From Acidobacteriota bacterium (GTDB lineage: Bacteria > Acidobacteriota > Blastocatellia > Pyrinomonadales > Pyrinomonadaceae), in NCBI GenBank assembly GCA_018269005.1, contig JAFDVK010000012.1, positions 248,001 through 312,000 on the forward strand: a stretch of 64,000 bases of DNA, written 5' to 3'. Under the pieces are notes generated by a model that saw nothing but the letters and a program-made list of their open reading frames with translations, did no database searches and was not told where the DNA came from. The translations under genes and the position numbers were made by a program. This document shows, in pieces, positions 1 through 64,000 of this stretch (the stretch's first letter is position 1; each line of letters starts with the position of its first letter).

Positions 1-567
1 TGAGGCAAGGCCCGGACAAATGAGCTTCCTACCGCCGGTGAAACCCGCAAAATAGTGGAACGAAACCGCGCCGATCGTGATCACGTGGTCGCTGTCGAGC
101 AAAGCTCCGTTCAAGCTAACGCTGATCCCGCCGCTTGTTTCGCCGACAACGGCAAGATTCGCGATGCCGCTCGCTCGATGGTCGATAGTGCGGATGCGTT
201 GGGTGATGAAAGGTGTTAAGATCTCGGCCTTTTCTTCATTTGTGACCTGACGATGTATTCCGGTCGCAAAAATGATCGCGATCTCGTGCGGCCGTGTTCC
301 GTTTGCGATGAGACGGCGTACGACCAAATTAACGACCTGCGCGCTCCCGGACGCCCGTGTAGCGTCAGGAACGACGATCAGGACGGTCTCGCCGGGCGAG
401 ATCGTTTCCTCAAATGGCTCTGCGCCGATCGGTTGGTCAAGCCTTTCGTTGATCGTGCGGTCGTCGAGCGGTGCGCTGTCATTCGCGGCAGCAAGGACTG
501 AGAAGCGCTCTTCAGCGTACTCGAACGGCACGACGCCGTGGCCATATTTGAGGTCGATCGTCGCCAT
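1..567 (-). CDS. LarA-like nickel-dependent lactate racemase family protein, N-terminal part (cut by left edge)
   Basis: Reading the minus strand from the ATG at 567 gives 189 codons without a stop, running off the left edge. The translation has the LarA N-terminal (DUF2088) landmarks in order: a PDATRASG segment near residue 74 (family: D-x-TR), ATGIHRQVTNEEK near residue 105 (family GxHR region), and GFTGGRKLICPG just before the edge. LarA enzymes bind a nickel-pincer nucleotide and racemise lactate or related 2-hydroxy acids in the cytoplasm; full-length members are about 420 residues, so more than half is missing. It starts 4 nt after the zinc-exporter stop and is probably the distal gene of that operon. 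The substrate cannot be judged from this fragment. Confidence 0.8.
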   Translation of the reverse strand, partial: MATIDLKYGHGVVPFEYAEERFSVLAAANDSAPLDDRTINERLDQPIGAEPFEETISPGETVLIVVPDATRASGSAQVVNLVVRRLIANGTRPHEIAIIFATGIHRQVTNEEKAEILTPFITQRIRTIDHRASGIANLAVVGETSGGISVSLNGALLDSDHVITIGAVSFHYFAGFTGGRKLICPGLAS

Positions 568-571
568 GGAT

Positions 572-1525
572 TCAACGCGTCAATGACGCGGGTTCAAAGC
601 AGTTCGTGCCTGATTCGCAGACGTAAACCGCCTCTGCCTCTTTGCCGGTGGTCTCCATTTGGATCGTCAAATGATCGATCTCGAACTCATCGTGGAGCTT
701 CGCTCTCACGATTGCCAAGAGGTCCGAATGTTCTACAGAATCGTCATGATTGATGTGAGCGGTCAGCGCCTCAAGGCCCGAAGAAATGGTCCATACATGC
801 AGGTCATGTACTCCAGTAACCCCTTCGATCGCAAGAATTGCGGTCTTGACCCTTGCGATGTCGATGTGCGATGGCGTGCCTTCGAGCAGAATGTTGACCG
901 ACTCGGAAACAAGCCTCCAAGCTCCGAAGATAATGATCACGCTGATAAGAATACTCGTCACAGCATCGGCCCAAAACCAACCGAAGGTGACGATCAGAAT
1001 GCCCGAAAGCAATGCGGCAAGCGAGCCAAGAAGGTCGCCCGCAACGTGCAGCCAGGCACCACGCATATTTAAGTCGTGTTCGTGGCCGCCGTGGAGCATC
1101 TTTAGGACGATGATGTTTACAACGAGGCCGCCAGCGGCGACTATGGTTAAGGTATTCCCGTGAATTTCGGGCGGTGCAAGCCAACGCATCGCAGCCTCAT
1201 AGACGACCCAGATCGAAAGCACAACAAGAGCAATGCCGTTCACAAAGGCCGCCAGGATCTCGGCTCGATAAAAGCCAAACGTCTTTGCAGCGGTTGCCGG
1301 GCGCGTCGCGAACCAAAACGATGCAAGGGTCAGACTGAGTGCGGCAACATCCGTCAGCATATGGACGGAATCTGCCATCAAGGCGAGCGAATTCGAAAGC
1401 CAACCGCCGACCGCCTCTGCGAGCATATACCCGAAGGTGAGTGCAAGGGCGATCTTTAGCTTGCGTATGCTTGAAGCAGATCGAGTCGAAGGCCCGTGAT
1501 CGTGCGTGTGTCCCTGTTCGGCCAT
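572..1525 (-). CDS. Cation diffusion facilitator family zinc/divalent-metal exporter (CzcD-like)
   Basis: A 317-residue CDF transporter. It has a short His-rich N-terminus (HTHDHG), six hydrophobic segments between about residues 20 and 205, and the metal-binding HMLTD motif in TM2 (near residue 55) with the matching acidic/His positions in TM5 (FWADAVTS). A cytoplasmic C-terminal dimerisation domain follows (about 215-300, VTGVHDLHVWTI). CDF proteins of this type exchange cytoplasmic Zn2+, Cd2+ or Co2+ for protons in the inner membrane. The ATG at 1525 lies 4 nt after the stop of the FecR gene, and the larA-like gene follows 4 nt downstream, so the three are likely one transcript. Metal specificity is inferred only from overall resemblance to CzcD/ZitB. 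Confidence 0.93.
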   Translation of the reverse strand: MAEQGHTHDHGPSTRSASSIRKLKIALALTFGYMLAEAVGGWLSNSLALMADSVHMLTDVAALSLTLASFWFATRPATAAKTFGFYRAEILAAFVNGIALVVLSIWVVYEAAMRWLAPPEIHGNTLTIVAAGGLVVNIIVLKMLHGGHEHDLNMRGAWLHVAGDLLGSLAALLSGILIVTFGWFWADAVTSILISVIIIFGAWRLVSESVNILLEGTPSHIDIARVKTAILAIEGVTGVHDLHVWTISSGLEALTAHINHDDSVEHSDLLAIVRAKLHDEFEIDHLTIQMETTGKEAEAVYVCESGTNCFEPASLTR

Positions 1526-1529
1526 TCGT

Positions 1530-2762
1530 CTAATAACGTTTCATAAGGCGGCCGGTTCGGAGCGAGACGACAAAGCCCGCACGATTGCCACGGTCGTCGC
1601 CGATCTCGATAGATGTTTCGGCCGACTGCGACGAAACCTGCAGCCTAAAGCTGCCGTCCGAGACCGCAAACGTATCACGTCCCTGCGAGCGCACGGCCAT
1701 TCCGGGTTGGGTCTTGCCGGTGATAATAAAGATACCGCCGCCAACGCTCTCGACCTTAAGATCGGTAAGTTCGATGCGAATGTTGCTCTCGCGTCTTACG
1801 ACCGTAAACTTCCATGCATCGTTCCAATTTGTAGTTTGCCCCGAACGCGATAACGCTCGAACCCGCCAATAATATGTTCCCGGGGTCAAGCCTGTTAGAT
1901 GAAAGTCATTCGAGCCCAAACCGGTACGATCGACAAGGATCGCATCCGGCGAGAACCAAGGGGATTTTGCTACCTGAAGATAGTAGCTTTGGACGGGCTG
2001 GTCAGGCGGCTGCCAGTTAAACCCAACACTGACGCCGCCGCCCGCGTCTATAACCTGGGACGAGTTCCCGGGCGCGACAGGTACAGGCGGTGCAAGTATC
2101 TTTTCACGTGCGGAAAGCTGTCCGTTATTGACAGCCGCGTATTGATCGGGCCCGATCTTGGACGTTTCGCCTCCGAGGGTGGTTTCAACTCCGCCGCGGC
2201 TTACGCGGATCTCACCGCCGTTCTCGCCGTCGGTATCAAAACTCGCATCCGTCTGCGGACCAAGCTGGTTCTCCGATTCGGCGACTTCGACGATATTTTT
2301 TACGTTATCGGGTTGTTCGTCCGTGCGTACGTTCAATTGTCCATCGTTCAGACGAACACGAACATTCTTGCCGCCAAAAAGAGATGTTGTATCTCGAACG
2401 ACCACCGTACTGTTCGGCCGAACTGAATACACAGAGCCATCGATCATTTGGATGATCGCTCGTCCGTCTGCCTGTGTTTGAACGGTATCGCCGGCAGCGA
2501 CGTATGTTTGCTTGGTAACGAGGATCGTTTCCCGAGTCGCAGCACGCGTAATGCGGACCTCGCCTTCAAACGAGATGATCTTCGCCGAATCCATCGGATA
2601 GGTCTCGGCCTCTCCGGCAGCGAACCAATTATTCTTCGACGCCCACCAGCCGCCAAAGACCAGCGTCGCGGCGAGCAAAATTATCGCCATTGCGCCGTAG
2701 ATGGTGCTCCGCCTTATGTTCCACCATTCGACGTAGAATTTTCGGTACTTGTTATTCTCCAT
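1530..2762 (-). CDS. Membrane-anchored FecR-domain protein with fibronectin-type domain
   Basis: 410 residues. A hydrophobic anchor lies at about 18-40. A FecR-like beta domain follows (about 60-215), with the GEVRITRA start, a repeated DGRAIIQMIDGSVYSV segment and IRVSRGGVETTLGG. A fibronectin-III-like module at about 240-325 has the signature YYWRVRA followed by WKFTV, and a small beta domain closes the protein. In iron-uptake systems FecR is a periplasmic regulator of an ECF sigma factor, but no FecI-type sigma gene adjoins this one, and FecR domains outside such pairs often have unknown roles. Its ATG lies 11 nt inside the end of terC, suggesting translational coupling. Function beyond an exported, anchored beta-domain protein is not established. 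Confidence 0.8.
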   Translation of the reverse strand: MENNKYRKFYVEWWNIRRSTIYGAMAIILLAATLVFGGWWASKNNWFAAGEAETYPMDSAKIISFEGEVRITRAATRETILVTKQTYVAAGDTVQTQADGRAIIQMIDGSVYSVRPNSTVVVRDTTSLFGGKNVRVRLNDGQLNVRTDEQPDNVKNIVEVAESENQLGPQTDASFDTDGENGGEIRVSRGGVETTLGGETSKIGPDQYAAVNNGQLSAREKILAPPVPVAPGNSSQVIDAGGGVSVGFNWQPPDQPVQSYYLQVAKSPWFSPDAILVDRTGLGSNDFHLTGLTPGTYYWRVRALSRSGQTTNWNDAWKFTVVRRESNIRIELTDLKVESVGGGIFIITGKTQPGMAVRSQGRDTFAVSDGSFRLQVSSQSAETSIEIGDDRGNRAGFVVSLRTGRLMKRY

Positions 2763-3801
2763 CTGCCGGTTTACTGCCGTGGCGAGGCGGGAAGATCAAT
2801 GAAAGGACAACTGACGCCGCTATCGTTGCGATCACGACAATAAGTGAGATATCGACGACCTGGCTGTCATATTTGCCCGCGACGAAATTACGCAGGACCT
2901 CCGGACCGCCATCGGCGCCGTACAACATTATCAGCCCTTGGGCAAAAAGTGGCAAGAGCATCTTTATGCCGATAAAGGTCAGAACGACCGCAAGGCCGTA
3001 CTTCAATAGGTGAAAACGCTCTGCAAGTCCGGCAAGCAGGAAGTAGAACGTCCTCAATCCTAGTATCGCAAAAATGTTCGACGTATATACAAGAAATTTG
3101 TCGGTCGTAATGCCAAAGATCGCCGGGATCGAATCCACAGCAAAGACAAGGTCTGTAAACTCAACAGTTATGAGCACCAGGAGAAGCAGCGTCCCAACTC
3201 GGGCCCCATCTTGGATGACGAAGAATTTATCGCCGTCGTAATGCTTCGAGATGCGTATGTATTTCGTCGCGAACTTTACGATCGCACTTTCGTGCGGTTC
3301 GAAATTGTCATCGGACGTCTTGAACATACTGATTCCCGTATAAACGAGGAATGCTCCAAAAATGTAAATGATCCAATGAAAACGCTCAACGAGTTCGGCG
3401 CCGGCAAAGATCATCACCATTCTGAGCACGAGCGCTCCCATGATGCCCCAAAAAAGCACACGATGCTGAAACTTCTTCGGAACTTTGAAGAAGGTGAAGA
3501 TCAGCAGGAATACAAAGAGATTATCGACCGATAGAGATAATTCGATCAGGTAGCCTGTGAGAAAGAGTTTTGCCTGTGTGAACGCGAGGGTCCAATCACC
3601 GGTATGATTCCCGACCTGCCAGTAGATGAACGCGTTGAACGTGAGCGCGAGTGAGACCCAAATGATACTCCAAACAACGGTCTCTTTTTTCGTCGGCGCA
3701 TGCGGCTTTCGATTGACGATGACGATATCGACAAAAAGAGCTACGAAAACTACGCCAAAAAAAAGCCCCCAAACCCAATAAGGATGTTCTACAGGTGTCA
3801 A
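2752..3801 (-). CDS. TerC/Alx family integral membrane protein
   Basis: A 349-residue protein with about nine hydrophobic segments and the TerC-family core: ELSLSVDNLFVFLLIF near residue 88 and TDLVFAVDSIPAIFGIT near residue 215, each carrying the conserved acidic residue within the membrane. Members such as Alx and TerC are linked to metal (Mn2+, Ca2+) export and tellurite or pH response. The start is a TTG at 3801: it is preceded by a strong ribosome-binding site (GGAGGAAC) at good spacing, and the TTG overlaps the TGA of the upstream gene as TTGA. The end overlaps the FecR gene by 11 nt. A unit of TerC, a CDF exporter and an oxidised-methionine reductase would fit metal or oxidative stress, but that is inference. 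Confidence 0.9.
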   Translation of the reverse strand: MTPVEHPYWVWGLFFGVVFVALFVDIVIVNRKPHAPTKKETVVWSIIWVSLALTFNAFIYWQVGNHTGDWTLAFTQAKLFLTGYLIELSLSVDNLFVFLLIFTFFKVPKKFQHRVLFWGIMGALVLRMVMIFAGAELVERFHWIIYIFGAFLVYTGISMFKTSDDNFEPHESAIVKFATKYIRISKHYDGDKFFVIQDGARVGTLLLLVLITVEFTDLVFAVDSIPAIFGITTDKFLVYTSNIFAILGLRTFYFLLAGLAERFHLLKYGLAVVLTFIGIKMLLPLFAQGLIMLYGADGGPEVLRNFVAGKYDSQVVDISLIVVIATIAASVVLSLIFPPRHGSKPADGE

Positions 3802-4298
3802 AAAGGTTCCTCCGAAAGTTTTTCCTCTAAAATTTTCACGATCGACCGCAGGCCGACGGCATCAGTCTCATCAAAGTCGTCGAGCTTGTTGCTGTCAACG
3901 TCCAGCACGCCCCAGACTTCATCCATCGACGAGAAGATCGGCACAACGATCTCCGATCGCGACTCGCTCGCGCAGGCGATGTGGCCCGGAAACTTATCGA
4001 CATCCGGAACTATCTGCGTTTCACCGGTAGAAAAAGCCGTGCCGCAAACGCCTTTTCCAAACGCGATGCGCGAACACGCGATCGGCCCCTGAAACGGCCC
4101 AACAACAAGCTCGCCGCCCTTCGCAATGTAAAATCCGACCCAAAAGAAGCCGAAAGTTTGCTTGATCGCCGCTGCAATATTGGCCAAATTCGCCGTAACA
4201 TCCCGTTCACTTTCTATCAACGCTGCGATCTGAGGCGCGATCTCGCTGTATGCGGCGGCGCGGTCGGCCGTTTGTGAAACAGATAGCGTTTCAGCCAT
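3798..4298 (-). CDS. msrC: GAF-domain free methionine-(R)-sulfoxide reductase (MsrC/fRMsr type)
   Basis: 166 residues forming one GAF domain. All three cysteines of the fRMsr family are present in the expected contexts: GPIACSRI (Cys75), GKGVCGTA (Cys85) and GHIACASESRSEIVVP (Cys109). The family reduces free L-methionine-(R)-sulfoxide in the cytoplasm using these cysteines and thioredoxin. A longer frame reaches back to 4517 into purK, but its N-terminal extension is low-complexity and basic, whereas the ATG at 4298 begins right before the GAF fold and gives the normal family length. The stop overlaps the TTG start of terC. purK lies 56 nt upstream on the same strand. Confidence 0.92.
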   Translation of the reverse strand: MAETLSVSQTADRAAAYSEIAPQIAALIESERDVTANLANIAAAIKQTFGFFWVGFYIAKGGELVVGPFQGPIACSRIAFGKGVCGTAFSTGETQIVPDVDKFPGHIACASESRSEIVVPIFSSMDEVWGVLDVDSNKLDDFDETDAVGLRSIVKILEEKLSEEPF

Positions 4299-4354
4299 AA
4301 CAGGACAGTCTAGCCTTTTCGTGTAGGAAAACTCCAAAAGCAAAGGTGAGATTT

Positions 4355-5494
4355 CTATGAAACCAATAGACGTTCGCGGGCGGCCTGTACGATCTCGACG
4401 GCTTCTTGGGGTGAGTCCGCGGCGGCAGTCAGGTGTCCCATTTTCCGGCCCGGACGGGGATCGCTTTTGCCATAAAGGTGAAGTTTGACGGCCGGATCTT
4501 TCAAGGCAGCCTGCCAATTCGGTTCACCGTCGGCCCAGATGTCGCCAAGCAGGTTTGCCATCGCCGCCGGCCGATAGTATTCCGTCGAACCAAGGGGAAG
4601 GCCGCAGACCGCCCGCACTTGCTGCTCGAATTGCGACGTTACACAGGCATCGAACGTAAGGTGTCCGGAATTGTGCGGCCTCGGAGCAATCTCATTCACG
4701 CGCAGTTCGCCGCTGCTTTCAAGGAAAAACTCCACGCAGAACGTGCCGACATAGTCGAAAGCCTCGGCGATGGAGCTGGCGATCTCCACAGCCCGCTTTG
4801 CAGTTGCATTGGTAATGTCGGCCGGAGCGAAGGAAACATCAAGAATGTGATCTGCGTGATCGTTCTCGATAACGCCGTAGTGTGCGAACTCACCTTCTTG
4901 CCCACGAGCACAAACGACGGATACTTCCTTTTCGAACGAGATGAACTGCTCGAGTACAGCTTCCTGCCCGTTCAAGGCATCAAATGCGGCCTCGATCTCG
5001 CTGTGCGCATTTATCCTCGTCTGGCCCTTACCGTCATAGCCGAAACCCGCCGTCTTAAGCACAGCCGGCAGGCCAAGTTCCTCGACGCCCTTGAAAAGAT
5101 CTTCGATCGTGCGGACGCGCCGAAAGCCCGCTATCGGGAATCCGTTCGAGGAAAGGAACGTCTTTTCCCGAAGGCGGTTCTGCGTCGTATGCAGGATCTC
5201 GCCACGCGGATGAACGGGTACGAACTCGGCCGCAGCTGCGATCGTTGCCGACGGGACGTTCTCGAACTCGAAAGTGACGACGTCCACGCTTTGAGCGAAC
5301 GTACGCACCTCGAAAAGATCGTCATACGGGGCAGCAGTTTCGACATCCGCGACCTGTCCCGTAGGCGTGTCGCGTCCCGGCGAGAACGTGTGCACCCGAT
5401 AGCCCATTTTGCGGGCCTCGATCGCCGTCATCCGCCCGAGCTGGCCGCTGCCGAAGATACCGATCGTCGAATTTGGAAGTATAACTCTGGTCAC
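4355..5494 (-). CDS. purK: N5-carboxyaminoimidazole ribonucleotide synthase
   Basis: 379 residues of the ATP-grasp family. The N-terminal fold begins IGIFGSGQLGRM. Other PurK landmarks are TFEFENVP near residue 74, the ATP-grasp segment PAVLKTAGFGYDGKGQ near 145, and the metal/ATP site region VNEIAPRPHNSGH near 265. PurK converts AIR, ATP and bicarbonate to N5-CAIR in de novo purine synthesis, the substrate of PurE. The start is a GTG at 5494. Unusually, purE is not adjacent: it lies 1.3 kb away on the same strand, separated by a gene on the opposite strand. A 14-bp palindrome lies upstream. Confidence 0.96.
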   Translation of the reverse strand: MTRVILPNSTIGIFGSGQLGRMTAIEARKMGYRVHTFSPGRDTPTGQVADVETAAPYDDLFEVRTFAQSVDVVTFEFENVPSATIAAAAEFVPVHPRGEILHTTQNRLREKTFLSSNGFPIAGFRRVRTIEDLFKGVEELGLPAVLKTAGFGYDGKGQTRINAHSEIEAAFDALNGQEAVLEQFISFEKEVSVVCARGQEGEFAHYGVIENDHADHILDVSFAPADITNATAKRAVEIASSIAEAFDYVGTFCVEFFLESSGELRVNEIAPRPHNSGHLTFDACVTSQFEQQVRAVCGLPLGSTEYYRPAAMANLLGDIWADGEPNWQAALKDPAVKLHLYGKSDPRPGRKMGHLTAAADSPQEAVEIVQAARERLLVS

Positions 5495-5517
5495 AACTCG
5501 AAAAAGAACCCCTAGAT

Positions 5518-5531
5518 TAGCACAGGTGCTA
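5518..5531. promoter_or_regulatory. Perfect palindrome upstream of purK (TAGCAC-AG-GTGCTA)
   Basis: Six-base arms with a 2-bp centre, 24 bp upstream of the purK GTG and 92 bp upstream of the divergent gene at 5624. Its position suits an operator, but it matches no purine-repressor box that I know and no regulator gene is adjacent. Chance cannot be excluded. Confidence 0.3.
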
Positions 5532-5623
5532 TTAAGCGAAAATTTTAGTTACGGAGATGGCATATTCTAGGTGAATCCTACGCATTATAGGTTGAGAACC
5601 GCATACGGAGCCGAAATAACAAA

Positions 5624-6469
5624 ATGAACGCATATTACCTTTGGGATAGCTACAATTCCATCAACGTCGGACAAAAGATCGAGCATGGGCCCGAGAATCA
5701 GTTTCTCGTCAAAGTTTCCCGCCCGAACGGCCTGCAGACAGCACTGACGGAACTAAGCGCACTTGCCGCCAAGTACGGAAAAAAGCATCGGTTGGAGATC
5801 CACTGTCACGGCGGACCCGGCACGATCCACCTAGGCGGAGATCGTGCCGTTACGAACCACAACGTCAAGGGATTTGGGTCGGAGCTAAAGGCCGCCCTAT
5901 TGCCGGGCGGTTTGATCGAAGTGCTCGCGTGCCTTGTTGCATCCCAAGAAGGCGACGGCGATGTGTATAGAGCCCCTAAGAATCGCATCGAAGGATATCG
6001 TGACGATTATCACGGTGCGCTCCGACTCCTCCGCACCCGCGAATACAATAAAGGTATGCGGCTTATGAGCGTCGGCAAGACCGATTCAAACGGCAGAACA
6101 ACCTTCGGAAGCCCCGAATGGCAAATGGCTCGCACGGCACTGCCGCATTACGGCGGCCGATTCACACAGCGGGAAGAAGCGATCCAGGACGATCCGTTAG
6201 CATATTTTCGCCCTGAGTTTGAAGGCGACGGACTCCGATTCTGTCTCGACCTCGCGGTCTATTCGGGATGCACCGTCCGTGCCGCTTGCCGTGCTCAGAC
6301 AGAGGAAGGGACACTAGCCGGCAATGAACGCCTATACTCCCCGATCGGGAATTGGGAATTCGAGGTCTTTGACTTTAATCCCGACGGCATGATCCAATTC
6401 CTCGGCTCAAGCCCGTATCGCGGCCCGATAAACAGCTTCGATATGGTGCAGAGATTCCCTGCGGCCTAG
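5624..6469 (+). CDS. Uncharacterised protein with a caspase-like (DUF4347-like) His/Cys arrangement
   Basis: 281 residues with no signal peptide or membrane segment. The N-terminal half resembles the C-terminal half of clan CD cysteine-peptidase folds: a hydrophobic strand ending in His-Gly (LEIHCHGGPG, His62), a turn TIHLGGD, a helix (FGSELKAALL), then a hydrophobic strand ending in Cys (LIEVLACLVAS, Cys103). This order and spacing is typical of caspase-like and DUF4347 domains, where His and Cys form the catalytic dyad. The C-terminal 150 residues are not recognisable. The gene is divergent from purK and sits alone between purK and purE. Peptidase function is a hypothesis only. The start is the first ATG; the ribosome-binding site is weak. 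Confidence 0.75.
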   Translation: MNAYYLWDSYNSINVGQKIEHGPENQFLVKVSRPNGLQTALTELSALAAKYGKKHRLEIHCHGGPGTIHLGGDRAVTNHNVKGFGSELKAALLPGGLIEVLACLVASQEGDGDVYRAPKNRIEGYRDDYHGALRLLRTREYNKGMRLMSVGKTDSNGRTTFGSPEWQMARTALPHYGGRFTQREEAIQDDPLAYFRPEFEGDGLRFCLDLAVYSGCTVRAACRAQTEEGTLAGNERLYSPIGNWEFEVFDFNPDGMIQFLGSSPYRGPINSFDMVQRFPAA

Positions 6470-6794
6470 GCTTTTTCGAACCGAAGAACTGAAAATTGAG
6501 AACGTAAATACCGGAAAACGAGCCATTTTGTCCCACAAGTGTCCCACGCCCCTTGTGGGACAAATAAGTCTAGTGGTGTCATCAGTTAGAGGCATTTTCG
6601 AAAGAGAAATCAAAAAAAATTTCAAAGAGCAAGGTACAACATCTGTTTCGATGTCTATGTACGAGTATATCATGCTTGTCAAGGGTTTTTTGCGATCTAC
6701 CGGTCGTCTGAAAGGCGGAGAAAACCCATACAATTCGCCGTAGTCGTTTCGACGAAGCAGACGAAGCAGACGTAACGACCTGAGTCTCACGCCG
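6470..6794. other. Non-coding stretch between the orphan gene and purE; AT-richer, with an inverted repeat and a possible gene remnant
   Basis: 325 bp without a convincing gene. It holds the inverted repeat at 6527-6564. It also holds a plus-strand open frame ending at 6743 whose last 50 codons read like protein (IFEREIKKNFKEQG, MSMYEYIMLVKGFLRSTG) but lack a ribosome-binding site. Base composition is visibly lower in GC than the flanks. There is a short direct repeat ACGAAGCAG (twice) near 6753-6770. It may be the scar of an insertion that separated purE from purK. Confidence 0.5.
6527..6564. repeat. 13-bp perfect inverted repeat with a third GTCCCAC copy in the loop
   Basis: Arms TTTGTCCCACAAG (6527-6539) and CTTGTGGGACAAA (6552-6564) flank a 12-nt loop that itself contains TGTCCCAC. 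There is no T-tract on either strand, so it is not a typical intrinsic terminator. Three copies of GTCCCAC/GTGGGAC within 38 bp suggest a protein-binding or recombination site. It begins 57 bp after the orphan gene. Confidence 0.7.
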
Positions 6795-7307
6795 CTATTT
6801 GAGGGTTGTTTTGAGAACGGTCTTAGTTTGTTTGGATCGGAATTTATGAAGCTTCTTGCGAAGTTCGGGTCGTGAGTTCGCGAGAATGGCGACGGCGAGA
6901 AGTGCGGCGTTCTTTGCGCCCGACTGACCGATAGCGAGCGTGCCGACAGGGATCCCTGCGGGCATCTGCACGATCGAAAGAAGTGAATCCATTCCCTTTA
7001 GAGCTTTTGATTCGACAGGGACGCCGAGCACAGGCAAAACGGTCTGCGAAGCACACATTCCCGGCAAATGTGCCGCTCCGCCCGCACCCGCGATGATCAC
7101 CTCGATGCCTCGGGATTCCGCTGATTTTGCGAAATCAAAGAGCAGGTCGGGCGTACGATGCGCCGAGACGATCTTGCTCTCGAACGGCACGCCGAATTCC
7201 TCGAGCACGAACGCAGCCTGCTCCATCGTCGGCCAGTCGCTCTTACTGCCCATGATGATCGAGACTAGCGGTCTTTTGATCTGTGATCTCTTACCAGCAA
7301 CTCTCAT
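6795..7307 (-). CDS. purE: N5-carboxyaminoimidazole ribonucleotide mutase
   Basis: 170 residues of the class I PurE family. It has the substrate-binding start [14 protein letters not shown], the catalytic-region SAHRTPD (conserved His), and [12 protein letters not shown]. It moves the carboxyl group of N5-CAIR to give CAIR in de novo purine synthesis, directly after PurK. Residues 1-12 ([12 protein letters not shown]) are a short basic lead before the fold; the ATG at 7307 is used. It begins 3 nt after the stop of the RES toxin gene on the same strand, so it may be transcribed together with the toxin-antitoxin pair. Confidence 0.97.
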
Positions 7308-7310
7308 TGG

Positions 7311-7772
7311 TTATTTCACCAATCTTTTGTCAAATTTAAACGCCTCAAAGCTCAATATTCTAATGCTTGTAAAATCCGGGTGATGAGGGTTAATAAGGTA
7401 GTTAAAATCACCGCTAGTAACCACAGACGGCACTTGCAGGATACAATATTCAGCGTCGGCAGCAAACTTATCGCCGATCCTTTGAGACGCCGCCAGATAT
7501 GGGAAATCGCTCCAACGTTGCGGCAGCTCGCCTACTTCCAGCGTTTTGATGGAAATGTCAGCGGGAAGTTCGACCACGACCATAAGATAATCGTCAGGCA
7601 GCATTACGATCGGCAAATGAACCGCGACTTCGGCCATTGCCAACGAACGGTTGGCGGCCGTATAAACAAGTTCGACACCTATCGAATTCCATCGAGCTCC
7701 GAAGTTCGCGGCGCCTCGACCCGAGAGCGGGTCAGAAACATATTGTTCGCGGATCAGTCTGAAAACCTGCAT
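7311..7772 (-). CDS. RES-domain toxin of a type II toxin-antitoxin pair
   Basis: 153 residues covering one RES domain. The family signature is visible: an Arg in FRLIRE, GRGAANFGARWNSIG with its second Arg, the Glu in SLAMAEVAVH, and a Ser near the C-terminus (NPHHPDFTSIRI). RES toxins of known pairs degrade NAD+ by phosphorolysis or hydrolysis and arrest growth. The ATG at 7772 shares one base with the TGA of the upstream antitoxin gene (TGATG), the tight coupling normal for such pairs. purE follows after 3 nt. The NAD+ target is inferred from the family. Confidence 0.92.
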   Translation of the reverse strand: MQVFRLIREQYVSDPLSGRGAANFGARWNSIGVELVYTAANRSLAMAEVAVHLPIVMLPDDYLMVVVELPADISIKTLEVGELPQRWSDFPYLAASQRIGDKFAADAEYCILQVPSVVTSGDFNYLINPHHPDFTSIRILSFEAFKFDKRLVK

Positions 7773-8245
7773 CAGACAAAGATTCCATGCTCGATCCTGT
7801 TAAGTTCACCCATGACCAATTCTTTGCCGTACGAATCTCGCAAGAGCTCGACCGGCTTTACGTTCCCGAGTGCGAAGCTCGGCGTATTCAGCCAAAGCTT
7901 GAATTTCTCAGGATCGCCGAAGACCTCTCTGCCGAAGTCGGTCACCTCGGCCATCTCGATGATCTTTTCGGAATGTATCGGCTTGAAGCTTTTTGCAGTT
8001 TGCTTATGACGCTGTAGAGATTTGCTGGAGATATCAAGCAGAGTCGTCCAGTCGCTATCGCTAAAAGGCGTTACGCCTTTTATCAAAGCAAATAGCGAAT
8101 ACGGAACTCCGGCCCGGATAACGGAAATCATCAGCATCTTGTCCGAAAGGAATTCGTGATATGTCGGAGGCTTCCCGCGCTTCTTTGAATCACGTCCCGC
8201 GAAGATGATCGCGATCTCTTTGTTCAATTTTTCTTCGGTCGTCAT
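7772..8245 (-). CDS. Xre/MbcA/ParS-type antitoxin (DUF2384) partner of the RES toxin
   Basis: 157 residues. The N-terminal part is helical and weakly Xre-like (PTYHEFLSDKMLMISVIRAG). The C-terminal part carries the toxin-binding DUF2384 motifs: a helix VTDFGREVFGDPEKFKLWLNTP near residue 100, then FALGNVKPVELLRDSYGKELV, where the P-x-E-L segment is typical. Such antitoxins neutralise RES toxins and bind their own promoter. An in-frame TTG lies immediately before the ATG; the ATG at 8245 is preferred. It overlaps the toxin gene by one base. Inverted repeats directly upstream suit autoregulation. Confidence 0.9.
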   Translation of the reverse strand: MTTEEKLNKEIAIIFAGRDSKKRGKPPTYHEFLSDKMLMISVIRAGVPYSLFALIKGVTPFSDSDWTTLLDISSKSLQRHKQTAKSFKPIHSEKIIEMAEVTDFGREVFGDPEKFKLWLNTPSFALGNVKPVELLRDSYGKELVMGELNRIEHGIFV

Positions 8246-8250
8246 CAATT

Positions 8251-8297
8251 ACGATGATATCGTGTATAGGGACATTTGTCTATATATTTCGGACAAA
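8251..8297. promoter_or_regulatory. Two nested inverted repeats upstream of the toxin-antitoxin genes, candidate operator
   Basis: ACGAT-gat-ATCGT at 8251-8263 begins 5 bp upstream of the antitoxin ATG, and TTTGTC (8275-8280) is mirrored by GACAAA (8292-8297) across 11 bp. Antitoxins of this class repress their own promoter through such palindromes. No well-spaced -35/-10 pair was evident. Confidence 0.45.
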
Positions 8298-8325
8298 CTT
8301 CCACCTATTCATCATTCGGCAGGAT

Positions 8326-9228
8326 TCACCGATCGAATTCGCCGGTGTTCTTCCTTCGCGGAACAAGAACCTCTTGTTCATTTTGTCGTTCGAAGTTCGG
8401 GTCAAGCAGATTCGTTGTGCCCTCGGTGACGGAAAGGTAAGGGCGTGCTTCGTCCAACTCGTGCTGGTTCGAAACGCCGACGGTGCTTGACAGCGGAACG
8501 CGGGGCCTTTCCTCTGTAGGTTGTTTAGTCAGCGCACGTTTTAGGCGGTTCCAGCCGAAGAATGATGACATCATTGCGATCAGCATCATCAAGCTAGACG
8601 CGATAAAAAGCAGCATCGTCGGTTTCGCGGCAAGCAGACCCGTGAGACTCGAAATGAATGCCAATGTGAATCCTGCTGCAGCGGGAATTGCAGTGATTGC
8701 GGCGGCAACGACCGAAATCTTTGCCGCACGCGTTTCCGCCATCAGCCGCAGGACCTCCATCTCCAACCTTTCGGAGGTAAGCGGTGTGCCGCACCGACGG
8801 CAAAAGCGCGAATCGCCGGCCGAATCCAACCCGCAGCCGGGACACAACTTCGCGATCGACGGCACACGCGCCAATGCAGCAATGGTTCTCGCCTCTTGTG
8901 CGACTATGTTCTTATCCCCATCGTTGAGCCGGCCGTGTCTGACCTGATAATCGAACGTAGTTTGCGTGGAATTTTCGCCGACCGACCAGATCCGAATGAC
9001 GAGCGTAGCGGGAAAATCGAGCACGTTCGTTGACCCGTATGATCCCCAGCCGCGAGCCGGGCGGCGCCCGATGACGTTCGGTTCAACCTCAAGAATGTCG
9101 AAACCGAGCGACTCCATCGCATCGACGAGCCGCTGCCGGACAGCCTCAGGTTTCCCGGCCAATACCTCAGAGAAATAGACCCCGACCGTATCGTTTGCAC
9201 CGTCCATCGAATATTGACTGATGCTCAT
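8326..9228 (-). CDS. Zinc-ribbon protein with two C-terminal membrane segments, function unknown
   Basis: 300 residues from the ATG at 9228. Residues 1-115 form an alpha/beta domain without a recognised family. A zinc ribbon follows (CPGCGLDSAGDSRFCRRCG: Cys129, 132, 143, 146), then two hydrophobic segments at about 173-200 and 204-225, and a polar tail. A second in-frame ATG lies at 9270, but 9228 has a clear ribosome-binding site (CAGGAAC, spacing 7) and 9270 does not. The tail ends 80 bp before the antitoxin start. Soluble domain plus zinc ribbon plus membrane hairpin is common in uncharacterised bacterial proteins; no function is assigned. Confidence 0.8.
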   Translation of the reverse strand: MSISQYSMDGANDTVGVYFSEVLAGKPEAVRQRLVDAMESLGFDILEVEPNVIGRRPARGWGSYGSTNVLDFPATLVIRIWSVGENSTQTTFDYQVRHGRLNDGDKNIVAQEARTIAALARVPSIAKLCPGCGLDSAGDSRFCRRCGTPLTSERLEMEVLRLMAETRAAKISVVAAAITAIPAAAGFTLAFISSLTGLLAAKPTMLLFIASSLMMLIAMMSSFFGWNRLKRALTKQPTEERPRVPLSSTVGVSNQHELDEARPYLSVTEGTTNLLDPNFERQNEQEVLVPRRKNTGEFDR

Positions 9229-9315
9229 ACCGCAAGTTCCTGTATTCGGACATCTTACTACACTACCCATCTTTGTAGAAAAATAATACTTAGGGTGCCC
9301 CGAACGTCCGCCGGA

Positions 9316-9343
9316 TTGCGTTTTATAAAATAGGGAATATACT
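9316..9343 (+). promoter_or_regulatory. Candidate sigma-70-like promoter for the kinase gene
   Basis: TTGCGT (9316-9321) and TATACT (9338-9343) are separated by 16 bp, 52 bp upstream of the kinase start. The -10 matches consensus at five of six positions, the -35 poorly. It lies in the divergent gap with the zinc-ribbon gene. Confidence 0.35.
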
Positions 9344-9394
9344 ACATCTCTCCTTAATCAAAATTTGTAGCTCGCTTTAAATGGAGGCGAAATC

Positions 9395-11620
9395 GTGATT
9401 GGCAGGGTCATCTCGCATTATCAGATCACTTCACAGCTGGGTGAGGGCGGCATGGGCGTGGTTTACGAGGCGGAAGATACAAATCTGGGGCGCCACGTCG
9501 CCCTGAAATTCCTGACGCCAAGCCTTGCCGCCGACGATATTCTCTTGCAGCGATTCCAACGTGAGGCACGTGCCGCGTCCGCCCTCAATCACCCGAATAT
9601 CTGCACGATCCACGGCATCGAGGAATTCGACTCGGAGCATTTCATCGTAATGGAACTGCTAGACGGCCAGTCGCTTGGCGACAGGATCCACAGTAGCCGG
9701 CTGGATATCGATTCGATACTTAATTTGGGTGTGCAGATCGTGGATGCGTTGGAATCGGCACATTCGAAAGGAATCGTGCACCGCGATCTCAAACCTGCGA
9801 ATATATTTGTAACCTCCCGCGGGCAGGCAAAGATCCTTGATTTCGGCCTCGCGAAGATCGATCAACAGAGACCCGGAGCGGCCTCGAACGTCCCGACCGC
9901 CATCGCCGACGGCCTGACATCGGCAGGTGCGACGATGGGCACGGTCGCATATATGTCGCCCGAGCAAGCCCGCGGCGAGGTGACCGACGCACGAACGGAT
10001 CTCTTTTCATTCGGCACGATACTCTATCAGATGGCGACCGGCGTGCTTCCTTTTCAGGGTGACACGTCGGCCGTGGTCTTCGATTCGATCTTGAACAGAG
10101 ACCCTGTTCCTATCGAGCAGTCAAATCCATCGCTACCCGCTGAATTGAGCCGGATCGTCGCCCAAGCCCTTGAGAAAGACCGCGATCTGCGATATCAGAA
10201 CGCGACCGACCTTAAAACCGGCCTGAAGCGTCTAAAACGTGATCTCGATTCGGGCCGCCATTCGGGCGAAGCAAGCGCCATTCACAGCACTCGTGCACCT
10301 CAGGCCGTCTATGAACACTCGATCGCCGTTCTCTATTTCGAGAATCTGAGCGGAATGAAAGAGGACGAATACCTGCGCGACGGCATTACTGAAGACATTA
10401 CGACGGAATTGTCCAAGATTCGCCGCTTGAAGACGTTCTCGAGAGCGGTCGTGATGTCCTATCGAGATCGACAGGTAACGGCCGGGCAAGTCGGACGCGA
10501 TCTCGGAGCGTCGTACGTGCTGACGGGCAGCCTTCGCAGAGCAGGCAATCGACTGAGAATAAACGCTCAACTCGTCGATGCCGCAACGGATTTTCCCGTC
10601 TGGAGCGAGCGTTATGACCGCGAGATGGAGGACGTTTTCGCGGTTCAGGACGAGATCGCTTCGAAGATCGCGGAGGCCTTGAGGATCACGCTATCACCCC
10701 AAGAGCAGGAAGCGCTTGCTGCAAAACCGACTGAGAACCTTCATGCGTACGACCTGTATCTCCGCGGGCGAAATTTTGCCCGGCGTGTTGGTCGGCAGGA
10801 TATGCTCTTTGCATTGCAAATGTACGAGAACGCCGTCTCGCTCGATCCCGGATTTGCGGTCGCGCATGCCGCGGTTGCGAACGTGTGTGCGCAGTTCTAC
10901 TACTATTTTGAGCGTAAGCAGGAGTGGATAGATCGCGTCAATGCCGCAACCAAACGGGCGATCTCGACCGGCCGTGACGAACCTGAGATCAGATGCGCCG
11001 AGGCCTGGTTGGATTTCGCTCAAGGACGTTACGAGGAGGCCATAGCCAAATGCCGCTCGGCGCTTTCGCGTGATCCCGACATCGACGGCGGCTACAATTT
11101 GCTTGGACGTGCACTATTCGAAGCGGGCCGTTATCAAGAGGTCGTCGATATAATGGAAGATATCCTCGCGCATGCGGGTGAAAATTATAACAACACGATC
11201 CCGATCCACAATGCGCTCGGCGCGATGGGAAAGAAAGACGCGTTGAACAACTATACTTACCGCGAGATCGCGTTGTTCGAAACGCAGTTGAGAAAGACGC
11301 CGGAAGATGCACGCGTGCGCGTCCTTTTGGCGGGCGGCTACGCACATCAAAAGCGCTTTGACGACGCACAACGCGAGATCGACCTCGCACTTGTTCTTCG
11401 ACCCGACGATACGATGATCCTTTACAACGTCGCTTGTACGTTATGCGAAATGGATAAGCCGAACGATGCAATGAGTACGCTAAAGAAGGCGTGGGACGCC
11501 GGATATCGGAACCCGGCGTGGATACGGCAGGATCCCGACCTTGCAAAGCTGCAAGGCGAGCCGGAATTCGAAAAGCTTTTTCCATCGAACGGAGCCGTCG
11601 TTGTTGAAGCTGCTCAGTAG
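9395..11620 (+). CDS. Ser/Thr protein kinase with TolB-like domain and TPR repeats
   Basis: 741 residues. A Hanks-type kinase domain (about 8-275) has all key residues: glycine loop LGEGGMGVVYEA, Lys38 in VALKF, catalytic HRDLKPAN (Asp131), DFG at 149-151 and SPEQARG. Residues about 308-430 form a TolB/FlgO-like domain (SIAVLYFENLSG, DGITEDITTELS, GSLRRAGNRLRINAQLVD), as seen in many adenylate cyclase and kinase fusions. The rest is TPR-like helices (about 445-725). No transmembrane segment is evident, so it is probably cytoplasmic. The GTG at 9395 follows GGAGG at 7-nt spacing. Phosphorylation targets are unknown. Confidence 0.93.
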   Translation: MIGRVISHYQITSQLGEGGMGVVYEAEDTNLGRHVALKFLTPSLAADDILLQRFQREARAASALNHPNICTIHGIEEFDSEHFIVMELLDGQSLGDRIHSSRLDIDSILNLGVQIVDALESAHSKGIVHRDLKPANIFVTSRGQAKILDFGLAKIDQQRPGAASNVPTAIADGLTSAGATMGTVAYMSPEQARGEVTDARTDLFSFGTILYQMATGVLPFQGDTSAVVFDSILNRDPVPIEQSNPSLPAELSRIVAQALEKDRDLRYQNATDLKTGLKRLKRDLDSGRHSGEASAIHSTRAPQAVYEHSIAVLYFENLSGMKEDEYLRDGITEDITTELSKIRRLKTFSRAVVMSYRDRQVTAGQVGRDLGASYVLTGSLRRAGNRLRINAQLVDAATDFPVWSERYDREMEDVFAVQDEIASKIAEALRITLSPQEQEALAAKPTENLHAYDLYLRGRNFARRVGRQDMLFALQMYENAVSLDPGFAVAHAAVANVCAQFYYYFERKQEWIDRVNAATKRAISTGRDEPEIRCAEAWLDFAQGRYEEAIAKCRSALSRDPDIDGGYNLLGRALFEAGRYQEVVDIMEDILAHAGENYNNTIPIHNALGAMGKKDALNNYTYREIALFETQLRKTPEDARVRVLLAGGYAHQKRFDDAQREIDLALVLRPDDTMILYNVACTLCEMDKPNDAMSTLKKAWDAGYRNPAWIRQDPDLAKLQGEPEFEKLFPSNGAVVVEAAQ

Positions 11621-11684
11621 AAGCGATCGTTCAGCGCAGCTGGTAATCCGTAGCCGGCCGTTCTACCACCCGGAAAAAAGCAGA

Positions 11685-13244
11685 TCACTGCGGCATCATT
11701 GTTCGGACCTTGACCACACGTTCCTCGACATTCGGCGTGTAGGTTTTGAATGTCTTCAAGTATTTGACCATCGCATCGAGCATATCGACGCCGGAGGCCT
11801 TGTATGAGTCAGCTTTACCAAATGCAAAAAAACCATCGCCGCCATCCGCTAAGTAGTTGGATGTCAACACCTTATACGTCTTATTGTCGTCGATCGGTTC
11901 GCCTTTGATCGTGCAATCCACTATCCGTTGGCCGACCGGTTCGGTCTCCTCGTACTCGATCTCGACGCCCTTCGAGACCTGTAGTACACCATTCGTCAAA
12001 CCCGCTCCATGCTCGAACGCCTCTCGAAGGTAACGCCCCTTTATCTCCAGCTGGACGATCGTGTTCGGGAAAGGAAATACCGAGATCAGTTTGCCGACGG
12101 TAACCACGCCCGGATCGATGTCCTCACGCAATCCGCCGCTGTTGGTCACGGCGAAGTCATATTCCGGATAGGCCGCAAGCATCGCGTCCGCGACCATGTT
12201 TCCCATTCCGGAACTACTACCATAGGAACGTGTCATCGGTGCCGTTACGGTCGTCACCTTTTCGTCCGTTATCGCCTTGAGCTTGTTCTTCCACTTATTG
12301 ATGACGGCGACCATCGTTGGGTCGTCCTCGACCTCGTCATCGAAAAGATAGTTGTAGTGGTTCTTAAAATCGACGATCTTGTCGAGCTTTTTGTCGTACG
12401 TGATCTCAAGTTTGCCGAGTTCGATCGTGTAGGCATCGGTCGAGACGATGATCGTGCCGTTGGCCACGATCGGTTTTGGCGTTCCGCTGTGCGGATGGCC
12501 CGTGATCATCAGATCGACGCCGGGAACGGCCTTCGCAAGGTCGATGTCGTGCTGATGATTTCGGATCACATCGGCCTCGCCCGTGGTCGATTGCGTGCCG
12601 GGAATGCCGATGTGAATGAGCAGAATTATGAGATCGGTCTTCGGCTGAAGTTCTTTGATGTACTTTCGCAAATAGACCTTTTCATCTCGGGCTTCGACGC
12701 CTTTTATCATCACCGGTGCGACCGTATCTTCGAACGCGAACTTCTCGTGCAGGCCGATGATGCCGAGCCGAATGCCGTTCACTTCCTTGATAATGTAGGG
12801 GTGTGGCCAATGGAGTTTGTCGGTGCCTTTGACGAAGATATTGCCGTTCAGAAGCGGGAACTTTGCACGCTCGAACTGCTTGTAGGCGTTCTCCCAACCG
12901 TAGTCGTATTCGTGATTGCCCACACAGGCGGCATCAAGCCCAAGATAGTTGGCAGCGTCGATTATAGCTTCGCCCTTCGTGAGCAAGCTTAAATACGGCC
13001 CCGCGAAAAAATCACCGGCGTCGAAATAGACCGTATTCGGGTTCGCCTTCTTTTCCTGCTTTACGAGCGTCGCGATATTCGCAAAGCCGCCGACCTTTCG
13101 CGTCGTACTCACCCACGGAACGATCAGGGGTTCAAGGTGCGAATGAAGATCATTCGTGTAAAGAACGTTCAGCTTCTGAGCGGATGCTGCGGGAGCCAAA
13201 ACCGTCAGAACGCCAATTATGAGAAACAACGCAAGCTTTTTCAT
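11685..13244 (-). CDS. Periplasmic 5'-nucleotidase/2',3'-cyclic phosphodiesterase (UshA family)
   Basis: 519 residues with a signal peptide (cut near PAASAQ, residue 23). The metallophosphatase domain carries LYTNDLHSHLEP (Asp32, His34), YFDAGDFF (Asp76), CVGNHEYD (Asn110, His111) and ITGHPHSG (His250, His252). The C-terminal 5'-nucleotidase substrate domain is recognised by NSGGLREDIDPG and LISVFPFPNT. The enzyme should hydrolyse nucleotides or UDP-sugars outside the inner membrane. An upstream in-frame start at 13343 would bury the signal peptide; the ATG at 13244 has a strong GGGGAG ribosome-binding site. It starts 19 bp after a secreted-protein gene on the same strand. Confidence 0.94.
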   Translation of the reverse strand: MKKLALFLIIGVLTVLAPAASAQKLNVLYTNDLHSHLEPLIVPWVSTTRKVGGFANIATLVKQEKKANPNTVYFDAGDFFAGPYLSLLTKGEAIIDAANYLGLDAACVGNHEYDYGWENAYKQFERAKFPLLNGNIFVKGTDKLHWPHPYIIKEVNGIRLGIIGLHEKFAFEDTVAPVMIKGVEARDEKVYLRKYIKELQPKTDLIILLIHIGIPGTQSTTGEADVIRNHQHDIDLAKAVPGVDLMITGHPHSGTPKPIVANGTIIVSTDAYTIELGKLEITYDKKLDKIVDFKNHYNYLFDDEVEDDPTMVAVINKWKNKLKAITDEKVTTVTAPMTRSYGSSSGMGNMVADAMLAAYPEYDFAVTNSGGLREDIDPGVVTVGKLISVFPFPNTIVQLEIKGRYLREAFEHGAGLTNGVLQVSKGVEIEYEETEPVGQRIVDCTIKGEPIDDNKTYKVLTSNYLADGGDGFFAFGKADSYKASGVDMLDAMVKYLKTFKTYTPNVEERVVKVRTMMPQ

Positions 13245-13263
13245 GTATTTTCTCCCCTTTTGA

Positions 13264-14058
13264 TCATTGCTTTGGAACGGCGTTCGCCCACCAAACCCGC
13301 TGTTCCTGTTTAATGGCTTCAGCGTCCTGGTTGATGTACGCATCGTGGAAACCCTGCCAGCCGTTCTTGAAATATTTCGGATTCGGGGAAAATTCGCCGT
13401 CTCCTATGTCGAGATCACCCGAGAGCGGAATACGCGAATCGCCCCAGTTGCACTCAAGGTCCATCTTGCCGTCCAGCGACCGCCAACGTCCTGCGAACTG
13501 GTTGTTCCTAAATGCGTCAGCGCCGTCCTCGATATCGTCGTAGCGGATCTTCGCAGCATCGTCTATATAAAATGCGGTAAAAAGTGTCCCCGTGAACACA
13601 CCTGTATGCGGGTCGGCGCCTTCCTCGACGAAGCGATAGTCCGCTAACAGTATGCCCCGCTTCTTTACATGTTGCTCTGCCGCAAGCTCCGGCTCGATCG
13701 ACCTATAAAAACGCACCGAGGCGACGGATATGGTTCCCTTGAACGTCCGGAACGTCTCGCCGACGAGCGAGGCGCCGGCGACGTTGTAAACGAATGAGTT
13801 GGCCCGGGATGTCTCAGCCGAGATCAACTTTACGCGGATCCGCTGATGGTTCTTTCCGATAAAGCCGAAGACAGTGCTGTTATCGTCCGCAATCCAAAGA
13901 GACCCGAGGTCATATCTTTTGAGCTGAGCCTTTTGTTCGACCCTAGCGAGGAGCGGGTCGGCGAGCAAGTCCTTTCGCCAGTTTGCGATGTCGCCCTGAG
14001 CGGCGGCGAAAGAGGTGAATACAATGAACAACAACAGGAATGTTGATAGTGCTCTCAT
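13264..14058 (-). CDS. Secreted protein of unknown function
   Basis: 264 residues beginning with a clear signal peptide (STFLLLFIVFTSFAAAQG). The mature part is predicted mostly beta with many charged residues and has no repeats, catalytic motif or family that I recognise. It sits 19 bp upstream of the UshA-like nucleotidase in the same direction, so the two are probably co-expressed and both exported. It could act on the same compartment, but no specific role is supported. Confidence 0.8.
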   Translation of the reverse strand: MRALSTFLLLFIVFTSFAAAQGDIANWRKDLLADPLLARVEQKAQLKRYDLGSLWIADDNSTVFGFIGKNHQRIRVKLISAETSRANSFVYNVAGASLVGETFRTFKGTISVASVRFYRSIEPELAAEQHVKKRGILLADYRFVEEGADPHTGVFTGTLFTAFYIDDAAKIRYDDIEDGADAFRNNQFAGRWRSLDGKMDLECNWGDSRIPLSGDLDIGDGEFSPNPKYFKNGWQGFHDAYINQDAEAIKQEQRVWWANAVPKQ

Positions 14059-14132
14059 AGATTCGATACTTTTCGCTAGAGTAGCACAATCCGCCGCGGG
14101 TTGGCGGGCGGCAACTTTTCGCTCCGGCTAAA

Positions 14133-14161
14133 TTTACCTTTGCCCGGCGGCGACCTAAAAT
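14133..14161 (+). promoter_or_regulatory. Candidate promoter for icd
   Basis: TTTACC (14133-14138), a 17-bp spacer and TAAAAT (14156-14161), 76 bp upstream of the icd ATG. The -10 differs from consensus at one position and spacing is ideal; the -35 is weak. Confidence 0.4.
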
Positions 14162-14201
14162 AGCGTTGAATACTCGATGTCGAGGCTTTTGCAGACCTTG
14201 A

Positions 14202-16457
<2,256 letters not shown>

Positions 16458-16521
16458 TAACGATGCCCGATTTTGCAGCCAGCGCGCCTGGCGGACTCGG
16501 CATCATAATCACTTGTCCCGT

Positions 16522-17517
16522 ATGAGTTTCTTTCTAAGAACCATCTTCCTTGCGAGTGTTTTTGCGGCAGTTTTTGTGACTGCGGTGAATGCCCAGTTTC
16601 CACAGACGCAAAGAGCCCGCGAGCGGATGCAGCAAGCCTCGCAAGACCCCAACGCTCCCCAGAAACCCGTTTTTCGCCCGAAGACCAACGTTGACGTAAC
16701 GATGGTGCTTGCGAAGAAGGATGTTGCCTCATTCGCCCAAGCACAGCCGCTTGCCGTTAAAAATGCGGCGGACGGTGATCCGCTTTGGCTCTATATTCGT
16801 TTCAAAGATGAATTGGGCAAATATGTTTTCCGCACACATGGTGAAGGCGGCGACCGATATCTGCTCGCTCTTGAGATCGGAAAACCCGGCATCATGGGCA
16901 CGGCAATGCACTACATTCTCTCATTCACAGAGCCTGAGCTTACGAAGAAAGAGATAAAGGTCGCACTGACGAGCGGTATTTGGGGAAGGAACAATTCACT
17001 GCCGATCTTTCTGCGCAGCGTTGCCGATCCCGAAAAGAAGATCGCCGCCAATGATCTCAGCCTCACAAGTATGTTCGGTTTTCCGCGCTCTTCGACCGAC
17101 GACCTTGCGCGAATCACGATCGTTACCGACCGCTCGAAAGGCAATCCGCTTTACGAAAAGATGTTCGGTGAATACAAAAAGGACGTTATCCGGGGCAACG
17201 CCGCAGATACGCTCCCAAAAGAAGGTTCGTTCGATGACGCGGGAATTCGGGCCCGCCTAACCGCTACGCTTCGTGATTCGGGCATCGTTCCAAGCCGGCT
17301 CTATTTTGCGGCGGATGATTGGCTCGAATTCAGCGATCAGCCGATGCGCGTGATGGAAAAGCGGAAGATGAATGCCGTTTTTATCTACGACCGCGACGGC
17401 GGTTGTTACTTCGGTACGGCTGAGATCACCCAACCTTATGACCCGATGCTGAGATCATACGGCGCCTCGACCTTCACTATCGAACACGAGATCGCACGGC
17501 CGTGCGACGTAAAGTAA
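16522..17517 (+). CDS. Secreted protein of unknown function
   Basis: 331 residues from the ATG at 16522, which begins a signal peptide (FFLRTIFLASVFAAVFVTAV, then NAQF). Upstream in-frame starts fall in the end of icd and would precede the signal with a polar stretch. The mature protein has a polar, Gln/Arg-rich lead (about 25-55) followed by a mixed alpha/beta domain with no motif I can assign. It lies 64 bp after icd on the same strand and meets the pterin dehydratase gene tail to tail with one base between the stops. Confidence 0.78.
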   Translation: MSFFLRTIFLASVFAAVFVTAVNAQFPQTQRARERMQQASQDPNAPQKPVFRPKTNVDVTMVLAKKDVASFAQAQPLAVKNAADGDPLWLYIRFKDELGKYVFRTHGEGGDRYLLALEIGKPGIMGTAMHYILSFTEPELTKKEIKVALTSGIWGRNNSLPIFLRSVADPEKKIAANDLSLTSMFGFPRSSTDDLARITIVTDRSKGNPLYEKMFGEYKKDVIRGNAADTLPKEGSFDDAGIRARLTATLRDSGIVPSRLYFAADDWLEFSDQPMRVMEKRKMNAVFIYDRDGGCYFGTAEITQPYDPMLRSYGASTFTIEHEIARPCDVK

Positions 17518-17518
17518 A

Positions 17519-17800
17519 TTAAAGCTCGTCGATCGCTTTGGCGGCCGCAATGTCCACATCAGTTATGCCGCCGCGATCGTGCGTTGTAAGGCGAATTTCG
17601 GCAAAACCCCAACCGAACTTGATGTCCGGATGGTGATCGGCGGCCTCGGCGACCTCACCGACCTTATTCACAAACGCCAAGGCATCGCCGAAATTGTCGA
17701 ATTTATAGTGCCGAACAAGCTCCTTCCCATCGACCGACCAGCCGGTCAGAGAGCCAAGCCCAGCAGCCAGCTCATCTTCTTTCAGTACACGTCTTTCCAT
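17519..17800 (-). CDS. phhB: Pterin-4a-carbinolamine dehydratase
   Basis: 93 residues, a complete single-domain PCD/DCoH protein. The active-site signature is present as AADHHPDIKFGW (adjacent His-His-Pro-Asp, near residue 55), followed by LTTHDRGGITDVDIAAA. The enzyme dehydrates 4a-hydroxytetrahydropterin during pterin recycling. No aromatic amino-acid hydroxylase is in this window, so its pterin-dependent partner is elsewhere, or it serves another role such as molybdopterin-linked metabolism. It is convergent with the secreted-protein gene (1 bp apart) and divergent from the lipoprotein gene. Confidence 0.94.
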   Translation of the reverse strand: MERRVLKEDELAAGLGSLTGWSVDGKELVRHYKFDNFGDALAFVNKVGEVAEAADHHPDIKFGWGFAEIRLTTHDRGGITDVDIAAAKAIDEL

Positions 17801-17855
17801 TGCGAATGCGACTCTCCCATATTTTCGGTATAATCTTGAGTTTTGACCTTCTAAA

Positions 17856-18338
17856 ATGGCTTCAAAACGTTTTACATTTGCTATTAAGATCCTGTTTGCG
17901 GCGATTTTGTCCGTAATGCTTCTTGCGTGCGGCTCATCAAAACCGGCTGCTTCGCCCGTTGAGACCTTTGAGACTTACGTCAAAGCTCTTAAGAAGAAAG
18001 ATTATACCTCAGCGAAGATCTTGCTTTCTGCCGCGACCATCAAAATGCACGAGCAGGAGGCAAAAGCACAAAATACGACCGTTGACGAGATCATCAAGCG
18101 CGGTTCGCTGGTCGCTGACGGCCAAACGACCGTAAAGTATCGCAACGAAAAGATCGAAGGCGACAAGGCATCGATCGAATTGCAGAATTCGTTCGGCTCT
18201 TGGGAGACGATACATTTCGTTCGTGAAGACGGCGTCTGGAAGCTCGACATCGCCGCGAGTGCTCAGGACATCATCAAGGATGTTGACGATCAGGACAAGA
18301 TCTTCGATCAGCTGAGCAACTCGAACGTGCAGCCCTAA
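17856..18338 (+). CDS. Lipoprotein, DUF4878/NTF2-like
   Basis: 160 residues. The N-terminus is a lipoprotein signal (LFAAILSVMLLACGSS) with a lipobox ending in Cys25. The rest (about 37-150) has the layout of small NTF2-like exported proteins: a helix VETFETYVKALKKKDYTSAK, then strands VTVKYRNEKI-like, ASIELQNSFG and IHFVREDGVWKLD. This matches the DUF4878 family pattern. The role is unknown. DUF1015 begins 22 bp downstream and is probably co-transcribed. Confidence 0.82.
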   Translation: MASKRFTFAIKILFAAILSVMLLACGSSKPAASPVETFETYVKALKKKDYTSAKILLSAATIKMHEQEAKAQNTTVDEIIKRGSLVADGQTTVKYRNEKIEGDKASIELQNSFGSWETIHFVREDGVWKLDIAASAQDIIKDVDDQDKIFDQLSNSNVQP

Positions 18339-18360
18339 AAACTTCTTTAAGAAATTCTTT

Positions 18361-19584
18361 GTGTCAGAGATCAAACCCTTAACACCATACAGGCCCGCAA
18401 CGGGACGCGAAGGCGAGGTAACTTGCCTGCCGTTCGACGTCTTTTACGGCTCGGAGGTTCACGAGATCATCGCCGGGAACCCGAACAGTTTTTTGCGCGT
18501 AACGCGGTCGGAGAATGACTTTCCCGACGATGCAAAACCGACCCGCGACGACGTCCTAGCTCGCGCAAAAGACAACCTCGATCGCTTGATACACGGCGGC
18601 ATATTGATCCGCGATCCTGAACCCGCGTTCTATGTTTATCGTCTTGAGGGCAACGGCCGTTGTCAGACCGGCGTTATCGCGGGCTGCTCGCTCGACGAAT
18701 ATGAAGCAGGCAAGATCAAGCGGCATGAGAAGACGCAGCCGGATAAGGTCGCTGACCGCACACAACACATAGTTCATCTGGGTGCTCAGACGGGCCTGAT
18801 ATTTCTCGCTTTCCGCGGCACCGAAAGGATCCGGGAATTGCTAAGAAAGGCGGTCCTATCGCAACCGACCTATGACCTCGGATGTGATACCGACGTTACG
18901 CACACGATCTGGAAATGCACGAACACTGATGACTGGATCAGGGCCTTCGAGGAAGTGCCGACGATCTACATCGCCGACGGCCATCACAGACTTGAAAGCG
19001 CGCTGAAAGCGCGTGATATCCTCAGGGCCGAAGACCCGAACGCAAAAGAAGCGCAGTTTGATCACGTTCTGGCCGGTCTTTTTCCGGCCGAGGACCTAAC
19101 GATACTTGCGTACAATCGCGCCGTCGAAGATCTTAACGGCTTAACGGGATCCGAACTTCTCGCAAAACTAGCGGAGAACTTCGGCGTTGATGAGACCGAA
19201 GAAACGACACCGGCTCGACATGGCGGGATCGCGATGTACACCGGCGGAAAATGGTATAAGCTTACACGTAGGAACGGTGCCGCGGAACCGAACGATCCGG
19301 TCGATCGGCTCGATGTGAGCATCCTTCAGAATGAGATACTCGCTCCGATCCTTGGCATAAATGATCCGCGAACTGATAAGCGGATCCAATTCGTCGGCGG
19401 CCAAAGAGGCATCAAGGAGCTTGAGCGGTTGGTTGACAGCGGCGAGGCCGCCGTCGCATTTTCGCTCTTTGCGACGACAATGGATGACCTATTGGCCGTT
19501 TCCGATGCGGACGAGATCATGCCGCCAAAGTCCACCTGGTTTGAACCGAAACTTCGCGACGGATTTATCGTGAATCCTCTTTAA
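18361..19584 (+). CDS. DUF1015 family protein
   Basis: 407 residues matching the DUF1015 family across its length: an early LTPYRPATGREGEVTCLPFDV, KIKRHEKTQPDKVADR near residue 119, and the hallmark YIADGHHRLESAL near residue 203. The biochemical role of DUF1015 is not well established; the conserved His and acidic residues hint at an enzyme, and some annotations link it to SerB-like or kinase functions without proof. It starts with GTG at 18361 and its stop is directly followed by the pdxH ATG, so the two are translationally linked. Confidence 0.92.
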   Translation: MSEIKPLTPYRPATGREGEVTCLPFDVFYGSEVHEIIAGNPNSFLRVTRSENDFPDDAKPTRDDVLARAKDNLDRLIHGGILIRDPEPAFYVYRLEGNGRCQTGVIAGCSLDEYEAGKIKRHEKTQPDKVADRTQHIVHLGAQTGLIFLAFRGTERIRELLRKAVLSQPTYDLGCDTDVTHTIWKCTNTDDWIRAFEEVPTIYIADGHHRLESALKARDILRAEDPNAKEAQFDHVLAGLFPAEDLTILAYNRAVEDLNGLTGSELLAKLAENFGVDETEETTPARHGGIAMYTGGKWYKLTRRNGAAEPNDPVDRLDVSILQNEILAPILGINDPRTDKRIQFVGGQRGIKELERLVDSGEAAVAFSLFATTMDDLLAVSDADEIMPPKSTWFEPKLRDGFIVNPL

Positions 19585-20232
19585 ATGGTTGAGAACACTG
19601 AACTTGCAGCCCTTCGTCATGATTTTGACCGCGACGGCTTGAGCGAAACGGATCTTAATGCGGATCCTGTCGAACAGTTTCGTCTCTGGCTCGACGCGGC
19701 GATGAATGCGGGGATAAGGGACGCAAACGCGATGACCGTTTCGACCGTCGGGGATGACGGCCGGCCTTCTGCTCGCGTCGTTCTGCTCAAATATTTCGAC
19801 GCGAAAGGATTCACTTTCTTTACGAATTACGGTAGCAGGAAAGGCCGCGAACTCGATCGCCATCCTTTTGCAGAGTTCCATTTCTTTTGGCCCGACCTCG
19901 AACGTCAGGTCTCGATCTCGGGGCGCGTAGAGAAAGCGCCGCGTGAACTGTCTGAGGAGTATTTTCTCTCTCGCCCAATTGAAAGCCGCATAGGCGCTTG
20001 GGCGTCGGAACAAAGCTCAGAGATCGCCTCACGCAAAGCGCTCGAAGAACGTGTCGAATTCTATAAAGAGAAATTCGGCGAAGATGTGCCGCTGCCGGAT
20101 TTTTGGGGCGGCCTGACAATGACGCCCGACCGCTTTGAGTTTTGGCAAGGGCGCAAGAGCCGCCTTCACGACCGGATCGTTTACTCGCCGGATGGCCCGG
20201 GAAGTTGGCAGATCTCTCGGCTCGCTCCTTGA
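19585..20232 (+). CDS. pdxH: Pyridoxamine/pyridoxine 5'-phosphate oxidase
   Basis: 215 residues of the FMN-dependent PNPOx family. Landmarks are DPVEQFRLWLDAA, the FMN-binding SARVVLLKYFDAKGFTFFTN, RQVSISGRVEK, and the C-terminal dimerisation block ending RLAP with FEFWQGRKSRLHDRI. It makes pyridoxal 5'-phosphate, the last step of vitamin B6 salvage and synthesis. The start codon abuts the DUF1015 stop with no spacer. A GNAT gene follows 22 bp downstream. Confidence 0.97.
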   Translation: MVENTELAALRHDFDRDGLSETDLNADPVEQFRLWLDAAMNAGIRDANAMTVSTVGDDGRPSARVVLLKYFDAKGFTFFTNYGSRKGRELDRHPFAEFHFFWPDLERQVSISGRVEKAPRELSEEYFLSRPIESRIGAWASEQSSEIASRKALEERVEFYKEKFGEDVPLPDFWGGLTMTPDRFEFWQGRKSRLHDRIVYSPDGPGSWQISRLAP

Positions 20233-20254
20233 CTCTTGGATCGTACGAGATGCT

Positions 20255-20800
20255 ATGACGACCATACTCGAAACACCGCGGCTCCTGATGCGTCCGTTCA
20301 CGATGGATGATCTTCCTTGGCTGATCGAGATGCGAACGGCCGAGGCCGTCTCAAGATATATGGGCGGCACACGATGGCAGAATCCTGAAGCTCTCCGCAA
20401 GCGAATGGCGTTCTACATCGAGTGCTGGCACAAGTTCGATTTCGGTGTCTGCGGCATGATGTTGAAAGAGACCGGTGAGATGATCGGCACAGCCGGAATT
20501 CAACCGCTCGAAGACACGGGCGAGGTCGAGGTCGGGTATTCGATCATTGAAAAATATTGGGGCCAGGGCATCGGCTTTGAATGTGCATTCGCCTGGCTCG
20601 ACCATGGGTTTGAGCATCACGGCCTCGAACGCATCGTCGCCGTCGCTCATCCGGACAACAAAGGTTCGCGGCGGATAATGGAAAAATGCGGAATGCAGTA
20701 CGAGCGGACCGAGGAACATTACGGCCAAGAGACGGTCTTCTACGCGGTCTCGCGTGAAGAATTTCGCGAGCTGAAACGCGGACTTGATAACAAGCCTTAG
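20255..20800 (+). CDS. GNAT family acetyltransferase (RimJ/RimL-like)
   Basis: 181 residues. The start MTTILETPRLLMRPFTMDD is typical of RimJ/RimL N-acetyltransferases; the acetyl-CoA site is seen as EKYWGQGIGFECA, and the family C-terminus appears as VAHPDNKGSRRIMEKCGM. A longer frame begins inside pdxH at 20135 but its extra residues are shadow sequence. The substrate may be a protein N-terminus or a small amine and cannot be told. It sits in the same-direction run between pdxH and the HETGH membrane protein. Confidence 0.9.
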   Translation: MTTILETPRLLMRPFTMDDLPWLIEMRTAEAVSRYMGGTRWQNPEALRKRMAFYIECWHKFDFGVCGMMLKETGEMIGTAGIQPLEDTGEVEVGYSIIEKYWGQGIGFECAFAWLDHGFEHHGLERIVAVAHPDNKGSRRIMEKCGMQYERTEEHYGQETVFYAVSREEFRELKRGLDNKP

Positions 20801-20806
20801 AATTCA

Positions 20807-21355
20807 ATGAAGCCGAGTTATCCAAAACTCATTTTCGCAGGCCTTGCCGGGCTCTATTTCCTTTCGATCGCGTACGACCCGATCCAGGGAAGCCTACTGG
20901 ACATCGTCGATCTGCCGATCCACGAAACAGGGCATTTGATTTTCCGCATTCTCGGCGAATTCATGGGCATCGCGGGCGGTTCGCTCTTTCAAGTGATCCT
21001 TCCCGGGATATTCGTCGGCTATTTTGTTTATCAAGGCAGCCTTTACTCGGCATCGATGGTGCTCTTTTGGGTAGGGCAGAGCCTATTGAACGTGTGGGTC
21101 TATGCCGGAGACGCCGTCAAGATGCAGTTAGTGCTGACAAGCGGGCTGACAGGCAGCGAAGGCGGGTTTCACGATTGGAACTATTTGCTTGACACGCTCG
21201 GTCTGTTAAATTCGACTGATAAGGTCGCCGGCGTCATTCGCTTTTTTGGAACGGTCGTGATCCTTGCCGCCTTGGCGGGTTCGATCTATTATTCGTGGCC
21301 GCGTACGTCAGATGAAAGTAACTCTCATAACAGGGGCTTCGAGTGGGATCGGTGA
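20807..21355 (+). CDS. Small membrane protein with HExxH motif (putative zinc metallopeptidase)
   Basis: 182 residues with about four hydrophobic segments (9-25, 50-75, 78-95, 145-162). Between the first two lies DLPIHETGHLIFRILGEF, an HExxH zinc-binding motif (His39, Glu40, His43). The setting of HExxH next to a membrane helix recalls site-2/M50-type proteases, though the protein is short and no second NPDG-like motif is evident; the third ligand might be an Asp in NVWVYAGDA or HDWN. It overlaps the SDR gene by 44 nt. Activity is inference. Confidence 0.75.
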   Translation: MKPSYPKLIFAGLAGLYFLSIAYDPIQGSLLDIVDLPIHETGHLIFRILGEFMGIAGGSLFQVILPGIFVGYFVYQGSLYSASMVLFWVGQSLLNVWVYAGDAVKMQLVLTSGLTGSEGGFHDWNYLLDTLGLLNSTDKVAGVIRFFGTVVILAALAGSIYYSWPRTSDESNSHNRGFEWDR

Positions 21356-22100
21356 GGCTTTTGCTCGCCAGTTGGCATCCGATGGCCACGATCTCGTGCT
21401 CGTCGCACGCCGTGAAACGAACCTTCACGAACTTTGCGACGAACTAATGCTCAAGCACAAGATCATGGCGCACTACATCGTCGCCGATCTTGCCGACGAG
21501 GAAGCCGCAAACAAGATCCTTCTTGAGACCGAGCGACACGATTTTGAGGTCGATTGGCTAATTAACAATGCGGGCATCGGGTCAGCAGGTGACTTTGCGA
21601 ACCTTGATGAAGACCGCGAGCTGGCGATGATCGATCTGAACATACGCTCGCTTGTCGCGCTTACGCACAAATTTCTCGGCCCGATGCGGGAAAGAAAACA
21701 CGGCACGATAATTAACGTTTCGAGTGCAGCCGCATTTCAGCCGATCCCTTTTATGGCGACCTATGCGGCGACCAAAGCCTTCGTTTCGTCATTTTCGGAA
21801 GCGATCGCCGAGGAGAATCGCAGCTTCGGGATACGCGTGCTCACGCTTTGTCCGGGTTCGACAGAGACGAACTTCTTTGCAGCTTCTGAGATCGAACGGC
21901 CGATCAAGGTGAAAGGCCAACAGACGAGCAAACAGGTGGTCGAGACCGCCTTGAAGGCGCTCAAGAGCGGCAAGACGGTCGCTGTCTCCGGAATGACAAA
22001 CCTCATCGGAGCTCTTCTGGGGCGGCACGTTCCCCACAGGATCACCACGCGGGCCGTGGGCAAGGCACTGAGAAGCAGATACCAAAAGACGGAAGAATGA
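21312..22100 (+). CDS. Short-chain dehydrogenase/reductase
   Basis: 262 residues of the classical SDR family: cofactor motif TGASSGIG (7-14), NNAG (85-88), NVSSAAA with the catalytic Ser near 137, and YAATK (Tyr151, Lys155). Arg33-Arg34 after the second strand (LVLVARRE) suggests NADP(H). The C-terminal part (VVETALKALKSGKTV) resembles the DltE/YqjQ-type subgroup; the substrate is unknown. The ATG at 21312 gives the canonical Rossmann start and lies within the end of the previous gene. The stop overlaps the next start as ATGA. Confidence 0.93.
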   Translation: MKVTLITGASSGIGEAFARQLASDGHDLVLVARRETNLHELCDELMLKHKIMAHYIVADLADEEAANKILLETERHDFEVDWLINNAGIGSAGDFANLDEDRELAMIDLNIRSLVALTHKFLGPMRERKHGTIINVSSAAAFQPIPFMATYAATKAFVSSFSEAIAEENRSFGIRVLTLCPGSTETNFFAASEIERPIKVKGQQTSKQVVETALKALKSGKTVAVSGMTNLIGALLGRHVPHRITTRAVGKALRSRYQKTEE

Positions 22101-22927
22101 AATTTACGGTTCTCGGCAGCGGTTCAACCGGAAATGCGGTGCTCATATCAAGCGGCAAGACACGTGTGCTTGTCGATGCGGGAATGAGCGCCCGCGAGAT
22201 CGTTCGACGTATGAACGAAATGGGCGTTGCGGCTGAAGACATCGATGCCGTTCTCGTAACCCACGAACACAGCGACCACGTTGCAGGACTGCGTGTTCTG
22301 CTCCGTTCGATAAAATGCCCGGTCTATATTTCGGGAGAGACCGAAGAGTCGTATTACCGAACGCGTGCGGGCCGCGAAAATGGCGAGAGTGAGGGTTCAA
22401 AGCGCAAGAACGCACTCGAAGGCCGCACTGTCGAGATCAATTCGAACCGATTTTTCCGTATCGGCGACATTGATTTCGAACCATTCAGCGTTCCTCATGA
22501 TGCGGTGGATAATTTTGGATTCTCGGCCGTTTGTGACGGCGTTAAGGTCGCGACCTTGATGGACTTCGGCCATATCAATGATCTGATTCGGGAAAAACTT
22601 CGCGATTGCGATGCGATCGTCGTCGAATCGAATCACGATCGCGATATGCTGCGTGTTTGCCACGTCTATTCATGGGATCTGAAGCAGCGGATCATGTCAC
22701 GCACGGGCCATCTCTCAAATGACGATCTGGCCGATTGGCTCAATCGCGATTTTGACGGCCGAGCACGCAACATCGTGCTTGCACATCTTTCACAACGGGC
22801 GAACGAGCCGCACTTGGCGCGCCTTTCCGCCGAGACAGCACTCGCAATGCGTGCACCTCTCTTTCGCGTCGAGACAAAGATCAGCGTCTCGCAGCCGCAA
22901 ACTCCGACCGAATGGATCGAGTTTTAG
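22097..22927 (+). CDS. Metallo-beta-lactamase fold hydrolase, YycJ/WalJ type
   Basis: 276 residues. It opens with MKFTVLGSGSTGNAVLIS and carries the metal-binding THEHSDH motif (56-61), PHDAVDNFGFSA, FGHINDLI, and ESNHDRDML. This block order is that of YycJ/WalJ-like proteins, which are MBL-fold nucleases or phosphodiesterases linked in Firmicutes to the walRK locus and to DNA repair. No walRK genes are present here. A 20-residue polar insert (about 95-115, RENGESEGSKRKN) is visible. Its ATG overlaps the SDR stop (ATGA). Convergent with the next gene, 9 bp between stops. Confidence 0.9.
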   Translation: MKFTVLGSGSTGNAVLISSGKTRVLVDAGMSAREIVRRMNEMGVAAEDIDAVLVTHEHSDHVAGLRVLLRSIKCPVYISGETEESYYRTRAGRENGESEGSKRKNALEGRTVEINSNRFFRIGDIDFEPFSVPHDAVDNFGFSAVCDGVKVATLMDFGHINDLIREKLRDCDAIVVESNHDRDMLRVCHVYSWDLKQRIMSRTGHLSNDDLADWLNRDFDGRARNIVLAHLSQRANEPHLARLSAETALAMRAPLFRVETKISVSQPQTPTEWIEF

Positions 22928-22936
22928 CTGCGGCTG

Positions 22937-23773
22937 CTAGTTTTTTCCTTTCTCTTCTTTTTTGATCCGTTTTGCCTCGGACTTTTCGATCGCTTTGGCA
23001 ACCCGCTCTGCATCGTTACGGGCGATCAGCGGAAGGATCTCGTCATTGGCAAGCTGTTTAAGAAGCGGCAGCAAATGCGGCGGATCGGGCAGTTCGTTGC
23101 TTTCATAGAGCGATGAAAGACGCGCCATCAAACGCGGCGTTTCGAGAGGTTGGTTCTCGCGGGCGACCTGCATCTCAAATTTCCAGATAGCTTCGTTCGA
23201 GATCCGTCGGTATTCGTCCATCAGGAGTTTTGCGTCCGGATTGTCCGACCAACGGAATGTTGCGGTCCGCGAACGGCCGTTCTGCTTGAGCGTGATGGAG
23301 ATCGTTCCCGTAGCGACGTTCACCTTTTTTGCTTCGTAGTCTTCTGTCGAGTCAACAAAATTGAGCCGTGTAAATGCTCCATTTAAGGTGTTTAGGGTAG
23401 CAGGCGATAGCTCGATCGGGTCGTCCATTGGCTCGTCGAGATCGATCTTCTCGAATATGATCACGCCCTTGCCGGCGTCATCATGCCGGATCTCAACTCG
23501 CGGATATGTAAAGCCCGGCCGTTCAAAGACGTAGATATGAGTAAATGCGGCCACCTTCGGTGCGGAATTTACTTTGTTCGGTTCAGAGTCGGGACGGCTA
23601 TTTAGTTTCGGTGGATCGGCCGAGGGTTCGGGGGTTGGTTTTGGTGCCGCAACCACGGCCGTGGGCGGCTTCTTGACGGGCCGCTTTGTCCTTGATCGCT
23701 TTTTTTGTCCGAATGCGGGAGTCGCGGCAGCAACGCACAGCAAGATCAGGAAAATGCATATTTTGATCCTCAT
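22937..23773 (-). CDS. Secreted protein with Pro/Lys-rich linker, function unknown
   Basis: 278 residues. A signal peptide (ICIFLILLCVAAATPAFGQ) is followed by a basic, Pro-rich low-complexity linker (about 22-75) and a folded part with beta strands (THIYVFERPGFTYPRVEI) and a C-terminal helical region rich in Arg, Glu and Lys. No family is recognised. It lies 57 bp downstream of smc on the same strand and may share its transcript, though an exported protein has no obvious link to chromosome condensation. Confidence 0.75.
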   Translation of the reverse strand: MRIKICIFLILLCVAAATPAFGQKKRSRTKRPVKKPPTAVVAAPKPTPEPSADPPKLNSRPDSEPNKVNSAPKVAAFTHIYVFERPGFTYPRVEIRHDDAGKGVIIFEKIDLDEPMDDPIELSPATLNTLNGAFTRLNFVDSTEDYEAKKVNVATGTISITLKQNGRSRTATFRWSDNPDAKLLMDEYRRISNEAIWKFEMQVARENQPLETPRLMARLSSLYESNELPDPPHLLPLLKQLANDEILPLIARNDAERVAKAIEKSEAKRIKKEEKGKN

Positions 23774-23830
23774 CGATTGAGTTTGATGCCCATTGTCGGC
23801 AGTTCGGTTGGCAACGGGTCGCGGGATCGG

Positions 23831-26800
23831 CTACTCGAACTTGACCGAGACGATCTTCGAAACGCCCGGTTCCTGCATCGTAACACCGTAAAGGGCACGC
23901 GCCGCCTCCATCGTGCGTTTATTGTGCGTGATGACGATGAACTGTGTCTTTTCTGCCATACCGGCGATCTTGTTCACGAACCGGCCAACATTTGCCTCGT
24001 CGAGCGGCGCATCGACCTCATCAAGCAAACAGAAAGGCGACGGGCGATACTTGAAGATCGCCATCACGAGAGCGATGGCCGTCATCGCTTTTTCACCGCC
24101 TGAAAGCAGCAGGATGTTCTGCAGACGTTTGCCCGGCGGTTGTGCGACGACCTCGATGCCGGCCTCAAGTATATCGTCCGATTCGAGCAGCGTCATTTGT
24201 CCTTGGCCGCCGCCGAAAAGCTCGCGGAAGAATTCCTGGAAATTCTCATTGATCGCCTCGAATGCCTGACGAAAACGCTCTCGCGAACGATGTTTGATCT
24301 CCTTAAGAGCTTCTTCGGTCGCGGCAATGCTCTGGACGATGTCGTCACGCTGCGTTGTAAGAAAGATCTGGCGTTCCTCTGCCTCAGCGAGCTCTTCGAG
24401 AGCAAGCATGTTCAACGCACCGAAGCCATCAAGGCGTTCGCGAAGAGATTCTGCGTCACTGCGGGCCGTTTCAAGGACAAAATCTTCCGCGATCTCGGTC
24501 GAGGCAACAAGGTCCGGCAAGGCGATGTTCAGTTCCTGTTGGCAGTTTTCGCCCGCATTCTTAAGCTCCGTAACAGCCTCGGCCTGCCGCACCTCGATCT
24601 CCGCACGATGGTTCATCGCATCGGCCGTTCGCCGATTTATCTCCGCAAGATCCTCGCTCGACCTGTCGGCATCAGCACGTGCAAGCGCAAGGGCGTCTAT
24701 CGCAGCATTCAGGTCGGTGGTCTCAGCCGCGACGGCGTCGGGAGCGGCAGCGATCTTATCCGTGATCTCCGTTATGGAAGCGTGCAGCGCGCGAAGCTTT
24801 TCTTCTGCTTCAATAACTTCCGTCCGTTGATTCGTGATGCGCGATTCAAAATCCGTCCGCTGTGCCTCGACCCGTCCGAGTGCCGCCTTTACCGAACGCC
24901 GACGCTCACCGGACGTCGCTGCGGCGGTACGCTTCTCATTCAGGACCAAATTCGCCGCTTCAAGCGCCGAGCGTTCGGCAAGGAGCGTTGCGGCGACGGT
25001 CTCGAGCGAAGCAGCCGACTCTTTGCGTGCATTCTCGGCAGACGTGCGGTTGTCTGCGGCGTCCGCGATCCGTTCTTCGAGATCAGCGATCTCTAACGTT
25101 GATTGCTCGCTCTCTTCACCGACGACCTTTCTATGGCGTGTCGCGCGGTCTATCTCTTCTTTTGCAGCGTGAAGCTGTATCTCGAGCCCGTGGATGCCGC
25201 GATCGACCTTAATGAGCAGCGACTGCAGATCGACCGTCTTGCCCTCGAGTTGTACGAGGTTTTCGCGTGCGGAATCGACGGCCGCAATGGCCGCATCGAT
25301 GCCGGACGAAAGCTCTGCAACCTCCGAGGCAAGGATCGTCAGTTCGCGTTTGAACGCGAGCAGCGACTGATTCGCACCTTCTTCCTGCGTTCCTCCGCCG
25401 ATCAGCACACGGCCGCCGATGAGAATATCGCCTGCGAAGCTGACCGCCATCGAGCCCGGAAACGATGCGGCTCCGGCCAGATCATCCACCACGATCGCCG
25501 ACATCTCGTTCGGGAACGCTGAACGAAGGACCGCGGCAAATTCGGGCGACACACCCAAGTAAGATTCGATGGAATTCTGTGCGGGGCTATCGACCGTCGC
25601 GTGAGCGTCGCCACTGTTGATGAGCAACGCGGTACGGCCGGCGTTATTCGCCCGGAGCCATCCGGAGACTCGTTTCGCATCTGCGAGCGATGAAACGACG
25701 ACCGACTCAAGGAAGTTGCCAAAGAGGGCCTCGACGGCCTTCTCGGCCGTTTCATCCACCTTCAAATGGTCGGCAAGAACGCCCTTGAATTCGACGCCGA
25801 TCTCTTCCGACGCTGCAAACAGCTTCTGCACTTGCGGAGCATAGACCGCACGCTTTTCCTCAAGCTCGCTTAGCGTATCGAGACGGTGTTTCTTCGCCGC
25901 AAACTCATCCGCGAGTCCGCGGTGCGATGATTCAGCCTCGCGAAGATGCTCACGGGCATCGCCCGTCTCCTTGAGAAGATCGTTCTTCTCGTTCGTAAGG
26001 CTTTCGAGTTTCGCCCTCTCGGCGGCCAGATTTGCAGAAAGCTCGGCGACCTTCGTTTCGTGATCCTTAAGGTTCTGATCGGCACGGCCCGCTTCGACTT
26101 CGAGCCCCGAGAGGCGGTTCCGAACCTTTTCAAGGTTGATCTCGAGCTGTCTGCCGATCTCGTCGAACCTTTCGGCCGCAGATGTGTGCTGTATCAGCTC
26201 CGCACGGCTGCTCTCGATCTCCGCCTCGATCCGCGTAACGGCCGAAAGCACACCGCGATGGGCCTCGTCCGCTGTTCGAAGCTCGCCCTCGGCGGCCTCG
26301 AGTTCGGCAAGCTGCTCGCGATCTTCCGCAGTAAGCCGCTCAAAATCCGCCGCGATCGATTCGAGCCTTATCGTGCCCGCTTCGATCTCGCCGTTGAGCG
26401 ACGCGATGCGGTCGTTTAAGGCCACGACCTGTTCGCTCTTATAGACGTGTTCGCGTTCGGCCCGGTCGCGTGAAAGAGCGTTGTCCGAGTGGATCTTGCG
26501 AAGTTCGGCGAGCGACTCTTCGGCCCGGCGTGCGGCCTGCGTCGCTTCGCGGGCGCCTTCCTCGCCCTTTGTTAATTGCGTACGAAGCGCGTTCTCTTCT
26601 TCGACCGCCTGCGCGTGTTGTGCCTCAAGCGTCGTGGAAAGTTCAGTAAAATGCTTGCCTTCAGCGGCATAAAGCTGCCGGAGTAGTACGCGAAACTCTT
26701 CCTGCAGGATCTTGAATCGCCGCGTTTTCGCAGCCTGCCGTCGAAGCGAATTGACACGCGTATCGACCTCGCTCACGATGTCGGTGATACGCGAGAGGTT

Positions 26801-27643
26801 CGACTTTGCAGAATCGAGCCGCGTCTCGGCCGCGCGCTGCCTTGTGCGGAATTTTGAGATGCCGGCGGCCTCTTCGATGAGGTTGCGGCGGTCGGTCGGC
26901 TTTGCCGAAAGGATCTGGCCGATGCGGCCCTGCTCGATGATCGCGTAATGCGAACCCGAAAGTCCCGTACCCGCGAAAAGGTCCGAAATATCACGAAGCC
27001 GGCATGCTTTACCGTTTAAAAGGTATTCGCTCTCGCCCGAAAGGTAGAGGCGGCGCGTGACCGAGACCGCTTCGCCCGGCGCAAAGTCGAGCGCAAAAGA
27101 ACGCGGACGCCAGTGGCGTTTCGTCTTTACGCGGGTTTCGACGACCTGCGCAGATCCGACCTGTGCGGCCTTGACGGTCTCGACATCGCCGACCGCAGGC
27201 TCTTCGCCGTCAACCGGAGCGATCTCCTCAGAGACGGCATCTTCAACAGAATCTTCAGCAGAATCTTCCGCGGTCACGCCCTCGATCAGGTCCATATCGA
27301 CGGCGGCCTCATCGATCCCTGTCAGAGCTTCATCAATATCTTCGAGTTCGGGTTCGTCCGAGATTGCGACGGAGTCGTCGCGGACGAGGTGCAGAACGAC
27401 CTCCGCCATTCCGCCGGGTTTGCGGTCGCGCGTGCCCGCAAAGACGACGTCCTTCATCTCGCCGCCGCGAAGCGATTTTGCGCGCTGCTCGCCTAGGACC
27501 CACGATATGGCGTCAGAGACGTTCGACTTTCCGCAACCGTTCGGCCCGACGACGGCAGTTATGCCGCTGCCGGTGAAGACTATCTCCGTGTAGTCGGCAA
27601 ATGATTTGAAACCGCTTATTTCAAGCCGCTGAAGTCTAAACAT
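23831..27643 (-). CDS. smc: Chromosome partition protein SMC
   Basis: 1270 residues. Walker A is GPNGCGKSN (33-41). A long coiled coil follows, a hinge lies at about residues 590-760 (VAVEALFGN-like, LAGAASFPGSMAVSFAGDIL), then a second coiled coil. The C-terminal ATPase head has the signature LLSGGEKAMTAIAL and Walker B FCLLDEVDAPLDEAN. SMC homodimers with ScpA/ScpB compact and segregate chromosomes. Unusual: between strands of the N-terminal head (after EVVLHLVRDD, residue 90, before RSFALDF, 181) there is an acidic low-complexity insert of about 90 residues where most SMCs have a short loop. An inverted repeat overlaps the translation start region. scpA/scpB are not in the window. Confidence 0.97.
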   Translation of the reverse strand: MFRLQRLEISGFKSFADYTEIVFTGSGITAVVGPNGCGKSNVSDAISWVLGEQRAKSLRGGEMKDVVFAGTRDRKPGGMAEVVLHLVRDDSVAISDEPELEDIDEALTGIDEAAVDMDLIEGVTAEDSAEDSVEDAVSEEIAPVDGEEPAVGDVETVKAAQVGSAQVVETRVKTKRHWRPRSFALDFAPGEAVSVTRRLYLSGESEYLLNGKACRLRDISDLFAGTGLSGSHYAIIEQGRIGQILSAKPTDRRNLIEEAAGISKFRTRQRAAETRLDSAKSNLSRITDIVSEVDTRVNSLRRQAAKTRRFKILQEEFRVLLRQLYAAEGKHFTELSTTLEAQHAQAVEEENALRTQLTKGEEGAREATQAARRAEESLAELRKIHSDNALSRDRAEREHVYKSEQVVALNDRIASLNGEIEAGTIRLESIAADFERLTAEDREQLAELEAAEGELRTADEAHRGVLSAVTRIEAEIESSRAELIQHTSAAERFDEIGRQLEINLEKVRNRLSGLEVEAGRADQNLKDHETKVAELSANLAAERAKLESLTNEKNDLLKETGDAREHLREAESSHRGLADEFAAKKHRLDTLSELEEKRAVYAPQVQKLFAASEEIGVEFKGVLADHLKVDETAEKAVEALFGNFLESVVVSSLADAKRVSGWLRANNAGRTALLINSGDAHATVDSPAQNSIESYLGVSPEFAAVLRSAFPNEMSAIVVDDLAGAASFPGSMAVSFAGDILIGGRVLIGGGTQEEGANQSLLAFKRELTILASEVAELSSGIDAAIAAVDSARENLVQLEGKTVDLQSLLIKVDRGIHGLEIQLHAAKEEIDRATRHRKVVGEESEQSTLEIADLEERIADAADNRTSAENARKESAASLETVAATLLAERSALEAANLVLNEKRTAAATSGERRRSVKAALGRVEAQRTDFESRITNQRTEVIEAEEKLRALHASITEITDKIAAAPDAVAAETTDLNAAIDALALARADADRSSEDLAEINRRTADAMNHRAEIEVRQAEAVTELKNAGENCQQELNIALPDLVASTEIAEDFVLETARSDAESLRERLDGFGALNMLALEELAEAEERQIFLTTQRDDIVQSIAATEEALKEIKHRSRERFRQAFEAINENFQEFFRELFGGGQGQMTLLESDDILEAGIEVVAQPPGKRLQNILLLSGGEKAMTAIALVMAIFKYRPSPFCLLDEVDAPLDEANVGRFVNKIAGMAEKTQFIVITHNKRTMEAARALYGVTMQEPGVSKIVSVKFE

Positions 27644-27645
27644 CC

Positions 27646-27677
27646 TATAGTGCTCTGGTAGCTATGTGAGCACTATA
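27646..27677. promoter_or_regulatory. 10-bp inverted repeat immediately upstream of smc
   Basis: TATAGTGCTC (27646-27655) is mirrored by GAGCACTATA (27668-27677) across 12 nt, starting 2 nt before the smc ATG on the minus strand. In the mRNA this would fold a hairpin right at the ribosome-binding region; as DNA it could be an operator. There is no T-tract that would make it a terminator. Confidence 0.55.
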
Positions 27678-27706
27678 TTTTGTAGTTTTGGGGCGAAAAA
27701 GTCAAC

Positions 27707-28465
27707 CTATTGAAGCTCGCCGGAAACATCGCGAAGGCCGTGTTTTTCGGCTCGCTCGTGATCGAGCTCGGTAAGGACGTCAAGAAGAAAATTAGTGTTG
27801 TTCGGCACATTGATGACAACGGGGAATTCGTGATCGGAGGTGGAGAATTCGAACGTGCCGTTGCCGATCTCGACGATCATACGAAAGGCCGCAACACCGT
27901 TATGCCCATTGCATTCCGCATCGACGATCCGGCCTTCGTTGAACGACACATTTGCAAGGTGCAGGTCGCTCTTTACGACGAGAAGGCCGGTCATTTTCGA
28001 GCTCTCGATGACCTGAACGGCATCGAATATCGAGACATATGCGAGATTTCCGGCAAACGTGAGATCCGTGCGAACTACCTGCGACGTCTTCGGTGCGGCG
28101 CCAAATTCCGGGCGGCGTGCACGGCGTATCGCTTCGAGACCCGGAGCGACCGAGATCCGCGGATCGAGAAGCTTCGCCTCCTGCAGGCGGTCGTACGCCA
28201 GATCAAAGTCCTCGCGGCCAATATAAAGGCTCACAAGGGCGAGGCATTGGCGTGCCGCCTCGTTCAGATTCTTTTGCCGTACGCAGATGTCACGCATCTT
28301 TTCACGAAGACCGATCGAACGCGGGCTGCGGTCAATTGCGTCACGAAGCAGGTCGAACGCACGCTCCGGCGAACTGTATTTGACGAAAAGATCGGCGTCA
28401 AGAAGCACCGATTCGATCGTGGTCTCTGTAAAAGGCGTGGCGGGGTCTGCAACGTACTGGGTCAT
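27707..28465 (-). CDS. TPR-like/DUF4388 domain protein
   Basis: 252 residues. The N-terminal half (about 20-110) is helical and TPR-like (FVKYSSPERAFDLLRDAIDR, ALVSLYIGREDFDLAYDRL). The C-terminal half is a DUF4388 domain: LAYVSIFDAVQVIESSKMTG, LLVVKSD, the typical NEGRIVDAEC and GVAAFRMIVEIGNGTFEF. DUF4388 occurs in PatA-like regulatory proteins of Acidobacteriota, Deltaproteobacteria and Cyanobacteria, often in gliding or signalling contexts. The ATG at 28465 is preferred over an upstream TTG. smc begins 63 bp downstream on the same strand. Confidence 0.85.
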   Translation of the reverse strand: MTQYVADPATPFTETTIESVLLDADLFVKYSSPERAFDLLRDAIDRSPRSIGLREKMRDICVRQKNLNEAARQCLALVSLYIGREDFDLAYDRLQEAKLLDPRISVAPGLEAIRRARRPEFGAAPKTSQVVRTDLTFAGNLAYVSIFDAVQVIESSKMTGLLVVKSDLHLANVSFNEGRIVDAECNGHNGVAAFRMIVEIGNGTFEFSTSDHEFPVVINVPNNTNFLLDVLTELDHERAEKHGLRDVSGELQ

Positions 28466-28613
28466 TTGGCGTCTCTCAGGACAGAACTGGCAGGTGCACA
28501 AAGATGTTCAACATAACAAGTCTAGCATAGACCCGTAGCAATGCGCGCAAGAAAATTTCTTTGATCTATTTTTGTTCGGCACTTAAAGGAGGGTTCTATG
28601 TTCGCACAGAAAG

Positions 28614-28644
28614 AAGAAAAAAGCGGCCGGGAAAACCCGGCCGC
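28614..28644 (-). terminator. Rho-independent terminator after the first Oar-like receptor
   Basis: On the minus strand a 9-bp GC stem (GCGGCCGGG / CCCGGCCGC, 28623-28644) with a 4-nt loop is followed by TTTTTTCTTCTTTC. It lies 24 bp after the receptor stop, an ideal arrangement. Confidence 0.88.
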
Positions 28645-28668
28645 CGGTGCTAGAGATCAGATATGCCA

Positions 28669-31600
28669 CTAAAAATCAAATCGAACCGTCAAGCGAATAT
28701 CGCGAGCGCGGTAGGTGCGGCTCGGGACGAGGAACGTCGCCTGCTCAGTTGCCGACGGATTCTGATCAAAGTCAATATATTCAGAACCGTAGCTGAATAC
28801 GGCCATATTGAAGATATTTCCGAACTCGATCGCCGGCCGGAGACGGAACCGCTCGTTGAACTTCCACTCACGTGAGACCGAAAGGTCGAAAATATAGAGA
28901 AGCGGGCCTGTGCCGGCATTTCTTCCTAAATTGCCTCCGCGTGAACCGATCGTCGGGAGCGAGAACTGTGACACAAGCGATGCGGGATACGGCGTTCCGG
29001 GTTCACGCCAGCGGACATCGCCAAGACTGCCGTTGAAATCCGGACGATCTGTGCTGACGTCATTCAGGTTGCGGTCAACGCCTGTTCCGAGGTCGAATGG
29101 CGCCGACGTGCCAAATCGGAAGATCGGCGAGAAGCGCAGCTTGCCGAACCACGAGGGAGCCTGAAGCGTGCCCGAGACGGTGATGCGATGGAGCCGGTCC
29201 TGTCGCGCTCGTGACCAATCGCCGGCAAAATCACCGTTCACCTGAGCATTTGTCGTATTGTTGAGACCGTCATCCATCAAACGCGAGAGCGTATAGGCGA
29301 CGCGCATCGAACCGTTAAAACCATAACCGAGTTTGCGGTAACGGCCGCGAAGCTCAAGGACGAGACCCTGATAGAATGACTTACCCATCGACGAGACGCG
29401 TTCCATTTCATCGAAATTCGGATTGGCACGCAGCGAGCGGACCGCTTCAAGAGCGATGCCGACAGGGCCGCCGATCGAGTTCGACGAAACGCCGTTGCTG
29501 GCGTTCGTGTTCGGAGTCGTTGTCGAGGTGCTGGTCGTATTCAAATTGACGTAACACGTGACGTTAACCGTCGTACCGCAGGTGGCCTGCGACGACATCG
29601 AGGTCGAGACGCCGGTCGGATCGGTATGGCTTCCAAGATAAAAGACGTAATTGCGAGTCGTGCCGTTCGCGTTCGTGAAACTGAACGGATTCGCGACAAG
29701 CCATGCCGCGAGGTCCGCGTAACCTGTCGGAGCAACCGGAGCGTTGATGTTGTATTCACGCCAGAGTCGAGCCGTGCGGTTCCAGGTGTAGTTCGCTTCA
29801 AAGACCCAGCCTTTTGCGACCTCACGCTCGAAACCGATATTGAACTGATAGCTCTCAGGTATCTTCAAATTCGGATCGACCGAGCGAAGCGGATTGCCGG
29901 AACTTCCGCCGTTGACCAAAAATCCAAGATCGGATGAGCAGGCACTGCCGCCGCACATCGCGCGTGAGATCGCAGCCTTTAGCGACGCTACGCTCGAATA
30001 GCTCGTCGGGAAATCCTGCGCGATGCTCGCAAGAATATTGTTCCTCGCGTTGCCGGTCGTCGGGATGGTGTTCGAATCGAACTGAACAAGACTGCCTCCC
30101 GAGTTCTGGATAAAGTCGCCTACCGTTCGCAATAGCACACGGTTATAAACAAGCGCCGCACCAAAGCGAATGACACCCTTTCGGTCTTTGAAAGGCGACC
30201 ATGCAAGGCCGAAACGCGGACCGAAATTATTGTTGTCCTTGACCGCAGTTTCGCGTTCATAGCGAACGCCGTAGCTCATCGTCAGGTTATCGCGCAGCCG
30301 AACTTCGTCGTTAAAGAACAAGGCCCAATAGGTGTTCTTAACGTCCGACGCCGTTCCAAAATTTTGGCGATAACGCGACATAACATTGTTCGAGTAGTTG
30401 TTCACATTCGAGAAGTTAAAGGTTCCGGTAGTGTCGCCAAGATCCGTTACCTTTGAGTTCACATGCTGAGCATCAAAACCGAATTTGAAAAGGTGCGGCC
30501 CCCACATATGGGTGACCGAATCTTTTATCTGATAACGCGTTTCATTCCTCGCATCCGAAAAATAGAGGTTGCTGCTCGATGTCGAGTTTCCCGCAATCAG
30601 CGTCTGAACGCGGTTCTCGATCGGATTGCGATAGCTGACAAGAACAACGGGAGCAGTCGGATTGTCGGTCTGATAATTCGGGGAGTATTTTGACCATTGG
30701 AAGCCAAAATCGTTGACGGTATGGGCACCGAAGCGGTGAATATCGCGAACGTTATACGCGTCGGTATTGATGTTCTTCGCCTGAAGCGAATCTTCGAGAC
30801 GCGTCGTTGATGCGCCCGAAGTCCTTCGATTCGTCTTGCGTCCGAACTGCCAGCCGAAGGTCAGGTCGTTGTCTTTTGTTAGCTTATGATCGAAGCGCGC
30901 CGTCACAATGTGCCCGAGATTTGGTGTCGGGACCAGAAGGCTGAATCCCTGCACGGCCCCAACGTTCGCAGGACATGGCGGTGCAGGTGAACCGGATGTA
31001 TCGCAATATTGACCGGAGCCGGTCGGCGATGGCAGCGTGAAATGCGGATTCGGAATAACGGGCAAAAACGTGTCAATGAACGTCGTGTCCTGAAAATTCT
31101 GATACTCGTAGGAAACAAAGAAGAATGTCCGATTTTTGCCGTTATAAACTTTTGGGATCGATAGCGGGCCGCCAAACGTAAGACCGGGATTGTATTGCGA
31201 GAAAGGAAGGCGATCGTAGCCGCGGCTGTTGTTGTACCACGAGTTCGCGTTGAGGCGTGCGTCTTTGAAGGTCATATATGCACGGCCGCGGTATCTGTTC
31301 GTTCCGCCGCGTGTGGTCATATTCACGCGTCCGCCGGAAGCACGTCCATATTCGGCAGAAAACTGATTGCGGATCACCTGGACTTCGCTGATCGCGTCTA
31401 GAGACGGCTGAAAACGGTCGCGGGCCGAACGGTCGTCGTTATTGTCAAAACCGTCGATCGTGATGTTGTTCGAATACGACGCACCGCCGGAGATCGTGAA
31501 ATTACCTTGTTCAAGGGGCGTGCTGCGTGGATTTGAATTGCGGTCTTCGGCAAGGTCGCTGGTTGAGAGAGCTTCTTCGGCGGTTCCGCCGACGGCGAGG

Positions 31601-32088
31601 ACGAGATCGAGCGGATTTCGCGAATTATTCGGAAGTTCTTCGATCTCGCGTTCGGTCAGCGTGCTGCCGACGACCGTACGCGAAGTATCGACGTCGAGGA
31701 CCGACTCGGGGTCGGCGGTCACGGTCGTTTCGACCGCGACACCGGCGAGAGCGAGCTTGAAGTCCTGCTGAACGCGCTTGCCGGCGATCATCGCGAGTTC
31801 AGGAGTCTCCGTCACACCAAAACCGGAGGCCGTCGCCGTAAGCTTGTACTTGCCCGGATCGAGCGCAATGAACTGATAGCGACCATCATTGTTCGTGGTA
31901 GCCGTTAATTCCTTGCCGTTGGTTGTCTCTTTGATCGTAACGGTCGCACCGACCACGGCGAGGCCGTTCGGGTCAGTAACTACACCTGAAACTGCCACGT
32001 GGTCAAGATCCTGACCGAGCGTAAAGACCGACAACATCAAAACGAGCGCCGCTGTGAGCAGGCCGTAAACCGCAAATCTGCTATGCAT
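28669..32088 (-). CDS. Oar-like TonB-dependent receptor with carboxypeptidase-regulatory-like domain
   Basis: 1139 residues. A signal peptide (to about residue 25, ending SVFTLGQD) is followed by a CarboxypepD_reg/CnaB-like beta domain (VSGVVTDPNGLAVVGATVTI through YKLTATASGFG, about 33-120). A TonB plug-like domain comes next (LPNNSRNPLDLVLAVGG, NNITIDGFDNNDD, NQFSAEYGRASGGRVNM). The remaining 850 residues form the outer-membrane barrel (repeated LTFGWQFGR- and RYRKLGYGF-type strands), ending in an aromatic strand with a terminal Phe. Such Oar-like proteins are abundant in Acidobacteriota and are thought to import large or sugar-based substrates. The ATG follows AGGAGA. A terminator follows. 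Confidence 0.92.
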   Translation of the reverse strand: MHSRFAVYGLLTAALVLMLSVFTLGQDLDHVAVSGVVTDPNGLAVVGATVTIKETTNGKELTATTNNDGRYQFIALDPGKYKLTATASGFGVTETPELAMIAGKRVQQDFKLALAGVAVETTVTADPESVLDVDTSRTVVGSTLTEREIEELPNNSRNPLDLVLAVGGTAEEALSTSDLAEDRNSNPRSTPLEQGNFTISGGASYSNNITIDGFDNNDDRSARDRFQPSLDAISEVQVIRNQFSAEYGRASGGRVNMTTRGGTNRYRGRAYMTFKDARLNANSWYNNSRGYDRLPFSQYNPGLTFGGPLSIPKVYNGKNRTFFFVSYEYQNFQDTTFIDTFLPVIPNPHFTLPSPTGSGQYCDTSGSPAPPCPANVGAVQGFSLLVPTPNLGHIVTARFDHKLTKDNDLTFGWQFGRKTNRRTSGASTTRLEDSLQAKNINTDAYNVRDIHRFGAHTVNDFGFQWSKYSPNYQTDNPTAPVVLVSYRNPIENRVQTLIAGNSTSSSNLYFSDARNETRYQIKDSVTHMWGPHLFKFGFDAQHVNSKVTDLGDTTGTFNFSNVNNYSNNVMSRYRQNFGTASDVKNTYWALFFNDEVRLRDNLTMSYGVRYERETAVKDNNNFGPRFGLAWSPFKDRKGVIRFGAALVYNRVLLRTVGDFIQNSGGSLVQFDSNTIPTTGNARNNILASIAQDFPTSYSSVASLKAAISRAMCGGSACSSDLGFLVNGGSSGNPLRSVDPNLKIPESYQFNIGFEREVAKGWVFEANYTWNRTARLWREYNINAPVAPTGYADLAAWLVANPFSFTNANGTTRNYVFYLGSHTDPTGVSTSMSSQATCGTTVNVTCYVNLNTTSTSTTTPNTNASNGVSSNSIGGPVGIALEAVRSLRANPNFDEMERVSSMGKSFYQGLVLELRGRYRKLGYGFNGSMRVAYTLSRLMDDGLNNTTNAQVNGDFAGDWSRARQDRLHRITVSGTLQAPSWFGKLRFSPIFRFGTSAPFDLGTGVDRNLNDVSTDRPDFNGSLGDVRWREPGTPYPASLVSQFSLPTIGSRGGNLGRNAGTGPLLYIFDLSVSREWKFNERFRLRPAIEFGNIFNMAVFSYGSEYIDFDQNPSATEQATFLVPSRTYRARDIRLTVRFDF

Positions 32089-32132
32089 TAAACAAAATCT
32101 CCTAGAACCTTTGGGATAAAATGGATTGTGTA

Positions 32133-32161
32133 ATGCTAGCGGAAAAGAGGTCCAAAATCAA
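32133..32161 (-). promoter_or_regulatory. Candidate promoter for the first Oar-like receptor
   Basis: Minus strand TTGATT (32156-32161), 17-bp spacer, TAGCAT (32133-32138), 44 bp upstream of the ATG. Both boxes match consensus at four of six positions. Confidence 0.35.
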
Positions 32162-32249
32162 AGAAATCAGAGCGAATTAAGCTTAGCGCAACATTCGGAC
32201 GCCGCTCAGACCAAAAACCAAGCGGAAGGCTCTTCGAGATCTGGCGGAA

Positions 32250-32633
32250 TCATCCGTGGAAGTCCGTCCGTCGATGACGCGAAACGGTGATCAATGCGCT
32301 AGAGCTTTTTTCGCTTTCATCTTTCCGCACGAACTCACCCGCGTGCGTACGCAGATACTCAAAGAAGCGTTCAAATTCCCGCTGCATCTCGTCCATCTTC
32401 GACCGCATATTAAGAATGATCTCGACTCCCGCGAGGTTCACGCCGAGATCGCGGGTGAGAGATAGGATGACTTCAAGCTGTTCCAGATCGGAATCCGAGT
32501 AGAGGCGCGTATTGCCGTCTGAACGCGACGGCTTCAAAAGCCCCTCGCGTTCATACAGCCTTAGCGTCTGCGGATGTATCTCATACTGCTCCGCGACCGC
32601 ACTGATCGTATATGTCTTTACGCGCTTCTTCAT
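32250..32633 (-). CDS. hspR: MerR-family heat-shock repressor HspR
   Basis: 127 residues. The winged-helix MerR domain begins TYTISAVAEQYEIHPQTLRLYEREGL and continues RSDGNTRLYSDSDLEQLEVI; a short coiled coil (MRSKMDEMQREFERFFEYL) follows. This is the HspR layout, in which the repressor of dnaK-operon genes uses DnaK as corepressor. It lies at the end of the dnaK-dnaJ locus as in Actinobacteria and Deinococcus, which supports the call, though here a four-helix-bundle gene intervenes. The C-terminal tail is short and basic. Confidence 0.9.
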   Translation of the reverse strand: MKKRVKTYTISAVAEQYEIHPQTLRLYEREGLLKPSRSDGNTRLYSDSDLEQLEVILSLTRDLGVNLAGVEIILNMRSKMDEMQREFERFFEYLRTHAGEFVRKDESEKSSSALITVSRHRRTDFHG

Positions 32634-32641
32634 ACCAAAAT

Positions 32642-32676
32642 GAGTTGCAGAGTTGCAGAGTTTCGGAGTGCCGGAG
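32642..32676. repeat. Left 8-bp tandem array, inverted relative to the right array
   Basis: Units TTGCAGAG (twice exact), then TTTCGGAG and TGCCGGAG, decaying to unique sequence. The 21-bp stretch at 32643-32663 is the exact reverse complement of 33077-33097 on the other side of the four-helix-bundle gene. It lies 9 bp upstream of the hspR start codon. Confidence 0.9.
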
Positions 32677-32689
32677 TTACGTCGATCGC

Positions 32690-33061
32690 TTAGCTTCGCT
32701 CCTCGCGTAGATATCGTGACAACGCCAAGGTCATTCGGGATATTTCCGTTAGAGAACCGTATAACTCTTCAAAAACCGATTCCTCAATATACTTTAGTCC
32801 CTTGGCGATATGGAGATGTGATTGAACCTCTGCCGCAGACCCTCGCGCTAAATTAAGGAAATTCGCAAACTCGGAGTTCGTCCTTCTACCGTGACCTTCA
32901 GCAATGTTTGCCATCACGGAAACCGACGCACGGCGAATTTGGTCTCTAAGCCCAAAATCTTTCGAAAAATTTCCGGCAGACGTTGCCCTATAGACACTTA
33001 GGGTTACATCGTAGGCTTTTTGCCATGCCTTTATTTCTTCAAAACTATTGAACTTGGCCAT
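32690..33061 (-). CDS. Four-helix-bundle protein (23S rRNA intervening-sequence/S23 family)
   Basis: 123 residues covering the whole family: KAWQKAYDVTLSVYRAT, LRDQIRRASVSVMANIAEGHGR (near residue 40) and FANFLNLARGSAAEVQSHLHIAKGL-like helices. These proteins were first found encoded in intervening sequences of 23S rRNA and are related to the accessory Avd protein of diversity-generating retroelements; most stand-alone copies have no known role. This copy interrupts the dnaJ-hspR gene order and is bracketed by inverted 8-bp tandem arrays, so it looks like a recently inserted cassette. Confidence 0.92.
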   Translation of the reverse strand: MAKFNSFEEIKAWQKAYDVTLSVYRATSAGNFSKDFGLRDQIRRASVSVMANIAEGHGRRTNSEFANFLNLARGSAAEVQSHLHIAKGLKYIEESVFEELYGSLTEISRMTLALSRYLREERS

Positions 33062-33077
33062 TCGACTCTTCTTCCAA

Positions 33078-33182
33078 AACTCTGCAACTCTGCAACTACT
33101 CTAACTCTGTAACTCTGTAACTCTGTAACTCTGTAACTCTGTAACTCTGTAACTTCTGTAACTTCTGTAACTTCTGTAACTC
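33078..33182. repeat. Right 8/9-bp tandem array between dnaJ and the four-helix-bundle gene
   Basis: From the gene outward: two CTCTGCAA units (33080-33095), a degenerate stretch, six exact CTCTGTAA units (33105-33152) and three exact 9-bp CTTCTGTAA units (33153-33179), ending 3 bp before the dnaJ stop codon. The exact units point to recent slippage or duplication. The 21 bp at 33077-33097 match the left array in inverted orientation. Confidence 0.95.
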
Positions 33183-34346
33183 TCATTCCAGCCCGATCGT
33201 CTTCCTTGGATTCTCCGGATTCGCCTTCTCGAACTGCCGTAATATATCTTTCGTCTCTTCCGAGATGACCCTCGGGAGCGTTATCTTTACCTCAATGAAC
33301 TGATCGCCGCGAAGTTTCGGGTTGCGAAGGCTCGGGAATCCGCGTTCACGCAGCCTGAATTTCTGGCCCGACTCAGTTCCCGGCGGGATCTTCAGCGACG
33401 CCTTGCCTTCGGCGGTCGGCACTTCGATGCGCGTTCCGAGAGCTGCCTCCGGTACCGTGATCGGAACCGTCACATAGATGTTCTCACCCTTGCGGTCAAG
33501 GAATTTGTGCTTGCCGACATTCGTCACGATAAAAAGATCGCCCGGTTCAGCACCTAGCCGCCCGCCATGGCCCTTTTTCGGCACGCGGACGCGCGAACCT
33601 GTATCGACACCCGCCGGGATCTTCACTTTTACCTGTTCGCTCTTCGGCGTCGTTCCTTTGCCATGGCAGAGCGAACAAGGCTCGCGACGACGCCCCGTGC
33701 CTTCGCAATCAGGGCAAGCTTGTGAGAATTGCAGCCGGCCGCCGGTACGCATCACTTGGCCCGCACCCTTGCACGTTGGGCAAGTGACGACGGGACCGCC
33801 TGTATCGCCAGCACCCTGGCAACGCGAACATTGCTCGGAGCGGTTTACCGTAATGTTCGTCGTAAGGCCGGTAAAAGCCTCGTCAAAACTCAGCGCGAGC
33901 GGTATCTCGATATCGCGTCCGCGCTTGGGGACGGCACGCGGAGGCTCCGGCTGCGCTCTCGACGGACCGCCGCCGAATAGATCTGAGAAGATATCGCGAA
34001 AGCTGCCAGACCCGCTGCTCGTTCCGCCGCCGGAGAAATCAAATCCTGAGAAATCGAATCCGCCCGCTGGAGCTCCCTGGCTCGCCCCACCTGCCGTCGC
34101 GAACGGCGAGTCGGGATCGAGATTGTCCGCATAGTAGCCAAAGCGGTCAAAGACCTTTCGCTTCTTCGCGTCCGATAGGACGTCGTTGGCTTCCTGAATG
34201 TCCTTGAACTTGTCCTCGGCAGACTTGTCGTTCGGATTCACGTCCGGGTGATATTTGCGCGCCAAGCGGCGATACGCCTTCTTGATCTCGTCAGCGCTCG
34301 CGCTCTTTTTAACCCCTAGTATTTGGTAATAATCCTTTTTCGCCAT
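33183..34346 (-). CDS. dnaJ: Chaperone protein DnaJ
   Basis: 387 residues with all type I DnaJ domains. The J domain has [10 protein letters not shown] (HPD near residue 33). A Gly/Phe-rich linker spans about 85-130 ([14 protein letters not shown]). Four zinc repeats follow: [32 protein letters not shown]. The C-terminal beta domains follow ([26 protein letters not shown]). It delivers clients to DnaK and stimulates its ATPase. A terminator separates it from dnaK, so it may be transcribed from read-through or its own promoter. Its stop abuts the tandem array. Confidence 0.97.
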
Positions 34347-34414
34347 TTAGGTTGATCGAATCCCAAGCCGTAACTCTTCGCCGCAATCAAGTGTAAGGCT
34401 TATCGCGAGCAACG

Positions 34415-34456
34415 AAAAACGGCGGACAGTGAGCGAGGAAGCCCGACTGTCCGCCG
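34415..34456 (-). terminator. Intrinsic terminator between dnaK and dnaJ
   Basis: On the minus strand an 11-bp perfect stem (CGGCGGACAGT / ACTGTCCGCCG, 34420-34456, 15-nt loop) is followed by TTTTTCG. It lies 24 bp after the dnaK stop and would limit read-through into dnaJ, allowing more DnaK than DnaJ. Confidence 0.8.
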
Positions 34457-34479
34457 CTCACCGACCTCAAGCCATCTTG

Positions 34480-36423
34480 TTAGTTCTTGTTCTCGTCTTC
34501 GACATCGACGTATTCCGCGTCGATGACATCGCCTTCATCTGAGCCGGTAGCGGAACTGCCATCACCCGAAGCCGATGCGGACGATGCCTGTTCGCCGGAG
34601 GCAGCGTCGTCACCGCCCGCCGCACCTTGCTGACTGTAAAGAACCTCAGCGAGCTTGTGCGACGAAGTTTGCAGTTTCTCGAACGCATTGTTCATCGCGT
34701 CCACATCATCGCCTGAAAGTGCCGTCTTTGCCTCAGCGATCGCAGATTCGATATCAGACGCCGCCGAAGCATCGAGCTTGTCCTTGTTCTCGCCGAGCGT
34801 TTTCTCGACGCTGTAAACGAGTCCATCGAGGCGATTGCGTGCTTCGATAGAAGCCTTCTTCTTCTCGTCCTCTGCGGAGTGTGATTCGGCATCCTTCATC
34901 ATCTTGTCGATCTCTTCCTTCGAGAGGCCGGACGACGCAGTGATCGTGATCTTTTGCTCACGGCCTGTGCCGATGTCCTTTGCGGAAACATTCACGATAC
35001 CGTTCGCGTCAATATCGAAGGTGACTTCGACCTGCGGTACGCCACGCGGTGCCGGCGGAATACCGACAAGGTGGAATTTACCCAGCGTCTTGTTGTCCGA
35101 CGCCATCGGCCTTTCGCCCTGAAGAACGTGAACTTCGACCGAAGTCTGGTTGTCCGAGGCCGTAGAGAAGACCTCTGATTTTCGCGTCGGGATCGTCGTA
35201 TTCTTCTGGATCATCGGTGTCGCAACGCCGCCGAGGGTCTCGATGCCGAGCGAAAGCGGCGTAACGTCGAGAAGCAGAATGTCAGTCTTCTCGCCGCCAA
35301 GCACACCGGCCTGAACCGCGGCGCCAAGGGCCACAACTTCATCCGGGTTCACCGATTTGTTCGAATCCTTGCCGAAGTATTCCTTGACCATCTCCTGGAC
35401 CTTCGGAATACGCGTCGAACCGCCGACGAGAACGACCTCTTGAATGTCTTTTGCGGAAAGCCCCGCGTCCTTGATCGCCTGTTCAACGGGCGGCATAAGC
35501 TTCTTAAGAACCGGCTCTGCCAACGCCTCGAACTTCGCACGTGTGAGCTTCATCACGAGATGCTTCGGACCGCTTGCATCGGCAGTGATGAACGGAAGGT
35601 TGATCTCCGTCTCCATTGCAGACGATAGTTCGACCTTCGCCTTCTCAGCCGCCTCTTTAAGACGCTGAAGGGCCATCTTGTCATTATGGAGGTCGATTCC
35701 TTGATCCTTCTTGAATTCGTCGATGATCCAGCCGACGAGCACTTCGTCAACGTCGTCACCGCCAAGGTGCGTGTCGCCATTCGTCGATTTGACCTCAACG
35801 ACGCCTTCGCCGACCTCGAGGATCGAGATGTCGAACGTACCACCGCCAAAGTCGAACACGGCGATCGTCTCGTCCTTCTTCTTATCAAGTCCGTAGGCCA
35901 ACGCCGCGGCCGTCGGCTCGTTGACAATACGCAGGACCTCAAGGCCCGCGATCTTGCCCGCGTCCTTGGTGGCCTGACGCTGCGCGTCGTTAAAATACGC
36001 TGGAACCGTGATGACGGCCTGTTCGACCTTCGATCCAAGATAGTCTTCCGCCGACTGCTTCAATTTCTGCAGAATCATCGCTGCGACTTCCGGCGGGCTG
36101 TACTGCTTGCCCTCGGCCGTGATGCGAACGTCGCCGTTGCCGGCCTTTTCGACCTTATAGGGAACCTGCTTGATCTCGTCCGAAACCTCGTCGAACTTGC
36201 GGCCCATAAAACGCTTGATCGAATAAAGCGTATTCTCAGGGTTCGTAACTGCCTGCCGCTTCGCGACCTGGCCGACAAGACGGTTGCCGTCCTTTGTAAA
36301 TGCGACGACAGAAGGTGTTGTACGCCCGCCTTCGCTGTTAGTGATAACGACGGGTTCGCCGCCCTCCATGACCGCAACGACCGAGTTCGTCGTTCCAAGG
36401 TCAATACCGATTATTTTGCCCAT
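34480..36423 (-). CDS. dnaK: Molecular chaperone DnaK (Hsp70)
   Basis: 647 residues. The ATPase domain starts [18 protein letters not shown] and has [29 protein letters not shown] and [12 protein letters not shown]. The linker [16 protein letters not shown] leads to the substrate domain, and an acidic Ser/Ala/Gly-rich tail ends [12 protein letters not shown] longer frame to 36519 would place 32 unrelated residues before the highly conserved start; the ATG at 36423 has GGGAGA upstream. It refolds proteins with DnaJ and GrpE and, with HspR, feeds back on heat-shock expression. grpE is not in the locus. Confidence 0.98.
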
Positions 36424-36490
36424 ATTCTTTATCTCCCAACAATATAAGTGCCTGCTCGCTAAGAAAACTCTATAACTTGAGCATTTATAG

Positions 36491-36519
36491 ATGATAAAGG
36501 TTGAGTGTGTTGTTGTCAA
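36491..36519 (-). promoter_or_regulatory. Sigma-70-type promoter for dnaK
   Basis: Minus strand TTGACA (36514-36519, perfect -35), 17-bp spacer, TATCAT (36491-36496, five of six). Transcription would start about 60 nt upstream of the dnaK ATG. Two CTTGAG-like half-sites (plus strand 36476-36482 and 36500-36506) overlap the start and spacer; they resemble half of the HspR HAIR element but lie as direct, not inverted, repeats. Confidence 0.75.
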
Positions 36520-36535
36520 GTTTAATTTCGATTAC

Positions 36536-36571
36536 AAAAAAGCCGCCGAGCTTCCTGAAAACTCGACGGCT
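36536..36571 (-). terminator. Intrinsic terminator after the FG-GAP protein gene
   Basis: Minus strand AGCCGTCGAG / CTCGGCGGCT (one G-U pair, 11-nt loop) followed directly by TTTTTTG, 27 bp after the stop of the FG-GAP gene and just upstream of the dnaK promoter. Confidence 0.85.
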
Positions 36572-36597
36572 TCAAAGGTAGCTCTCGGAGGGAAAGG

Positions 36598-38535
36598 CTA
36601 CGGAAGTATGTATGCATTTGGGATTGGTCGGTCGGCGGCAAGGCCGAAGTTTGCGACGGCAAACCCGCTAGTTGTTTGGTTGAGGTACCAAACGCCGCCC
36701 CGGTAAACGGCCGTGTCCGCTTTACCGTCGCCGTCATAATCTGCCGGAACGGGCGTGTCAGATGCGAGACCGAAGCTCACATACTGGGCCTGTCCGTTGG
36801 AGGATCGCTTGATGTACCACGTCCCGCTACGGAATACCGCAAGATCGGCCTTTGCATCACCGTCATAGTCCGCAGACACGAAGGTATCGCTCGCAAGGCC
36901 CCAATTGTCGTATCGAACCTGGCCGTCCGAAGACTGCAGTATGTACCAAGTTGCATTGGACGGACGGAAAACGGCCGCATCAGCCTCTCCGTCGCCGTCG
37001 AAATCACCTCGTATAGGCTTGTCTCCGCTGGTTCCAAAAGGCACATATGTAATGTCGCCGTTCGGATTATTCAAGGAGCCGCGATAGTAGAAATGGCTCT
37101 GTGCACCGTCGCGATAAACGGCCGGCTCTGCTTTTCCGTCACCGTCCCAATCGCCGACCGTCAACTTGTCACCTGCAAGGCCGAAGTTGTCGATCTTCAT
37201 CGTGCCGTCCGAGCTGTTGAGGATGTAGAAATTGGCTTCCGATTCACGCCAGACGGCAATATCCGTCGTGCCGTCACCATCGTAGTCGGCCGGTGCGAGT
37301 TTGTCTGTCGAGATTCCCCATTGTGCGGCGGCGTTGCCGGCGGTCGAGCGGTTCAAATACCACATACCGTTCGAAGGCCGGAATACGCTAGTGTCCGCCT
37401 TCCCATCGCCGTCGAAATCGAATGCGGTCTCAGCCGGTGCCGACGGCGTCGAGTATTGTGCGGGCAGGAACCTTGCAGAACCACTGCCGCCATTATCAGG
37501 CTGTGCGGCGACGGACAAGAATGAGGATTGTGCACCTGCGTTCGTAAATGGCGCCCTGATCAGCACGTTCTTGGTTGAGGCTGCGCACTCTGAGAGTATC
37601 GCCATCGAGCTATCAGCAGAAAAGCCTATGTCGGCGCAGCCGGTGTAGTTTGCAGGCATCTGGAGCGTCTCTCCTGTGGAAGTCGCGTCGAACGGTGCGT
37701 ACAGCGTGCGGACGATATGATCAAAGGGCGTGTTGACAACATAAATGAGCTTTTGCCCGTCCGGAGCGATCGCCGCGGCAACGAGGCCCGTATTACCTGT
37801 CTTTTCCACGGGTGTCGATGTCGCGCTGAAAGGTGCGGTATAGATCAGGAACCGTGAACCCACCGACAGTTGGTGAGTTACGATCAGCGTGTTGCCATCC
37901 GGAGTGATATCGATGGATCCGAAAAAACTGAGCGAGTATGGGATGTTGAATGTTTCAGCGGTGTAAGGCGAGTCCAGCACGGAGGTTCCAGCAGTCGTCC
38001 TTACGAACAAACGGCCGTTGCTGTCCATTGCGGCGGCGCGAACCAAGGCAGGCGCTGTGCCTGACAACGTCATTGTCGTAACTGTTGAACTCGAGTTGAA
38101 CGGTGCCTGAATCGCACAGAGTTTTGTTCCGGAGGCAATGACCGCGTAACCGCCTTGAGGCGAGACGACGAGCGGTGCTTCATAGAACGGACTCACGCCG
38201 CTGCAGCTGAATGGAAGCACGATCGTTGAAAGAAGCGTTCCGGTCGAGGGCTGAACGACAAAGACCCGTGAGTTCCCTGCATCGACGACCAAGGCGGCAT
38301 CGTTGCCGAAGAAAGTGATGGCCTCGGGATTCGCATCCGCGGGCAAACCCGTCATCAAGGTCTGGCCTGTCGGATTCCCGACCGGATCGCTGAAGGTTAT
38401 GGATTGTCGGCTTGCCGTACTTGTTGTAACGACCAAAGCCGTCGATGGAAGTCCAAACGCATTGGTCGCAAGCAGGAATGCAGAAAACACAAGGATCGCG
38501 ATCCTTGTCGTGGTGAGAGTGTGTTGCTTGTTCAT
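36598..38535 (-). CDS. Secreted beta-propeller-like protein with six FG-GAP/VCBS calcium-binding repeats
   Basis: 645 residues. A signal peptide (ILVFSAFLLATNAFG) is followed by a low-similarity WD/PQQ-like region (about 30-370: GGYAVIASG, SIDITPDGNTLIVTH, AAIAPDGQKLIYVV). Then come six repeats of about 47 residues, each opening with a D-x-D-G-D-(G/A) calcium loop (FDFDGDGKAD, ADYDGDGTTD, GDWDGDGKAE, GDFDGDGEAD, ADYDGDAKAD, ADYDGDGKAD) and a W-Y-I/L strand. The last unit ends early at AYILP. Such proteins are exported and usually bind ligands or other surface proteins. A 29-bp gap follows the upstream small gene in the same direction; a strong terminator follows. Confidence 0.88.
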   Translation of the reverse strand: MNKQHTLTTTRIAILVFSAFLLATNAFGLPSTALVVTTSTASRQSITFSDPVGNPTGQTLMTGLPADANPEAITFFGNDAALVVDAGNSRVFVVQPSTGTLLSTIVLPFSCSGVSPFYEAPLVVSPQGGYAVIASGTKLCAIQAPFNSSSTVTTMTLSGTAPALVRAAAMDSNGRLFVRTTAGTSVLDSPYTAETFNIPYSLSFFGSIDITPDGNTLIVTHQLSVGSRFLIYTAPFSATSTPVEKTGNTGLVAAAIAPDGQKLIYVVNTPFDHIVRTLYAPFDATSTGETLQMPANYTGCADIGFSADSSMAILSECAASTKNVLIRAPFTNAGAQSSFLSVAAQPDNGGSGSARFLPAQYSTPSAPAETAFDFDGDGKADTSVFRPSNGMWYLNRSTAGNAAAQWGISTDKLAPADYDGDGTTDIAVWRESEANFYILNSSDGTMKIDNFGLAGDKLTVGDWDGDGKAEPAVYRDGAQSHFYYRGSLNNPNGDITYVPFGTSGDKPIRGDFDGDGEADAAVFRPSNATWYILQSSDGQVRYDNWGLASDTFVSADYDGDAKADLAVFRSGTWYIKRSSNGQAQYVSFGLASDTPVPADYDGDGKADTAVYRGGVWYLNQTTSGFAVANFGLAADRPIPNAYILP

Positions 38536-38564
38536 TTTATTTATTACTTCATTAACCCGCCTGG

Positions 38565-38981
38565 TTATCTCGTCGTGTTGCTCGTCGCGCGTGCAGTAGT
38601 GCCGATGTCTTGCCTAACATAGATCTCGCCTCTAAGGATCAACCGTGTTGATTCCTCGTCTATTTCGAGTTCGGTCCGACATTTCCAATCTGCATTTAAT
38701 GGGACGTGCGGCGTAAGGATAAATGTGCCGGCTCGCGTCCCGGGGTTCATCATCACGACTGCTGTCCCATGTACGGCCTTGAGGCGGTCACCGAAGTCAA
38801 GAACAAGATTTTGGCCGCTGATTATCGTTAGCCGTTTGGTCTTTGCACCTTTTCGCGTAAGGTCCAAAATTGCCCGTTTACCACCTTGTCCTTCGTCCTT
38901 AACTAATATGCGAGCGAATATTGCCATAACTTTTTCTGTAGCCTGATTCATCGTGATGTCAGGTTCTCTCCTTTTGACCAT
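38565..38981 (-). CDS. Small beta-rich protein of unknown function
   Basis: About 138 residues if the ATG at 38981 is used; other ATGs at 38951 and 38912 region are possible, and none has a good ribosome-binding site. The core (ILVKDEGQGGKRAILDLTR to GEIYVRQDI) reads as alternating strands without signal peptide, cysteines or known motif. It lies 29 bp upstream of the FG-GAP gene and may be co-transcribed. No function is proposed. Confidence 0.55.
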   Translation of the reverse strand: MVKRREPDITMNQATEKVMAIFARILVKDEGQGGKRAILDLTRKGAKTKRLTIISGQNLVLDFGDRLKAVHGTAVVMMNPGTRAGTFILTPHVPLNADWKCRTELEIDEESTRLILRGEIYVRQDIGTTARATSNTTR

Positions 38982-39167
38982 ATATGCGGAAAACACTGCG
39001 AAACTGCGACACGACGCCAACGAAATTTGCTCGGGAATAGGAAAGAGAAGCGTCGGAGTTGTACATCCGGCGGCCTTTGGACTTTGCTTTCAGGGGCAAA
39101 AGTTCTATCGGAACACAGTAAAGTGAGTTACAATTTTAGGTCTGGCTTTCGCAACAAAATGTAAGTT

Positions 39168-39737
39168 ATGGCTGACTCCCCGTCTGAGATCACACAGATT
39201 CTTCAGGATTGGAATAGTGGTGACGCAGGTGCTCAAGAGAGACTCTTGCCGTACGTCTATGACGAACTAAAGCGGCAGGCGCGCCGCCTTATGTCCCGCG
39301 AGCGCGTAAACCACACGCTGCAGCCGACAGCTCTTGTCCACGAAACGTTTTTGCGGCTCGTAAAGCAGGCTGGCATCGACTGGCAGGATCGCGGCCATTT
39401 CTACGCGGTCGCCTCTCGCCTGATGCGGCAGATCCTTGTCGATCATGCCCGAAAGCACGCGGCGGCAAAACGCGGATCAGGCGCAATACACTTCTCAACC
39501 GAGGATCTTGACCTTCCCGTCGAAGAACGCGCCGATTCGATAATCAGATTGGATGAGGCTCTAAGCCGCCTTGCGAAATTGGACCCAAAGCAGGTAAAGG
39601 TCGTCGAAATGCGTTATTTCGGCGGAATGACGAATGCGGAGATCGCCGAAGCCCTCGATATTTCCGTGCGGACGGTTGTCCGCGAATGGCATTCGGCAAG
39701 GCTTTGGCTCTTTCGCGAACTGAACGAAACTGGATAA
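39168..39737 (+). CDS. ECF RNA polymerase sigma factor (kinase-associated type), first copy
   Basis: 189 residues. Region 2 is recognised as RLLPYVYDELKRQARRLMSR and FYAVASRLMRQILVDHAR; region 4 as LDPKQVKVVEMRYFGGMTNAEIAEALDISVRTVVREW. This matches the ECF class that in Acidobacteriota and Planctomycetota pairs with a Ser/Thr kinase instead of an anti-sigma factor. A kinase gene follows 68 bp downstream and probably controls it by phosphorylation, by analogy. A second ECF/kinase pair follows; the two ECF genes share a 41-nt identical block (39243-39283). Confidence 0.95.
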   Translation: MADSPSEITQILQDWNSGDAGAQERLLPYVYDELKRQARRLMSRERVNHTLQPTALVHETFLRLVKQAGIDWQDRGHFYAVASRLMRQILVDHARKHAAAKRGSGAIHFSTEDLDLPVEERADSIIRLDEALSRLAKLDPKQVKVVEMRYFGGMTNAEIAEALDISVRTVVREWHSARLWLFRELNETG

Positions 39738-39805
39738 TTGGCATGGTTCGCTGCTCGAATACGCTAACTATGTTGAACGGAAGACTCTCCAGTCTCGTCA
39801 TCGAA

Positions 39806-41830
39806 ATGAACCCGAAGAATTGGGAACAGGTCAAAGAGATCCTCGATAGGGTCAGCCGGTTGGACCCTGCCGAACGCTCGGCGTTTTTTGACACTTTTGA
39901 GATCAGCCCCGAGATACGAGCTGAGGTTGAATCCTTGCTCGGCCTTGACGACGCAAGCCGTGACTTTATGTCGGTCTCGCTCACCGAATTCTCGAAAGAT
40001 CTAGTTGCGGACGATGACCCTCTGCCCGCTCTTCTCGGGCAAAGGGTCGGTAACTACGAAATAACAGGCGAACTTGGGATGGGCGGAATGGGAGCCGTCT
40101 ATCTTGCGGAACGCGCGGACGGGAAATTCGAGCAAAAGGTCGCGCTGAAAATGCTCAAGCGTGAATTCAATATCGGCGCGCTCCGGGAAACTTTCGACCG
40201 GGAAAAGGATATCCTTTCGAAGCTCGAACATCCGAACATCGCTCGACTCCTCGATGCCGGATCGACCGACGACGGCGTGCCGTTCCTTGTAATGGAGTAT
40301 GTTGAAGGCTTCCCGGTCGACGAATTCTGCAAGCGGGAGAACCTGTCGCTGCAGGAGCGCCTAAAGCTCTTCAACAAGATCTGCGATGCGGTGCAGTTCG
40401 CACACAGCAATCTGATCATACACCGCGACCTGAAGCCCTCGAACATTCTCGTCAATGCGAGCGGCGAGCCGAAATTGCTCGATTTTGGCATTTCAAAGCT
40501 GTTGGATGCCGAAGAAAAGGCGCAGATGACTGCTTTCGGTGCAATGACGCCTGAATACGCCGCCCCCGAACAGATCAGAGGCGAGAGCGTCTCGACCGCG
40601 AGCGATATCTACAGCCTCGGTATCGTACTCTTCAAGGTCCTGACCGGCTCGCTTCCGTTCGACCGTAAAGGCAAGACTAGCGGCGAGCTTCTAAGATCGA
40701 TCGCCGAGGACGAACCGACCGCTCCATCGATCGCGGGCACCAACGACCGACGAGGTCAGATCCCAGGCCGCAAACACTTTAAAAGCGACCTCGACAACAT
40801 CATTCTCAAGGCATTATCAAAAGAACCTGAAAGACGCTATGAGACGGTCGAACAATTCTCTGCAGATATCTGGCGATTCATCGATAACCGCCCGGTAGAG
40901 GCTCGCCCGGCAACGCGAACCTATCGATTGAGCAAATTCTTTAAGCGGAACAAGATCTTGGTCATCTCCTGCCTTCTGGTCATTCTCGCGCTCGTTGTGG
41001 GCATCGCGGCCGCCGTGTGGCAGGCAAGCGTTGCCGATGCGAACGCCGCAGCCGCGATCGCCGCGGCCGAGAACGCAAGGATAGAGCAGGAAAAGGCCGA
41101 AAAGGTAAGCGAATTTATGATGAGGATGATCTCCTACGCTAACCCAAGTTGGTATGCGAACGGGAATCGCTACGGCGGCGAGACGCGCGTTATCGATGCT
41201 CTCAACGACATTGGGTCGAAGATCGATACGGAATTTGCCAACCAACCGGACGTTCTCGCTGAGCTTCATCATCAACTGGGTGAGGTCTATATGACACGAG
41301 GAGATCCCGGCGGCAGCGAAAAGGCAAGACATCACTTCCAGCGAGCGATCGAACTGCGGCACTCATACTACGGCTATTGGCACGAACTCGTTGCGAAGGA
41401 CCTGGCTTACCTTTATTGGTCGGCACCCCGGCCCACCGATGAATCGGTCCAAATGCTCTCGGACGCGATCGTGATGATGCGATCTACCAATCCGCAGAAT
41501 CTAAATCTGCCGTATATGCTCGAAGACTATTTTCACAACCTGACAGACGAGAAATATTCAACACAGCGTGCGATGTATCTGCGGCACGTTCCGCAGCCCG
41601 CACCCAATGACAGACTTCAGGCCGCCGACCAACTTTACGATGAAATGATGGGTCTCTTGAGGCAGCATTTTGCCGAGAACGATGAGCCGATAATCGACCA
41701 AAAATGCGCCGGAATAGAGCTAAAACGAAAAGTGAACAAGCTCGCGGAGGCAGAGGCCCTCTCCCGGGCTTGCAGTATTGCGAAAGATAATCTACGCACT
41801 GTCAAAGAGCAGGAGAATACCTCAAATTGA
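39806..41830 (+). CDS. Membrane-anchored Ser/Thr protein kinase, first pair
   Basis: 674 residues. The start MNPKNWEQVKEILDRVSRLDP is the typical lead of these kinases. The kinase domain (about 84-360) has ELGMGGMGAVYLAE, Lys115, HRDLKPSN (Asp208) and DFG (226-228). One transmembrane segment lies at about 385-405 (ILVISCLLVILALVVGIAAA). The C-terminal 250 residues, outside the membrane, are helical with weak TPR character and no clear repeat set, unlike the second pair. Longer frames start inside the ECF gene but add non-family residues. It probably governs the ECF factor encoded just upstream. Confidence 0.92.
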   Translation: MNPKNWEQVKEILDRVSRLDPAERSAFFDTFEISPEIRAEVESLLGLDDASRDFMSVSLTEFSKDLVADDDPLPALLGQRVGNYEITGELGMGGMGAVYLAERADGKFEQKVALKMLKREFNIGALRETFDREKDILSKLEHPNIARLLDAGSTDDGVPFLVMEYVEGFPVDEFCKRENLSLQERLKLFNKICDAVQFAHSNLIIHRDLKPSNILVNASGEPKLLDFGISKLLDAEEKAQMTAFGAMTPEYAAPEQIRGESVSTASDIYSLGIVLFKVLTGSLPFDRKGKTSGELLRSIAEDEPTAPSIAGTNDRRGQIPGRKHFKSDLDNIILKALSKEPERRYETVEQFSADIWRFIDNRPVEARPATRTYRLSKFFKRNKILVISCLLVILALVVGIAAAVWQASVADANAAAAIAAAENARIEQEKAEKVSEFMMRMISYANPSWYANGNRYGGETRVIDALNDIGSKIDTEFANQPDVLAELHHQLGEVYMTRGDPGGSEKARHHFQRAIELRHSYYGYWHELVAKDLAYLYWSAPRPTDESVQMLSDAIVMMRSTNPQNLNLPYMLEDYFHNLTDEKYSTQRAMYLRHVPQPAPNDRLQAADQLYDEMMGLLRQHFAENDEPIIDQKCAGIELKRKVNKLAEAEALSRACSIAKDNLRTVKEQENTSN

Positions 41831-41953
41831 GTAACACAAGATTCGGCAAGAAGGCTAATTTGCTTGACCTTCAGGCAGTTAAAAACACATCGATGCGGGC
41901 AGCAATTATGGTAATATCTGCGGAATCCCGAACTTGGATCAAAATGTGACGCT

Positions 41954-42523
41954 ATGGACGAGAGTTCTCAATCTGAGATCACGCAGATACTGCATGATTG
42001 GAACAGCGGAGATGAAGGCGCGCACGAACGCCTCTTGCCGTACGTCTATGACGAACTAAAGCGGCAGGCGCGTCGGCTTATGTCGCGTGAGCGCGTGAAC
42101 CACACGCTGCAGCCGACGGCCCTCGTTCACGAGGCCTTTCTGAGGCTTGCGAAGCAAGGCGGCGTTGATTGGCAGAATAGAAGCCATTTCTACGGCATCG
42201 CATCTCGTTTGATGCGGCAGATACTGATCGACCACGCCCGCCAGCACGGTGCCGTTAAACGCGGCGATGCGCAAATACATCTTTCATTGGATGATGTATC
42301 GGTATCGCTTGAAACGCGTGCATCGTCGATTCTTGCGCTCGATGACGCTCTTGAACGGCTGGCGAAACTCGACGAGCGGCAGGCAAAGATCGTCGAAATG
42401 CGATTTTTCGGTGGCTTGAGCAACTTAGAGATCGCCGAGGCCCTTGATATCTCTGAACGAACCGTGGTGCGCTCTTGGTCGGTCGCAAAGTTGTGGCTCT
42501 ATCGCGAGTTGACAAATTCTTAA
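41954..42523 (+). CDS. ECF RNA polymerase sigma factor (kinase-associated type), second copy
   Basis: 189 residues, same length and layout as the first copy and colinear with it throughout. Region 2 is LPYVYDELKRQARRLMSRER and FYGIASRLMRQILIDHAR; region 4 is LDERQAKIVEMRFFGGLSNLEIAEALDISERTVVRSW. It shares a 41-nt exactly identical DNA block with the first copy (42032-42072), beyond which many third positions differ. It is followed 84 bp downstream by its own kinase. The substitutions in the C-terminal helix suggest a different promoter set. Confidence 0.95.
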   Translation: MDESSQSEITQILHDWNSGDEGAHERLLPYVYDELKRQARRLMSRERVNHTLQPTALVHEAFLRLAKQGGVDWQNRSHFYGIASRLMRQILIDHARQHGAVKRGDAQIHLSLDDVSVSLETRASSILALDDALERLAKLDERQAKIVEMRFFGGLSNLEIAEALDISERTVVRSWSVAKLWLYRELTNS

Positions 42524-42607
42524 GTTGACGCGCGTTGTCGTTCTTCGCCCGTTCTTTTCGCATATATATTCAGCAAGCAAGTTTCTTCCGGATTGATGCA
42601 GCTTCTG

Positions 42608-45355
42608 ATGACCGAGCATTGGGAAAAAATCAACGACGTTGTCGCAGACGCACTCGCGCTCGATCCCGGCGAACGAGAGCGATTCTTGTTGGCATCAGGC
42701 CTCGACGATCGACAAATACTTGAGGCGAGATCACTCCTCGCCGTGGCACCGGGCGCGGAAGCGATGCTAGATGTCCCTGCTGTCTCATTCTTTAAAGACT
42801 CTTTCTTAGGGGAAGCTTCGTCTTCTCTTAACGGTAAGACGGTCGGTTCCTTCACGATCCTAAAAGAGATCGGCCACGGTGGAATGGGCACGGTTTACCT
42901 AGCCGCGAGAAAGGTTGGTGAGAAAGAACAGCGAGTTGCGTTAAAGCTATTGAATCGTGATATGAACTCGAGTCTGCTTAGGCAGCGGTTCATTCGCGAA
43001 CGCGAGATCCTGGCAACTCTTAGTCATCCGAACATCTCAAGTCTCGTCGATTTTGGTGCGGCCGATGACGGCACTCCTTTCTTTGCAATGGAATACGTTG
43101 ACGGCGTTCCGATCGACGAATTTTGTTCAAAGACCAAATGCGGGCGTGACGAGCGACTCGACCTTTTTCAGAAGGTCTGCTCAGCCGTTTCTGCAGCTCA
43201 CAGAAGCCTGGTCGTGCACCGCGACCTAAAGCCGTCGAACATTCTCGTCACCCACGACGGAACGCCAAAGCTGCTGGATTTTGGTATTTCGAAGATCCTG
43301 AGCGACGAAGGTGCGGGAGCAGATGCGACGGCCACCATAACACGTATCGGCGCAATGACCCCGAGCTACGCATCACCCGAACAGCTTAACGGCCAAAGCG
43401 TCACAACGTCTTCCGACATTTACAGCCTCGGCGTCATACTCTTCGAACTGCTTTCCGGCCGGCGGCCTTTTGCCGACAAAGAAGGTGATCTTCCGCGAAT
43501 CATGCTTGCCGTTGCAGAAGAAGATCCTCCGGCACCCTCGGTGGCCGCAACGACAGGAGAGATTGACGCAAAACGCCTGCTGATCTCGAGCGAAAGTGAT
43601 TCGGAAGCGCGGACAATCGCTAATTCTTCCACGGTCAAGACCGAGCCGGAAAGTAAAACCTCTCGCAGGCAGCTAACCGCCCTCAGGCCGCAGGAGATTC
43701 GCGGCGACCTTGACCGCGTCGTCCTCAAGGCTTTGCGCAAGGAACCCGACCGCCGGTACTTATCTGTTGACGCATTCAGCGACGACCTTACTAGACTCCG
43801 CGAAGGACGCCCCGTGCTTGCAAGGCCAAGCACTTTTGCATACCGAGCCGAGAAGTTCTTTCGACGAAATAGAGTGCTGGTCATCGCGGGCGCCATAATC
43901 CTGATCGCTATCATTGCCGGTATCGTCGGAACGCTCTGGCAGGCACGCGTCGCACAAACCGAACGCGCGAGGGCCGAGGCTCGCTTCAATGACGTTCGTG
44001 CTCTTGCGAATTCATTTCTTTTTGAGATCACGCCGGACATCGAGCGTCTTCCGGGTTCGACGCCCGCAAAGGTAAAGCTCGTTACGCGTGCACTAGAATA
44101 CCTGAACAAGCTCGCTACTGATTCCGAATCCGACCATGAGCTGCTTCGTGAGATTGCAGGTGCCTATCACAAAGTAGGCGACGTGCAGGGCAATCCGTTC
44201 GGCCCTAATATCGGAGACATAAAGGGTGCGATCTCAAGCTATCAAAAAGCCCTCGATATTCGGCTCAGGGTTCAGAAAGATTCGCCGGATGACGTCAAGC
44301 TTTTATCCGGCATCGCGGATGATTACCAAATGCTGGGTACGCTCGAATCTTTCGGCGGAGACTATGCGAAAGCTACTCCACTCCTCGATCGCTCACTTGA
44401 GATGCGAGAAAAAGTGCTCGAAGCTGACCCGAATAATTTTGAATTTCGGAACAAGTACGCATCGACCATTAGCTCTCGCGGCCTTATCCCGTTCTATGAC
44501 GGCGACAACAAGACCGCACTCGAATACTATCGGCGGGCACAGGGTATATTCGGTGAACTTTTGAAAGAACAACCGGAGAATGACGATGTTGCTGCCAACT
44601 ATTATTATCTGTACGTTTCAATAGGCGAAGCTCTCGACTGGGAGGGCAAATTTGACGCGGCGCTCGAAAGTACTTTGAAAGGCTTGGCGCCGCTAAAGGA
44701 AATAGCGGAACGCAATCCGGCAGATCAGGCGTTACAACGCACATTGCATCTTTCGTATACAAAGCTAGGCATTGTTTACGAAGATATGGAAAAGTTTGAC
44801 CTTGGCATCGAGGCTTATTCGAACGGCCTTGCCATAGCAAAGACAATATCAGAGGCTGACCCGACAAATCACACGGCAAGGCGAGATGTCGCTATGGCAT
44901 ATAAGAAACTTGGTCAATGCCAGGAAGGTGCCGGTAAGCTGGTAGATTCGCTGGCGTCGATCCGGAATGCTCTTGCCGCTTTCAACGAGTTGAGCAAGAA
45001 TGATCCGAATAATGCTGAGGCACGCTACGACGTCGCAAACACGACCTTTTCACTCGGAATGACATATGCGGCTTTGAAGAACTTTCCCGATGCAATAAAG
45101 ACCTACGAAAAGGCACGCGATGATTTTAAGGCGGTGCTCGCTGCAAACCCAACCACTTATGCCCGCCGGATGTCCGGCCACAATTACAGATATCTAGCCG
45201 ATGCTCTCGAAGCAAGCAACGGAGACAAGGCAAAGATCGCCGACAACCTCCGCCTTGCTCGCGATATCTTCAATTCATTAAAAGCCGAAGGAAAACTCGA
45301 AACGCTCGACGAACCTGTCATCCCGGAGATCGACGCAAAGCTCGCAAAACTTTAA
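42608..45355 (+). CDS. Membrane-anchored Ser/Thr protein kinase with long TPR domain, second pair
   Basis: 915 residues from the ATG at 42608 (another ATG is 4 codons upstream; 42608 matches the start of the paralogue). The kinase domain (about 82-405) has EIGHGGMGTVYLAA, Lys113, HRDLKPSN (Asp206), DFG (224-226) and a polar insert of about 60 residues (about 320-375, rich in Ser/Glu). A transmembrane segment at about 424-446 is followed by seven to nine TPR-like units (KAISSYQKALDI-, TALEYYRRAQGIFG-, LGIEAYSNGLAIAK-type) that should lie in the periplasm. It presumably controls the second ECF factor. Confidence 0.94.
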   Translation: MTEHWEKINDVVADALALDPGERERFLLASGLDDRQILEARSLLAVAPGAEAMLDVPAVSFFKDSFLGEASSSLNGKTVGSFTILKEIGHGGMGTVYLAARKVGEKEQRVALKLLNRDMNSSLLRQRFIREREILATLSHPNISSLVDFGAADDGTPFFAMEYVDGVPIDEFCSKTKCGRDERLDLFQKVCSAVSAAHRSLVVHRDLKPSNILVTHDGTPKLLDFGISKILSDEGAGADATATITRIGAMTPSYASPEQLNGQSVTTSSDIYSLGVILFELLSGRRPFADKEGDLPRIMLAVAEEDPPAPSVAATTGEIDAKRLLISSESDSEARTIANSSTVKTEPESKTSRRQLTALRPQEIRGDLDRVVLKALRKEPDRRYLSVDAFSDDLTRLREGRPVLARPSTFAYRAEKFFRRNRVLVIAGAIILIAIIAGIVGTLWQARVAQTERARAEARFNDVRALANSFLFEITPDIERLPGSTPAKVKLVTRALEYLNKLATDSESDHELLREIAGAYHKVGDVQGNPFGPNIGDIKGAISSYQKALDIRLRVQKDSPDDVKLLSGIADDYQMLGTLESFGGDYAKATPLLDRSLEMREKVLEADPNNFEFRNKYASTISSRGLIPFYDGDNKTALEYYRRAQGIFGELLKEQPENDDVAANYYYLYVSIGEALDWEGKFDAALESTLKGLAPLKEIAERNPADQALQRTLHLSYTKLGIVYEDMEKFDLGIEAYSNGLAIAKTISEADPTNHTARRDVAMAYKKLGQCQEGAGKLVDSLASIRNALAAFNELSKNDPNNAEARYDVANTTFSLGMTYAALKNFPDAIKTYEKARDDFKAVLAANPTTYARRMSGHNYRYLADALEASNGDKAKIADNLRLARDIFNSLKAEGKLETLDEPVIPEIDAKLAKL

Positions 45356-45372
45356 CGTTGTGCGGATATATT

Positions 45373-46014
45373 TTAGGATCTGTCTGTTTCGGCGGCGGTT
45401 CTCTTATTCGCATCGGCCTTCATCAACGACGCGACCTGAAAAATGTAGTGAATACCCGAGACGACCGCGAAGAATGTGATGGTTATATAGACCGTCGGCA
45501 GGTAAAAGCCGCGGAGTTGCGGATAGACCGCCGCGATCAGGATCGCGATCACTCCGAAGACCTGCACGAATGTGCTTGCCTTGCCTAACCACGAAGGGCG
45601 AAAACCGCGAAAACCCGTCATCAGACTGATCGTTCCCGCGACGGCGATGATAAGTATATCGCGTCCGATCACGGTGATCGTCACATACGGTTCGACAGGA
45701 AGATGCCGCGGTGGATGAGCGCCGAAGACCGCAGGGATCGAGAGTATGATGAACGCCGTCGTCATCAGGAGTTTGTCGGCGATCGGGTCGATGATCGTAC
45801 CCAGTTCGCTCTCTTGTCTTAATGTCCTCGCGAGAAAGCCGTCGATGCCGTCCGAAAGCCCCGCACTTGCGAACACGATCAATGCCCAGCCTTCATACCC
45901 GTAGATCATCAGCATTGCAAAGATCGGTATCAACGCCATACGCAGGAACGTCAGCAGATTTGCGACGGTCAGAATACGTGTGGAATTTGTGTTCGTCGTA
46001 TCAGGCATCTTCAT
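45373..46014 (-). CDS. pgsA: CDP-diacylglycerol-glycerol-3-phosphate 3-phosphatidyltransferase
   Basis: 213 residues with about five membrane segments. The CDP-alcohol phosphotransferase motif is complete: SDGIDGFLARTLRQESELG then TIIDPIADK, giving the D-G-x2-A-R-x8-G-x3-D-x3-D pattern. The enzyme makes phosphatidylglycerol phosphate in the inner membrane. The ATG overlaps the stop of the metallophosphoesterase gene (ATGA), so it is the last gene of the tyrS operon. It meets the kinase gene tail to tail, 17 bp apart. Confidence 0.94.
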   Translation of the reverse strand: MKMPDTTNTNSTRILTVANLLTFLRMALIPIFAMLMIYGYEGWALIVFASAGLSDGIDGFLARTLRQESELGTIIDPIADKLLMTTAFIILSIPAVFGAHPPRHLPVEPYVTITVIGRDILIIAVAGTISLMTGFRGFRPSWLGKASTFVQVFGVIAILIAAVYPQLRGFYLPTVYITITFFAVVSGIHYIFQVASLMKADANKRTAAETDRS

Positions 46015-46874
46015 GCGGTGCGAAGCGTAAGCAGCGATATTTCAGGAGGACATTGATACCTGACAGGAAGGACGACCGTGCCAATGCCGCGTGTGATATA
46101 GATCTGCGCCGACTTGCGTTCGTGAAGTCCGCTCGAAAGTTTGCGCCGTCGAATGATACGCTTTTCTTTGTCGCGGAGTTTTACCTGTCCGCCGTGCGTG
46201 TGGCCGCTAAGCGTAAGATCGACACGTTGCTTGACCGCCTGGCGGAAGATCACGGGATTGTGCGCAAGCAAGATCTTTACTTCGTCCGGATATGAGCCTT
46301 TAAGTGCTGCGGCAACGTCCGTTTGTCCCACCATGTGGTCATCAACACCGCCGAGCCAGAACGACGAACCGTCAGCATTGCCCAATCGAAGGCCTTCATT
46401 CACGAGCATCGTTATGCCTTCACCGCGGAAAAGTTCGGTCACGAGCCCAGCGTCCGTCCAATGATCGTGATTGCCGAGACAGGCGAACGTTCCCATCGGC
46501 GAACGGAGTTTTGCGAGCGTCTCCGCGACAGGCGCAATGTAATCACTGTCGTGCGAAACGTAATCGCCGGTCAGCAGGACAATGTCGGGCTTCAGACGAT
46601 TCGCGAATTTTACTGCACGCTCGATGTGCTTAAGGTCTGTGAGCGGACTGTGGTGAATATCCGAGAGATGCACGCATTTCAAGCCGTCGAGTTTTTTCGG
46701 CAGACGTTCTAGAGTGATCTCGATACGTTCGAGTGTAAGCGTATTAGCTTCATTCAGCGCACTTTGCGCGCGTTTCGAAAGATCACCCGCGAGCTTGCGC
46801 AGCGGCTTGTCGGACGCAACATACGAGCTGATCCGTACGCTTAGCTTTGTGCGTTTTGTTCCCGTGGTGCTCAC
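46011..46874 (-). CDS. Calcineurin-like metallophosphoesterase (YkuE type)
   Basis: 287 residues. All metal-binding blocks of the YkuE/LpxH-like superfamily are present: LKCVHLSDIHHSPL, IVLLTGDYVSHDSDY, CLGNHDHW, LAHNP and LTLSGHTHGGQ. YkuE-type proteins are phosphodiesterases or phosphatases acting on phospholipid head groups or UDP-diacylglucosamine. The N-terminus lacks a clear signal peptide (a weak hydrophobic stretch is absent). It starts with GTG preceded by AGAGG, sits 17 bp after tyrS, and its stop overlaps pgsA, which fits a lipid role but does not prove it. Confidence 0.9.
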   Translation of the reverse strand: MSTTGTKRTKLSVRISSYVASDKPLRKLAGDLSKRAQSALNEANTLTLERIEITLERLPKKLDGLKCVHLSDIHHSPLTDLKHIERAVKFANRLKPDIVLLTGDYVSHDSDYIAPVAETLAKLRSPMGTFACLGNHDHWTDAGLVTELFRGEGITMLVNEGLRLGNADGSSFWLGGVDDHMVGQTDVAAALKGSYPDEVKILLAHNPVIFRQAVKQRVDLTLSGHTHGGQVKLRDKEKRIIRRRKLSSGLHERKSAQIYITRGIGTVVLPVRYQCPPEISLLTLRTA

Positions 46875-46891
46875 CTTACCTCTTATACGCT

Positions 46892-48094
46892 TTAGCCCGG
46901 CAAAACGCGCAGAAATTTGCGCTTTCCCACCTGGATCAAAACGCCTTCGCTGTTAACTTCGACGTCATTATTCGCCGACACTTTCTCGCCGTTTAGCTTC
47001 ACACCGCCTTGGTCGATAAGTCTGCGAGCCTCGCCCTTTGAGGCGGCAAGCCCTGTATCTGCGAGCAATTGTGCGAGCTGATGGCTTCCCGAAGCGATCC
47101 GTGTTTCGTCGATCTCGTCCGGGATCTCCTTCTGCACGAACTGCCGCGTGAATGCATCCTCTGCTTCGTTAGCGGCTGCCTGAGAATGAAAATCCGTGAT
47201 GATGAGCTTAGCGAGATCGACCTTCAAATTTCTCGGATTTTCTCCTTCCGCGATCTTTGTCTTGAGCGTCGAGATCTCGGCCGGCGAAAGATCGGTAAGA
47301 AGCTCATAATACTTCCACATCAGCTCGTCCGAGATCGACATCACCTTGCCGAACATCGAATCCGCCGTCTCATCGATGCCGATGTAGTTATTGAGCGATT
47401 TCGACATCTTGTTGACACCGTCGAGGCCCTCAAGTAGCGGCGTCGTCAGGATCACCTGCGGTTCGAGGCCCGCTTCACGTTGGAGATTCCTGCCCATCAG
47501 CAGGTTGAATTTCTGATCTGTTCCGCCAAGCTCGACGTCTGCGTCCAAAGCAACGGAATCGTAACCTTGTATGAGCGGGTAGAGAAGTTCATGGAGCGAG
47601 ATCGGCTTTTCTTCTGCGAGGCGTTTGGTGAAATCGTCGCGTTCGAGTATTTGTTTGACGGTCGTGCGCGCACAAAGTTTTACAAAATCCGCCGCGTCGA
47701 ACTTATCCATCCACTCGCCGTTGAAACGCAATTCCGTTTTTTCGGGATCGAGCAGCTTGAACATCTGCCGTTTGTAAGTTTCGGCATTCTGATTGACCTC
47801 TTCTCGTGTCAAAGGCGGTCGCGTAACATTCTTTCCAGAAGGATCGCCGATCATTCCCGTAAAATCGCCGATTAGGAATATCACCGTATGGCCAAGGTCC
47901 TGAAAGGCTTTCAACTTGCGGATGACGACCGTGTGGCCGAGGTGTATGTCGGGAGCGGTCGGGTCAAGGCCGAGCTTTACACGCAAGCGTTTGCCGGTCT
48001 TTTCGGCGCGTTCGAGCTTCTTTCGCAGGTCTTCCTCGCGAATTAGATCGACCACGCCCTTCTTCAAATATGAGATCTGTTCGTCAACTGTCAT
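46892..48094 (-). CDS. tyrS: Tyrosyl-tRNA synthetase
   Basis: 400 residues, class I aminoacyl-tRNA synthetase. The HIGH equivalent is DIHLGH (49-54), the KMSKS motif is intact in [16 protein letters not shown], and [14 protein letters not shown] and [13 protein letters not shown] mark tyrosine and ATP binding. A C-terminal S4 domain spans about 335-395. The overall pattern fits the TyrZ-like TyrRS subgroup. It is the first gene of the three-gene unit with the metallophosphoesterase and pgsA. Confidence 0.97.
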
Positions 48095-48186
48095 CGAGGT
48101 TCTGATTATAACTTGCTTGCGTGAGATTTAGCACCTGCCGCTTTTGCGGACGCCGGATACACGATTACTTGGCACCGCTCCACAAC

Positions 48187-48654
48187 CTAAAGCACCCTTT
48201 CCATGTAGAGAACGCCGTCGTATGGATTTTCGTAATATGCCGGGATCTCGTAAAAGCCGTGGGACTCGTAGAGTTGCACGGCCTTTCCCATCTTCGGCGG
48301 GAATGTGTCGAGCCTCATCTTCTTGTAGCCGATCTTGCGAGCTTCCTCAATGAGCTTTTCGATCAATTCCCGCCCAATGCCGCTGCCGCGTGAATTTTCG
48401 CGTAAATATAGGCGTTTCATTTCGCAAATGCCGTCACCGATCTTGCGGAGCGCGATACCGCCGGCAAGCTCGCCGTCCTTATAGGCAAGGATCAACCTTC
48501 CATCAGGCTTGGCATAGCGTCCGGGAAGCGAACGCATTTCTTCTTCAAACCCCTGAAAGCATAGATCGAGGCCGAGCCATTTTTCATACTCGCGAAAGAT
48601 CGTGCGTGCATCTTCTATGGATCCATTGGCTTCGGCATCAACAAATTCAGTCAT
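48187..48654 (-). CDS. GNAT family acetyltransferase
   Basis: 155 residues. The family core is clear: LILAYKDGELAGGIALRKIG, CEMKRLYLRENSRGSGIGRE (acetyl-CoA loop) and KKMRLDTFPPKMGKAVQLYE, ending GFYEIPAYYENP. This resembles the YitI/PhnO-like amino-acid or amine N-acetyltransferases. It lies 92 bp upstream of tyrS in the same direction, and is divergent from the CbbQ-type ATPase. Substrate unknown. Confidence 0.92.
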   Translation of the reverse strand: MTEFVDAEANGSIEDARTIFREYEKWLGLDLCFQGFEEEMRSLPGRYAKPDGRLILAYKDGELAGGIALRKIGDGICEMKRLYLRENSRGSGIGRELIEKLIEEARKIGYKKMRLDTFPPKMGKAVQLYESHGFYEIPAYYENPYDGVLYMERVL

Positions 48655-48716
48655 TTGACGATTGTAGCAAGGACAAGACGCTCTCCTTGGGTCAAATGTT
48701 ATAAACTTAAGTAGTA

Positions 48717-49520
48717 ATGGAACTTGCGGTTGAAAAATATAAGGTCAAGGACGAGCCGTTCTATCTGCCCGTCGGTAAAGAGGTCGAGCTTTTTGAGGCG
48801 TCGTATGCGGCAAAACTCCCTGTAATGCTTAAAGGCCCGACGGGCTGCGGCAAGACGCGTTTTGTCGAATATATGGCCCATCGGATGAAGCGTCCGCTCA
48901 TCACGGTCGCCTGTCACGAGGACCTTTCCTCGACCGACCTGGTGGGAAGGTTCCTGCTTGAAGGCAATGAGACCGTCTGGCACGACGGGCCGCTCACTGC
49001 AGCGGTGCGAGCCGGTGCGATCTGCTACCTCGATGAGGTCGTCGAAGCTCGAAAGGATACCGTCGTCATCATTCACCCGTTGACGGATGACCGCCGCCGC
49101 CTGCCCATCGAGAAGCGCGGCACGGTGCTCGACGCTCCGCCCGAATTCATGCTCGTCGTCTCTTACAACCCAGGCTATCAGTCGATCCTAAAAGACCTGA
49201 AGCAATCAACGCGGCAGCGTTTCGTCGCAATGGAATTCGATTATCCTGATGCTGAGTCAGAGACGCAGATCGTTGCAAAAGAAGGCGGCGTTGAACTTGC
49301 CCTTGCCGCGGATCTCGTAAAGATCGGCGAAAAGGTGCGAAACCTTCGCGGCCACGGCCTCGAGGAAGGCGTCTCAACGCGCCTTCTCATCTACGCCGCC
49401 CAACTCGTCGCAAAAGGCATCGCACCCGTCGATGCCGCCGAAGTCGCACTCTCGGCACCAATAACTGACGACCGCGACCTGCAGCGCTCGATCCGCGAGA
49501 TCGTGACGACTATTATTTGA
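48717..49520 (+). CDS. CbbQ/NirQ/NorQ-type MoxR AAA+ ATPase
   Basis: 267 residues. Walker A is GPTGCGKT (40-47), Walker B is [10 protein letters not shown] near residue 102, and [28 protein letters not shown] and [11 protein letters not shown] match the CbbQ/NorQ group of MoxR ATPases. These load cofactors or remodel partners (Rubisco, nitric oxide reductase) with a VWA-domain partner encoded next door. Here no VWA gene and no Rubisco or denitrification genes are in the window, so the partner may be elsewhere. It begins 62 bp from the divergent GNAT gene. The stop is 3 bp before the next small gene. Confidence 0.93.
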
Positions 49521-49523
49521 GTT

Positions 49524-49772
49524 ATGAAAAGAACCATCGCAGAACAGAAAGAGCACTACATCGAAGAAGCCGTGCAAAGCAAGTTGGGTCAAATTGAAGA
49601 AGACGATGAGGACGAACGGCTAAAACGCGTGCAGTTTTGGCAAGAACGAAGTCATAGGGATCGATTTCGAGCCACTACCGAAATTATCAAACGTGTTCAT
49701 TTGGCGGGGGGCGGGAGCATTCCGGATTTGAAAGTCAATAAGTCTGTCACGCGACTAGGGAGGAAAAGTTAG
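49524..49772 (+). CDS. Small hydrophilic protein, possibly truncated by a frameshift
   Basis: 82 residues, highly charged with a helical N-terminus (AEQKEHYIEEAVQSKLGQIEE). It starts 3 bp after the ATPase stop. The frame ends at LGRKS. In the next frame the sequence continues as coding-like text (GGKVRAKLRC, then KRDPSAKSFAETTRDITADK) to a TAA at 49909-49911, with no start codon of its own. Removing one A from the AAAA run at 49764-49767 would join the two into a 129-residue protein. Either a frameshift mutation, a sequencing error or a slippage site explains this. Confidence 0.6.
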   Translation: MKRTIAEQKEHYIEEAVQSKLGQIEEDDEDERLKRVQFWQERSHRDRFRATTEIIKRVHLAGGGSIPDLKVNKSVTRLGRKS

Positions 49773-49911
49773 AGCGAAACTCCGCTGCACGCTCAAACGC
49801 GACCCGTCCGCCAAATCCTTCGCCGAAACGACCCGCGACATCACGGCGGATAAAATGGAGAAGCTCGGCGAGATGCTTGCGGAGTTGAATAATTCAGAGG
49901 CCGATCAGTAA
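49759..49911 (+). pseudogene. Start-less continuation of the small gene in another frame
   Basis: About 50 codons without a good start: AKLRCTLKRDPSAKSFAETT through KMEKLGEMLAELNNSEADQ. The text has normal coding character and the stop overlaps the ATG of the following gene (TAATG), as between true genes. It is most easily read as the C-terminal part of the 49524 gene. Confidence 0.5.
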
Positions 49912-50396
49912 TGAAGCTCAGCGGTCATATCAAAATTGAAAAACAACTTGCAGTCAAAGCCTATCGTCGGGCGCTTCGTTTCAGCGCATTCAATACGTAT
50001 GCCTATTACTACGCTGTAAGGCTTGTCGTGGTCGGGCTATTGATTGCGATGGCAGATGCTTTTTGGGAAGAGCGCGATCTTATTCCTCGTCATGCAGCGG
50101 TACTAGGAATAATCTGGCTCGGTATAACTCTGTTTGAATATATTCGTTGGCACTATGACCTCGAAAAAAAGACGGAAGGATGGGAATTTGATGCAACTCT
50201 CGACGATACCTTCGTAAAAACCTACGCAAAAGTCGAAGCCGAGAGAGAAGTTCCATGGGACTTTTACACGAGCTATCGCGAATACGAAGACTATTTAGAA
50301 ATTCGTGATTCGGACTCACAGGTGACATTTATTCCAAAAACTCCAGAACTTATCGAAATGATTAACTTCACCAAAGAAAAGATTCCGAATCGATGA
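49911..50396 (+). CDS. YcxB-like membrane protein
   Basis: 161 residues. Two hydrophobic segments (about 28-47 and 58-75: YAVRLVVVGLLIAMADAF and HAAVLGIIWLGITLFEYIRW) precede a C-terminal half of charged strands (EVPWDFYTSYREYEDYLEIR, QVTFIPKTPELI). That is the YcxB-domain architecture: a membrane hairpin and a cytoplasmic PH-like domain of unknown function. The DNA here looks richer in A and T than the flanking genes. Its ATG overlaps the preceding stop and its stop overlaps the next ATG (ATGA), so it belongs to a tight operon. Confidence 0.8.
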   Translation: MKLSGHIKIEKQLAVKAYRRALRFSAFNTYAYYYAVRLVVVGLLIAMADAFWEERDLIPRHAAVLGIIWLGITLFEYIRWHYDLEKKTEGWEFDATLDDTFVKTYAKVEAEREVPWDFYTSYREYEDYLEIRDSDSQVTFIPKTPELIEMINFTKEKIPNR

Positions 50397-51046
50397 GATT
50401 AATCGCCGCCATTTCGTTTTTGACAGTTCTAGTCGTTGGTTGCAGCGCGCAATCAAATCAATATCCGAAAGTTTGGTTCGCTCTTATCGACGATCCCAAT
50501 AAACCCGCGTGGGAGATTCTGCCGCAGGAGGCAAAGCCGGGTGAGGTTATTTTGTCGAAGCGGAATGAGCTTGGCATTTTGTCGAATTTTGCGGCGACGC
50601 CGTTTGAGATCGATGGGAAGGGTTACGCGAGCGTCGAGGGTTTTTGGCAGATGATGCTTTATCCCGAAAGCGGAACGGACGAGCGGGCGAAAGACAAACG
50701 TGTGACCTGGAAATACACACGCGATCAGGTCGCGCAGATGACGGCGTTCGAGGCGAAACAGGCAGGAACGCTCGCCGAGGAGAACATGAAAATACTCGGC
50801 ATAGATTGGGTGACATACAACGGAAAGCGGTTTCCATATCGTTCGCAAACGCCCGGCGAACATTACCGTTTGATCGTTGCCGCGATGCGTGCAAAGCTCG
50901 AACAAAACCCTGAGGTCAAACGCATCCTGCTGGCAACGGGAGACTTGGTTCTAAAACCCGATCATCACGGCGAAGCGAACCCGCCGCCGGAGTGGAAATA
51001 CAACGAGATCTGGATGCAGCTTCGAAGCGAACTGCAAGGAAAATGA
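50393..51046 (+). CDS. Exported NADAR-domain lipoprotein
   Basis: 217 residues. A lipoprotein signal (LIAAISFLTVLVVGC, lipobox Cys17) leads to a NADAR/YbiA-type domain: LSNFAATPFEIDGKGYASVE then GFWQMM near residue 65-90, and the C-terminal KRILLATGDLVLKPDHHGEA with EIWMQLRSELQ. NADAR proteins such as YbiA are N-glycosidases acting on ADP-ribose-related or riboflavin-pathway metabolites and are normally cytoplasmic. An exported, lipid-anchored NADAR protein is unusual and its substrate cannot be guessed. It is translationally coupled to the YcxB-like gene. Confidence 0.82.
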   Translation: MRLIAAISFLTVLVVGCSAQSNQYPKVWFALIDDPNKPAWEILPQEAKPGEVILSKRNELGILSNFAATPFEIDGKGYASVEGFWQMMLYPESGTDERAKDKRVTWKYTRDQVAQMTAFEAKQAGTLAEENMKILGIDWVTYNGKRFPYRSQTPGEHYRLIVAAMRAKLEQNPEVKRILLATGDLVLKPDHHGEANPPPEWKYNEIWMQLRSELQGK

Positions 51047-51146
51047 ATGTGCGCTGAGATACAATGCCGACGTACATGCTTGAGGGGTTGAAAAATAACG
51101 ATTAGCAAACTCGGAAAACGTATACGTGCATCTAACCGGCGATCTC

Positions 51147-52004
51147 ATGGTTGATAGCGAGAAGTTCCGCAAGTTGCTCCTTTGCCTGGCCATTGTTCTC
51201 TCTGCCAGCGTGACTGGCTTCGGATGCTGGTGTCGTGACCCAGGTCCGGTGTTGGACCGGTTCGAGAATTCGAAGTCTGTAGTTGTTGCGCGGGTAGCTT
51301 CGGTCGGCGAGACTGAGGCGACTCTAGTTGTTGATCGTGTCTACAAAGGCAAACTCCGCAGCGGCGTAGCTCTCAGGTTTCGTCAAGGTGTGTTTACGGA
51401 CTGTGTCCGAGGTTTTGAATCGGAAGAGATTGGAGGACGGTATCTACTCTATTTGGGAAAGCCGCCGAAAGACTCGTTCTACGAAGCGTCAACGTGCAAT
51501 GGCTCGAATAAGCTGGCTTCAGCGTTCGACGATCTGGCGTATCTTGATAGGATGGCAGAAGTAGCGGGGAAGACAAGGCTATCAGGCTATTTCACAACTG
51601 CTAGTAGCGATAACCCTGATGTAGAAGGTTTACTCGTCAGGATTACCGGCAAAAGGAATAGCTATACACTGACAACTGATAAAAATGGATTTTTTGAGGT
51701 GTATGGTCTCGCTCCGGGCGATTACATTATCGAACCGCAAATTCCTGAGCATTGGAAAATCGATAGAAAGTACATGTTCGGAGACGAAGATAATTCCGCC
51801 AACTTCAAGGGATTTACCGGAACTATCAAGAGTATGCGTCACACCTTGGCACGAATAAGAATCCGCTACGATATTTCTGCACTCCCCGCCGCCCGGTTCG
51901 CACCGGCTGATGCCGCGAACGCGGCGAAGCATCCGCGAGATCATAACGACCGTGATCTAAAAACTGATCTTTTGAAGGTGATCCTCGGAGGCGACACACT
52001 GTAA
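51147..52004 (+). CDS. Secreted protein with NTR/TIMP-like domain and C-terminal beta domain
   Basis: 285 residues. A hydrophobic signal (KLLLCLAIVLSASVTGFG) is followed at once by CWC (Cys27, Cys29), the arrangement of NTR/TIMP domains, whose mature N-terminus begins with such cysteines. SVVVARVASVGE, VDRVYKGKL and GGRYLLYLGK also fit, with ASTCNGSN as a later disulfide Cys. A carboxypeptidase-regulatory or prealbumin-like module follows (VRITGKRNSYTLTTDKNGFF, GLAPGDYIIEP), then a polar tail. An in-frame GTG at 51126 is possible. Function unknown; a binding or inhibitor role is only analogy. Confidence 0.72.
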   Translation: MVDSEKFRKLLLCLAIVLSASVTGFGCWCRDPGPVLDRFENSKSVVVARVASVGETEATLVVDRVYKGKLRSGVALRFRQGVFTDCVRGFESEEIGGRYLLYLGKPPKDSFYEASTCNGSNKLASAFDDLAYLDRMAEVAGKTRLSGYFTTASSDNPDVEGLLVRITGKRNSYTLTTDKNGFFEVYGLAPGDYIIEPQIPEHWKIDRKYMFGDEDNSANFKGFTGTIKSMRHTLARIRIRYDISALPAARFAPADAANAAKHPRDHNDRDLKTDLLKVILGGDTL

Positions 52005-52120
52005 TCTCAGCACTCGGACATCCGCGTTCACAGCTATTCCTTTTTGCCTATCGCAAAACTGGGGTAAGATTCCGTCAAGTGGATTGAAGGTAAGTTCAAT
52101 TTGTACGGAGGAACGTTACA

Positions 52121-52711
52121 GTGGCAAACACACTACCGGGCCGGTCATACGCCTATATGATAGGCCTTCTGAATCAGAATGTTTCTGTCATTCAGCCAAC
52201 TCCCCTTACGTCATTTACAATGATTCCCATCTTTTGGGAAGAGACTCTTTTCAACAATATCGGTCAGGCCGAGTCAGGAAGCGCGGTCGGGTTCGGCCAG
52301 ACGGAACCGGCGGAATTTTGGCGTTTCGATGCGGCATCTTCGACCGGTGATTTCGCCAAGCAGAAGGGTTATGCTATCGAAGGCCTTCCTAAACGAAATG
52401 GCAGGAAATTATTGGGAACTCTGAACGATTATCAGGCTGTGCGTGCCGCGTGCGCATTCGTACGCGATCTTTTCGAACGCGGCAAAACATCAAAACGTTC
52501 GATATTGAACGCTTACGCAGGAGTTGGTTTCATTGGGGATCAGCCCGCACGCTTGGCGAAACCCGGAGCACGCGAAGCGATCGTACAGCAATTTTTGGAT
52601 TGCGAGATCGCCTTGCTTAAGGCCCGATCGATAGACGATGTGATGAGCGCTCTGCAGATCGCAAGGCCTTTCAACCAGGTGGCTGAATTTCGCAAAATTC
52701 TCTTTCCGTAG
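52121..52711 (+). CDS. Unrecognised protein with a weak lysozyme-like ESG..GxxQ segment
   Basis: 196 residues without signal peptide or membrane segment. The GTG at 52121 follows GGAGGAAC, a strong ribosome-binding site, so the start is well supported. The segment GQAESGSAVGFGQTEPAEF recalls motif I of transglycosylase/lysozyme domains (E-S-G, later G-x-x-Q), but the usual following motifs are not visible. The rest is helical (FVRDLFERGK, AIVQQFLDCEIALLKA). No family is assigned. The amine oxidase gene begins 15 bp downstream in the same direction. Confidence 0.75.
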   Translation: MANTLPGRSYAYMIGLLNQNVSVIQPTPLTSFTMIPIFWEETLFNNIGQAESGSAVGFGQTEPAEFWRFDAASSTGDFAKQKGYAIEGLPKRNGRKLLGTLNDYQAVRAACAFVRDLFERGKTSKRSILNAYAGVGFIGDQPARLAKPGAREAIVQQFLDCEIALLKARSIDDVMSALQIARPFNQVAEFRKILFP

Positions 52712-52726
52712 CGACCTCGCTTTACT

Positions 52727-54088
52727 ATGGACGAACAAACGAACAGGCGACAATTCTTAGTGGGGCTGGGAGCTGCAACGGCAGGCGTATTGCTTGCGCC
52801 GAACGTCTTCTCGCAGCGGCGAAAGCATTCGTGCGTCGTGATAGGTTCGGGGCTTTCGGGCCTGGCGGCGGCTTACAAGCTGAAGAACGCGGGCTGGAAT
52901 GTCACTATCCTAGAGGCGAGAAATCGCGTCGGCGGCCGCGTCTTCTCACATTCATTCAAGGAAGAGCCGAATCTCATTTCCGAACTCGGAGCTGAATGGG
53001 TCGGCGAGAGCCACGAGCGCCTCAAGGCTCTTTGCAGCGACTTTAAGATACCGCTTCAGCGGCATCAGTTCGAAGATCGGCTGATGCAGAATGGACGTGT
53101 TTCGCAGCCGGGTGAATGGAGTTTTTCGCCGCAGGCAAAGTCGGCGTTCGAGAAACTCATAAAGAATTACGACAAACTCACCCTCGCCCAAAAGACCTCG
53201 CTCGATAAGCTCGATTGGTGGACATTTCTTGAAAACAAAGGCTTTACGCAGCCCGACCTCATCATTCGCGACCTGATGGACAGCACGGATTTCGGCGAAT
53301 CGATACGCCACGTCTCGGCATTTGCCGCGTTGGCCGAGTATGCAGAATCGAGTCCGCATAACGAGATGGATTACAAGATGACCGGCGGAAATTCGCGGCT
53401 CGTCAACGAGTTCGCAAAGCGTGTCGGTACGGAGAATATCAAACTCGCAACGCGCGTCATCGAAGTAAAACAGCGTAAAGGAAAGGTGACGGTCACGACC
53501 GACAAAGGTGAGTTCAACGCCGACGCCTGCGTATGCACGGCTCCGGTCGCGAGTGTCAAGAAGATCAAATTCGATCCGCCGCTGCCGAGTTCTCAAGCCG
53601 ACGCACTTGAAAAATTGACCTACGCACGCATCGTCAAGAATTCCGTTCTTTTCGACGAGCGTTTCTGGAAGGCCGAGGATTTCTCCCTCGTTTCGGACAC
53701 CGCGTCTCACTATTATTTTCACAGTACGCAGAACCAACCCGGCAAGAGCGGCATTCTCTGCTCGTATGCCATCGGTGAGAAGGCCGATCTGCTCGCTTCG
53801 CAGGATAATGAGCGGCGGATGAAGGTGGTCGCACGCGACCTCCTCGATCTCGAACCTAGGGCACCGCGACTGGCACGGTCGATCGCCTCGTACGCGTGGC
53901 AGCGTGATGAATTCACGCACGGAGCGTATGCGCTTTATCGTCCCGGACAATGGTTCGGATTGCGGCCGATCATCGCACGGCCGCACGGCAAGGTGCTCTT
54001 CGCCGGCGAGCATATCGCCGACTGGCAGGGCTTCATGGAAGGCGCGATCGAGACGGGCGAATCCGCCGCCGATGCTCTGATCAAGTAA
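52727..54088 (+). CDS. Tat-exported flavin amine oxidase
   Basis: 453 residues. A twin-arginine signal (NRRQFLVGLGAATAGVLLAP) precedes a FAD-dependent amine oxidase domain: VVIGSGLSGLAAAYKLK, TILEARNRVGGRV, GAEWVGE, and the C-terminal FAD-binding block FAGEHIADWQGFMEGAIETG. The core matches monoamine-oxidase-like enzymes that oxidise amines or amino acids to imines with H2O2 release. Export in folded form by Tat fits a flavoprotein. A 3-bp gap separates it from the next secreted protein, so the two are likely co-transcribed. Substrate unknown. Confidence 0.92.
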   Translation: MDEQTNRRQFLVGLGAATAGVLLAPNVFSQRRKHSCVVIGSGLSGLAAAYKLKNAGWNVTILEARNRVGGRVFSHSFKEEPNLISELGAEWVGESHERLKALCSDFKIPLQRHQFEDRLMQNGRVSQPGEWSFSPQAKSAFEKLIKNYDKLTLAQKTSLDKLDWWTFLENKGFTQPDLIIRDLMDSTDFGESIRHVSAFAALAEYAESSPHNEMDYKMTGGNSRLVNEFAKRVGTENIKLATRVIEVKQRKGKVTVTTDKGEFNADACVCTAPVASVKKIKFDPPLPSSQADALEKLTYARIVKNSVLFDERFWKAEDFSLVSDTASHYYFHSTQNQPGKSGILCSYAIGEKADLLASQDNERRMKVVARDLLDLEPRAPRLARSIASYAWQRDEFTHGAYALYRPGQWFGLRPIIARPHGKVLFAGEHIADWQGFMEGAIETGESAADALIK

Positions 54089-54091
54089 AGT

Positions 54092-54877
54092 ATGGCCAAG
54101 ATACTCACGATCACACTTCTCATTGCGGCATTCAGCCTCGGTCTCTGTGCGCAGACAAAACAGTATGCCGAACCGCATGAGCTAAAGATCGAGAGCCTTG
54201 TCCGCCGAACCTTCCCAAGCTATTTCGGAAAACGCCAGAGGTACCCACAGCTTATCCCTGAGAACTTCTATCCCATCGGATGGTCGAGGGACGGCAAATT
54301 CGCATACTACGTTGAGCCTGTCGACGAGGCGTGCGGTTGTTACTTTGCCATGCTTGTCATACAGGACATGCGAACGGACAAGGAGGTTTGGAAATTCAAA
54401 TACAGCCAGGATGATTCATACGTTGGTGACAAGATGACCGGCCCCGGCGACATTCGTTCGCTGTGGAAGAAGAACCAAAAGCTCTTTTCGGAGAAGCTTG
54501 CCGAGAACGGCATCGTCGCCTCGCGTTCGGTGATGCTCGGCAAAACCTTTTCGTCCGGCGGCCGCCGTTTTACCGCGAGCGCGATGAAAAAGCGGGGTCC
54601 GAACGCGGATGGTTACGAGGACCGCGTCAATCTTTACACGATCTCGCTATCGGCACCAAAATTAGGTACCAAAAAGGTCTTCACTTCCGAGGATCACACG
54701 AAGGACGATTACTGGTTCATGCTCGACGCGGGCCTCATCGGCGTCATAAGCAGCCCGTTCGAAGATCGTGTCGCTATCATCGCCGTAGAAGTAATGCGTG
54801 GCTACGAAGGTCCGCCGCACACCGGCGACATCCGCCTAGTAGGAGCGGATCTCAAAAGCGGCTTTGAGAAGCAATGA
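54092..54877 (+). CDS. Secreted protein of unknown function
   Basis: 261 residues. A signal peptide (KILTITLLIAAFSLGLCAQ) precedes a beta-rich domain (IGWSRDGKFAYYVEPVDEAC, CYFAMLVIQDMRTDKEVWKF, AIIAVEVMRGYEGPP). The layout of a strand plus D-G-K-F-A turn is like DUF2259-type or TolB-propeller repeats but too short to call. Cysteines at EACGCYF could form a disulfide. It is coupled to the amine oxidase gene (3 bp gap). Confidence 0.75.
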   Translation: MAKILTITLLIAAFSLGLCAQTKQYAEPHELKIESLVRRTFPSYFGKRQRYPQLIPENFYPIGWSRDGKFAYYVEPVDEACGCYFAMLVIQDMRTDKEVWKFKYSQDDSYVGDKMTGPGDIRSLWKKNQKLFSEKLAENGIVASRSVMLGKTFSSGGRRFTASAMKKRGPNADGYEDRVNLYTISLSAPKLGTKKVFTSEDHTKDDYWFMLDAGLIGVISSPFEDRVAIIAVEVMRGYEGPPHTGDIRLVGADLKSGFEKQ

Positions 54878-55077
54878 CCGCTCCGTCGGTCGCCGCCTAC
54901 CCACGCCTCCAGAATTAACACCCATTTAACACTACTGTCACTTTGCGTTAACTTCCGGCGCATAGTCTTTCCTTTGCTAACTCGAATTTCAAAGTTTTCT
55001 AAGAGCACCGGTTGCGGTCCGAACAGGCCACAGCCGATGCCTGACCTGAATTTAAGGTTCTCTAAAGGAGCAAAAAG

Positions 55078-58000
55078 ATGAATCTCGTGAAAGTTACACG
55101 AAGTTTAACAGCAATACTCGTTGCATTATTCTGCATTTCGGCGTCTGCATTTGCACAGGCCGACCAAGCGCGAGTCGCAGGCACGATTACGGACACCAAC
55201 GGTGCGGTCATCGTCGGAGCGACCGTTACGGTCACCAACGAACAGACCGGTGAGGTCCGAACTGTCATAACAGCCGATGACGGTATGTATCGCGTGGTCG
55301 CGCTTAAGCCAAGCCTTTACACCGTCTCAGCGGCGGCCAGCAATTTTGAGACACAAACAAAGAAAGGTGTAATGTTGCCTGTAGGCGAGCAGAAGATAGT
55401 AGATCTTTCTCTCAGCACTCTCGGTGTTACGGCCTCGGTCGATGTTATGGCCGGCGAAGAAGTGATCGTAAACACAGCTTCCTCGTCCATGAGCGCGAAT
55501 GTGAACCGACGCGAGGTCGAGGGCCTACCTGTGAACGGTCGTCAACTATCCCAACTCTATCTGCAGGCACCCGGCGGTGTTAACAGCGGCACGGGAACGT
55601 TCTCGGATATCCGGTTTTCGGGACGTGCGAATCAGCAGAACGTAATACGTTACGACGGTGTCGAAGGTACCGCGATCATTGATGCATCGCCAGGCAATTT
55701 GAATGGTGAGGTTCCTTCTCCGTTCCGTCTTCAGTCGTCACTCGAGAATGTTCAGGAGTTCCGAGTTGATTCGAATAATTTTCCCGCCGAGTTCGGTACA
55801 GGCACCGGCGGACAGGTCAGCGTCGTTACAAAATCTGGCGGCAATCAATTCCACGGCTCGCTATTTGAATATATTCGCCGAGACGGTTTGGATGCCCGCA
55901 ACTTTTTCGAGAACGCGACTCCGGGCGTTCAAAAAAGCAAACTTCAGCTCGATCAGTTCGGCGGTTCGGTCGGTGGGCCGATCATCAAGAACAAGCTTTT
56001 CTTTTTCGGCAGTTATGAGCAATATCGGGGCCGATTCGGATTGAACTTTGTTGAAGCAGCACCAAGTCTTTCGCTTGCGGCACCTGGAGCCCTCATCCCC
56101 GGCACTACAACACCGGTAAATCCGCTGATCCAGCCATTCATCGCTGCATTCAGGTCGCCGAAGGCCGTTACGGTTCCCGGAGGCTCGGCCGTCCAAGGGT
56201 TTGACATCTTGCAGCTTCAGGACATGCAGAAGACCGACGAGAAGGCGTTTGCCGCACGCGTCGATTGGCAAATGAATGACCTGAACAAACTTTATGTCCG
56301 CTTCTTCCGCAGTTCCGGTAACGACGTTGCCCCCGAAGGTGTGTCGGGCCGGGTCGTCAAGATCGAGGCGGTTCCTCAAAACGGTGTCGTCGGGTTCCAA
56401 TCGATCTTGAAGCGTGACGGCTCGCTCATAAATGAGTTCAAGATCGGATACAACGGGGCACGAACTCGGATCTATGGCCAGGCACCTACAGTCGGCGGCA
56501 TCGATTTCTCGAACATAACGCTCAATATCTCCGGCAGCGTTGCAAACACAGGTATCGCAGGGCAAGGCACGGCATCGGGTATCTCGATCCCAGGCGGCCT
56601 TGTTCGGGCGAACTCGGCGACCAACGGGCGAGGCCAACCTTACACGCCCTACTCGATCGGGTTCATTGACAATCTAAATTGGGTAAAGGGCGATCACAAC
56701 TTCAAATTCGGCGGCGAGGTTCGGTTGATACGGATGTACACCGATCGCCTTGGCGGTACTACCTACACTTTCTCGAACCTAGCCGCATTCCTGGCAAATT
56801 CGCCGACATCGGTTCAGTACCTTGGAGATGTAAGCTCACCAAGTCCGTTCAACGGCGGTGCCGCAGGACAGCGTCTTGCCAAGCAGGAATACTACATCGC
56901 CTACGGGCAGGACGAATGGAGACTGCCGCATGGACTGACCTTTAGCTACGGCTTGCGGTATGAATATTACACTCCTCTTCGCGAAGCCCGAAATTTGCAG
57001 GTACTGTTTGATATCGAGAGCGGCATGCTCAGACCGGCGACCGAAAAGGCTTTCAGATCTTCTGCATCGAATTTTGGCCCGCGTGTGGCATTGACGTGGA
57101 CTCCGAACCAGACCGGCTCCGGCTTTTTTGCCGGCGGACGCACGGTCATTCGCAGCGGTTTTGGAATCTATTACGGCCCCGGACAAACGGAGGACCAGAT
57201 ACAGCCGATCGAAAGCGATCGTATCAGCTCGACAATTACGTCTGGTTCGCTGCTGGCATTCCCGGCCAACATTCAGGGGATCATCAACAATTTCAACACA
57301 AATCCGAACAACCGAAGTTACCAACCTAGGGCGTACTCTTCGAACTACAAGGTTCCTGAGCAGATCTATCAGTACAGTGTCTCTTGGCAGCAGCAGCTGC
57401 CATATAACCTGACCTCGACGGTCGCATATGTCGGAAGCACCGGACGGAATCTGTTCCTTCGCAGCGTCGCGAATCAGATCCTTCCGGGGTCGGCAACGAT
57501 ACTTAACGGCACGAACATTCCGACGGGAGTTGGTGTTGTCAATCGGACGAACGCGGCCGGCCAGGTCGTCGGCGTCACGACAGTTAGAGACTTTAGCATC
57601 GTAAATGGCACATCGGTGTCAAATCCGTATGCAGAGGTCGATTACAAGACCTCCGGCGGCGATGATCGTTACAACGCTCTGCAGGTTTCGCTCCAGCGAA
57701 GCTTCCGCACCGGACTGACCATGAACATGCAATATACCTTTGCGAAAAGTGAAGGAAATACCGCAGGTTCGAACGAGGCCCGCACAAGCGCTCAGCTCGA
57801 TAATTTCGAAGCGGACCGCGGACGCAACAACTTCGATGTTCGACACACATTCAATCTATCGGCTCTCTACGAACTGCCGATAGGCAAAGGCCGCCGATTC
57901 GACCTCGGCCGAGCCGGAAATATGTTCCTAGGCGGTTGGGAAGTTGGAGGTATCATAAACGCTCGCAGCGGCGTACCGGTCGAGGTTCTGGTGGTGCGTC

Positions 58001-58644
58001 CCGATATTGTTGTTCAATGTCAGCTTGCGGCTGGATGCCCGAATGGTGCGGGTGGCTTCTTTGCCAATGGATTTACTGCGAATCTGCCCTCCTTCGGAAG
58101 CGGCTTTCCGTCACTCCCAGTCGGTTTTGTTGCGGTGATCAACACACCCGGCGGAGGCAACTCACGCAATGTCCGCAGACCGAATCTGGTCCCGGGAGTA
58201 AACCCATATCTCGGGAACGATCGCAACTTCATCAATCCGGCGGCGTTCGCGATCCCAGAACCGGGAACGTGGGGCAACTTTCCGCGAAATGAACTTTCGG
58301 GCCCGAGCTTCAGACAGATCGATCTGACATTCGCAAAGCGATTCCGGATATCGGAGACGATGAGCTTTCAGTTCCGTACTGAGATATTCAACGTCCTGAA
58401 TACGACCAACTTTGCGAATCCGTCAACTACGCTCAACAACGCCTTGCCGAACTTGTCGTGTGCGGTTTCTGGCGGCGTATGCGCAAGCTATTCTGCAACG
58501 ACATCAAATGTTGTGCAGCCCGGCCAAGCTTTCTCGCAAGGCTCGGCAGGTTCAACGTTCGGATTGCTGCGATCGACCGTTGGCCGCACGGTCGGACTTG
58601 GTTCAAACAGACAGGTGCAGTTCGCATTTCGCTTCACCTTCTGA
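55078..58644 (+). CDS. Oar-like TonB-dependent receptor, second copy
   Basis: 1188 residues. A signal peptide (AILVALFCISASAFAQ) is followed by a carboxypeptidase-regulatory domain (VAGTITDTNGAVIVGATVTV to SLYTVSAAASNFETQ, about 30-110). A plug-like region comes next (VEGLPVNGRQLSQLYLQAPG, RYDGVEG, NNFPAEFGTGTGGQVSVVT) and then a long outer-membrane barrel with a terminal FRFTF. The layout is the same as the 28669-32088 receptor, but sequence is divergent, so they probably bind different ligands. The start follows AAAGGAG at 7-nt spacing. A strong terminator follows. No TonB/ExbBD genes are near. Confidence 0.92.
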   Translation: MNLVKVTRSLTAILVALFCISASAFAQADQARVAGTITDTNGAVIVGATVTVTNEQTGEVRTVITADDGMYRVVALKPSLYTVSAAASNFETQTKKGVMLPVGEQKIVDLSLSTLGVTASVDVMAGEEVIVNTASSSMSANVNRREVEGLPVNGRQLSQLYLQAPGGVNSGTGTFSDIRFSGRANQQNVIRYDGVEGTAIIDASPGNLNGEVPSPFRLQSSLENVQEFRVDSNNFPAEFGTGTGGQVSVVTKSGGNQFHGSLFEYIRRDGLDARNFFENATPGVQKSKLQLDQFGGSVGGPIIKNKLFFFGSYEQYRGRFGLNFVEAAPSLSLAAPGALIPGTTTPVNPLIQPFIAAFRSPKAVTVPGGSAVQGFDILQLQDMQKTDEKAFAARVDWQMNDLNKLYVRFFRSSGNDVAPEGVSGRVVKIEAVPQNGVVGFQSILKRDGSLINEFKIGYNGARTRIYGQAPTVGGIDFSNITLNISGSVANTGIAGQGTASGISIPGGLVRANSATNGRGQPYTPYSIGFIDNLNWVKGDHNFKFGGEVRLIRMYTDRLGGTTYTFSNLAAFLANSPTSVQYLGDVSSPSPFNGGAAGQRLAKQEYYIAYGQDEWRLPHGLTFSYGLRYEYYTPLREARNLQVLFDIESGMLRPATEKAFRSSASNFGPRVALTWTPNQTGSGFFAGGRTVIRSGFGIYYGPGQTEDQIQPIESDRISSTITSGSLLAFPANIQGIINNFNTNPNNRSYQPRAYSSNYKVPEQIYQYSVSWQQQLPYNLTSTVAYVGSTGRNLFLRSVANQILPGSATILNGTNIPTGVGVVNRTNAAGQVVGVTTVRDFSIVNGTSVSNPYAEVDYKTSGGDDRYNALQVSLQRSFRTGLTMNMQYTFAKSEGNTAGSNEARTSAQLDNFEADRGRNNFDVRHTFNLSALYELPIGKGRRFDLGRAGNMFLGGWEVGGIINARSGVPVEVLVVRPDIVVQCQLAAGCPNGAGGFFANGFTANLPSFGSGFPSLPVGFVAVINTPGGGNSRNVRRPNLVPGVNPYLGNDRNFINPAAFAIPEPGTWGNFPRNELSGPSFRQIDLTFAKRFRISETMSFQFRTEIFNVLNTTNFANPSTTLNNALPNLSCAVSGGVCASYSATTSNVVQPGQAFSQGSAGSTFGLLRSTVGRTVGLGSNRQVQFAFRFTF

Positions 58645-58666
58645 TCGGACGATCACATAAGGTGGG

Positions 58667-58698
58667 AAAGGCTGTCAGAAATTGACAGCCTTTTCTTT
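58667..58698 (+). terminator. Intrinsic terminator after the second Oar-like receptor
   Basis: Stem AAAGGCTGTCA / TGACAGCCTTT (58667-58693, 11 bp, loop GAAAT) runs into TTTTCTTT, 22 bp after the receptor stop. Confidence 0.92.
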
Positions 58699-58745
58699 GC
58701 TTGAAAATGAGCGGAAGACAGAAATTTACCCATAGGTCGATACGA

Positions 58746-60851
58746 CTATTTCGTCGCCGTATTCTTCTGCACCCGCGGGTCGTATGGTGTTCCGAGATAA
58801 AGTTTTACGGAGTCCTGAGCGTTGTCGTAATTGCTCGGGTCGGACTCGGCGCGTTTGTATGCGGCAACGGCACGCGTGCGGTCACCTTTCGCATCGTAGG
58901 CATTTCCCATCTTGATGTTCGCCCAGACCGAAAGCCACGACGGATCGATATTGCCGGAGGCAAGGGCGGCCTTGAAATTATCGATCGCAACATCGTAGTT
59001 CCGTTGTTCTAGATAGAGCAGGCCGAGGTTGTAATAGACCCACGCGTTCGAACGGTCGAGCTTAAGGGCCGCTTCGAATTGCGTCTGAGCTTCGGCGTAG
59101 TTTCCTTCCTTGAACTGTTCGATACCGCGGCGTGCGATCGCTGAAACGCGAAGGTCGGACGAGATGCGCAGCAATTTGAAATGCGGATCGATAACGACCT
59201 TCAGCGGCTTACCTTCTGATTGGATGCTGAAATCCGCGCTCGCGTCCTCGACCTCGATCGTCTGGATCTTGTCACCCGAACTGCCTTCGCTTTGGAGTTC
59301 TACATCGACAGGCAAGCGAAGGTTATCGTAATTCTGCTTTACGGTCCCACGGGTAATGAACTTGCCGCCGCGTGTGCGCAAGATCTGATAATCCGCCTCG
59401 AACTCCGGCACGCCCGTTCCCTCGACCCAGCGTGCAAAGAAGTAGCGCAGGTTCTCGCCCGCGTCTTTTGAAGCTAGCGTCTCAAAGTCGTAGATCGAAG
59501 CTCGTTTACCGCGATATTGTGCGAGGAAGTCGCGCAGAATCTTCTCAAACTTATCCTTTCCAACCGTTTCGCGAAGCAGCCGAAAAACGAGCGGCCCTTT
59601 GCCGTACATTATGTATTTGTAGGCCGAAGACTGATCGTCAAGAGCCGCGGGCGCACGCAGGAGCGAGGCTGTTGGTTCAAAGGTCAAGGCCTTTTCAAGC
59701 TGTTGGCGATGAAGCTCTTCGAGTTTCGGGCCATCGAGCTTTGCTTCGCGGAGCGAATACGCACTGTATTCTGCCAACCCTTGCGAAAGCCACGCGTCAT
59801 CAAACGACTTAAGCCCGACGGTCAAGCCCCACCATTGGTACGCGGCCTCACGCTGCAGCCGGTCGAGAGCGGCTTCACGGTCGCCTTCGAAATTGCGGCC
59901 TGCGACGAACAGCATCCCGATCGCCGAGTAGAAATCAAGGCTCTCGTCATCGATCTCGACGACCGTGTAGGTGTTTCCGAACGAGGCCTGCCCGAAGCGT
60001 TTTGCGTATGCGGCGAGGGCATTGCCAAGCGTCTCGGCGTAAGGTTCGACGCGGTCATCGTGGCCGGGCTGCGTTAGGAATCTAATGTTCGTTCCGCCGT
60101 ATTTAAGATCGCGAACAACGTATTTTCCATACGCGATATTACCGATGAGTCCCGGCTGCGACTGAACGAAATGAAATGTTCCATTTGCGTTGGTCGGCCC
60201 CGCAGCAGTGTCGTCATAGCCAACTACTTGATAGCCAGCCGGCAGAGAAACGCTTATGTCGGCGGTCGCAGGATCAGCGGCATAATCGTGAAACGGGAAC
60301 CAGCGTGCGGCATACATCAGATAACCGAGTTTGTCGCCGACGAAGGCAAGCCGCTTGTTGAGAAGCGGGCCGCCCGCAGGTGTATCGAGCACGCCGGCAT
60401 ATTTGAATCGCAGCGTTACCGGTGTCCCGCTTGCGATCTCCTGCCCCAGATCGATTCGCACGCTTGGGCCGAGGTCGGAAACCCCGGCTTGATCCTGAAC
60501 AAAAGTTATCGCGCCGACGGGAACTGGCGTCGGTGTCGGGACTTGTCCTTTTACCGGTCTTTTTGGCCGTGGGGTTGGTTCAGCTGCCGCAATGGGTGCG
60601 TCAACTCGCGTGATCGATTCGACCTTTAACGAGCCGTTCAGCTCAAAAACAACCGAACGCGTATTATCAAGCGGCGTAAATCCGACATCGACGGTCGCTG
60701 CAAGATGGCGCGAATTCGGCTCGAGTTGAACCGTCATCTTATAGCTCGTAACGTCAAACGGCGTGTGCTTTACGCTTTGGGCCACTACCGGGACGCTTCC
60801 CACGACCATTGCCGCTGCGATCGCGGACAGACATCTTATAAACCTTTGCAT
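58746..60851 (-). CDS. M1-aminopeptidase-like secreted protein with TPRs, zinc site lost
   Basis: 701 residues from the ATG at 60851 (a TTG at 60869 is in frame). A signal peptide ends near VVAQS; an N-terminal beta domain includes a Pro-rich insert (about 90-112). The M1 catalytic region is at about 330-375: REAAYQWWG takes the place of HExxHQWFG, and DDAWLSQGLAEY that of the usual WLNEGFAEY. All three zinc ligands are replaced (Arg334, Tyr338, Gln357), though Glu335 and Trp340 remain. TPR units follow (about 595-690). It is therefore probably a non-catalytic binding protein. The call to the M1 fold rests on these aligned positions. Confidence 0.83.
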   Translation of the reverse strand: MQRFIRCLSAIAAAMVVGSVPVVAQSVKHTPFDVTSYKMTVQLEPNSRHLAATVDVGFTPLDNTRSVVFELNGSLKVESITRVDAPIAAAEPTPRPKRPVKGQVPTPTPVPVGAITFVQDQAGVSDLGPSVRIDLGQEIASGTPVTLRFKYAGVLDTPAGGPLLNKRLAFVGDKLGYLMYAARWFPFHDYAADPATADISVSLPAGYQVVGYDDTAAGPTNANGTFHFVQSQPGLIGNIAYGKYVVRDLKYGGTNIRFLTQPGHDDRVEPYAETLGNALAAYAKRFGQASFGNTYTVVEIDDESLDFYSAIGMLFVAGRNFEGDREAALDRLQREAAYQWWGLTVGLKSFDDAWLSQGLAEYSAYSLREAKLDGPKLEELHRQQLEKALTFEPTASLLRAPAALDDQSSAYKYIMYGKGPLVFRLLRETVGKDKFEKILRDFLAQYRGKRASIYDFETLASKDAGENLRYFFARWVEGTGVPEFEADYQILRTRGGKFITRGTVKQNYDNLRLPVDVELQSEGSSGDKIQTIEVEDASADFSIQSEGKPLKVVIDPHFKLLRISSDLRVSAIARRGIEQFKEGNYAEAQTQFEAALKLDRSNAWVYYNLGLLYLEQRNYDVAIDNFKAALASGNIDPSWLSVWANIKMGNAYDAKGDRTRAVAAYKRAESDPSNYDNAQDSVKLYLGTPYDPRVQKNTATK

Positions 60852-60938
60852 TTTCGTGTTAAACCGCAAAATATCGCTTTCTAATGTTGCGTTGTTTAAG
60901 ATGATTTTAAGTTCGATTTCGTTTGCCCGCCCTAAAGT

Positions 60939-62141
60939 TTAAGACGCAGGTGCGATATAGATCGGATTCGACATTATCCACGGCATCGCCTGATATGCCA
61001 TTCCAAGGCCCTCGCGATAGACTTCAACGCGGTAAACGCCTGGTCCGTCCGGCTTGAACTCAAAATGGTCGTTCCCTGAGCCTTCCGCCGCCTTTTGACC
61101 ATTTTTGTAAAGGATCACACGGCTTTTGAGAGGAATATCGACCGTCAGCGTTCCTGATTCTGAGATAGAGGCACGCTCTCCCATTGTTCTGTCGCCAAAA
61201 CGGAACCTAAACCCGGAGGAATCGCCAAGTGCATCAATGCCAACAAATACGCGGCCGTCGGCTATTGCGGCAAGCAGGTTTTCCTGCGTGAGCGGAGTTC
61301 CCTTCGGAATAAGGGCGTGCACACGCATTATGCGGAACATCCGCTCATAGGGATCGAGCTTTACGCCAAAGAACCTGTGTCCCGTTTCATCTCCAAGCAG
61401 ATAGAAACCGATATTCGAATGGGCATCCGTGCCCGCGAACAAGGTCGTTTTGTCTTCTGTGGCGTATGAGTCAAATTTCGCTAGATTCTCATCCGGCCGC
61501 GTGAAAGAGCGTGCAAAAACAAGCTCTGGATAGCTCGAACCCGACCAAATGAGATCAAAAAGAGCGGTAAACCGGTTAATGCTTTTTGCCGCAGTGTGCA
61601 GATTAAAGACCTCGACGCCGTCGATATCGGCGCGCCACGAATGAAATCTTTCGGGATAGGTGACGAGAGCAAGTCGCTGCTCGTCGTGCAGTTTCTTTAC
61701 AACATCGCGCGTCGAAAGGCGTCTCAATCCGGCAGCGTCAGCACTTCCCGGCACCATCAGCATACGGTCGTCGTCGGCCGTATCGATCTCATTGCCCGCG
61801 ACAAACAGCGTGTTTCCGTGAAAACCGCTAAGCGTCATCGCCGACGTATCAAATGCATCCGACCAATGCTCGGTCATTACAACGAAATTCAGTCCCGCGG
61901 CGTTCGCACCGGCGATCAGTTCATCGAAGGTTGCTTTGCTGTGGCCGCCGATCGCTGAATGTGCGTGAATAATGCCGGTGTACTCGTCAAACCTTGCATC
62001 CTCGACATGCCGCCTCGCCGCGTTGTCCGACGCGATCTTGTCGGCCGTTTCGCCGAAAACATAACGCCGATACGCAAAAGGCACCTGCGACAGTACCGCA
62101 AGCACAGCGAGAACGATCAGAATGCGTTTGGCGAGCTTCAC
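60939..62141 (-). CDS. Membrane-anchored PHP-domain phosphoesterase
   Basis: 400 residues. A hydrophobic anchor (RILIVLAVLAVLSQVPFAY) precedes a PHP domain: IIHAHSAIGGHS (His59, His61, His67), TEHWSD (Glu91, His92), GNEID, and FAGTDAHSNIGFY, which together give the metal-binding His/Asp/Glu set of this superfamily. A C-terminal beta domain (about 300-400) follows. PHP proteins hydrolyse phosphate esters of nucleotides, sugars or histidinol; the substrate here is unknown. It starts with GTG directly after the Dabb gene stop, so the two genes are translationally coupled. Confidence 0.88.
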   Translation of the reverse strand: MKLAKRILIVLAVLAVLSQVPFAYRRYVFGETADKIASDNAARRHVEDARFDEYTGIIHAHSAIGGHSKATFDELIAGANAAGLNFVVMTEHWSDAFDTSAMTLSGFHGNTLFVAGNEIDTADDDRMLMVPGSADAAGLRRLSTRDVVKKLHDEQRLALVTYPERFHSWRADIDGVEVFNLHTAAKSINRFTALFDLIWSGSSYPELVFARSFTRPDENLAKFDSYATEDKTTLFAGTDAHSNIGFYLLGDETGHRFFGVKLDPYERMFRIMRVHALIPKGTPLTQENLLAAIADGRVFVGIDALGDSSGFRFRFGDRTMGERASISESGTLTVDIPLKSRVILYKNGQKAAEGSGNDHFEFKPDGPGVYRVEVYREGLGMAYQAMPWIMSNPIYIAPAS

Positions 62142-62432
62142 TTATGAAACAAAATCAACAGAAACAGCCCGTTCAGCGAGCTTTTTGCCAAGGTCAGCGA
62201 CCTTTTGGTGTTCGGGATGCGCGGTATATCGATCAAGGGCGTCGCGGTCGGCAAATGTTGCGACCAAGCCGGTATCGAACGAGCGTTCAAGGCCGATCAT
62301 GTCACGCCCGGCCGCAAAGGTCTCGATCTCAGGAACCACACCGACAAGCGCGTTCAGGCTCGCCACGTGGGCTTCTCTTTCTTCGTCCGGAACTTCCGGC
62401 CGATATTTCCAACAAACGATATGAGTCAGCAT
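62142..62432 (-). CDS. Dabb-family (stress-responsive A/B barrel) protein
   Basis: 96 residues forming one Dabb domain: MLTHIVCWKYRPEV, GVVPEIETFAAGRDM and LVATFADRDALDRYTAHPEHQKVADL-like text, ending in the usual VSVDF. Dabb proteins are small dimeric alpha/beta barrels of uncertain role, some found in plant stress or polyketide cyclisation. It lies upstream of the PHP gene with no gap, and is divergent from the subtilase gene. Confidence 0.92.
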   Translation of the reverse strand: MLTHIVCWKYRPEVPDEEREAHVASLNALVGVVPEIETFAAGRDMIGLERSFDTGLVATFADRDALDRYTAHPEHQKVADLGKKLAERAVSVDFVS

Positions 62433-62515
62433 ATGTTCCCCTGCACTTTATATTAAGTTCTTCTGTTCGTTGATTTTACCCAACGATTGTGGAAAACTTG
62501 AAACGCTAAAAACCG

Positions 62516-63898
62516 ATGCCCGCCATCGAACCTGCGGCCGCAAGCCGCGATAAGACAAAAATAGATACTCTACGGCCGACAACCGCATGCCCGGTTTGCT
62601 CACGCGATGCTCGCGGCGAGTGGACTTCGCTCGCAAACCTGCCGGAGGACATCGCCAAGCTGATCCGTGCGAACGCGCCTGACGTTGGCGACTTTTCAGC
62701 CGTCTGCACGCGTTGCGCAGACCTTTTTACGCGCGCAAAGGACGAGATCATCAAGGACGCTGCCGTCCAGAAAGACGGTTCGCACGTCCTCTCAACGCCT
62801 CTTCGGCTCGACGCCGACACGCAATACACAGGCAAGGGCGTAACGATCGCCTTCCTGGATTCCGGTTTCTATCCGCACGTCGATCTCACGACGCCCGAGA
62901 ACCGCATCATCGCCTATCGCAACTTACTGGACGAGGACGGCGACCTGACGACGCTCTTCGAACCTGACGTTGCGAGCTGGCACGGAATGATGACCTCGGT
63001 CGTTGCCGCCGGGAACGGTTCGCTTTCGAACGGCTTCTATCGCGGCATCGCGTGCGATTCGGACGTTGTCCTGGTCAAGTTAGCGCGCACGGGCAGGATC
63101 TCCGATCAAAATATCCTCGATGGGCTCAACTGGGTCCTCGAACACCGCAAAGAATACGACATTCGCATTGTAAATATCTCCGCTGGAGGCGACGGCGTTG
63201 CGAGCTATCTGCACGATCCGGTCTCGCAGGCTGTCGAAGAATGTTCACGCGAAGGCATACTTGTCGTTTGTGCCGTCGGAAACGCCGGCCATGTTCCGGG
63301 CCATCCCGTCGTACCGCCGGCAAGCGCTCCGTCTTGCATTGCTGTCGGCGGCCTCGACGATCACAATTCGCTCAATCGTGCCCGGCGCGGTATGTATCGT
63401 TCGTCCTACGGGCCGACGATTGACGGCTTGCAGAAGCCGGAAGTGATCGCGTCGTCGATCTGGGTCCCGGCGCCGATCTTGCCGAACACGCCGACCGCTG
63501 CGCAAGCAGAATTGCTGAGTCTCCTGGACAATGCTCCCGACGAAGAGCTTTACGACATCATTGAAAAGTATCCCGGCATTGACCCCGAACTCGACGCCGC
63601 CGCAGACCGTGAACCGCACAGCATTCGCCAAATCATCCTGCTAAAGATCCGCCGCGAGAACGTCATTACGGCGCATTACAAATATGTGGACGGAACGAGC
63701 TTTGCCGCACCGATCGTCTCGTCGGTCGCCGCACAGATGATCGAAGCAAATCCGCGACTCGCGCCCTCAGAGGTCAAAGGCATTCTCATCGCAACCGCCG
63801 AGCGCCTGCCGCTTTATGAGGTCGATCGGCAAGGCTGGGGCGTCATCGATGCGCGAAAAGCGGTCGAGGCAGCCGTTGCAGCCGCAAACAAAGAATAA
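62516..63898 (+). CDS. Subtilisin-family serine peptidase with N-terminal CxxC pairs
   Basis: 460 residues. The catalytic triad is intact: IAFLDSGFYPH (Asp115), VASWHGMMTS (His156) and GTSFAAP (Ser395), with the oxyanion Asn in VCAVGNAG (Asn256). There is no signal peptide. A zinc-binding-like N-terminus has CPVC (25-28) and CTRC (64-67). Between the oxyanion block and the Ser there is a helical insert (about 322-385, AELLSLLDNAPDEELYD). The arrangement suggests an intracellular subtilase with an unusual N-terminal cap. Its own promoter lies in the 83-bp gap to the Dabb gene. Confidence 0.92.
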   Translation: MPAIEPAAASRDKTKIDTLRPTTACPVCSRDARGEWTSLANLPEDIAKLIRANAPDVGDFSAVCTRCADLFTRAKDEIIKDAAVQKDGSHVLSTPLRLDADTQYTGKGVTIAFLDSGFYPHVDLTTPENRIIAYRNLLDEDGDLTTLFEPDVASWHGMMTSVVAAGNGSLSNGFYRGIACDSDVVLVKLARTGRISDQNILDGLNWVLEHRKEYDIRIVNISAGGDGVASYLHDPVSQAVEECSREGILVVCAVGNAGHVPGHPVVPPASAPSCIAVGGLDDHNSLNRARRGMYRSSYGPTIDGLQKPEVIASSIWVPAPILPNTPTAAQAELLSLLDNAPDEELYDIIEKYPGIDPELDAAADREPHSIRQIILLKIRRENVITAHYKYVDGTSFAAPIVSSVAAQMIEANPRLAPSEVKGILIATAERLPLYEVDRQGWGVIDARKAVEAAVAAANKE

Positions 63899-63910
63899 TA
63901 TAAGGAAAGT

Positions 63911-64000
63911 TTAGTCGTCGTTATCCGGATTCGGTGTCGGACGCGGTCCTTGTCGCGGCGTCGGCGAAGGTGACGGCTTCGGCGTCGCGGACGGTCTTGG
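63911..64000 (-). CDS. C-terminal end of a Pro-rich protein (cut by right edge)
   Basis: Reading the minus strand from the right edge gives 29 codons and a TAA at 63911-63913: a Pro/Thr/Ser-rich stretch (PSATPKPSPSPTPRQG) ending NPDNDD. The tail could be an outer-membrane or cell-wall spanning linker or an extracellular low-complexity end. Nothing more can be said from 90 nt. Confidence 0.55.
   Translation of the reverse strand, partial: PRPSATPKPSPSPTPRQGPRPTPNPDNDD

What the first reader, a model, noticed from the sequence alone, without database searches (positions are those of the whole stretch)
32642..33182. Four-helix-bundle gene bracketed by inverted 8-bp tandem arrays inside the dnaK-dnaJ-hspR locus
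A 123-residue S23/four-helix-bundle gene sits between dnaJ and hspR. On its left are TTGCAGAG units, on its right CTCTGCAA, six CTCTGTAA and three CTTCTGTAA units. The 21 bp at 32643-32663 are the exact reverse complement of 33077-33097. The arrays end 3 bp from the dnaJ stop and 9 bp from the hspR start, so the element fits precisely between genes. This looks like a small mobile cassette whose ends are themselves tandem repeats, and no transposase is present. Such ends could fold as a large hairpin or be recognised in trans.
Basis: partly seen in the sequence, partly recalled or inferred. Interest (0 to 1): 0.75.

Follow-up and report, generated by a model that had tools for sequence, protein, structure and literature searches.

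The report
S23 genes bracketed by mirrored repeat arrays
A tiny gene between two heat-shock genes turns out to be one example of a very widespread kind of small mobile DNA element, found in more than twenty bacterial and archaeal groups, whose two ends are mirror-image arrays of 7-9 letter repeats instead of the fixed ends that ordinary transposons have.

Summary
In detail: a PF05635 (S23, 23S-rRNA-IVP) gene lies between hspR and dnaJ, bracketed by inverted 8-bp arrays. It is not a local oddity. All comparisons used genes chosen by protein only. Of 170 distinct PF05635 genes, 120 have upstream and downstream flanks that are inverted complements, mostly arrays of period 7, against 1.4% for mismatched gene pairs, 0/30 for hspR flanks and 0.7% for random places. 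The effect holds in over 20 phyla. The unit differs between elements but follows the protein's relatedness at unrelated sites (Mantel 0/999). One genome carries a 96%-identical array-gene-array unit at two unrelated sites, with homology ending inside the arrays. Near relatives show clean empty sites, or the same junction holding a different array with or without a gene. The protein is under strong purifying selection (dN/dS about 0.07). Gene-less inverted arrays of the same kinds are common and explain published orphan heptamer repeats such as GGGAATC of Xanthomonas. I conclude this is a free-standing, IVS-like mobile cassette with array termini and no transposase of its own. How it moves, and whether S23 does it, is inferred, not shown; a genome without S23 still holds such arrays.

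The parts
32690..33061 (-). S23 / 23S-rRNA-IVP family gene (PF05635, TIGR02436), 123 aa, four-helix bundle; the cargo of the element
   Evidence: AlphaFold model pLDDT 82, best PDB matches 2gsc and 2rld (E about 1e-5), DGR Avd chains at TM 0.6-0.74
32642..32663 (.). downstream (hspR-side) terminal array, two TTGCAGAG units; with the degenerate copies to 32677 it is the short arm
33073..33097 (.). inner part of the upstream (dnaJ-side) arm, CTCTGCAA x2; contains the exact inverted complement of 32643-32663
   Evidence: (25 nt, 96%)
33098..33182 (.). outer part of the upstream arm: ACTCTAA, six CTCTGTAA, three CTTCTGTAA units, ending 3 bp from the dnaJ stop
32642..33182 (.). whole element (array - S23 gene - array), 541 bp, filling the dnaJ-hspR junction; that gap is 0-16 bp in several relatives
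32250..32633 (-). hspR, flanking gene (not part of the element)
33183..34346 (-). dnaJ, flanking gene (not part of the element)

Best explanation
The region is one copy of a large class of small (about 0.4-0.65 kb) mobile cassettes: a G-rich short-tandem array read inward from each end, and between the two arrays one S23/IVP gene, apparently without a promoter of its own. Shown by sequence: (1) array-gene-array is the unit that is present or absent between relatives and that is copied to new sites; (2) the repeat unit differs between families but travels with the gene; (3) copies sit in operons, in the direction of the host genes, starting at the stop codon of the upstream gene; (4) the protein is under purifying selection; (5) gene-less array pairs with the same units outnumber gene-bearing ones. 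Inferred: the two arrays act together as a long stem (RNA or extruded DNA) that takes the place of fixed terminal inverted repeats; the S23 protein, a pentamer-forming, Avd-like four-helix bundle, binds the arms or the stem of its own family and helps mobilise or stabilise the element, while the strand-breaking enzyme is supplied in trans by something not yet identified; gene-less pairs are MITE-like derivatives. In effect these are free-living relatives of the 23S rRNA intervening sequences (IVS), which are also stem-loops with an S23 gene in the loop. The copy in the window is an old resident of the dnaJ-hspR junction.
For: Inverted flanks in 120/170 distinct PF05635 genes against 1.4% in mismatched gene pairs; 59/73 in loci from more than 20 phyla, expected 1.25; controls 0/30 and 7/1000. 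Period 7 in 117 of 158. 5' arm G-rich in 105 of 114 (P 7e-22); AGT at least twice in 64 of 120 arms, ACT in 4. Protein similarity predicts unit similarity at non-orthologous sites (Mantel r 0.29, 0/999). L149/L153: same cassette, 96% identical over 447 bp, at two unrelated sites in one genome, homology ending in the arrays. Empty sites for L003, L008 and L009; a different-unit gene-less pair at the L011 site and a different S23 with a different unit at the L002 site. Co-direction 118:9, arm start median 1 nt after the stop codon. dN/dS median 0.076. In 464 kb of the own genome, all six array pairs with a 300-500 bp loop hold S23, and about 14 others have loops of 0-155 bp. Independent clade: 17/22 in a family with GGGAATC arrays. 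Concordant drift of the two arms among orthologues at this junction (P 0.008).
Against: No transposition was seen directly and no target-site duplication or common target sequence was found. S23 has no known catalytic site. Genome G041 (97% complete) has no detectable PF05635 but has two perfect inverted AGTGCTG arrays, so a resident S23 is not needed to keep, and perhaps not to spread, such arrays. About 30% of PF05635 genes fell below my threshold for inverted flanks, some divergent ones (L005, L006, L010) with one arm or none. GxxExxY (PDDEXK_3) genes are bracketed in the same way, so S23 is not the only cargo. The RNA fold of the window copy is only moderately better than shuffles (z -2.7). 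The dN/dS estimate rests on seven pairs with unsaturated dS.
Confidence: 0.7

Rival explanations
1. Arrays first: the inverted arrays are independent hairpin elements, and the S23 gene repeatedly invades the loops of hairpins, as IVSs replaced the tetraloops of 23S rRNA helices. The gene is the mobile part and the stem is its target.
For: Gene-less inverted arrays are commoner than gene-bearing ones; at dnaJ-hspR one genome (G010) has a same-unit pair without the gene; IVSs sit where rRNA tetraloops were (PMC4990558); loops of gene-less pairs often hold further nested palindromes.
Against: In L149/L153 the arrays moved with the gene to sites without a shared flank, and unit type follows protein relatedness. 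L003, L008 and L009 empty sites have no array pair.
Confidence: 0.17
2. The cassettes are non-autonomous and mobilised in trans by a host or IS-encoded transposase (for example Y1/HUH RAYT-like enzymes, which act on hairpins); S23 is a passenger that protects or silences the stem.
For: PF05635 and Y1_Tnp copy numbers correlate within the genus (rho 0.60, 0.50 after removing genome size). G041 has 10 Y1 genes, inverted arrays and no S23. In Calothrix PCC 7103 an S23 gene and its array ride inside an ISL3-family IS.
Against: Salinivenus (7 S23), Brevundimonas (3) and one further genome (1) have no Y1_Tnp match in drafts. PDDEXK_3 correlates even better, so the correlation may only reflect mobile-element load. 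A Y1 gene here has its own REP-like repeats.
Confidence: 0.3
3. Retro-mobility: the transcribed stem-loop is copied by a reverse transcriptase, with S23 acting like Avd in diversity-generating retroelements.
For: Fold match to Avd chains of the DGR ribonucleoprotein; PF05635 is reported as resembling Avd near DGRs (PMC10053308); the cassettes lie on the transcribed strand of operons.
Against: RVT_1 is absent from most S23-rich genomes of the genus, including G019 with 17 and G017 with 14 copies, and copy numbers do not correlate (rho -0.01).
Confidence: 0.04
4. Coincidence: the arrays are slippage products common in intergenic DNA and the gene is unrelated to them.
For: Arrays without the gene exist in the same genome.
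Against: The association is about 50-fold over mismatched pairs and holds across phyla. Arms are inverted, not direct, and each gene matches its own arms.
Confidence: 0.01

Closest known systems
23S rRNA intervening sequences (IVS) with S23 ORF (Leptospira, Coxiella and others; PMC4990558)
   Same: Same protein family; a short S23 ORF in the loop between complementary ends; patchy presence; described as selfish elements.
   Different: Ours lie between protein genes, not in rRNA; the ends are tandem arrays; many copies per genome; copies at new sites and empty sites are visible. RNase III excision was not tested here.
Heptameric GGGNATC repeats of Xanthomonas and GGGGA(C/T)T of Nostoc (Rehm et al. 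2015, PMC4692102)
   Same: Same kind of arrays: period 7, G-rich, between aligned ORFs, near or overlapping stop codons, often as inverted pairs (70 cases in X. campestris). In a gammaproteobacterial family with GGGAATC arrays, several S23 genes are bracketed by that unit.
   Different: The paper treats them as quadruplex-forming repeats, does not link them to S23 genes (the terms are absent) and reports no general association with mobile elements.
MITEs and REP/BIME palindromes with RAYT transposases
   Same: Small, intergenic, inverted, often without a gene, probably mobilised in trans.
   Different: MITEs and REPs have a fixed sequence shared with a transposase-bearing parent; here the end sequence differs between elements and no parent transposase element was found.
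Avd accessory protein of diversity-generating retroelements
   Same: Four-helix-bundle fold (4dwl, 8ub7).
   Different: No reverse transcriptase, template repeat or variable repeat was seen beside the window gene; most host genomes lack RVT_1.
TAACTGA direct repeats of Beggiatoaceae (PMC4679880)
   Same: Abundant intergenic heptamer arrays.
   Different: Almost all direct, reported with only one indirect repeat; no S23 link mentioned.

Membership tests
PF05635 / TIGR02436 protein family | Score over the curated cut-off | tested here: met
   125.8 bits against 33.8; 121.1 against 24
23S rRNA IVS | S23 ORF inside a stem-loop with complementary ends | tested here: met
23S rRNA IVS | Located inside an rRNA gene (helix 9, 25 or 45) | tested here: not met
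   Lies between dnaJ and hspR; no Rfam match in 32200-33400
23S rRNA IVS | Excised from the RNA by RNase III | not testable with these tools
   needs an RNA experiment
Insertion sequence | Encodes a transposase between the inverted ends | tested here: not met
   The only gene is S23
MITE | Inverted ends shared with a transposase-bearing parent element | tested here: inconclusive
MITE | Target-site duplication | tested here: inconclusive
   No clear duplication at L003, L008, L009, L149 or L153; spacers of relatives too diverged
DGR (Avd) | Reverse transcriptase in the locus or genome | tested here: not met
   No RVT_1 in most S23-rich genomes; one in G000, on another contig
Heptamer repeats of Rehm et al. 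| G-rich tandem repeats of 7 nt, intergenic, near stop codons | tested here: met
   For the class. The window copy itself has an 8-9 nt unit
REP/RAYT | Short fixed palindrome with a Y1 transposase gene in the genome | tested here: inconclusive
   Y1 genes are present (14 in G000), but the arrays are not a fixed palindrome and some S23 genomes lack Y1

The most novel reading that the evidence does not exclude
S23/IVP proteins across Bacteria and Archaea are the element-encoded mobility factors of a class of transposable elements whose termini are evolving short-tandem arrays read as a structure (a long stem with a G-rich 5' arm) and not as a fixed sequence. Most orphan heptamer arrays of prokaryotes are their non-autonomous remains, and the rRNA IVS are members that landed in rRNA helices.
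Probability: 0.3. Interest if true: 0.92.

Novelty: new variant of a known kind. Interest (0 to 1): 0.8.

Why it matters
PF05635/'four helix bundle protein' is a common annotated family without a function. Tying it to inverted tandem arrays gives it a genomic context in more than 20 phyla, explains published orphan heptamer repeats as parts or remains of the same elements, turns the rRNA IVS from a curiosity of rRNA into one niche of a dispersed element, and offers testable pairs of protein and repeat unit. If the ends are recognised by structure and not by a fixed sequence, that is an unusual way to build a transposon. It also warns that small genes in operons such as dnaJ-hspR, ybaB-recR or lspA-lgt may be passengers.

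Tried and rejected
Retro-mobility by RVT_1: rejected as a general requirement. Y1/RAYT as the single mobiliser: correlation only, and absent in some S23 genomes. Cross-phylum transfer from the 89% identical L216/L229 pair: rejected, because the flanks are syntenic and the pair is orthologous, so one label is probably wrong. Strong covariation of the two arms among orthologues by alignment score: inconclusive; unit-flavour concordance is significant. S23 copy number as the sole driver of array density: S23-free G047 and G059 (120 kb) and near-free G022 (180 kb) have no arrays; in G043 (100 kb) the only hits were runs of N; S23-free G041 has several; S23-rich G019 had none in 60 kb, so samples are too small. 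Known RNA families: none. Phage carriage: no hit; plasmids: 36 records, with arrays seen in a Nostoc plasmid copy. The Calothrix multi-copy S23 gave exact boundaries, but of an ISL3 insertion sequence that carries S23, so it says nothing on movement of the bare cassette. Paper searches for an earlier link between S23 genes and arrays found none in the held library.

Full report
Observation. The PF05635 gene at 32690-33061 (-) and the inverted 8-bp arrays at 32642-32663 and 33078-33182 are as described. The order on the coding strand is dnaK, dnaJ, upstream array, S23, downstream array, hspR. The 21-bp exact inverted match is real.

The same genome. Its 3.55 Mb hold 11 PF05635 genes. Reading their flanks shows that most sit between inverted arrays of their own unit: GAAGCCA, GTTCAAG, TTGATGG, AAAGGAT, GATTTTGG, ATAAGKG, GCGGAAC and others. 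The CTCTGYAA array of the window also occurs without the gene at about ten other intergenic places, several times as close inverted pairs. In a 464-kb sample, partly chosen around known elements, all six inverted pairs with repeated arms and a 300-500 bp loop contain an S23 gene, and about 14 have loops of 0-155 bp and no gene.

How general. I compared the upstream flank of each S23 gene with the reverse complement of its downstream flank, using flanks of other S23 genes as control. In 40 loci of this genome and its relatives the self score was median 42 against a mean of 19 for other pairs. In 73 usable loci from a protein-only search of one genome per species, spanning proteobacteria, Bacteroidota, Chloroflexota, cyanobacteria, planctomycetes, Omnitrophota, Elusimicrobia, archaea and others, 59 passed a threshold that 1.25 would pass by chance. 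In all, 120 of 170 distinct genes passed, against 1.4% of mismatched pairs. hspR flanks gave 0 of 30 and random places 7 of 1000. The best period is 7 in 117 of 158 genes, then 9 and 8. Reading inward from either end, the arm is G-rich in 105 of 114 cases and enriched in AGT. Because the structure is an inverted repeat, this polarity does not depend on the direction of the gene: it is a property of the ends.

Evidence that array-gene-array is one mobile unit. (a) In G056 two S23 copies are 96% identical over 447 bp; the identity ends inside the arrays on both sides and the flanks are unrelated. (b) Orthologous junctions in G013, G017 and G022 show empty sites at the places of L003, L008 and L009; at the ybaB-recR junction (L011) two relatives have a gene-less inverted array of another unit; at the lspA-lgt junction (L002) one relative has another S23 gene with another unit. 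The names ybaB, recR, lspA and lgt rest on my reading of the flanking protein ends, not on a family search. (c) At the dnaJ-hspR junction, 9 of 30 genomes examined (including G000) have the S23 gene, one has a same-unit pair without a gene (G010), one a pair of another unit (G009), several have other inverted elements, and several have a gap of 0-16 bp. The junction S23 genes form one group in the tree (support 79/84), so this insertion is probably old and was lost repeatedly. (d) Relatedness of the proteins predicts similarity of the units at non-orthologous sites. The nearest relatives of the junction group (L092, L145, L155) have AGTTGCAG-like arms elsewhere.

Life style. S23 runs with its neighbours in 118 cases and against them in 9; the upstream arm starts a median of 1 nt after the stop codon of the upstream gene. 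This fits a passenger of operons without its own promoter; since units often contain stop codons and operon spacers are short, selection alone may explain it. The protein is under purifying selection (dN/dS median 0.076 in seven pairs; 0.07 between the two G056 copies), as expected if it matters to the element or to the host. Among orthologues at dnaJ-hspR the two arms carry the same unit flavour more often than by chance (P 0.008), which suggests that they evolve together.

Protein. The model (pLDDT 82) is a four-helix bundle matching the S23 structures 2gsc and 2rld and, more weakly, DGR Avd. The family's conserved core is QxRRAxxSxxxNxAEG. No catalytic site is recognisable, so the strand-breaking step must come from elsewhere or be of an unknown kind.

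What moves it. Reverse transcriptases are absent from most S23-rich genomes of the genus. Y1/HUH transposases correlate in number (rho 0.60; 0.50 with size removed) but are missing from some S23 genomes. PDDEXK_3 (GxxExxY) genes correlate best (0.73), and in the 20 loci examined they are themselves bracketed by inverted arrays, mostly of the AACCACAGAGRACACAGAG kind, so at least two cargo genes use this architecture. G041 has inverted AGTGCTG arrays but no detectable S23. I therefore rate the mobile-cassette reading as strong and the role of S23 in movement as open.

Known work. IVSs of 23S rRNA share the gene and the stem-loop plan (PMC4990558). GGGAATC heptamers of Xanthomonas, with 70 inverted pairs in X. 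campestris, placed near stop codons between aligned ORFs, were published as quadruplex repeats without a mobile explanation (PMC4692102). In a gammaproteobacterial family that has GGGAATC arrays, 17 of 22 S23 genes have inverted arms, several with that very unit, one of them between accB-like and accC-like genes. I found no paper in the held library that links the two, but the library lacks preprints and most subscription journals.

Limits. The search score has no correction for composition beyond the mismatched-pair control. Precise ends, target sites and duplications remain unresolved.

Noticed in passing
L121-L140 (G000 and relatives): GxxExxY / PDDEXK_3 (PF13366) genes are also bracketed by inverted arrays, with a fairly constant unit (AACCACAGAGRACACAGAG); a gene-less version sits at dnaJ-hspR in G011 and G014.
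   Followed up: partly
L333-L340 (G066, Calothrix sp. PCC 7103): An ISL3-family insertion sequence of about 2.6 kb has 94-bp perfect inverted ends that include a GGCAGAR array, and carries an S23 gene; five near-identical copies plus an internally deleted one, with 8-bp duplications in several.
   Followed up: partly
L382:5166-5266 and L383:2821-3091 (G041): Perfect inverted AGTGCTG arrays in a genome with no detectable PF05635; one loop contains further nested palindromes.
   Followed up: partly
L014, L026, L029, L039 (own genome C3): Loops of gene-less CTCTGYAA pairs contain a repeated REP-like palindrome GCCCGCACGNNGTAAGGGC.
   Followed up: no
own genome C3:712146-712756 (L118): A Y1/RAYT-like transposase gene flanked by its own GTGGGTGCAACCCAC palindromes.
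   Followed up: no
own genome C3:38566, 110504, 183318, 213547, 458760, 744525: A dispersed 9-bp array family TGCACGATT, mostly without an inverted partner.
   Followed up: no
L281:9338-9497 and L285:14024-14166: The ybaB-recR junction holds a gene-less GTGAATGGT inverted array in G017 and G013 where G000 has an S23 cassette with another unit.
   Followed up: yes
L367 (family of G438): S23 between accB-like and accC-like genes, bracketed by GGGAATC arrays.
   Followed up: partly
L044 (G013): The S23 gene at dnaJ-hspR is frameshifted although its arrays persist; it groups with G002, not with its near-identical host relative G000, hinting at replacement at the same site.
   Followed up: no
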